Below are positions 1 through 26,439 of a stretch of 26,439 bases of DNA, in pieces. The stretch comes from a virus. The DNA lies in IMG/VR virus record IMGVR_UViG_3300006917_000129, positions 1 through 26,439 of that record. One strand, 5' to 3'. Position 1 is the stretch's first letter. Each line of letters opens with the position of its first letter. The position numbers and the translations under genes were made by a program. The notes below the pieces were generated by a model. The model saw only the letters and a list, made by a program, of their open reading frames with translations, did not search any database and was not told where the DNA came from.

Positions 1-489
1 GTTCCAGAGCCAGAGGTAGTTCCTGATCCACCAGCTCCCGAACCGGAGCCTGAATCTCCACTACCGGTTGAGCCAGAGCCACAGCCTGAACCTGACCCTG
101 CCCCAGAAATCGTTGAACCTACGCAACCTGAACCTCCTGTTGAAACGCATGAAGAAAATGTTACACCCGATGTGGTCGTACTCACAGACGACACGGATCT
201 TGAATCACTAGATCCTGAAACTCCAATTCAGTTGGAGAACGGTGTAATCCTTACAGCAGAAGTGGTTGTTGCACTTGCACTATTTGATAATCCAACAGAA
301 CTCCTTGCCGAGATCTTTACAGATCCGGGTCAAGTTCTAACAGCACTCTCGAACATAGGTGCAGACCTATCCCCAGAGGTTCGAGAAGAAGCTGAGAAAG
401 TAATTGTTTCAGCAATCATTGCAGGAAACATAGCAACCCAAGCAGCGGCAGGAGCCGCAGCTACAGCAGCTTATAGGAGGAAACCATGA
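1..489 (+). CDS. C-terminal part of a Pro/Glu-rich phage protein (5' end outside window)
   Basis: The frame is open from base 1, so only the C-terminal 162 residues are visible. Roughly the first 50 residues are a low-complexity Pro-Glu run (repeated PEPEP-like units). An acidic segment follows (about residues 58-80), then an Ala-rich, helix-prone C-terminus ending in YRRKP. Pro/Glu-rich linkers of this kind act as stiff spacers in virion or wall-associated proteins. The place just before the lysis genes suggests the end of a late structural gene, but no catalytic motif is visible and the function is unknown. A GTG at 172 could start a shorter protein, but the open frame upstream with coding-like codons makes a through-running gene more likely. 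Its stop overlaps the next start as ATGA, with a GGAGG Shine-Dalgarno inside its last codons. Confidence 0.75.
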   Translation, partial: VPEPEVVPDPPAPEPEPESPLPVEPEPQPEPDPAPEIVEPTQPEPPVETHEENVTPDVVVLTDDTDLESLDPETPIQLENGVILTAEVVVALALFDNPTELLAEIFTDPGQVLTALSNIGADLSPEVREEAEKVIVSAIIAGNIATQAAAGAAATAAYRRKP

Positions 490-656
490 AGTCTTTCTTC
501 TCAGACATAGCCAATCAACTATGGACACTTCTCGGAATGTTCATTGCTTGGGTGGTACTAGAAGGATCAGCAAAAACAGTAGTTGGCTACGCAATCATTC
601 TATCCATGATTGTCTGGTCAGTTACATTCAAGTTAAGACAAGATGAGGATGAGTAA
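486..656 (+). CDS. Small membrane protein, 56 residues (holin-like candidate)
   Basis: ATG at 486 overlaps the preceding stop as ATGA and has AGGAGG about 7 bases upstream. The 56-residue product has two hydrophobic segments, about residues 12-26 (LWTLLGMFIAWVVLE) and 33-48 (VVGYAIILSMIVWSVT), and a charged tail ending RQDEDE. Two short membrane spans with a charged C-terminus, directly upstream of an endolysin, is the usual look of a phage holin or holin partner. No family is recognised, so the role rests on size, topology and position. The stop is followed at once by the next ATG. Confidence 0.7.
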   Translation: MKSFFSDIANQLWTLLGMFIAWVVLEGSAKTVVGYAIILSMIVWSVTFKLRQDEDE

Positions 657-896
657 ATGGATACATTGAAAAGCATAATTATGAGAATCGTTGCAGTAAT
701 TGCAGCGGAATCTCTCGGTGTCATCGGTGCAGGTTCTCTCGTTGGAATCGAAGTATGGCAAGCAGCAGTCCTTGCCGGTGCATTAGGTGCAGCTCGAGTC
801 CTCGAAGCCTTAGCCCGGTTCTATCTAGCAGATGGCAACCTAACATCAGAAGAAATCAACGAAGCCTTTGCCAAGGTAGATAAGAAAGCGAGTTAA
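657..896 (+). CDS. Small membrane protein, 79 residues (holin candidate)
   Basis: The ATG directly abuts the previous stop (TAAATG), so translation is probably coupled. Residues 5-50 are almost wholly hydrophobic with Gly/Ala-rich helices (IIMRIVAVIAAESLGVIGAG, then VWQAAVLAGALGAARVLEAL), followed by a polar tail with several acidic and basic residues (LTSEEINEAFAKVDKKAS). Two amphipathic or membrane helices and a charged tail fit a class II-like holin. It sits 2 bases before the CHAP endolysin, as expected for a lysis cassette. Two candidate membrane proteins in a row could be a holin and antiholin pair. The assignment is by topology and context only. Confidence 0.75.
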   Translation: MDTLKSIIMRIVAVIAAESLGVIGAGSLVGIEVWQAAVLAGALGAARVLEALARFYLADGNLTSEEINEAFAKVDKKAS

Positions 897-898
897 TC

Positions 899-1411
899 AT
901 GGGTCAGAGAGCAGACTTTATTGCAGTAGCAAAGGGCGAACTCGATGTGATCGAAGGCCCAAAGGATAACGAGACCAAGTACGGAGCCTTTACCAAGGCT
1001 AACTTCCTACCTTGGTGTGGTTCATTCGTCATGTGGTGTGCCAACGAAGTTGGCTTAAAGATCCCTAACTGTGTATCCACAGTAGCCGGAGCTACAGCAT
1101 TCATGAAGAAGAACCAATGGGAGAAGGCAAGCGATGAAGCGACCCCTCTACCCGGCGACATTGTGTTCTTTGACTTCCCTAACGATGGGGTAGATCGAAT
1201 CTCCCATGTCGGTATCGTGGTCAAAGACAACGGTGATGGTACCGTTACCTGTGTTGAGGGCAATACTGCCCCTGACAAGAAAGGCGACCAACGAAATGGT
1301 GGACAAGTCTGCCTAAAGGTTCGAGCCTTTAAGAAGAAGAATGGTTCAAAGCTACGCAAGTCACAAGCCGTGACAGTAGTTGGCTTTGGTAAGCCAGTCT
1401 TTAAGTCATAA
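899..1411 (+). CDS. CHAP-domain endolysin
   Basis: This 170-residue protein is a single CHAP (cysteine, histidine-dependent amidohydrolase/peptidase) domain. The catalytic Cys is Cys40 in PWCGSFVMWC, the His is His103 in ISHVGIV, and the third residue is probably Glu120 in VEGNT. These stand in the order and spacing of the family. LPGDIVFFDF (about residues 84-93) is the usual CHAP strand before the His. CHAP enzymes cut amide or peptide bonds in peptidoglycan. There is no signal peptide, so release through the adjacent holin candidates is the natural reading. No separate wall-binding domain is present; the basic C-terminus (FKKKNGSKLRKS) may help surface binding. The length is short but normal for a bare catalytic domain. 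Confidence 0.88.
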   Translation: MGQRADFIAVAKGELDVIEGPKDNETKYGAFTKANFLPWCGSFVMWCANEVGLKIPNCVSTVAGATAFMKKNQWEKASDEATPLPGDIVFFDFPNDGVDRISHVGIVVKDNGDGTVTCVEGNTAPDKKGDQRNGGQVCLKVRAFKKKNGSKLRKSQAVTVVGFGKPVFKS

Positions 1412-1427
1412 GTCCAAAGGAGGACAG

Positions 1428-1646
1428 ATGAAGATCGATTTCTTTAGTAAGAACCCAGCCGCATGGGCTGGTCTTATCCAAGCTTTGGTTGCAGTAGTAG
1501 CAACTTATGCTGACATTCCGCAGGAAGCAGTACTTGCTTTCATTGCTGCTGCTACAGGTCTTTCTTTCAAGGCTCAGAAGATCGAGAACCAGAAGACAGA
1601 AGCTGCACTTTGGACAGATCCAGAGGATGTTGAAGACTTAGATTAA
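1428..1646 (+). CDS. Small membrane or amphipathic phage protein, 72 residues
   Basis: The start is the ATG at 1428, chosen because AAAGGAGG lies at 1416-1423 with good spacing; an in-frame start at 1380 lies inside the endolysin gene and has no such site. The product has a polar N-terminus (MKIDFFSKNPAAW), one or two hydrophobic Ala/Val-rich helices (about residues 13-47), and a polar acidic tail (WTDPEDVEDLD). It closes the lysis block just before a strong terminator. It resembles short phage holin-like proteins and might be the true holin in place of, or together with, the two upstream membrane proteins. No family is recognised with certainty. Confidence 0.75.
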   Translation: MKIDFFSKNPAAWAGLIQALVAVVATYADIPQEAVLAFIAAATGLSFKAQKIENQKTEAALWTDPEDVEDLD

Positions 1647-1664
1647 ACGATTAGCAAACTAGAT

Positions 1665-1692
1665 GGGGCTCCTTCGGGAGCCCCTCTTTTTT
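1665..1692 (+). terminator. Rho-independent terminator after the lysis block
   Basis: GGGGCTCC, loop TTCG, GGAGCCCC forms a perfect 8-bp stem with a very stable UUCG-type tetraloop, followed by TCTTTTTT. This is a textbook intrinsic terminator 18 bases after the stop at 1646 and marks the end of the left-hand rightward transcript. Confidence 0.93.
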
Positions 1693-1902
1693 GTTGCCCA
1701 AAAACTACACCGGCAGAAGAGCTTTAAGAAATGCCCCCCCTACCCCCCATAAAAAATCTTATGGTTGGTCAGGTGCTACACCGTATAGTGTCGCCTTGAA
1801 GTTTCTGCCCCACCCCTCTCGGGGTATCCCAAAGGTAGCACGACACTCCGAGCTTTGCAAAATGGCCGAATACTTGTCAGTCCTATGTGTCACACTTAAG
1901 CC
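1693..1902 (+). promoter_or_regulatory. Gene-free leader of the early operon; weak promoter candidate and RNA pairing
   Basis: This 210-base gap between the terminator and the first gene of the next operon must hold a promoter. TATAGT at 1784-1789 is a plausible -10, but the best -35 (TTATGG, 1759-1764) is 19 bases away, so the match is weak. Other structure: a hairpin ACCCC-TCTC-GGGGT (1812-1825), and two 7-bp complementarities, 1773-1779 with 1835-1841 and 1787-1793 with 1841-1847, in interleaved (pseudoknot-like) order. An open frame across the gap (TTG at 1691 to 1906) has no ribosome site and unlikely composition, so it is not called. Confidence 0.4.
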
Positions 1903-2262
1903 ATGAACGAGAAGCTTGTAGAGGTAGACACCATCTATGCACAGATGGCTGAGTTCTCTGACCGTTCATTCCGGCCTCACCCTTGGGTAATGGGATTTGC
2001 CTATGGTAAAGACGGAGCAGTATCTGTATGGTGGGATCACGCTTACGAGTCTACGAAGTATCAACTAGCAAAGTTTGATTTGGTTGATTGGATGCACGAG
2101 AATGATTTCATTGCAGACACAATGGTTAACCTAGTGCCATTGCCCGAGGAAAAGAATTTGATTATGCCCGGACTAATGATTACTTGGAAACCACTCGATG
2201 GAGAAGCGAAGATCTCCAAACTGGCGGAGCAATACATCAAAGGACTACAGAATGTTACTTAA
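1903..2262 (+). CDS. Hypothetical protein, 119 residues
   Basis: First gene of the long early operon. The ATG at 1903 follows the promoter-bearing gap directly, without a clear Shine-Dalgarno. The product is soluble and rich in aromatic residues (PHPWVMGFAYGKDGAVSVWWDH in pieces, WMHENDF, MITWKPL), with a predicted mixed alpha/beta pattern and an alpha-helical C-terminus (AKISKLAEQYIKGLQ). There is no signal peptide, membrane span or Cys cluster. I do not recognise a family. As the promoter-proximal gene it may be an early host-takeover protein, which is inference from position only. Its end overlaps the next gene by 11 bases. Confidence 0.7.
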   Translation: MNEKLVEVDTIYAQMAEFSDRSFRPHPWVMGFAYGKDGAVSVWWDHAYESTKYQLAKFDLVDWMHENDFIADTMVNLVPLPEEKNLIMPGLMITWKPLDGEAKISKLAEQYIKGLQNVT

Positions 2263-2413
2263 AGAATTCTATATCGATAACTTCATAAAGCGGATTGATG
2301 CAGCTAAGAAACCATCTGACTCAGATATATCCGATGCATGGAATGCAGGACTAAACAAAGCAATTCACATACTCGAGCAGATCAAGGAAGAGTCACACAA
2401 TGCCCCACAGTAA
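2252..2413 (+). CDS. Small hypothetical protein, 53 residues
   Basis: The likely start is the ATG at 2252, which overlaps the upstream gene by 11 bases; a longer reading from 2198 would overlap by 65 bases. The product is a charged, mostly helical peptide: LLKEFYIDNFIKRIDAAKK, then DAWNAGLNKAIHILEQIKEE. It is probably a small soluble helical hairpin. The function is unknown. It ends 14 bases inside the next gene, so the three genes 1903-3137 are translationally coupled. Confidence 0.6.
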   Translation: MLLKEFYIDNFIKRIDAAKKPSDSDISDAWNAGLNKAIHILEQIKEESHNAPQ

Positions 2414-3137
2414 TAAAGAAACCCTATCGATTGCATGGTGTGACAACGGTGTAACCGATGGCAAGTTCACAGAGGGAATGGTTTATACACTCCTGATGGC
2501 ACCAACTGTTGGTGTTCCAATCAACAATGCAATGCGAGTCAAAGGTAATCAGATCTCTCGTCAACGCATGGAGCTGTTTAATCTCTGGGCAGACCAAGCA
2601 AAGACTGACTGGTTACTGTGGGTTGATTCAGATATTGTTTTAACTAAAGAAGTTCTTAAACTTCTATGGGATACAGCAGATAAGATCTCACGACCTGTTG
2701 TGTCAGGTGTTTACTTTGTTTGGAAGGACAGCATCAATCATCTACCGGTGCCAATGCCTACAATTTTTAAGGATGGCAGAAGCAAGTACGAGATTGAATA
2801 CATCCACCCCCTACCAGAGAATCAGATCATTGAGATTGACTCGGCTGGCTTTGGTTGTGTACTCATGCACAAGTCAATCATTCCTAAGATGCGTGAGAAG
2901 CATAAGGATATAAGCTTCTTCCACGAGAATGACTTGACTGAAGATAGGTTTATCGGGGAAGATATTATCTTCTTCAAGCTATTGAAAGAAGCAGGTGTTC
3001 AAGCCTATGCACATACCGGTGCATTGGTTACACACATGAAGACAATACCGTTTGATATTTCTTACTACGCATTATTCTGGACTGCATACAATCAAGCAGC
3101 GGAGCAAAAGGAAAAGGAGGAACAGCCAAGTGAGTGA
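2400..3137 (+). CDS. Glycosyltransferase-like protein (GT-A fold)
   Basis: The 245-residue product has the pattern of a GT-A fold nucleotide-sugar transferase. The N-terminal half ends in a hydrophobic strand with an acidic metal-binding DxD motif (WLLWVDSDIV, DSD at 76-78). A later segment, GEDIIFFKLLKEAGVQAYAH (from about 186), holds the typical acidic ED pair and a helix, and is followed by a His (His212, THMK) in the position of the metal-binding His of many family members. Such proteins are common in phages, where they may glycosylate phage DNA, virion proteins or host surface sugars. The substrate cannot be told from sequence. The presence of a DUF1599-type protein downstream leaves base modification open. 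Confidence 0.7.
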   Translation: MPHSNKETLSIAWCDNGVTDGKFTEGMVYTLLMAPTVGVPINNAMRVKGNQISRQRMELFNLWADQAKTDWLLWVDSDIVLTKEVLKLLWDTADKISRPVVSGVYFVWKDSINHLPVPMPTIFKDGRSKYEIEYIHPLPENQIIEIDSAGFGCVLMHKSIIPKMREKHKDISFFHENDLTEDRFIGEDIIFFKLLKEAGVQAYAHTGALVTHMKTIPFDISYYALFWTAYNQAAEQKEKEEQPSE

Positions 3138-4086
3138 GATTAAAGATCTACTTATCAATGTATTGCGTAACAAAGATGCAATTAAGTCACGCAGTACACA
3201 AGTACAGATTGGGCCATCAGAACTCGGTGGTTGTTCACGCAAGGTTTGGTATCGGTTGAATGAGCAAGCCGAGACTAACAACAACGAACTCAAGTTAGCG
3301 GCAATTATGGGAACCGCTATCCATGCAGAGATTGAGAAAGCAATCGAGCATGAAGATCCAAATGCTGAAAAGTATTTGGTTGAGACCGAAGTTGAATACA
3401 ATGGAATGAAAGCTCACATTGACTTATTCATTCCATCTACTGGTGCAGTCGTTGACTGGAAGACAGTAAAGGTTAAGAACCTTAACTACTTCCCATCACG
3501 CAACCAGCGTTGGCAAGTTCATACCTATGGCTACTTGTTGGAGAAGAACGGTTACCAAGTCAAAACCGTAAACTTGTGTGCTATACCTCGGGATGGGGAT
3601 GAACGAGATGTCAAGGTGCATAGCGAAGACTACGATCCAACCATTGCGGAGGAAGCATTGGCTTGGTTAGAAGCTATTAAGCAGACACCTACGGCACCGG
3701 AACCTGAAAAGGATGCCAGCTACTGTCAGTTCTATTGCAAGTTCTACGATCCTTCTGGGGAGTTGGGTTGTACTGGACTAAAAAAAGAACTGAACAAACC
3801 CTCGGAAGTCGAGATCGAAGATACTGAGGTGGATAGCAATGCCTTGCTATTCTTACAATTAGGAAACCAGATCGATGATCTGGAAGCGAAGCGTGAGAGT
3901 CTTCGAGCTTCATTCGAAGGCATCTTCGGTAGAACTCAAAGTGGGATCGACATCAGTTGGACAACTGTTGCAGGTCGTGCTTCCATCGATGAGAAGGAAG
4001 TAGAGAAACTCTTGGGCTTCGTACCTAAAAAACCAGCCGGCAAGGAATCAGTCCGGTTAAACATCAAACAAACTAAGGAGAAATAA
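3130..4086 (+). CDS. Cas4/RecB-like PD-(D/E)XK exonuclease with Fe-S cysteines
   Basis: The start is the GTG at 3130, preceded by AAAAGGAGGA; an earlier in-frame start at 3052 lies deep in the upstream gene. The 318-residue product shows the RecB/Cas4 nuclease core: GTAIHAEIEKAI (61-72), Asp98 in AHIDLF, Asp109 with Lys111 in VVDWKTVK, and the QVHTYGYLL motif (129-137). One Cys before the core (Cys35, GGCSRKVWYRL) and three after it (Cys199, Cys203, Cys214) match the four-Cys iron-sulfur cluster of Cas4 and AddB. The C-terminal 100 residues are a helical extension. It probably resects DNA ends in recombination or replication. There is no CRISPR array or other Cas gene, so this is a phage recombination nuclease and not adaptation machinery. 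Confidence 0.85.
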   Translation: MSEIKDLLINVLRNKDAIKSRSTQVQIGPSELGGCSRKVWYRLNEQAETNNNELKLAAIMGTAIHAEIEKAIEHEDPNAEKYLVETEVEYNGMKAHIDLFIPSTGAVVDWKTVKVKNLNYFPSRNQRWQVHTYGYLLEKNGYQVKTVNLCAIPRDGDERDVKVHSEDYDPTIAEEALAWLEAIKQTPTAPEPEKDASYCQFYCKFYDPSGELGCTGLKKELNKPSEVEIEDTEVDSNALLFLQLGNQIDDLEAKRESLRASFEGIFGRTQSGIDISWTTVAGRASIDEKEVEKLLGFVPKKPAGKESVRLNIKQTKEK

Positions 4087-4087
4087 G

Positions 4088-4501
4088 ATGGCCGAACTAG
4101 GCTTTCAAGTATCTACAAAGACAAACGATGGAACAATCTTTGTCATTGCAGATGCAACATACTCTGGCTTCACACAGAAACTAGCTGAAGCCTTAGATCC
4201 AAGTGGTGCCGAGTCACTACTACAATCAATGGCTAAAGCCTTTACTGGAAGCCAGCCAATGTCCACACAACAGATTGCACAAGCTTTTAACGCAACTGTT
4301 ATTACTCCTCCACAAGATGCATGGGGTCAGCCAGCGAACGCTGCACCTGTCGCAACTGGTGGCCCAGTCTGTAAGCATGGAGAGCCAGCAAAGCAAGTAC
4401 CTGCTGGTGTATCTAAAGCATCAGGAAAGCCTTATCGTGCTTTCTATGCTTGCTCACGACCACAGGGTCAGCAATGCGACTTCAGAGCAAACGCTTCTTA
4501 A
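4088..4501 (+). CDS. GRF-type zinc finger protein
   Basis: The gene lies one base after the nuclease stop. The N-terminal 60 residues look like a small alpha/beta domain, followed by a Gln/Ala/Pro linker. The C-terminus from about residue 94 has Cys95, His97, Cys122 and Cys130 in the arrangement CKHG-P...SGKPYRAFYAC...CDF. This matches the GRF zinc finger (C-x-H/C ... C ... C with conserved G-R-F region), found in DNA repair and topoisomerase proteins, where it binds single-stranded DNA. Together with the neighbouring nuclease it suggests a DNA-end processing pair. The N-terminal part is not recognised. Confidence 0.72.
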   Translation: MAELGFQVSTKTNDGTIFVIADATYSGFTQKLAEALDPSGAESLLQSMAKAFTGSQPMSTQQIAQAFNATVITPPQDAWGQPANAAPVATGGPVCKHGEPAKQVPAGVSKASGKPYRAFYACSRPQGQQCDFRANAS

Positions 4502-4779
4502 TGTCGTTGGTGGTGCCGGGTAAGCCAACTTACCCGGCATACACCGGCACCGAAGCCTGTGCATCGATAGGTAGCGAACACTTCTGCACAGAAGAACGAG
4601 ACTTCACCCACTATGAAACACTTCGCAATGTGTGTGCAACTTGCCCACTCCTTGAGAGCTGTTTCAACTGGGCATTACATAATGAAGACTTCCACTTTTG
4701 GGGAGGATCTTCTGCAATAGAACGAAGAATCATCCGTCACGAATTAAAACTTGAACGAAAGAGGAGTGTTGCAGCCTAA
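4501..4779 (+). CDS. WhiB-like Fe-S transcriptional regulator
   Basis: ATG at 4501 overlaps the preceding stop as TAATG. The 92-residue product has the WhiB signature: Cys20, then Cys45-x2-Cys48 and Cys54 (VCATCPLLESC) as the four cluster ligands, a fifth Cys29 outside the usual set, the turn FHFWGGSSAIERR (64-76) corresponding to the conserved G-[IVL]-W-G-G loop, and a basic tail (ELKLERKRSVAA) for DNA binding. WhiB proteins are confined to actinobacteria and their phages. They bind a 4Fe-4S cluster and usually act by contacting region 4 of the principal sigma factor. A phage copy may redirect host transcription or block superinfection, as reported for mycobacteriophage TM4 WhiB. It is the strongest marker of an actinobacterial host here. 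Confidence 0.93.
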   Translation: MSLVVPGKPTYPAYTGTEACASIGSEHFCTEERDFTHYETLRNVCATCPLLESCFNWALHNEDFHFWGGSSAIERRIIRHELKLERKRSVAA

Positions 4780-5633
4780 TGTTGAACTTACTACAAGCAG
4801 TTCACAGTACGAACTCCTCTGCTAAACCCTTACCTGATGTGTGGGAAGGACTCCGCCGGCAGGGTATGCGATTCCGTCAGTCACAGTTGTGTCTTATCGC
4901 AGGTCAGCCGAACTCAGGTAAGAGTTTGATGGCGTTGGTATACGCCTTGAAGACTGGAGTACCTACTCTGTACTTCTCGGCGGATACCGACCCCATTACT
5001 CAGATGTTTAGAACAGTTGCAGGATTAACTGGATTACCTCAGCAACAGGTAGAGACATACTTAGATGCAGACTCACACTACTTTGATCCATTGTTAGCAG
5101 AGAGAGGATCTCACATTAAGTGGGTATTCGATCCATCACCTGACATTGATTCAATCGAGTTAGAGATCCTCGCTTATGGCGAGGTCTATGGCATGGCACC
5201 TGCATTGATAGTCATTGATAACTTGATGAACTGTGTCTCTGTTACTGGTGAAGAGTGGTCTGGTATCAGAGCAATCATGTCTGAACTACACCATGTTGCA
5301 CGAAAGACTGGAGCTTGTGTCCTTGCACTAACTCACATGAGTGAGGCAGGAACTGGAGATCCAAAGATGCCAGCACCACGCCGAGCAATCCTCGGTAAGG
5401 CATCACAACTTCCATCGATGATCTTATCTATTGCAATGAACCCTGAGTATGGAGAGTTTAGAGTTGCAGCAGTTAAGAATAGATTCGGTGAACACTCAGC
5501 AGATGCATCTAACTTTGTGACTCTGGGTATTGATCCATCGAGAGTACAGATAGCAGACAGAGATGCACAAGGCATGGCTGACATAAGACCGGGGGTGAAC
5601 TTCGTTGGACTCCAAGCAATCTCGGGCCAATAA
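4779..5633 (+). CDS. RecA/DnaB-type P-loop ATPase (putative helicase or recombinase)
   Basis: Starts as TAATG on the WhiB stop. The 284-residue product has a Walker A motif GQPNSGKS (42-49), the following LYFSADTD strand typical of RecA-fold enzymes (64-71), a Walker B strand ALIVID (142-147), and an ALTHMSE strand (183-189) resembling the RecA-family sensor motif. The fold matches the DnaB C-terminal, RepA and RecA group. There is no N-terminal DnaB primase-interacting domain. In a block with primase, nuclease and resolvase it most likely acts as replicative helicase or recombination ATPase; the sequence does not decide between these. The last 29 bases overlap the resolvase gene. Confidence 0.83.
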   Translation: MLNLLQAVHSTNSSAKPLPDVWEGLRRQGMRFRQSQLCLIAGQPNSGKSLMALVYALKTGVPTLYFSADTDPITQMFRTVAGLTGLPQQQVETYLDADSHYFDPLLAERGSHIKWVFDPSPDIDSIELEILAYGEVYGMAPALIVIDNLMNCVSVTGEEWSGIRAIMSELHHVARKTGACVLALTHMSEAGTGDPKMPAPRRAILGKASQLPSMILSIAMNPEYGEFRVAAVKNRFGEHSADASNFVTLGIDPSRVQIADRDAQGMADIRPGVNFVGLQAISGQ

Positions 5634-5982
5634 AAGAAAGGGTGCAGACTGGGAAACAGATCTAGTTGATTACTTTAGAGATAAAGAATTCTCTCCTGTT
5701 GAAAGACTAAGACTCTCCGGCACCAGCGATGAAGGTGATCTCTGGTTGTGGGCTCCCAATGTTCAGAGCTTTATCGTGGTCGAAGCAAAGAATGAGAAGT
5801 CATTCAAGCTTGGGCCTTGGATAGAGGAAGCAGGTAAAGAAGTAAAGAACTGGATGAAGAAAAGAAAATCTTCACCAGCAATACCAGTTGTTATTGCTAA
5901 GCGAAGACAGCATGGCGTTGGTAAGTCGTTTGTAATTATGGAACTAGATACATTCGTGGAGGTAATAAAATGGAAACAGTAG
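5605..5982 (+). CDS. Hjc-like PD-(D/E)XK Holliday junction resolvase
   Basis: A TTG start at 5605 is inferred: there is no ATG or GTG in frame before the conserved N-terminus, and GGGGGTG lies 7 bases upstream. The 125-residue product begins with a basic stretch (SKQSRANKRKG) and then follows archaeal-type Hjc resolvases: Glu17 in GADWETDLVDYF, SGTSDEGDLW with Asp45, and FIVVEAKN with Glu60 and Lys62 as the E-x-K of the nuclease core. The size matches single-domain resolvases. It would cut branched replication or recombination intermediates before packaging. The 29-base overlap with the ATPase gene indicates coupled translation. Confidence 0.8.
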   Translation: MDSKQSRANKRKGADWETDLVDYFRDKEFSPVERLRLSGTSDEGDLWLWAPNVQSFIVVEAKNEKSFKLGPWIEEAGKEVKNWMKKRKSSPAIPVVIAKRRQHGVGKSFVIMELDTFVEVIKWKQ

Positions 5983-6161
5983 CCGGAGTATTGGTAGTGG
6001 TAGCAGGTGTTGCTTTGTATCACTTCTTAGAACACTTGTACTACACACTCGATGCACGAGTAGAACAGAAGCGTATGGAGAAAAGGATCGAGGCATACAA
6101 CGCTTATCTAAAGCAGCTCGAACGATCCACTAAAAAGAAACCAGTAAGAAAGACTTACTAA
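5970..6161 (+). CDS. Small single-span membrane protein with helical tail
   Basis: ATG at 5970, preceded by GGAGG, overlaps the resolvase by 13 bases. The 63-residue product has one N-terminal hydrophobic helix (VAGVLVVVAGVALYHFL, about residues 4-20) followed by a strongly charged, probably coiled-coil helix (ARVEQKRMEKRIEAYNAYLKQL in part) and a Lys-rich end. The likely topology is N-out with the helical tail in the cytoplasm. No family is recognised. Membrane peptides inside replication operons may anchor replication proteins or act in exclusion; nothing here decides that. Confidence 0.7.
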   Translation: METVAGVLVVVAGVALYHFLEHLYYTLDARVEQKRMEKRIEAYNAYLKQLERSTKKKPVRKTY

Positions 6162-6541
6162 TGGCTGCCGACCCAGAGCTTCTCAAAGCTGTGGTCGAAT
6201 ACTATGGTGGCGAGGTAAGAGAAGGTTATTCAAAGCCTGTTAGATGTTGCTTTCATGACGACTCTCGAAGGTCTGCTGTAATGAGTACAGACGGCGAGAA
6301 GGCAGGGTTGTATTTCTGCCATACCTGTGGCATCGGTGGCGATGCATACTCATTACTTATGTGGAAAGAAGGAGTTGATTTTCGTGTTGCTTTCGATAGA
6401 GCGGCTGACATTGCTAAACGATCTGGCATTGACATATCACAAAAAGATAAGCGAGGAAACGGTGTCTTATCTAAAAGGTCGGGGCTTCAGTCAGGAGTTG
6501 GCAAGCGAGCATCTACTGGGAAGCGTACCAGTCGACTGTGA
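6161..6541 (+). CDS. DnaG-type primase, zinc-binding N-terminal part (frame-split)
   Basis: Starts as TAATG on the previous stop. Residues 5-90 are a CHC2 primase zinc domain: Cys30-x-His32 (VRCCFHDDSRRSA) and Cys53-x2-Cys56 (LYFCHTCGIGGDAYSLLM), ending with a helix FDRAADIAKRSGIDI that precedes the RNA polymerase domain in DnaG. Beyond about residue 93 this frame turns into basic, Ser/Gly-rich sequence unlike any primase, while the expected continuation runs in the +1 frame from about 6441. The last 33 residues are therefore probably an out-of-frame shadow. Removing one A from the five-A run at 6441-6445 would join both parts into a 290-residue primase. See the paired entry starting at 6411. 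Confidence 0.82.
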   Translation: MAADPELLKAVVEYYGGEVREGYSKPVRCCFHDDSRRSAVMSTDGEKAGLYFCHTCGIGGDAYSLLMWKEGVDFRVAFDRAADIAKRSGIDISQKDKRGNGVLSKRSGLQSGVGKRASTGKRTSRL

Positions 6542-7034
6542 CCCTGCCCATGTCCAATTCATTGGGTGGTTGTCTATCCCCTATCGAGTTGTCAATGGCG
6601 TTGCCGGCTTCAAGTTCAGACGAGTTGATGATCTTCCCGGGCCTAGATACATGGCACCAATGCACCAACCAGCAAGACTGTTCAATGCAGTTGATCTACA
6701 AAAGTCTTCGGATACCATTGCAATTTGCGAAGGAGAGTTGGATGCGGTCATTGCTAGTCAACTCTTGCCTTCGGTTGGAGTACCGGGAGTCAAAGCATGG
6801 CGACCACACTTCAATAGATTATTTGGTGGTTATCGAAGAGTCCTTGTCTTGGCAGACAATGATGACAAGAAAGATGGAACTAATCCGGGAATGGAATTGG
6901 CGGAGAAAGTTCTACAAGAAGTTGAACACGCAGAGTTGATACCACTTCCACTCGGAAGTGATGTAAACTCTATAGTATTGGATGAGGGTTTAGAAGGATT
7001 GAGAAGGAGACTAGGGTTAGATGAGCGAGTATGA
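6411..7034 (+). CDS. DnaG-type primase, TOPRIM catalytic part (frame-split)
   Basis: This frame carries the rest of the primase. YHKKISEETVSYLKGRGFS matches the start of the DnaG catalytic core, followed by IGWLSIPYRV and GFKFRRVDDLPGPRYMAP, then the TOPRIM motifs CEGELDA (Glu107 counted from a TTG at 6411) and VLVLADNDDKKDGTNPG (Asp149 and Asp151). It lacks its own good start: the possible TTG codons at 6411 and 6429 have no Shine-Dalgarno. It is therefore either made by a +1 shift from the zinc-domain frame at CAAAAAG (6440-6446), translated separately from a weak start, or split by a sequence error. There is no C-terminal helicase-binding domain. The coordinates give the first in-frame TTG; the true start is uncertain. 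Confidence 0.78.
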   Translation: MLNDLALTYHKKISEETVSYLKGRGFSQELASEHLLGSVPVDCDPAHVQFIGWLSIPYRVVNGVAGFKFRRVDDLPGPRYMAPMHQPARLFNAVDLQKSSDTIAICEGELDAVIASQLLPSVGVPGVKAWRPHFNRLFGGYRRVLVLADNDDKKDGTNPGMELAEKVLQEVEHAELIPLPLGSDVNSIVLDEGLEGLRRRLGLDERV

Positions 7035-7461
7035 GCGTGGAATCGGTAGATCCAATGACGATGAAGAGTTTAAGAGAATTACTGGAAAGCTTGGGCCTAA
7101 GAGTACTAAGCCTAAGTACAAACCCGGATCAGCCTTTGGCCCTAGAGATAGTAGTTCTACTGCCGCCGACCCGGTGATGAACCAGTTTGTTGCTGACTCA
7201 TGGGATATTATCGATGAGCTTGGTAACCTACTGATTAGTAAGCAGCGTGACTACGGCCCGGGCAATATCAACAATGCATACGGTGGCCCGATCAATGGGT
7301 TGATGGTTCGTATGGGAGATAAGTTCGAACGCCTAAAGAATCTACTGGCATCAGGTCATACACCTGAGCATGAATCTATTGAGGATTCATTCAAGGATCT
7401 TGCTAACTATTGCATCATTGCCATGATGGTTACTCGTGGTACATGGCCGGAGAACAAGTGA
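7021..7461 (+). CDS. DUF1599 (Nmad1-like) phage protein
   Basis: ATG at 7021 overlaps the primase end by 14 bases. The N-terminal 50 residues are charged and low-complexity (GKLGPKSTKPKYKPG). From about residue 57 the sequence follows the DUF1599 pattern: KQRDYGPGNI, GGPINGLMVRMGDKFERLKNLL, then ESIEDSFKDLANYCIIAMM. This all-helical family is frequent in phages and has been linked by comparative genomics to nucleotide or DNA-base modification, with resemblance to MazG-like helical enzymes; its reaction is not established. With a glycosyltransferase-like gene in the same operon, modified phage DNA is a possibility, not a conclusion. Confidence 0.8.
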   Translation: MSEYERGIGRSNDDEEFKRITGKLGPKSTKPKYKPGSAFGPRDSSSTAADPVMNQFVADSWDIIDELGNLLISKQRDYGPGNINNAYGGPINGLMVRMGDKFERLKNLLASGHTPEHESIEDSFKDLANYCIIAMMVTRGTWPENK

Positions 7462-7559
7462 AGAAATTTTTTTTACTTGCAACTCTTGTAATTACATTGA
7501 TGTTCTTCGTTGTTAAGTTCGTGATGGATGCCATCATCGAACTAGAAGATGAGGACTAA
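7458..7559 (+). CDS. 33-residue membrane peptide
   Basis: A GTG at 7458 overlaps the preceding stop (GTGA) and the stop overlaps the next start (TAATG), so the peptide fills exactly the gap between two genes. The product is a basic start (MKKF), one membrane helix (FFLLATLVITLMFFVVKFVMDAI in parts) and an acidic end (IELEDED). Exact packing between two coupled genes and a sensible membrane-peptide composition support it as real despite its length. The function is unknown; the acidic tail would face the cytoplasm or the outside depending on orientation. Confidence 0.62.
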   Translation: MKKFFLLATLVITLMFFVVKFVMDAIIELEDED

Positions 7560-8200
7560 TGCAAGAGAAAGATCGTGCCGAAGATCATCTTGAAGATCTG
7601 ATTAGCATCTCCGCATCTCATGTCCATCGCAGGTTTGCTGGCTATGTAGAACGAGATGATTTAATCCAAGAGCTTCGAGTCTATGTACTGAACAGACCAC
7701 ACTTAGCCAAGATGTTAGATGAAGCATATGAGGTGAGCAAAGATGAAACCAAGTGGGTAGCAAGACGGATCATGGCACGACTACGCAGAACCATTGAGAA
7801 GTATTCTCGTAAAGAGAAAGCTGCAAAGCTAGGCTACTCAACAGGTGATGAGTTCTTCTACGATACAGCAACGATTGCAAAGATGTTGCCGGTGGCATTC
7901 GAGTTCGATACTCATGGTGCAGTACTGGTTGACAAGGTAGATGATGGAACACCACGCAAACCATCGGTGCCAAGTGAGGGTGGCAATATCTTGGCGATGG
8001 TGATTGATCTTCGGTCTGCCATTGATCTATTAGAGGTTGATGAGCAGGTGATGTTACGCAACAGATATTCCACTAGCCCTATGACTCTCTCTGAGATAGC
8101 AGAAGAGATGGGCATAAGTGATTCAACAGTAGATAGAAAGATTCAAGGCTCACTAAGAAAGATCATCGATCACTTAGGAGGGCCAACACCTTGGGTCTAA
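7559..8200 (+). CDS. Sigma-70-like factor (phage sigma or DNA-binding regulator)
   Basis: TAATG coupling to the peptide gene. The 213-residue product has two regions resembling sigma factors. The N-terminal part (residues 9-45, EDLISISASHVHRRFAGYVERDDLIQELRVYVL) looks like region 2, with the typical D-L-I-Q-E core. The C-terminus (about 160-205) has RNRYSTSPMTLSEIAEEMGISDSTVDRKIQGSLRKI, a clear region 4 helix-turn-helix. The middle (80-140) is divergent. It may direct RNA polymerase to phage promoters or act as a sigma-like regulator. As a WhiB-like protein is encoded in the same operon, and WhiB proteins bind sigma region 4, the two might act together, which is inference. Confidence 0.72.
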   Translation: MQEKDRAEDHLEDLISISASHVHRRFAGYVERDDLIQELRVYVLNRPHLAKMLDEAYEVSKDETKWVARRIMARLRRTIEKYSRKEKAAKLGYSTGDEFFYDTATIAKMLPVAFEFDTHGAVLVDKVDDGTPRKPSVPSEGGNILAMVIDLRSAIDLLEVDEQVMLRNRYSTSPMTLSEIAEEMGISDSTVDRKIQGSLRKIIDHLGGPTPWV

Positions 8201-8667
8201 AGATAACTCTCGAAAGATACGAGGTAGTTCTCGCTGCTAACACAGCGATTGAACGCTATGTATCTACGATGAAGAATGTGCAGATGCGTGGGCTACAAGA
8301 CATGGATCCTTGGCAAAGAATTCTTCTCGATGTAGATGGTTGCGGTGCTGAGATTGCAGTAGCTAAATATCTCGGCGTGTATTGGGGCGGTGCCTTCGGT
8401 CAAGGTGGCGTAGATATTGAACCGAACATCGATGTTAAATATACAAAGCATGAGCTGGGCAGATTGCTAGTTAGACCCGATGCTAAAGATGATGTGAAGT
8501 TTGTATTGGTTAGAGGTGGTATGCCTAACTACGAATTGATTGGCTGGATCATGGGTGCTGAAGCTAAGAACCCGGCATGGTTGGACAAGCCAGACTGGCG
8601 TAGGCCAGAGATCTATTGCGTACCGGAAGAGAACCTAAGAAAATTTAGAGGGAGCTACAATAACTAA
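8191..8667 (+). CDS. PD-(D/E)XK nuclease-like phage protein
   Basis: A TTG start at 8191 is proposed: AGGAGGG at 8176-8182 stands at good distance and the frame overlaps the previous gene by 10 bases. The 158-residue product has GCGAEIAVAKYLGV (candidate motif I Glu in a helix) and VDIEPNIDVKYT (D-x7-D-V-K, like the catalytic D...(D/E)xK strand of restriction-type nucleases), followed by LLVRPDAKDDVKFVLVRGG and LIGWIMGAEA. This strand order matches small phage proteins of the PD-(D/E)XK fold. The exact substrate is unknown. If the motifs are catalytic it would be a DNA endonuclease; a structural role cannot be excluded. Confidence 0.66.
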   Translation: MGLKITLERYEVVLAANTAIERYVSTMKNVQMRGLQDMDPWQRILLDVDGCGAEIAVAKYLGVYWGGAFGQGGVDIEPNIDVKYTKHELGRLLVRPDAKDDVKFVLVRGGMPNYELIGWIMGAEAKNPAWLDKPDWRRPEIYCVPEENLRKFRGSYNN

Positions 8668-8849
8668 TGGCTACTTACGAATACAGTTGCAGTAAGTGTG
8701 GCATCGCTGTCACCATTGAACGCAGAATGACAGAAGAGGAATCAGTTCCTCGTTGTGATTGCGGTAATCAGATGTCTCGAGTATGGACTGCTACACCTAC
8801 GGTATTCAAAGCCGGTGGTTTCTACTCGGTAGATAATCCACGAGGATAA
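8667..8849 (+). CDS. FmdB-type zinc ribbon protein
   Basis: Starts as TAATG on the previous stop. The 60-residue product has a zinc ribbon with Cys8-x2-Cys11 (YSCSKCG) and Cys30-x-Cys32 (RCDCG), then the family end pattern RVWTATPTVFKAGGFYSVDN. This is the FmdB/CxxC-zinc-ribbon family, common in actinobacteria and phages, where it is thought to be regulatory or nucleic-acid binding without a proven role. It is the last gene of the early rightward operon and is followed after 7 bases by a hairpin. Confidence 0.87.
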   Translation: MATYEYSCSKCGIAVTIERRMTEEESVPRCDCGNQMSRVWTATPTVFKAGGFYSVDNPRG

Positions 8850-8856
8850 AACTAAA

Positions 8857-8874
8857 GCCCTCCCGAAGGAGGGC
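8857..8874. terminator. Hairpin terminator between convergent operons
   Basis: GCCCTCC, loop CGAA, GGAGGGC gives a 7-bp GC-rich stem with a stable tetraloop. On the minus strand the stem is followed by TTTAGTTTT, so it should work best for the leftward transcript; on the plus strand only CTT follows. It sits between the converging operons and probably serves both. Confidence 0.8.
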
Positions 8875-8886
8875 CTTAGCACCTAG

Positions 8887-8906
8887 AGTGGAGGATCAAG
8901 TCCACT
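8887..8906 (+). terminator. Second hairpin in the convergent gap
   Basis: AGTGGA, loop GGATCAAG, TCCACT forms a 6-bp stem followed on the plus strand by ACATTTATTG. It is a weaker hairpin that could back up termination of the rightward operon. Confidence 0.45.
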
Positions 8907-8921
8907 ACATTTATTGTATCA

Positions 8922-9323
8922 CTATCTTCCGTATTCTTCCTTTAAGAACTTGCCGCAGTATGGCCATGGTTTGTAGCCACGATCTGCATAGATGTGGAGA
9001 GCAACCCAGAACTGTTCTCTGAGAGTGGCATCCTTTGCTGGGGTGCCGCTGCTGCCACCATGTGCAACCCAAGTCCGAGGGTATTCAATTTGAAATGCCC
9101 CTTGGAATTGTTTGCGTGTGCCGCTGACGGCATTCAGCCGACCATTAGACTCACACTTGGCAAGCTTTTGCCAAGCTAAAGGTAGGTCGGTAAGTTCGAT
9201 GTCCGACACGAATGGCGGCTCCGGTTTTACAACCGGAGGGATCACTAATACAACCGGCTCCCGAGGGGTTAGCGTTAAAGCTAACCCCATGGCAACCGCT
9301 CCGAGCATGAAGCGATGAAGCAT
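8922..9323 (-). CDS. Secreted Rpf-like muralytic enzyme (lysozyme/transglycosylase fold)
   Basis: The start codon at 9323 has TAGGAGGAT upstream on the minus strand. Residues 1-20 are a basic then hydrophobic leader (MLHRFMLGAVAMGLALTLT), a signal peptide or signal anchor, followed by a Pro/Val-rich linker to about 45. The rest is a resuscitation-promoting-factor type domain: LAWQKLAKCESNGRLNAVSG with the catalytic Glu58 directly after Cys57, FQGAFQIEYPRTW, then ATLREQFWVALHIYADRG and PWPYCGKF. Cys57 and Cys123 correspond to the conserved disulfide of Rpf domains. Rpf enzymes cleave actinobacterial peptidoglycan glycan strands. Being exported, it differs from the cytosolic CHAP enzyme at the left and may act early, at wall remodelling, or as a second lysin. 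Confidence 0.88.
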   Translation of the reverse strand: MLHRFMLGAVAMGLALTLTPREPVVLVIPPVVKPEPPFVSDIELTDLPLAWQKLAKCESNGRLNAVSGTRKQFQGAFQIEYPRTWVAHGGSSGTPAKDATLREQFWVALHIYADRGYKPWPYCGKFLKEEYGR

Positions 9324-9449
9324 CTATCCTCCTAACATTAGGGCCGCAGCTAATGCGGCGATCGGGATCGTGATTAGCAAGGGTTGGCCCTCGCTAATTC
9401 CCACCGGTAAGGTGAAGAAAATAAGAATGAATAAGATCAACCCGATCAA
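9324..9449 (-). CDS. 41-residue membrane peptide (holin candidate of the Rpf pair)
   Basis: The proposed start is a TTG at 9449-9447 that overlaps the stop of the zinc ribbon gene, with a near-perfect Shine-Dalgarno GGAGGTGAT ending a few bases upstream. The stop (9326-9324) abuts the ATG of the Rpf-like enzyme, which uses the GGAGGATAG at its end as ribosome site. The product is two hydrophobic helices (LIGLILFILIFFTLPVG and LLITIPIAALAAALMLGG) joined by a short polar turn (ISEGQP). The length is below most holins, but the place directly before a muralytic enzyme makes a holin or enzyme-partner role likely. Nothing else in this gap would explain the strong ribosome site. Confidence 0.66.
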   Translation of the reverse strand: MIGLILFILIFFTLPVGISEGQPLLITIPIAALAAALMLGG

Positions 9450-9598
9450 GCGATCACCTCCGAGATCGCTCCACATTCGGAGCATTCGGGGATCTTCTCC
9501 CCATTAGGCACCGGCTCCGGGTATTCCTTGCCGCATTCGCAGCGATAGGTATAAGGATAACAGCTCACGCAAGTATAGGCACCGCATCCGAAAGTCAT
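9446..9598 (-). CDS. Cys-rich zinc ribbon protein, 50 residues
   Basis: ATG at 9598 overlaps the upstream stop (TAATG). The product carries seven Cys: Cys5, Cys10, Cys13, Cys20, Cys22, Cys39 and Cys42. The pair YRCECGKEYP and the pair IPECSECGA form a normal zinc ribbon; the extra N-terminal GCGAYTCVSC may hold a second metal or be a remnant. The family is not recognised. Small zinc ribbons of this type often bind nucleic acids or protein partners. Coupled start and end place it in one transcript with the gp88-like gene and the Rpf pair. Confidence 0.68.
   Translation of the reverse strand: MTFGCGAYTCVSCYPYTYRCECGKEYPEPVPNGEKIPECSECGAISEVIA
9453..9461 (-). promoter_or_regulatory. Full-length Shine-Dalgarno deciding a TTG start
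   Basis: On the minus strand this reads GGAGGTGAT, complementary over its whole length to the 3' end of 16S rRNA, 3 bases before the TTG at 9449. Measured from the GGAGG core the spacing is 7 bases. It is the main reason to accept the 41-residue gene. Confidence 0.65.
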
Positions 9599-10410
9599 TA
9601 GGCCACCTCATAAATTAGCTTAGACCCGATCTTATGGATAGCCTTACCCTTAGCTCGCAAGGCTACGATTACACCTCGAGGATCTAAGGCCCGGAGATCG
9701 TGAAGATCTCCATCGATAACCGGTATCCCATGCCATCGATCGGGTACCGGAGATCCCTTATCGATCGGCATTACGATAGCGACATTCGCTCCGCTTGATA
9801 CCTTAGCTCCGATCTCTTCGATCGAATGGCCGGCGGCCGAAAAGGTTAATCGATAACCCGGCACCGGCTCGGGATCTCGATCCCACCGCTTCGAATAATC
9901 ATAGACGGCGGCACCTCCGGCGATAGCTCGATCGATCAACCATGGCGAAGCGATCTCCCATGCTAGATCGGAGGCGACATTTAACCGGAGCCCCCATTTA
10001 CCGAATGCTCGAGAGTATCGATCGACATCATGAGCTAATAAGATCGAAGCCGCTTCGGGTTGATCCATGAGCAGCGATACCCGGGCAGACCTTGCCCGGA
10101 TCACACTCTCGAATGCTCCCCGGCCATGCGTGAGAACACATAGATCCTTGCAATGCGTGAAGAATTTGCAAGTAGTGGCCGGGCCATAGGCGGCCGGCGT
10201 TAGGGTTAGCCCGGCGATACCGTAATAACCCGGCACCTCGAGGCTTAGCTTCTTATTACTATCCGATCGGATTAGATAGCTCGGCACCTTAAGGCCATGA
10301 GCTGCGAAGCTATCGGCCGCTAACCTCCGGGCCTTAGCTACATCGAGACCGGAGATCGAGCCGGGATCCGGAAGCGGATCCCTCTCTCTTATGTTGATTA
10401 GACTACGCAT
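9598..10410 (-). CDS. gp88-like actinophage protein with Cys cluster
   Basis: The 270-residue product is preceded by the repeated leader element at 10418-10436. It resembles the mycobacteriophage gene-88-like (GP88/DUF7227-like) group: a Gly/Thr-rich entry (GIAGLTLTPAAYGPATTC), a cysteine cluster TTCKFFTHCKDLC (Cys-x6-Cys-x3-Cys, about residues 80-92), then LRLNVASDLAWE, VYDYSKRWDR, a central RLTFSAAGHS segment, and the characteristic end WHGIPVIDGDLHDLRALDP followed by GVIVALRAKGKA. The cluster suggests an iron-sulfur or zinc site. Function is unknown for the group. It is not a known lysis, packaging or replication gene. It is the largest gene of the minus-strand island. The family call is from memory of its motifs. 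Confidence 0.68.
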   Translation of the reverse strand: MRSLINIRERDPLPDPGSISGLDVAKARRLAADSFAAHGLKVPSYLIRSDSNKKLSLEVPGYYGIAGLTLTPAAYGPATTCKFFTHCKDLCVLTHGRGAFESVIRARSARVSLLMDQPEAASILLAHDVDRYSRAFGKWGLRLNVASDLAWEIASPWLIDRAIAGGAAVYDYSKRWDRDPEPVPGYRLTFSAAGHSIEEIGAKVSSGANVAIVMPIDKGSPVPDRWHGIPVIDGDLHDLRALDPRGVIVALRAKGKAIHKIGSKLIYEVA

Positions 10411-10417
10411 AGATAAT

Positions 10418-10436
10418 TGATCCTTAATCTAGGTTA
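10418..10436 (-). repeat. Start-associated repeat, copy 1
   Basis: On the minus strand: TAACCTAGATTAAGGATCA, ending 7 bases before the ATG at 10410. The left 12 bases are a near-palindrome around CTAG and the right part supplies a GGAT Shine-Dalgarno. Identical to copy 2 over 19 bases. Confidence 0.8.
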
Positions 10437-10459
10437 GGCGAGGCGATCTCACCATGGCA

Positions 10460-10486
10460 AGGCCCGGAGCTAATAACCCCGGGCCT
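10460..10486 (-). terminator. Hairpin between minus-strand blocks 2 and 3
   Basis: AGGCCCG pairs with CGGGCCT across a 13-base loop. It lies just after the end of the second block (10504) and just before the third leader element. There is no T run on the minus strand, so termination is only likely, not clear. Confidence 0.45.
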
Positions 10487-10503
10487 CACTATGATTAGAC
10501 CGA

Positions 10504-10656
10504 TCAACCCACCTCCGGCCCGGCCCATGTAAGCCGGTAATCTACCGATGAAGCTGCGGAATTATCGAGATCGTTAATCTTCTCGATGGCCTTAGCTTCA
10601 CTCTCGGCGGTTATGTAATACCTCTCGATCTTCTCGATCTCGAATTCCCTAGTCAT
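10504..10656 (-). CDS. Small DpnD/PcfM-like protein, 50 residues
   Basis: ATG at 10656 follows the upstream stop directly (TAAATG). The product reads MTREFEIEKIERYYITAESE, then AKAIEKIND, and ends in a short strand YRLTWAGPEVG. The pattern of a strand, a second strand ending in xAxSE, and an Ala-rich helix is that of small DpnD/PcfM-like proteins of phages and plasmids, whose role is unknown. The 44-residue protein at 11040-11174 in the same block shows the same Y-x-I-x-A-x-S-E-x-K-A core, so the two may be paralogues. Confidence 0.66.
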   Translation of the reverse strand: MTREFEIEKIERYYITAESEAKAIEKINDLDNSAASSVDYRLTWAGPEVG

Positions 10657-10932
10657 TTAATCTTCCTCTCGATCGATGAAGCATTCGAGATGGTGGCCCT
10701 CGATTAGGGCCGAGACCGGAGCTTGATCCTTACCTCGCCACTTAACACCGGCCGGGAGATCGATAAGCTTGCTCCACTCTCGGGCCTTAGCTGCGTTAAT
10801 GGCGGCGATGCATGGATCCACCATCGAGAGAGGCACCGGCGGATAGTGATTACCGGTGAGATGATACGAGAGAGATCTCTCGAGGGTTAGATCCGGGTTA
10901 GAAGCTAGATCGGCGGCTAGATTATGGCCCAT
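10657..10932 (-). CDS. Conserved-type small actinophage protein, 91 residues
   Basis: ATG at 10932 directly follows the upstream stop. The product is soluble with no membrane span. Its centre, SLSYHLTGNHYPPVPLSMVD, then PCIAAINAAKAREWSKLIDLP, is of a kind I associate with small conserved proteins of actinobacteriophages of unknown function (Y-H-L...N-H-Y-P-P-V-P...M...P-C-I-A-A). It ends WRGKDQAPVSALIEGHHLECFIDREED in pieces. There is no catalytic signature. The match is from memory and needs a profile search. Confidence 0.68.
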   Translation of the reverse strand: MGHNLAADLASNPDLTLERSLSYHLTGNHYPPVPLSMVDPCIAAINAAKAREWSKLIDLPAGVKWRGKDQAPVSALIEGHHLECFIDREED

Positions 10933-11040
10933 TTATTCGATTACCTCGCAGACTTTCTCGCATTTATCGCAAGTGGAGGTATCTAAATCGACATAGGTTA
11001 CTGTCCAATCGCAGCAAGCACTACCTACCGGGCGGCTCAT
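10933..11040 (-). CDS. 35-residue Cys-rich peptide
   Basis: ATG at 11040 overlaps the upstream stop (TAATG), and the stop at 10933 abuts the next ATG. The product has Cys9-Cys10 and CDKCEKVC (Cys24, Cys27, Cys31), enough for a small zinc-binding knuckle. Exact fit between coupled genes on both sides is the main support; nothing is known of its role. Confidence 0.58.
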   Translation of the reverse strand: MSRPVGSACCDWTVTYVDLDTSTCDKCEKVCEVIE

Positions 11041-11174
11041 TACTTTACCTCCACTAGAAGCGTGTCACTATCTCGGAGGATAGCTTTATCGGTACCTAAT
11101 AGATCTCGAGCTTTATCCTCGGAGCTTGCTTCGATCTCATAAGTATTCATGACATTAAATAGATAGCTCGCCAT
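11040..11174 (-). CDS. Small DpnD/PcfM-like protein, 44 residues
   Basis: Coupled by TAATG to the gene upstream and downstream. The product starts MASYLFNVMNTYEIEASSED, then KARDLLGTDKAILRDSDTLLVEVK: a strand, a second strand with xAxSE, a helix, and a last strand. It shares this arrangement with the 50-residue protein at 10504-10656. Function is unknown. Confidence 0.6.
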   Translation of the reverse strand: MASYLFNVMNTYEIEASSEDKARDLLGTDKAILRDSDTLLVEVK

Positions 11175-11572
11175 TACTTAACCGCCTTAAGTAGATCCTT
11201 AAGCTCGGCCTTGATCGCTCGAGCTTGATCCCCTCGCCATGTTGTGAGATTAGCTAAGGCGTATCGAACGACACTCTCGGCGGTATCGGCGAAGAATTGA
11301 TCGGTGATCTTATTTAATCGAGACATGGCCTCGACATAATCTCGAGCATAGATCGAGCTATTAGATCGATACCATGGTGAGCCCATGATCTCCCCGGCGA
11401 TGGTTGAAAGTGATCGAGGCCCGGCCGGGATGGCCTTAGCTTGATCGCCTAGCGTGTCTCCGGTTTCGGCATCGATGACCATCAATAGCCCGGCATCGAG
11501 CATCGAGCGAACGAGATCCCCGGAGCCCCGGCGATCGGCTTCTTGCATAAATTGATCGGTGAAATTGCTCAT
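11174..11572 (-). CDS. Conserved-type actinophage protein, 132 residues
   Basis: First gene of the second minus-strand block, 6 bases after leader element copy 2. The C-terminal half, YVEAMSRLNKITDQFFADTA, VVRYALANLTTWRGDQARAI and KAELKDLLK, follows a pattern I know from many actinobacteriophage hypothetical proteins (A-M-x-x-L-x-x-I-T-D ... F-L-x-N-x-x-x-W-R-G-x-x-A-R-x-I-K-A-E-L). It is helical and soluble. No activity is known. As first gene of its block it is probably the most highly made product. The match is from memory. Confidence 0.72.
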   Translation of the reverse strand: MSNFTDQFMQEADRRGSGDLVRSMLDAGLLMVIDAETGDTLGDQAKAIPAGPRSLSTIAGEIMGSPWYRSNSSIYARDYVEAMSRLNKITDQFFADTAESVVRYALANLTTWRGDQARAIKAELKDLLKAVK

Positions 11573-11578
11573 TTAATT

Positions 11579-11597
11579 TGATCCTTAATCTAGGTTA
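11579..11597 (-). repeat. Start-associated repeat, copy 2
   Basis: Same 19 bases as copy 1 on the minus strand, ending 6 bases before the ATG at 11572. A 7-bp-stem hairpin lies 4 bases upstream. Confidence 0.82.
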
Positions 11598-11601
11598 AAT
11601 C

Positions 11602-11620
11602 GATACCGGCGATCGGTATC
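11602..11620 (-). terminator. Hairpin directly upstream of leader element copy 2
   Basis: GATACCG, loop GCGAT, CGGTATC. On the minus strand it is followed by GATTTAACC, a weak T stretch that merges with the repeated element. It may end the first block's transcript just before the second begins. Confidence 0.5.
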
Positions 11621-11627
11621 CCCGGAA

Positions 11628-11649
11628 GCTCGAGCCGCTAAGCTCGAGC
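11628..11649. repeat. CTCGAG-containing inverted repeat after the first block
   Basis: GCTCGAG pairs with CTCGAGC across an 8-base loop; each arm itself contains the palindrome CTCGAG. A further CCTCGAGG palindrome follows at about 11650-11657. The stack lies in the 99-base gap after the stop at 11672. Confidence 0.6.
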
Positions 11650-11671
11650 CCTCGAGGCTACTTATCGATAG

Positions 11672-11842
11672 CTAATCCTTAAGCTGCGTTAGATCTAACA
11701 CCTTAAGCTTACCCTCCGGGAGCTTCTCTTCGGTGGTGATCCACCATTCGAGGCCCTTTAATCGGTTAGATAAATCGCCATTTAATAGATCTCTCTTCTC
11801 GGGATCGTAATAAATCGCAACTAATACCCGGCTCACGCTCAT
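11672..11842 (-). CDS. Small hypothetical protein, 56 residues
   Basis: ATG at 11842 overlaps the upstream stop as ATGA. The product begins MSVSRVLVAIYYDPEKRDLL and continues with LKGLEWWITTEEKLPEGKLK; it looks like a compact alpha/beta domain with alternating strands and no membrane span. It is the last gene of the first minus-strand block. No family is recognised. Confidence 0.6.
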   Translation of the reverse strand: MSVSRVLVAIYYDPEKRDLLNGDLSNRLKGLEWWITTEEKLPEGKLKVLDLTQLKD

Positions 11843-12021
11843 TTATTCACCTCCCCCGGGAAATAGCAGCTCACCATTTCGCCGAAACAATAGTGATCTC
11901 CAACCCACCAGATCCGGCCGGATAGATACACGATCGCAGCGAATAACACGATCCCACCGATTAGCCCGGCCCATCGCCGGCGATAAACCGGCGAGCCTAG
12001 AATTCTTCGAACGGCCCTCAT
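11839..12021 (-). CDS. Small single-span membrane protein, 60 residues
   Basis: ATG at 12021 overlaps the upstream stop as ATGA, and the end overlaps the next start in the same way. A strongly basic N-terminus (MRAVRRILGSPVYRRRWAG) precedes one membrane helix (LIGGIVLFAAIVYLSGRIWW). The tail has two Cys (HYCFGEMVSCYF) that could be exported and disulfide-bonded under the positive-inside rule. The role is unknown; a membrane effector such as an exclusion peptide is possible but unproven. Confidence 0.66.
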   Translation of the reverse strand: MRAVRRILGSPVYRRRWAGLIGGIVLFAAIVYLSGRIWWVGDHYCFGEMVSCYFPGEVNK

Positions 12022-12254
12022 CGCTTCGCCTCCTCGATCTTCGAGATCGCATCGATAAGAAATCGGGCCAGACCTCGAGCAGCTCGAAGATCAAGCTCAA
12101 GCGTGATCGATGCGTGATCCGGATCGTTAGCATAACCTCGAGCCGCCACGATCGACACGCTCGAAGCCGGATCGTTAAACCATCCCGAGACATAATCCCG
12201 GGAGCCAACCGGAAGCGTAATCGCCTCGGCGATCGATACCATCTCCCGGCTCAT
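12018..12254 (-). CDS. Hypothetical protein, 78 residues
   Basis: Coupled by ATGA on both sides. The product has a strand-rich first half (VSIAEAITLPVGSRDYVSGW, SSVSIVAARGYAN, ASITLELDLRAA) and a C-terminal helix (RGLARFLIDAISKIEEAKR). It is soluble and without Cys. The fold pattern would fit a small beta-sheet domain with one helix. No family is recognised. Confidence 0.66.
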   Translation of the reverse strand: MSREMVSIAEAITLPVGSRDYVSGWFNDPASSVSIVAARGYANDPDHASITLELDLRAARGLARFLIDAISKIEEAKR

Positions 12255-12562
12255 GCTGCGGCCTCGATCGATAGCTTCTCGAGATGCTTACGGATAGCGG
12301 CTCGAGCTGCGGCCCCGGTGGCGTATTGTTGAAATTCCCCGAGATCCTCGATCCGGCCATTGATGCATTCGCGGATCGTGTAAAGGCGTGGCGATTGATG
12401 ATCGAATTGCTCGGAGGTAATGAAGAAGCGGCCACCATAGACGGCGGCTCCGATCCTCGAGCTAAAAAATCTCTTAGAAGCTGCATCGAAGAAATGGCCC
12501 CCGGTTGATCGATGATCGGCTTCGATCTCTTCGATGGTGGAATAAGTAGCGAATTTATTCAT
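12251..12562 (-). CDS. Conserved-type actinophage protein, 103 residues
   Basis: First gene of the first minus-strand block, 6 bases after leader element copy 3. The sequence TGGHFFDAASKRFFSSRIG, AAVYGGRFFITSEQFD, RLYTIRECINGRIEDLGEFQ and ATGAAARAAIRKHLEKL follows a pattern I know from actinobacterial phage and plasmid hypothetical proteins (R-F-F-x-S-R-[IV] ... Y-G-G-R-[YF]-F-[IV]-[ST]-S-E-x-F ... Y-T-I-R). The function of that group is unknown. The arrangement suggests a small beta-rich domain. The family call is from memory. Confidence 0.72.
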   Translation of the reverse strand: MNKFATYSTIEEIEADHRSTGGHFFDAASKRFFSSRIGAAVYGGRFFITSEQFDHQSPRLYTIRECINGRIEDLGEFQQYATGAAARAAIRKHLEKLSIEAAA

Positions 12563-12568
12563 GTTTTA

Positions 12569-12588
12569 TGATCCTTTAATCTAGGTTA
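12569..12588 (-). repeat. Start-associated repeat, copy 3
   Basis: Minus strand TAACCTAGATTAAAGGATCA, the same element with one extra A before the GGAT, ending 6 bases before the ATG at 12562. The extra base changes the length between the near-palindrome and the Shine-Dalgarno part. Confidence 0.8.
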
Positions 12589-12589
12589 A

Positions 12590-12607
12590 GGGATCCGGTT
12601 AGATCCC
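12590..12607 (-). repeat. Inverted repeat directly upstream of leader element copy 3
   Basis: GGGATC, loop CGGTTA, GATCCC. As with copy 2, a short dyad adjoins the repeated element on its upstream side. There is no gene to terminate here, which speaks for an operator or leader role. Confidence 0.5.
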
Positions 12608-12932
12608 CCGGGAGAATTACAACACGAGACCGGCACCCATTACAAGACTATTTCGAAAGTTTCTCGAGATTATTTCTCGGCCCGATCCGGTGAGATCTGC
12701 CCGGATCCATGGCCGGGATCGATGGCCGGAGATCTGCCCTCGATGTCTGCCGGGTAAGCATGGCCCCGAGCATGGCCCCGGATCCTCGAAGCTCCCTCGA
12801 TCATGCCGGCAAGCTCCCCGGATCTCATGCCCTAGATCTTAGGCGATTACTTAGATGTAGATCTTAAATCTGCCCCTAGTCATGGTCGGCCGGCCCGGCT
12901 TCATGTCTCCACGACACGCCGTAAAAGCTACT

Positions 12933-12945
12933 TAACATAATGTTA
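12933..12945. repeat. Dyad TAACAT-A-ATGTTA
   Basis: A perfect 6-bp inverted repeat around a single A, a normal operator size, lying between two copies of ACGACACGC. It may bind a regulator of the leftward genes. Confidence 0.5.
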
Positions 12946-13101
12946 GTTATCGGCTTATAGGGGTACGACACGCAGCACAGACAAATTGACCCGGGTGCTT
13001 AAAATGCCGGTATGCCCTGTATATATGTACCCAGAAAAAAATTTTTGATAGGATCCCGAGCTGTAAAATAGGCTCTGACCAGCACTTTTACTTACAATGG
13101 C

Positions 13102-13131
13102 TTGTATGTGATGCAAATCACACAGGATAAT
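13102..13131 (+). promoter_or_regulatory. Candidate promoter of the terminase/structural operon
   Basis: TTGTAT (13102-13107) and GATAAT (13126-13131) are separated by 18 bases. The -10 is a 5/6 match to TATAAT. Transcription would start near 13138, giving a leader of about 220 bases before the terminase ATG. No other pair in the region fits as well. Confidence 0.55.
13107..13122. promoter_or_regulatory. Crp/GlxR-type binding site inside the promoter
   Basis: TGTGA-TGCAAA-TCACA is an exact match to the TGTGA-N6-TCACA consensus of Crp-family regulators, including actinobacterial GlxR and Crp. It lies between the -35 and -10, where a bound protein would normally repress. Confidence 0.6.
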
Positions 13132-13133
13132 GT

Positions 13134-13154
13134 GGGATAAAACCCATTTATCCC
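13134..13154. repeat. Dyad GGGATAAA-ACCCA-TTTATCCC over the start point
   Basis: A perfect 8-bp inverted repeat beginning 3 bases after the -10. As DNA it would be an operator over the start point; as RNA a hairpin at the transcript's 5' end. Confidence 0.6.
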
Positions 13155-13176
13155 GGCTTATATATAGTAGGAGGAT

Positions 13177-13195
13177 ATATTCCGACTAGGAATAT
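13177..13195. repeat. Dyad ATATTCC-GACTA-GGAATAT
   Basis: A perfect 7-bp inverted repeat with 5-base loop in the leader before the terminase. It follows the sequence TAGGAGGAT, which looks like a ribosome site but has no start codon in range. Confidence 0.55.
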
Positions 13196-13206
13196 AGACG
13201 ACTACA

Positions 13207-13225
13207 CCGGCTCTTAGGGAGCCGG
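13207..13225. repeat. Dyad CCGGCTC-TTAGG-GAGCCGG
   Basis: A perfect GC-rich 7-bp inverted repeat. No T run follows, so a terminator is unlikely; a leader hairpin or packaging-site element is possible. Confidence 0.55.
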
Positions 13226-13226
13226 A

Positions 13227-13252
13227 GCGAGCCCTTGCGAGCGAAGGCGAGC
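13227..13252. repeat. Three GCGAGC hexamers at 10-base spacing
   Basis: GCGAGC begins at 13227, 13237 and 13247, on the same face of the helix. CCTT and AAGG around the middle copy form a small dyad. Phased repeats about 100 bases before a terminase gene suggest a protein-binding array such as a packaging site. Confidence 0.6.
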
Positions 13253-13356
13253 TAAATACCCCTAGTAAATGCCCAGTAGTCTGTTCTTTTTAAGAACCCC
13301 GAAACCCAATGAAAAATCTTTGGCGGCCACGCCGGCGGAGCCGGCGAGGAGGAGCT

Positions 13357-15210
13357 ATGAGTAAACAAGAAGAAACAGCCAAGATCAAAGCGAAAGTGAT
13401 TCGGCTGATTACAGAGGGTTGCACAGTCGAAGATGCCATGAGGCAGGTCGGCAGGTCAGCAAAGCTCTGGGAGTACTACCGTTCTACGGACAAAGAGTTC
13501 AAGGAAACTGTAGACAAGGTTCGTGCCGCTAGATCAAAGCATGGCCGTATCCAGTCTGAGGAATCCCTCCAGTTAGATTTTCGTACTTTCCGCAAGGAGT
13601 ACCTAGAGGCTGACACATTCCCTCACCAGATGAATATCATCGACCTTCTCGAAGGCCGTGACCCAGCATGGATGCATACATCAATGCATTATGAAAAGGG
13701 TCGCCCACAGTATGTGCTGGTGAATGTGCCACCTGAACACGCCAAGTCGATGACTACCTCGATTGACTATCCGGTTTACCGGATCTGTATGGATCCGAAT
13801 GTCCGTATCATGATTGTCTCGAAGTCACAGCAGAAGGCAACAGAATTTATCTACGCTATCAAGCAGCGTTTGACTCACCCATCATGGCAGAAGCTACAAC
13901 TTGCCTACGCCGCTGGCTCTGGGTTTAAGTCCAAGTCTGCTACATGGCAAGCTACGCAGGTCTACCTTGGAGACGAACTCCGTGACTCAGACCAGAAGGA
14001 TCCTACGATTCAAGCCATTGGTATCGGAGGACAGGTGTACGGTGCGAGAGCCGACCTGATTATTCTTGACGACTGCGTAACTATGTCAAATGCCCACGAA
14101 TACGAGAAGCAGATTCGTTGGATCCAGCAGGAAGTCCTAACTCGTCTTGGGCCTACCGGCAAGCTTTTAGTTTTGGGAACTCGAGTAGATTCCATTGACC
14201 TCTATAGAGAACTCCGTAACGGAGAACGCTATCCGACTGGTCAATCACCTTGGACATATCTGGCCATGCCAGCAGTTCTTGAATTCGGTGAATCTACTGA
14301 CGACTGGAAAACTCTCTGGCCTAAATCAGACCGCCCTTGGCAGGGCAGCGATGAAGAACCAGACGAGAACGGTCTATACCCACGCTGGGATGGTAAGTAT
14401 CTATCTATGCGTAGAGGTGCATTAGATCCTAAAACTTGGTCGATGGTCTATCAGCAAGCTGATGTGGATGAAGATTCCACCTTCAACATTACTTGCGTTA
14501 AAGGTTCTATCGACAGAATGCGAATGATCGGGCCTATCGTTCCGGGCAACCCCGGACACCCCGAGACATCAGAAGGTCTCACCATCGTTGCCGGGCTTGA
14601 CCCAGCAATAGTTGGTGATACGGCGGCAGTTGTTATGGCTATAGATCGCCGGCGGAAGAAACGCTATGTTTTGGATGCTGCGACTATCACTAAACCGTCA
14701 CCGCAAGCCATCCGTGATCTCATCACTACATTTACGGAGAAGTACAGACCATCAGAATGGATGGTCGAACGCAACGCCTTTCAGGGTTATCTGACACAGG
14801 ATGAGAATTTACGGCAATGGTTAGCAAGTCGTGGTGTGCTTCTTAGAGAACACACTACACACAGAAACAAGTGGGATGTTGGATTTGGTGTGGCTGCAAT
14901 GGCTTCCTTATTTGGAAGCGTTGAATCCAATGGTAAGCACCATCGAGATAACTTGATGCACTTACCGTCAGACCGACACGAAGGCATCCGACTACTTATT
15001 GACCAGTTAGTAACTTGGTCACCAGAGACAAAGAACAAGACAGACCTTGTTATGGCTCTGTGGTTCTGTGAGATCAGAGCAAGAGAAATCTGCCAGTTCG
15101 GTGAGTATGGCGGAAAGTTTGTACATAATGAATTCCTCACCCGAGCAGATGCTGCTAAGCGACAGGTCGTTAATCTTGACGAGTGGGCCGCAGATCGCCG
15201 ATTGGCATAA
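13357..15210 (+). CDS. Terminase large subunit
   Basis: The start is the ATG at 13357 after GAGGAGGAG; the in-frame ATG at 13309 would add an unnatural Arg-rich leader. The 617-residue product has an N-terminal helix-turn-helix segment (VIRLITEGCTVEDAMRQVGR, 15-34), often part of the small subunit. The ATPase follows: Walker A PPEHAKS (125-131), Walker B LIILDD (234-239) and a coupling motif LLVLGTR (270-276). The nuclease domain has VAGLDPAIVGDTAAV (Asp415) and VERNAFQ with the second acidic residue. It cuts concatemeric DNA and drives it into the capsid through the portal. The small-subunit-like head may explain why no separate small terminase gene is seen. It opens the rightward structural operon. 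Confidence 0.92.
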   Translation: MSKQEETAKIKAKVIRLITEGCTVEDAMRQVGRSAKLWEYYRSTDKEFKETVDKVRAARSKHGRIQSEESLQLDFRTFRKEYLEADTFPHQMNIIDLLEGRDPAWMHTSMHYEKGRPQYVLVNVPPEHAKSMTTSIDYPVYRICMDPNVRIMIVSKSQQKATEFIYAIKQRLTHPSWQKLQLAYAAGSGFKSKSATWQATQVYLGDELRDSDQKDPTIQAIGIGGQVYGARADLIILDDCVTMSNAHEYEKQIRWIQQEVLTRLGPTGKLLVLGTRVDSIDLYRELRNGERYPTGQSPWTYLAMPAVLEFGESTDDWKTLWPKSDRPWQGSDEEPDENGLYPRWDGKYLSMRRGALDPKTWSMVYQQADVDEDSTFNITCVKGSIDRMRMIGPIVPGNPGHPETSEGLTIVAGLDPAIVGDTAAVVMAIDRRRKKRYVLDAATITKPSPQAIRDLITTFTEKYRPSEWMVERNAFQGYLTQDENLRQWLASRGVLLREHTTHRNKWDVGFGVAAMASLFGSVESNGKHHRDNLMHLPSDRHEGIRLLIDQLVTWSPETKNKTDLVMALWFCEIRAREICQFGEYGGKFVHNEFLTRADAAKRQVVNLDEWAADRRLA

Positions 15211-15218
15211 GGAGAATA

Positions 15219-16973
15219 ATGCTTTCGAAACAAGAAGTTGCAGCTAAGGTTGAACGCCTTAAGACACGCAACATGGATCGTGACCGGAGAATGGCTGATG
15301 TCTTAGCCGTTCGCCAAGGTAACTTGCAGGATGTCTTCTTTGGTCAGTTCTCAGATGAGTATCCGAAGCCACTCATCGCTAACATGGTCGATATTGCAGC
15401 TCGTGACTTGGCAGAAGTTACTGCCCCACTACCTGCTGTTAACTGCTCATCTTCCAATATGACTTCCGATGCAGCTCGTAAAAAAGCTGAAATCCGGACA
15501 CGCATTGCAAACCACTACCTCAATAAGTCTGATCTACAGCTTCAGATGTATTCAGGTGCAGACTGGTACTACACATACGGATTCTGTGCAGGTATGGTCG
15601 AGATTGATTTCGAGACTAAGAACCCACGCATCCGTCTACTTAACCCATTTGGTCTTTACTTTGAGAAGGATCGCTTTGGATCTGTAGTCTCATTGGCTCA
15701 GATCATCATGTCTGACTCAGATACCTTGGCATATCAGTACCCAGAGTTTGAATCACAGATTAAAGGCAAGTATCGCCAGAAGACAACCATGACAATGGTT
15801 CGTTATCACGATAAAGATCAGGACATGATCTTCTTGCCAGACATGGATAACCTAGTTTTAACCAATACACCTAACCTTCTCGGTAAGGTATTGGTAGATA
15901 TTGCAGAACGACCAACAGTTGATGGACAAACTCGTGGTCAGTTCGATGATGTACTACCTGTGCAGATGGCTAAGGCTCGTTTTGCTTTGCTTCAACTAGA
16001 AGCTGCTAAGAAGTCAGTCAATGCACCGATTGCTATTCCACCTGATGTACAGGAATTCCAGCTTGGCCCAGATGCTTTGCTCCGTTCCAATACACCAGAA
16101 CGAATTCGCCGTGTTCCTATCGAACTACCGGGCGGAGTCTTTGCTGAGACACAGAATCTTGAACGAGAACTTCGTATGGGATCTCGTTATCCAGAAGGTC
16201 GAACAGGTCAGATCGATGCATCTATCGTTACTGGTCGTGGTGTTCAGGCACTTATGGGTGGCTTTGACTCACAGATCAAGGCAGCACAGGCAGTCTTTGC
16301 TCGCTTCTTTGTTAATCTCATCGGTATTGCATTCTGCATGGATGAGAAGATCTTTGGATCTACACAGAAGACAATTCGTGGTTCCGATGACGGAACACCT
16401 TATGAACTTAAGTACATCCCAGCACGAGACATCAACGGTGATTACACGGTAGATGTTCAGTATGGTCTCATGGCAGGACTTGATCCTAACCGTGCAGCAA
16501 TCTTTGGATTGCAACTTCGTGGAGATAAGTTGATTTCTCGTGACTTCCTCCGCCGTAATCTTCCATTCTCAATCAATGTGACTCAAGAAGAACAACGAAT
16601 CGACATCGAAGAACTTCGTGATTCATTAAGAACCGCAGTAGCTCAATATGCAAACGCAATCCCAATGCTTGCTACTCAGGGTGGGGATCCAACAGAAGCT
16701 GTTAAGAGGCTCGCCGACATCATTGAAGGTCGAGCAAAAGGTCAAGCATTGGAGTCAATCGTTGCAAAAGCGTTTGCTCCAGTAGAACAACCGGCAGCGA
16801 CTGCGATGGCCCCCGGTGCTTCGCAACCCCCAATGGGGGTTCCGGGAGCGGCCCCGGCTGCCGGTTCCCAAATGGTGGCTGGCCCCGGCCAGTTCTCTCG
16901 CAGGACAGATCTAGCACAAGGTGGAACCCCACCAATGGCAGATCTTTTAGCAGCCCTAACTGGGGCGGCGTAA
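15219..16973 (+). CDS. Portal protein
   Basis: The ATG at 15219 follows AAGGAG, 8 bases after the terminase stop. The 584-residue product has portal-like features: a helical N-terminus with IANMVDIAARDLAEV, wing strands, FGLYFEKDRFGSVVSL, and a stem-type region ERELRMGSRYPEGRTG followed by VTGRGVQALMGGFDSQIKAA and a long helix. The C-terminal 60 residues are Pro/Ala/Gly-rich (about residues 520-575), a flexible tail. Portals form the twelve-fold ring through which DNA enters and leaves. Position right after the terminase is the strongest support. Confidence 0.85.
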   Translation: MLSKQEVAAKVERLKTRNMDRDRRMADVLAVRQGNLQDVFFGQFSDEYPKPLIANMVDIAARDLAEVTAPLPAVNCSSSNMTSDAARKKAEIRTRIANHYLNKSDLQLQMYSGADWYYTYGFCAGMVEIDFETKNPRIRLLNPFGLYFEKDRFGSVVSLAQIIMSDSDTLAYQYPEFESQIKGKYRQKTTMTMVRYHDKDQDMIFLPDMDNLVLTNTPNLLGKVLVDIAERPTVDGQTRGQFDDVLPVQMAKARFALLQLEAAKKSVNAPIAIPPDVQEFQLGPDALLRSNTPERIRRVPIELPGGVFAETQNLERELRMGSRYPEGRTGQIDASIVTGRGVQALMGGFDSQIKAAQAVFARFFVNLIGIAFCMDEKIFGSTQKTIRGSDDGTPYELKYIPARDINGDYTVDVQYGLMAGLDPNRAAIFGLQLRGDKLISRDFLRRNLPFSINVTQEEQRIDIEELRDSLRTAVAQYANAIPMLATQGGDPTEAVKRLADIIEGRAKGQALESIVAKAFAPVEQPAATAMAPGASQPPMGVPGAAPAAGSQMVAGPGQFSRRTDLAQGGTPPMADLLAALTGAA

Positions 16974-16993
16974 CACGCATCTGGAGGTGCAAT

Positions 16994-17140
16994 ATGTTCG
17001 GAGTAAAAAAGGGTGCAGTCGCTAAGGCCCTAGTTCTAGGCCCAATCATGGGCAAGAAGTCAGCATCAGGCAAAGCAGCAATGCAGAAGCTTGGTGAGAC
17101 AGGCAAGCCAGCATCAGCAGCAGGAAAGAAAGCTAAGTAA
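16994..17140 (+). CDS. Small basic protein, 48 residues
   Basis: ATG at 16994 with GGAGGTG 4-5 bases upstream. The product is Lys/Ala/Gly-rich (VKKGAVAKALVLG, then KKSASGKAAMQKLGETGKPA and SAAGKKAK), with ten or more Lys and few acids. It may bind DNA or an acidic virion protein. It is unrecognised but has a good ribosome site and lies within the structural operon. Confidence 0.65.
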   Translation: MFGVKKGAVAKALVLGPIMGKKSASGKAAMQKLGETGKPASAAGKKAK

Positions 17141-17163
17141 CAACTCTTAGATAGGGCGAGTCA

Positions 17164-17403
17164 ATGGCAGATGAAGATTTCGATGAGATCGAAGATATGT
17201 TTGTCTTGGCTCGCCCTGCAAAGAAAATAGATTTTTTATACGCTATAGCAGATTTACTATACAAAATAAGTTATTCATTCGCAGACTTCTTCGCATTGAT
17301 AACAAAGGTTATACACTCACATTCTGTAAACGAAGCAAAGAAGCAGTATATGTGGGAGAAGATGGCGAAAGACATGGAAAAAATGGAGGCTAAAGATGGC
17401 TGA
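17164..17403 (+). CDS. Hypothetical protein, 79 residues
   Basis: ATG at 17164 after GGGCGAG. The N-terminus is very acidic (MADEDFDEIEDMF). The middle has a long amphipathic to hydrophobic helical stretch (IDFLYAIADLLYKISYSFADFFALITKVIH in parts, about residues 22-51), followed by a charged helix (KKQYMWEKMAKDMEKMEAK). It could be membrane-associated, or a helical bundle in the virion. The last 8 bases overlap the next gene. Confidence 0.68.
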   Translation: MADEDFDEIEDMFVLARPAKKIDFLYAIADLLYKISYSFADFFALITKVIHSHSVNEAKKQYMWEKMAKDMEKMEAKDG

Positions 17404-17773
17404 AGGCCCATACACAGGTAGGCAAGCAGCACAATCCATTCCCGGTGGAGCATATGGTGAAGGCACAGAACTCACCAATCTACAAACACAGGTTCCTTTA
17501 GCAGCTACAGAGACTGGTTCATTGTCTTCAATGGCAGGTGGATCACTCGGTGGTGGTGCAATGCCTACTCGTAACTTTTCTACACCTAATCCAAATGTAG
17601 ATCAAGAGATTACTTTTGGTGCAGGTTTCGGTGCTGGCCCGGGTAACGAAGTATTACCTGTTCCACCTACTGCACCAGATGAGACAGCTACCCTTATTCG
17701 TCAACTTATTGCCCTATATCCAGACCCAGACTTGGTGAGATTAGGTCAAAGATTAGATTATGAGAAGCGTTAA
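17396..17773 (+). CDS. Probable virion protein, 125 residues
   Basis: Coupled to both neighbours (8-base overlap upstream, TAATG downstream). The first 85 residues are Gly/Ser/Thr/Pro-rich and probably disordered (GGSLGGGAMPTRNFSTPNPN, GAGFGAGPGNEVLPVPP). The C-terminus is a short helical segment (TATLIRQLIALYPDPDLVRL). Disordered proteins with a helical end between portal and internal proteins are often scaffolds, head-completion or ejected proteins. There is no family match. Confidence 0.72.
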   Translation: MAEGPYTGRQAAQSIPGGAYGEGTELTNLQTQVPLAATETGSLSSMAGGSLGGGAMPTRNFSTPNPNVDQEITFGAGFGAGPGNEVLPVPPTAPDETATLIRQLIALYPDPDLVRLGQRLDYEKR

Positions 17774-20700
17774 TGGCAGGAAAAACCGGAGGCACTTTAG
17801 GTGCAGGTAGTCTCGGTGCATCTCTTGCTGCTGTTCCACAAGAAGGTACAGCCGCTTACGATGCATACCGACAAGCACAGGAATCTAAATATCTAAATCC
17901 TGATTTTGCAAAGCAATTAGCTGCTATGGCTAAGGCTTATCCAACAGCATCTGCTGGTGCAGTTATGGGTCTTACTAAAGCAGGAGCCCCTATTGGTGGC
18001 AATACTGCTAACGCTTTGACGACACTAGATGGATCAGCACTACTTGACCAACAGCGTAATGCAGCCGTTGCTGCTGCTGCAAAGCTCAAGGAACAGAACT
18101 CTGCAAAGAAGGGTTCACCTGCTGACTTCTTAGCACCACTTACTCGTACTGCATTCATGCTTCTCTCTACACCTTTTGAGATGCTTGAAGCAACCGTTCG
18201 TAACGGTGTATCCGGTAAGGGTGGCATGAATGTATTCGATGAGACTCAAACAGGACAGGCTCTCATCAACCTTTTTAAGACTGGCAAGATTGATGTAGGT
18301 ACTGGTTTTCTTGGTGCAGATCCAAACTCTGCGGTAGGTAAAGCTTTACTTAAGGCAAAGATTGCCGCCGGCCCTTCTATGAAGGGTGGAGTTCCTTGGA
18401 CATATTCCACAGGATTAACACAAGCATTATTCGATAACCCAGAGACTAAAGCAGCTCGTACTTTCCAAGCGATTTCAGGATTCGTTCTTAATCTTGCAGC
18501 AGACCCACTCACATATGTACCGGGTGTAGGTTTACTTAAGATCGGTAAAGAAGCTGGAAAGGTTGGCGTAACACTTCGTGTTGGGCCAAAGGCCGCAGCT
18601 CGTGCAGCAGAAGCGAAGGCAGCACCGATCAAGGCTGTGGCTCGTGATGTCGAAGATGTCATGGAGGATCTCACAAAGGTTCGTGCCGAAGGCAAGGCAG
18701 CATCTGGCGATATTGCAATGCTCGAAGCAGACATCATCAAGCATCAAGATGATCTCAACGGTATCGCTGAACAGGTAGATAACACATACCAGACTTACTA
18801 CAAAGCAAAGTCTGAAGCAGATTTATTAGATGCAGAATACGGTGAACTACGCCAACGCCGTGATGCTTTAATTGCAGGTCTTAAGACTGCAACTGAAACA
18901 AAGGGTCAGCTCGTAGGTGAGGCTCGTAGAGCTGAAGACCTTATGGCTCACCGTCTAGAACTCAATACTGCTGGTCGTGCAGCAGCGGTTCAAGGCATCC
19001 TTGATGAAAAGGGTTTTGACGAAGTAGTTCGTGCAGGACAGGTACTTAAAGAACAAGAGCAATTAGCTCCGGGTCTTATCCATACACTTGAAGAAGCAGC
19101 CCTTAAGAAGGGTGATCGTGTAGCAACTCAAGGTATTCGTAATGGTGTAGATGCTGTAGTTCGTGTAGCTGCAAAGCAGAAGCCACGCCTTATCAAGTGG
19201 ACAGGTCTTATCAAGGCTGGAGATTCACCACAGGCAACTCGTGTATCTAACGAGATTGGTTCCAACCTTATCGATATTGGAACTGCTGCTGGAATCCAAG
19301 AGTCTAAGTTGCAAGGTGTTCTCGATGTAATCGATACACCGGGTGCAACCCATGCAGAACTTATCCAGTCAGCACAGAAGGCTGGACTTACAGAACAACT
19401 ATTTGCTGCATACGAAAGAGCCGGTATCCAAGGCTTTGAGAATGTAGGTGCAGTTCGTGGTGCAGGTGGTGGCGGATACGCATACTTCCCACGAACAGTA
19501 GATCCATTCGATGCAAAGATTTCTGACTTTGGTCGTTTCAAGGCTGATGCTATTGCATCTCCTGACATCAACGACCTTGGCCCACAAGCATTCACAACTA
19601 AGGGTGCAATTACCCAGCAGGTTACAGGTCTTGTAGAGGGTGCAGCAGCACCTCGTCTTACAGTCATGGAACAACTTGCTGACATCAATAAGCAACTTGC
19701 CGAAGCTGGCAAGGTGTCAAAAGGTGTCCAAAAGGAACTTGATAAGGCTGAGAGAGCTTGGAAAGATAAACTCAAGTTTGTTCAAGATCGAGTTAAGTCT
19801 GACGAAGAGGCTCGTATGCTTCTTGAAGAAGCACGAGGTCGCAAGACTCTAGCAATGGAAGCAGAGTTCGGTCTTATGACCGTAGGCGGTAAGCAGATCA
19901 TTGATTACCAGCAAGCTGCTAAAGCATTCTTTGGCCCAATGGGTCAGAACGCTGCTAAGTTTATTGCAGTCCACTATGGCCCAGAGCAGTATGACGATCT
20001 ATGGCGAGCAATGAATGGCAACATCACAGTTGATCTTGCTAAGCGTTTGGCTGCTGCAACTAGCGAAAGAGAAGTCATGGGGCTTCTTGCTAGTGAGGTT
20101 GGACTAGAACTATCTCGTGGAACCAAGATTGGTCTTGCTGCACAATCTCGTGCCATCGAATTCAAGTCAAGCTTCTATGCACCTGAGTCATTGAAACTTC
20201 ATCATGAAGGCTTTGCCAACTTCCTGCTTAATGCAGAGAATGATGCACGAGCATTCCTTCGTACCAATAAGGTAACTGCACCGTTCACACGGTTTGCACC
20301 TACCAAGAACCTTATCCATCTAGACGATGTTGATAAGTTGGTTAAGGAAATGAACGACACATTGCCATTCCTTAAAGCATCTCCTGAGCTACAGAAGACT
20401 GCTGTTAAGTCAATGATGGCTGCTGAAACATCGACTGAACGATTCAATGTCTTCATCGATACAATCAAATCTTTGGTTAAGGAGAAGGCTCCTAACCTCA
20501 CAGAAGAACAACTCCGTATGCTTGATGATGCGGCTAGAGTATTTAAGAAGGAGCAGGATGCTAACCGAAAGTTCTTGGCACAAGTTGCTGGCAAGGACAT
20601 CGGAACAAGAGAATTTAAGGTCGCTGGGAAGACACAGAAGTTCACCCAACTGGATCCACTTATTGACTCTCAACTTGCAAATTTTGTCAAATGGCCTGAC

Positions 20701-23682
20701 ATCGAAGCAATTCGTCAGCTCACAGGAAAGACAAGAAACCTCTTCTCACAGTCACAGAATGCACAGCAGCTCAGAACAATAACTACTGATCTCTTTGATT
20801 CATTCTTCAAGCAGACAGTTCTCGTAGGTCGTGTTTCATACATCCTACGAAATGTCGGCGATATGCAGGTTCGTTCATTCCTTGGTGGATCTACAACCTT
20901 GTTCAACCACCCACTTCAGTTTATCTCGATGATGATTGCTAACCCAGAGGGTAATGCAATCTCCAAGTTTGCAACTCGTTGGTCTCGTTTCGATAACACA
21001 GTATTCGGAACTAACTTTGACCAAGCAGTTAAGGAACTTGATGCTGCCGGATTTAAGTCAGCAGCACTTGGTGATGCAGATAAGTTTGCCGTAATGATGT
21101 CTCGTTCAGTAGGCGTTGGTATGGGTCAAGGCACTCGTGGTCTATCTCAGATCCTGCCTACCGGTATGCGTTTCATTACTCCGGGAGAACGAGGATTTAA
21201 TCGTGCATGGGCTGGAGCAATCCTTCAGTTCCGTGAATCATCTATGGCTCGACTTGTAGCCGGTGGTCTTACTGGTGGCATCAAGGGTGCAAACGGAAAG
21301 TTCACACCTTGGTTCAAGGAAGCAGAAGCTTTTGTTGCTAAGAAGCAAGCACAGGGTATGGATCTATCTCGTGATTACGAGAAGTTCATCGTTGACTTTA
21401 TGTTTGAGACAGAGCAGGGAATCTTGCTCCGTACCCAGATTGCAAAGGTTGATGAACTCAACCGTGCATTGATGCTTGATGCAGATGAGACTATTGCTCG
21501 TCAGGCTATGGAGAACTACTTCAAGGTAGTTACAGAAGGTGTTGATAACCTATCTGGTGGTCGTCAAGAGATCCGTGATTTCATTGCTGGCAACCCAATG
21601 GTTGCAGTTGATGGAGCCAGAACTCCGGGCTTTAATCCAAAGGGAACACAGTCCAAGGATGTATGGCTTGCCAACATCCTCAAGGGATATGTTGATTCAA
21701 CAGACATCTCAAAGGCTATCGGTCAGTTAAAGCTTCCAACAGATGATGTTCGTGCCATTGCATCCTTCCGAGGACAATGGGATCGAGTAGCATCTAAGTT
21801 CTTCCAAGTATCTGCATCTATTGAAAAGCGAGCAGCACTTGGCCCAGAGTTTAAGCAGCAATACTGGAACGGTGTTGCAGAGAACCTAAACCTCATGACT
21901 AAGGCTGAGGCAGAGAAGGTTCTTGCTATTGCTGAGAAAGAACTTCGTGGAGTTAAAGTCTTTGGAGTCAAGGCAGGGTTTGAGAACCCAGCATTGGTTC
22001 GTATGCGTGAAGCAGTCAAGACACTCGATGATCGAGGACTTGTTGCAGACGATATGCATACAATCGCCAACAACTATGCTGCACGACAACTAGAGAAGCT
22101 TTACTACGATGCAATGCGACAGAAGCAGTATGCAGTTGCAGCTCGTTTAATATCTCCATTCGCAGCAGCATGGGGTAACACCATTGCTACATGGAGCAAG
22201 TTGATTGGCACAGATGTAGCCAACACATTCCGCCTACAAGGTAAGGCCCGTACTTACAAGGCTGCTAATGCTTTCGAGTTCCTAACTCATCCAGAGACAG
22301 GTGTCATTTACGAATGGACTGGTCAGAACTGGGATGATCCGGGCCAAGGATTTATCTACAAAGATCCAACCTATGGTGATCCTCGTATGGTTATTCCACT
22401 AGCCGGTAATGCACTTGGCTGGATGCTTTCAACAGCAGTAGGTGAAGCAGTACCTGCGATGCCTACATCGCTTTCGATTCCATCTTTGAACCTTGCATTC
22501 AGCAACGAATTGCTACCGGGTGTAGGCCCTGCTATTCAGCTTTCATTGGGCAAGATTATTCAGAACCAAGAAGGTTGGGCAGCGGATCAACTCCGTGACA
22601 TCATCTATCCATTCGGAGCCCCAGAGGGTAAGACTGGAATCGTTGAGCAGTTCACACCTGCGTGGGCTCAACGAGTTCTCTATGGTCTTGGTATGAACAA
22701 CTTCCAAGAGAAGAGTGTTTCAACCCTTCGACCATTGATGACATACCTTGCATCAACAGGTAGTTACGGTGACTTCCCACTTACAGGTGAAGCACAAGCA
22801 AAGCTTCTTGAAGATGCTGGCAAGGTCAATCGAGTCCTAGCCCTATGGCGTGGTATCACACAGAATGTGGCTCCCGGAGCCATTGCACCTCAGATCCTTG
22901 CTAAGGACAAAGAGGGTGAACTCCATGTTCAGGCTCTCATGTTTAATGACTTCTTGCAGATCCGTGCAAACAACCCAGACAGCTACGAAATTGCAGTAGC
23001 CAAGTGGGCAGATAAGTACGGCGAGAATGCACTCTTCTCATTGGTATCAGGATCTCGTGGTGGTATTACACCAACCAGCGATGCATGGAACTTCTATACA
23101 AATAACCGTAAAGATGCCAATGCAGTACCAAATGCGTTTGCCCTCTTCTTCCCCGGTGGACAATACTCACAAGAGTATGCAAAGTGGCAAGAACAGCGTG
23201 GCCAGCGATTTAAGTTATCCCCTGCTGAAATGCAAATGGAAGCAGCTCGTTATGTATACACAGCTCGTAAGGCTAAGTTACAAAGCGATGAAGCCATTGC
23301 TATCCAGCAAGGCGAAGATCCAAAGATGGCTCATCAGGTCTATATGACTCGTAAGGCTGCATTGGATGATGACTTCGGTGGTCAGCCAGACTTCCGTGCA
23401 GCAGGTGTACCTCGTGAGACACTTGTTAAGGAAGTAACTCAGGCACTTAAGAACCCTAAGTTTGCAGAGACAGAATCTGGTAAAGGCTTGGCTAAGTTCT
23501 TACAGGCTCGTGAGTCAGCTTTGAATTCTGTGGCACAAGCAGGATACAAAACGCTTACAGGTAAAGGCGTAGAAAATGTAGCACAATGGTTAGACCAGAC
23601 TGCTTACCAGATCATCTCAGAGCATCCAGATTTCTCCGTGATGTACTGGCGTGTGTTTGCGACAGAGACAGGAAATAATTGA
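17773..23682 (+). CDS. Giant 1969-residue probable virion or ejection protein
   Basis: One unbroken frame of 5.9 kb starting as TAATG. The N-terminus is Gly/Ala-rich. Residues about 120-260 hold hydrophobic helices (RTAFMLLSTPFEMLEA, GFVLNLAADPLTYVPG). Two long coiled-coil-like regions lie near 272-397 and 629-700. Later parts alternate helical stretches with segments such as SYILRNVGDMQVRSFLGG (about 1018) and AARLISPFAAAWGNTIATWS (about 1456). The C-terminal 250 residues are helical and charged. There is no protease, lysozyme or polymerase motif. Size and helical make-up suggest an internal core or DNA-ejection protein, or a tail measure protein; being next to the portal and before any capsid gene favours the former. 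Its function is inferred. Confidence 0.75.
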   Translation: MAGKTGGTLGAGSLGASLAAVPQEGTAAYDAYRQAQESKYLNPDFAKQLAAMAKAYPTASAGAVMGLTKAGAPIGGNTANALTTLDGSALLDQQRNAAVAAAAKLKEQNSAKKGSPADFLAPLTRTAFMLLSTPFEMLEATVRNGVSGKGGMNVFDETQTGQALINLFKTGKIDVGTGFLGADPNSAVGKALLKAKIAAGPSMKGGVPWTYSTGLTQALFDNPETKAARTFQAISGFVLNLAADPLTYVPGVGLLKIGKEAGKVGVTLRVGPKAAARAAEAKAAPIKAVARDVEDVMEDLTKVRAEGKAASGDIAMLEADIIKHQDDLNGIAEQVDNTYQTYYKAKSEADLLDAEYGELRQRRDALIAGLKTATETKGQLVGEARRAEDLMAHRLELNTAGRAAAVQGILDEKGFDEVVRAGQVLKEQEQLAPGLIHTLEEAALKKGDRVATQGIRNGVDAVVRVAAKQKPRLIKWTGLIKAGDSPQATRVSNEIGSNLIDIGTAAGIQESKLQGVLDVIDTPGATHAELIQSAQKAGLTEQLFAAYERAGIQGFENVGAVRGAGGGGYAYFPRTVDPFDAKISDFGRFKADAIASPDINDLGPQAFTTKGAITQQVTGLVEGAAAPRLTVMEQLADINKQLAEAGKVSKGVQKELDKAERAWKDKLKFVQDRVKSDEEARMLLEEARGRKTLAMEAEFGLMTVGGKQIIDYQQAAKAFFGPMGQNAAKFIAVHYGPEQYDDLWRAMNGNITVDLAKRLAAATSEREVMGLLASEVGLELSRGTKIGLAAQSRAIEFKSSFYAPESLKLHHEGFANFLLNAENDARAFLRTNKVTAPFTRFAPTKNLIHLDDVDKLVKEMNDTLPFLKASPELQKTAVKSMMAAETSTERFNVFIDTIKSLVKEKAPNLTEEQLRMLDDAARVFKKEQDANRKFLAQVAGKDIGTREFKVAGKTQKFTQLDPLIDSQLANFVKWPDIEAIRQLTGKTRNLFSQSQNAQQLRTITTDLFDSFFKQTVLVGRVSYILRNVGDMQVRSFLGGSTTLFNHPLQFISMMIANPEGNAISKFATRWSRFDNTVFGTNFDQAVKELDAAGFKSAALGDADKFAVMMSRSVGVGMGQGTRGLSQILPTGMRFITPGERGFNRAWAGAILQFRESSMARLVAGGLTGGIKGANGKFTPWFKEAEAFVAKKQAQGMDLSRDYEKFIVDFMFETEQGILLRTQIAKVDELNRALMLDADETIARQAMENYFKVVTEGVDNLSGGRQEIRDFIAGNPMVAVDGARTPGFNPKGTQSKDVWLANILKGYVDSTDISKAIGQLKLPTDDVRAIASFRGQWDRVASKFFQVSASIEKRAALGPEFKQQYWNGVAENLNLMTKAEAEKVLAIAEKELRGVKVFGVKAGFENPALVRMREAVKTLDDRGLVADDMHTIANNYAARQLEKLYYDAMRQKQYAVAARLISPFAAAWGNTIATWSKLIGTDVANTFRLQGKARTYKAANAFEFLTHPETGVIYEWTGQNWDDPGQGFIYKDPTYGDPRMVIPLAGNALGWMLSTAVGEAVPAMPTSLSIPSLNLAFSNELLPGVGPAIQLSLGKIIQNQEGWAADQLRDIIYPFGAPEGKTGIVEQFTPAWAQRVLYGLGMNNFQEKSVSTLRPLMTYLASTGSYGDFPLTGEAQAKLLEDAGKVNRVLALWRGITQNVAPGAIAPQILAKDKEGELHVQALMFNDFLQIRANNPDSYEIAVAKWADKYGENALFSLVSGSRGGITPTSDAWNFYTNNRKDANAVPNAFALFFPGGQYSQEYAKWQEQRGQRFKLSPAEMQMEAARYVYTARKAKLQSDEAIAIQQGEDPKMAHQVYMTRKAALDDDFGGQPDFRAAGVPRETLVKEVTQALKNPKFAETESGKGLAKFLQARESALNSVAQAGYKTLTGKGVENVAQWLDQTAYQIISEHPDFSVMYWRVFATETGNN

Positions 23683-24428
23683 TGGCAGAGAACCAATATG
23701 TAGCACCTTCCGTAGGTGGTGCAAATTCATACCCAGTACAAGGTGCAAAGGTATTCCGCCCTGGTGTTGTATACACAGATCCTAAGACTGGCAAGAAGGT
23801 AGATGTAACTGGAAAGATTTACTCTGCCCTTTACCAAGTTTCTGATGCACAGGTATGGCAAATCCTTGGCGAGCAGATTAAGAGCCAAGCAGATCAGAAC
23901 CAGATTAAAGCTCTTATGGTTCAAGGTGGCCAACTATCTAAGTCTGATTTCCAGACTGCCTATTGGGGCAAGGCTGATACAGAAGCATTTAAGAAACTAC
24001 TTGGTGAAGCCAATGCTGATGGTGGTCGTACATGGCAAGAGAAGTTATCTGCTATCGGTGAAGGTGGCGGAGGAGATCCAAAGACAACGACTCAGAAAGT
24101 TACAAGTCTTTCTACTCCCGAAGAAGCACGAGCAATAGTGCAGAATGCTCTTCGTGCAAAGCTTGGTCGTGACCCACGAGACAATGAATTCAAGCAGTTG
24201 GTTCAGACTCTTTCATCTGCTGAACGAGCAAACCCATCGATCACTACCCAGACTCAAACAGCACCGGGTCAGTTCTCAACTACAACTACTGGAGGCCTAT
24301 CAATGGCTGGCAAGGAACAAGTCCTTGAAGAAGCAATCATGGCTACCCCAGAGCTTGAAACTGAAGCAGTCAATAAGACCCTTAACTCATACGGTGATGT
24401 CATAGCCAGAATTGCAGGTGTCCGATAA
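23682..24428 (+). CDS. Probable virion protein, 248 residues
   Basis: The start is the ATG at 23682, overlapping the giant gene's stop as TGATG; a TTG one codon earlier is less likely. The protein is soluble: GAKVFRPGVVYTDPKTGKKV near the start, a helical middle, a Gly spacer (GEGGGGDP), then a helix STPEEARAIVQNALRAKLGR and a Thr/Gly-rich stretch (TTTTGGLS) before a last helix. It shares the opening MAEN with the next gene's product. Thr/Gly linkers between helices suggest a multi-part virion protein. It is unrecognised. Confidence 0.7.
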   Translation: MAENQYVAPSVGGANSYPVQGAKVFRPGVVYTDPKTGKKVDVTGKIYSALYQVSDAQVWQILGEQIKSQADQNQIKALMVQGGQLSKSDFQTAYWGKADTEAFKKLLGEANADGGRTWQEKLSAIGEGGGGDPKTTTQKVTSLSTPEEARAIVQNALRAKLGRDPRDNEFKQLVQTLSSAERANPSITTQTQTAPGQFSTTTTGGLSMAGKEQVLEEAIMATPELETEAVNKTLNSYGDVIARIAGVR

Positions 24429-26212
24429 TGGCAGAGAACAAGAATCCAGATATTGGCAAACTCGTAGCCGATGCCGTAGCCAATGCTAATGCTGCTAAGG
24501 CGGCTCGTGAAGATGCAAAGCGTAAAGCCAATGAGATCAAGGCTAAGAACGATGCAGAACTTCGAGTAAAGACAACTGCACAAAATCGTATTAAGTATGC
24601 TGAAGGTCTTCAAGGATCAATCGATAACGATCTATTTGTTATCAAGCAACTTCTCCGCAAACAGGAGACACAAGAATTATCTACTGCCGATCTTCGTGAC
24701 TTACAGTATTACGCCAAGCGTTATCAATCAACAGTAGATGCACAGACAAAGGCTTATCAAGAAGCCAAAGACCTTGCTGCTGGAAAGTATCAAGTAGATG
24801 CACAAGGCAAGCTCACCACTAAGAGTGGTGCAACCGTTGGGTCTGACACAGAAGACTCAGATGGCGATGGCATCCCAAACATCAAAGATAATCTTCCTAA
24901 CTACCCAAACCCTAACCAAGCAACTGGCAAGGTAGGTTCACAGGGAACTGCTGCACAAGAAGCAGGTGCAACTGGTGGTAATACTGGAGGCAATACTGGT
25001 GGAAACACCGGAGGTAACAAGGGTGGCAACACAGGTGGAACTGGTGGCGGTGGAGATAAATACACCGGAACAGGAACTGCTGAGAAGCCATACCTAAAAA
25101 ACGGTAAGCCATTCACAGGATCTGCCAATGGTAAGAATTACCAAAACGGAATTATAGTAGATGCAAATGCATTGACAGCAGATCAACAAGCAAAGCTTGG
25201 TGAATACGGTAGCAAGTACCTTATCGATTACTTTAAGGACAACTACCCAGACATCTATAAGAAGCTTGTTAGCATGGCTCGTACAGGTGAGTCTGCTGCA
25301 AATGTCGAGGCTTATCTTTCAGGTACCGCTTGGGCTAAGGATGTAAATCAAAGAGCATTTGCTCTCATCGGTGCAGCCGAACTTGCTAACGGCGTAAAGC
25401 TCGATCAAGCAACTAAAGATCAGTACCGAGATCAGTACCTTGCCAAAGTCAAGAGCATGGATGAGATCAAGTACGACATTGGTCTTAAGACTATTGCTCA
25501 GTTCCAGTTGGATACAGTTAAGCCAGATATTGCTAACTCAATCCGTGCAGGAAATACTTTTGCTCAGGCAGCGGCAGATTACATCGACATCTACCGTAAG
25601 AACCTTGAGATTGCTGCATCTGCATTCAAGGTAGATGATAAGCAATTCCAGACACTTCTTATCAGTTCATCTAACATCAGCGACTTTGAGAAGAAGCTTC
25701 GCCGTACAGACCAGTACCTATCTCAGCCTAAAGTCCAGCAACAGATCAACTCAAACAAGATTATGGTTACTACTAAGTACCGTCAGTTTGGATTGAAACT
25801 TACTGCTGAGGCAGCAGATGCACTTGCTAAGAATGTTTTCCTTGGAGATACATCTAACGAACAGATTGATGAGAACCTTCGCCAAGAAGCGGTTAAGTTG
25901 TTCCCAGCATTCCGTGATCGTATCCTCAACGGAGAGTCTCCACTATCAATCGCAAGCCCATACATTGGGGCAATCTCTCGTATCCTAGAAATCCCAGAAG
26001 GCTCATTGGATCTTGAGGATCCAACAGTCCGTAAGGCGATGATTGGTGCAACTACAACTGTAGGAGATAAGACAACATCGACTGTTACTCCATTGTGGCA
26101 GTTCGAGCAAGACCTATACAAGGACAGCCGTTGGCAATACACAGCCAACGCAAGAGCTAAGGCTGACAGCATTCTCGTAGATGTCGGTTCAAGATTCGGA
26201 GTGATTCCATAA
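24428..26212 (+). CDS. Probable virion protein with a calcium-type repeat and GGNT linker, 594 residues
   Basis: TAATG start. Residues 12-110 form a charged helical, coiled-coil-like region (AKAAREDAKRKANEIKAKND). Residues 140-163 are a thrombospondin type 3-like acidic loop, DTEDSDGDGIPNIKDNLP, with the D-x-D-x-D-G-D-G-I-P-N pattern that binds calcium in secreted proteins. Residues 182-209 are a GGNT repeat linker. From about 230 to the end is a long helical domain (ANALTADQQAKLGEYGSKYL, YLSGTAWAKDVNQRAFALIG and onwards). The role is unknown. A folded C-terminal domain on a flexible linker suits a virion protein that extends outward or is ejected. It overlaps the LysM gene start. Confidence 0.72.
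   Translation: MAENKNPDIGKLVADAVANANAAKAAREDAKRKANEIKAKNDAELRVKTTAQNRIKYAEGLQGSIDNDLFVIKQLLRKQETQELSTADLRDLQYYAKRYQSTVDAQTKAYQEAKDLAAGKYQVDAQGKLTTKSGATVGSDTEDSDGDGIPNIKDNLPNYPNPNQATGKVGSQGTAAQEAGATGGNTGGNTGGNTGGNKGGNTGGTGGGGDKYTGTGTAEKPYLKNGKPFTGSANGKNYQNGIIVDANALTADQQAKLGEYGSKYLIDYFKDNYPDIYKKLVSMARTGESAANVEAYLSGTAWAKDVNQRAFALIGAAELANGVKLDQATKDQYRDQYLAKVKSMDEIKYDIGLKTIAQFQLDTVKPDIANSIRAGNTFAQAAADYIDIYRKNLEIAASAFKVDDKQFQTLLISSSNISDFEKKLRRTDQYLSQPKVQQQINSNKIMVTTKYRQFGLKLTAEAADALAKNVFLGDTSNEQIDENLRQEAVKLFPAFRDRILNGESPLSIASPYIGAISRILEIPEGSLDLEDPTVRKAMIGATTTVGDKTTSTVTPLWQFEQDLYKDSRWQYTANARAKADSILVDVGSRFGVIP
24974..25054 (+). repeat. In-frame GGNT-coding repeat
   Basis: Degenerate 12-base units coding Gly-Gly-Asn-Thr four to six times with synonymous variation between units, so the repeat is kept at the protein level. 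Such tracts can change length by slippage. Confidence 0.75.
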
Positions 26213-26439
26213 TGGCAGAAAAAGTAACGGCTAAGTCCGGAGATACCCTTTCCGGTATTGCAAAGGCCAATGGCACTACTGTTGCCCAGATCCTTGCCGA
26301 TAACCCAACGCTTGCAGCTCGAGCATCAGCAGGACAAACAGTTCTTTTTAGTGGAACTAAAGTAAATATCACATCTCCACAAACAGCAACTAATCCTTAT
26401 GCTGGAACGACTACTGGTGCAGGCGTAGGACTTGGAACA
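26212..26439 (+). CDS. LysM-domain protein, N-terminal part (runs off the window)
   Basis: ATG at 26212 overlaps the preceding stop as TAATG. The 76 visible residues begin with one LysM module at residues 4-48: VTAKSGDTLSGIAKANGTTV, AQILADNP and the closing QTVLFSG. After it comes a Thr/Gly/Ala-rich linker (TATNPYAGTTTGAGVGLG). LysM binds N-acetylglucosamine in peptidoglycan. In a virion operon it points to a tail- or ejection-linked wall-binding or wall-degrading protein whose catalytic part would lie beyond the window. Confidence 0.82.
   Translation, partial: MAEKVTAKSGDTLSGIAKANGTTVAQILADNPTLAARASAGQTVLFSGTKVNITSPQTATNPYAGTTTGAGVGLGT

Follow-up and report, generated by a model that had tools for sequence, protein, structure and literature searches.

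The intergenic region upstream of the terminase large subunit gene (terL) of this virus carries a perfect palindrome of the Crp/GlxR type, which raises the question of whether a host regulator reads it and in which direction such a regulator would act on the packaging and structural genes. The window analysed here is a 26.4-kb IMG/VR virus record, in which sites were scored against TGTGA-N6-TCACA over 10 positions. The putative operator TGTGATGCAAATCACA (13107..13122, assigned to neither strand; centre 13114.5, about −60.5 with respect to the start predicted below) matches at all 10 positions, as the original prediction of an exact Crp/GlxR-type site had stated, and is the sole such match within the whole window. 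It lies in non-coding DNA between the leftward genes, which end at 12562, and the terminase gene. Under a first-order Markov model, a perfect site would arise in this 746-bp intergenic region with a probability of about 1e-4, which agrees with the earlier claim that a chance match is unlikely; conservation provides far stronger evidence. The dyad is neither an artefact nor a chance match.

A terminase search yielded 80 related viral contigs, 77 of them with at least 200 bp of upstream sequence. Within 600 bp of terL, 69 of these 77 relatives carry the dyad with no more than one mismatch, down to 55% terminase identity; the remaining eight show none in that interval. The Streptomyces Beephvirinae phages Manuel, Fabian and Abafar (43–44% terminase identity) carry two dyads in the same place. 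Conservation in related phages, which had been named as a way of checking the site, is thus borne out. Every inverted repeat with 5-base arms and a spacer of 5, 6 or 7 bases (3,072 motifs) was ranked over 49 dereplicated 500-bp terminase upstream regions; TGTGA-N6 came first, with at least 9 of 10 positions matched at 42 of the 49 loci, 21 of them perfect, against a background of 0.84 loci on average (sd 1.76). In a set of 56 dereplicated elements, the dyad arms are near-invariant while the inner N6 varies; because this set was pre-filtered on the dyad, the unbiased figure is that of the motif ranking (42/49). Nearly whole freshwater phage records hold one or two near-perfect sites each, the terL-upstream one among them, and Streptomyces and E7/F5 phage records hold two to five each. 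The site is absent from prophages in Streptomyces hoynatensis, Phytoactinopolyspora and Lentzea, and the terminase relatives found in genome contigs were confined to distant prophages and a single phage contig that had been binned with a beta-proteobacterium. Judged by these comparisons, the dyad is shared across a large actinophage group from freshwater and soil.

Close relatives (77–85% identical DNA) also conserve much of the flanking sequence, as would be expected if the dyad were a chance palindrome or a phylogenetic leftover without function. However, the pattern of kept arms and varying inner bases extends into the Streptomyces phages, and the first rank among the 3,072 motifs contradicts such a reading, which we regard as extremely improbable. 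A role as an RNA hairpin was rejected on other grounds: the arm changes AGTGA, TGTGT and TGTGG face an intact TCACA and are uncompensated, so that the dyad looks like a DNA site for a protein and not like an RNA stem.

The original prediction placed the dyad inside the spacer of a terminase promoter, TTGTAT-N18-GATAAT on the plus strand (13102..13131; TTGTAT 13102-13107, GATAAT 13126-13131). Both hexamers are present in the window, but they are not conserved even among 14 close relatives, and we take them to be a coincidence of the window sequence. The conserved elements 3' of the dyad are an inverted repeat and, directly after it, TTATATATAGTAG (box core TATATATAGTA). The corresponding promoter box of the window, TTATATATAGTA (13158..13169, plus strand), contains the −10 hexamer TATAGT at 13163-13168, 40 bp downstream of the dyad, and this part of the original prediction therefore has to be given up. 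The counterpart of the box in Streptomyces phages is TATATATAATGGGG or TATATATACTGGGG, located after two dyads and a hairpin. We predict that the promoter consists of a strong −10 box, TATATATAGT, without a −35 consensus. Since TATAGT is a good −10 hexamer, transcription is predicted to start near 13175, which would place the dyad centre at about −60.5, a class I position (centre about −61.5 or further upstream). Dyad-to-−10 gaps in dereplicated loci fall only at 33–34, 39–41 or 52–55 bp, with 40 bp in the window and 40–41 bp for the proximal dyad of the Streptomyces Beephvirinae phages.

These positions bear on whether host Crp bound to the dyad would instead repress the terminase promoter and keep the late genes silent until the cAMP level drops. 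The dyad does overlap a sigma70-like −35/−10 pair in the window, and Crp/GlxR proteins can repress, as cAMP-CRP lowers pir expression in phage T1 (PMC6737242). Yet the overlapped hexamers are the unconserved ones, and the conserved −10, at 40 bp, is too distant for a steric block. Further evidence on the direction of regulation comes from the sister clade of phages E7 and F5, which were isolated on 'Ca. Planktophila' LanE-43 of the order Nanopelagicales (PMC10202952). The E7/F5 terminase is 50% identical to that of the window, and a perfect dyad occurs in 44 of the 58 E7/F5 relatives whose upstream sequence was long enough (a count that includes E7 and F5), usually 650–750 bp before terL. Most of these dyads face leftward sigma70 promoters, in which a −10-like hexamer stands 16–18 bp from a TTGACA or TTGACT. 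Across 29 dereplicated promoters, the gap between dyad and −35 is 10–12 bp (14 promoters), 21 bp (7) or 30–31 bp (5), with single cases at 0, 27 and 43 bp; phasing at 10.5 bp gives a Rayleigh R of 0.89, which 0 of 20,000 random draws reach. An upstream activator in contact with RNA polymerase is expected to show such spacing by whole turns. The gaps in the E7/F5 clade therefore point to activation and provide comparative evidence for the dyad as a working activator site. Such an activation signature upstream of consensus −35 boxes also counts against repression, which we consider unlikely; with the window's dyad at a predicted activator position, the repressive role originally inferred is not supported. 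The phasing could not be extended to all terL promoters: two of their gap classes, 34 and 54, lie two helical turns from each other and in phase with the sister-clade promoters, whereas the 40-bp class (39–41 bp; the window and the Streptomyces phages) lies about half a helical turn off both.

On the host side, a Crp-type helix-turn-helix (HTH; E ≤ 1e-13) was detected in 285 of 297 sampled Actinomycetes genomes. We infer that the host of the window phage is a Nanopelagicales-like actinobacterium. A host-like set of 12 Actinomycetes genomes was chosen by class, size and GC (1.2–1.5 Mb, GC 36–49% at fetched loci; G043, G062, G080, G109, G143, G163, G173, G246, G255, G264, G273 and G305). These genomes resemble Nanopelagicales in size and GC, and each encodes one GlxR-like Crp with the recognition helix GASRETVNKALADFA. 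The hosts, among them the presumed host of the window phage, very probably possess a GlxR-type Crp. GTGA-N6-TCAC occurs 71 times in total in the 12 genomes, compared with 490 occurrences for the N5 and 346 for the N7 spacer, which makes it 5–7 times rarer, and the full TGTGA-N6-TCACA occurs once in 13 small genomes (six of them among the 12). The residual host-genome sites without inner GTGAA/TTCAC, of which a few were inspected, lie mostly within genes. These counts suggest that the 12 small genomes avoid strong Crp sites genome-wide. Avoidance at N6 only is as expected for binding by a host protein and hence supports Crp as the reader of the dyad.

The reader could also be a regulator encoded by the phage that mimics Crp in its motif, in which case no host signal would be sensed, since phages often encode their own regulators and the window itself encodes a sigma70-region-4-like protein (7559-8200). 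However, neither the window nor 20 phage records encode a Crp-type HTH above the cut-off, and the motif is the exact actinobacterial Crp consensus, which the presumed host-like genomes avoid at the N6 spacing only. This makes a phage regulator quite improbable.

Based on this evidence, we propose with a probability of about 0.72 that host Crp/GlxR activates the terminase/late promoter, including the leader RNA and the structural operon, from the dyad at about −60.5. The following hypothetical steps would be involved: (i) a Crp dimer of the host binds the dyad; (ii) the bound Crp recruits RNA polymerase to the −10-only promoter, possibly in a cAMP-dependent manner; (iii) transcription then yields the structured leader RNA and the terminase/structural operon. 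The broader idea of the original prediction, namely a Crp/GlxR-type operator at the terminase promoter that ties phage genes to the host's cAMP regulator, is retained in this proposal, as the site is conserved and a GlxR-type Crp is very probable in the hosts.

Between the operator and the −10, at the −35 position, lies the inverted repeat GGGATAAA-accca-TTTATCCC (13134..13154, plus strand), and an inverted repeat stands in the same place in about 150 relatives. Its pairing is kept while its sequence varies between phages: over 7 pairs in 53 dereplicated loci, 79% are Watson–Crick, a value reached by 0 of 2000 shuffles, and the Streptomyces phages have a hairpin of unrelated sequence at the same place. 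A rightward intrinsic terminator was rejected for want of a T-tract in the window. The repeat might instead terminate transcription leftward, serve as an operator or form a hairpin; the G-U versus A-C count (45 to 18) slightly favours plus-strand RNA but is not decisive.

Immediately downstream, a structured 5' leader RNA is predicted on the plus strand (13169..13288), with a 5' hairpin followed by a multibranch domain closed by GACTAC/GTAGTC. The model comprises 31 consensus pairs, 13 of which show double compensatory changes, over eight relatives. This compact leader with its strong covariation was noted in the window and in the relatives L001, L003, L007, L008, L009, L011 and L012. A comparison of the leader with Rfam returned no family above gathering, and a tRNA search was likewise empty. 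Other phage subgroups have longer, different structured leaders, and at one locus (L017) a tRNA-like sequence is present in the leader, about 60 bp before terL and between the promoter and the terminase. The terminase large subunit gene itself is listed at 13309..15210 on the plus strand (phrog_38, E=1.2e-66); its true start is likely the ATG at 13357, which follows AGGAGGAG-N3, and not the listed ATG at 13309.

The position of the operator within the phage genome can be estimated from relatives. In phage Manuel, a 276-bp terminal repeat (MG518519 1-276) stops 30 bp before the first dyad, the direct repeat ending at the junction of GGGGAGGAGTG and AGTCCCC; in the Abafar record, the terminal repeat extends to the TATATA box. 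Freshwater relatives carry a similar element, AGTGAGATCCC, and contigs of relatives frequently start no more than 250 bp before the dyad. The interval 12563-13107 is a probable terminal-repeat or genome-end region. Because of the Manuel repeat end and the contig starts, the operator is probably located just inside the left genome end, where it would head the rightward operon. The same repeat ends and contig starts would also fit a packaging or genome-end signal (a terminal-repeat boundary, cos or pac), with the dyad as the recognition site of the terminase. Against this, the dyad lies outside the Manuel repeat, the E7/F5-clade dyads accompany leftward sigma70 promoters at helical spacings, and host-like genomes avoid the motif, which corresponds to a site for a host regulator. 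A packaging role therefore appears very improbable, and activation by host Crp remains the preferred reading. Two further features of the window were recorded. The plus-strand gene at 7559-8200 has a weak match to sigma70 region 4 and possibly encodes a sigma-like factor of the phage; such factors have been reported in Planktophila phages. The leftward gene block at 9000-12560 differs from the rest of the genome in its higher GC content (53%) and in how very often GATC/TCGA occurs.

Nanopelagicales-type actinobacteria are among the most abundant freshwater bacteria, and their phages are, to our knowledge, nearly unstudied. The first two isolates were described in 2023 (PMC10202952). A host-Crp site at the packaging operon, shared from freshwater to Streptomyces phages, would constitute a testable link between the carbon and energy state of the host and the late genes of the phage. 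In addition, the avoidance of GTGA-N6-TCAC offers a way of inferring the specificity of Crp in hard-to-culture, streamlined bacteria. More tentatively, the phage sites, stronger than nearly all sites in a consensus-avoiding host genome, may divert the host's sole Crp as the phage genome multiplies, as well as read the cAMP state; we consider this conceivable but doubtful. If true, the phage would both sense cAMP and divert a global regulator, the subgroups differing in which operon, the leftward or the terminase one, carries the site.

In comparison with known systems, a close geometry is that of the class I CRP promoter lacP1 of Escherichia coli, in which the operator-to-−10 gap is about 41 bp and the operator is centred at −61.5. 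The phage promoter is similar, with a gap of 40 bp, a centre at about −60.5 and a −35 that is poor or absent, but it differs from lacP1 in the inverted repeat in the −35 zone and in two further spacing classes, and the phase of the sister clade deviates from that of lacP1 by several bp. In Corynebacterium glutamicum, GlxR activates at TGTGA-N6-TCACA, for example at ldhA (PMC7999487), where the same operator as in the phage promoter is used from an upstream position. In contrast to ldhA, the putative phage operator is perfect in the window and precedes a terminase/late operon. In one E. coli phage, T1, cAMP-CRP inhibits the pir promoter, which belongs to a regulator gene of the lysogeny–lysis switch (PMC6737242). 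There, as predicted for the actinophages from their sequences, host CRP reads the metabolic state at a phage promoter; however, the effect in T1 is negative, whereas the actinophage site is perfect, conserved group-wide and placed in a geometry that points to activation. In alphaproteobacterial phages, CtrA sites are concentrated in promoter regions, a pattern discussed as 'lytic deferment' (PMC9437464). That system resembles ours in that sites for a host master regulator, in our case predicted ones upstream of terL, were found at phage promoters by comparative genomics, and it differs in the regulator (Crp for the actinophages), the hosts and the number of sites, with usually one or two per genome and no dense cluster in the actinophages. 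A limited literature search found no paper joining GlxR and a phage terminase. Host CRP at a phage promoter (T1 pir) and host CtrA sites in phage promoters were thus already known; new, in our reading, is a near-universal Crp site with phased spacing at the terminase or leftward operon of a group of actinophages.
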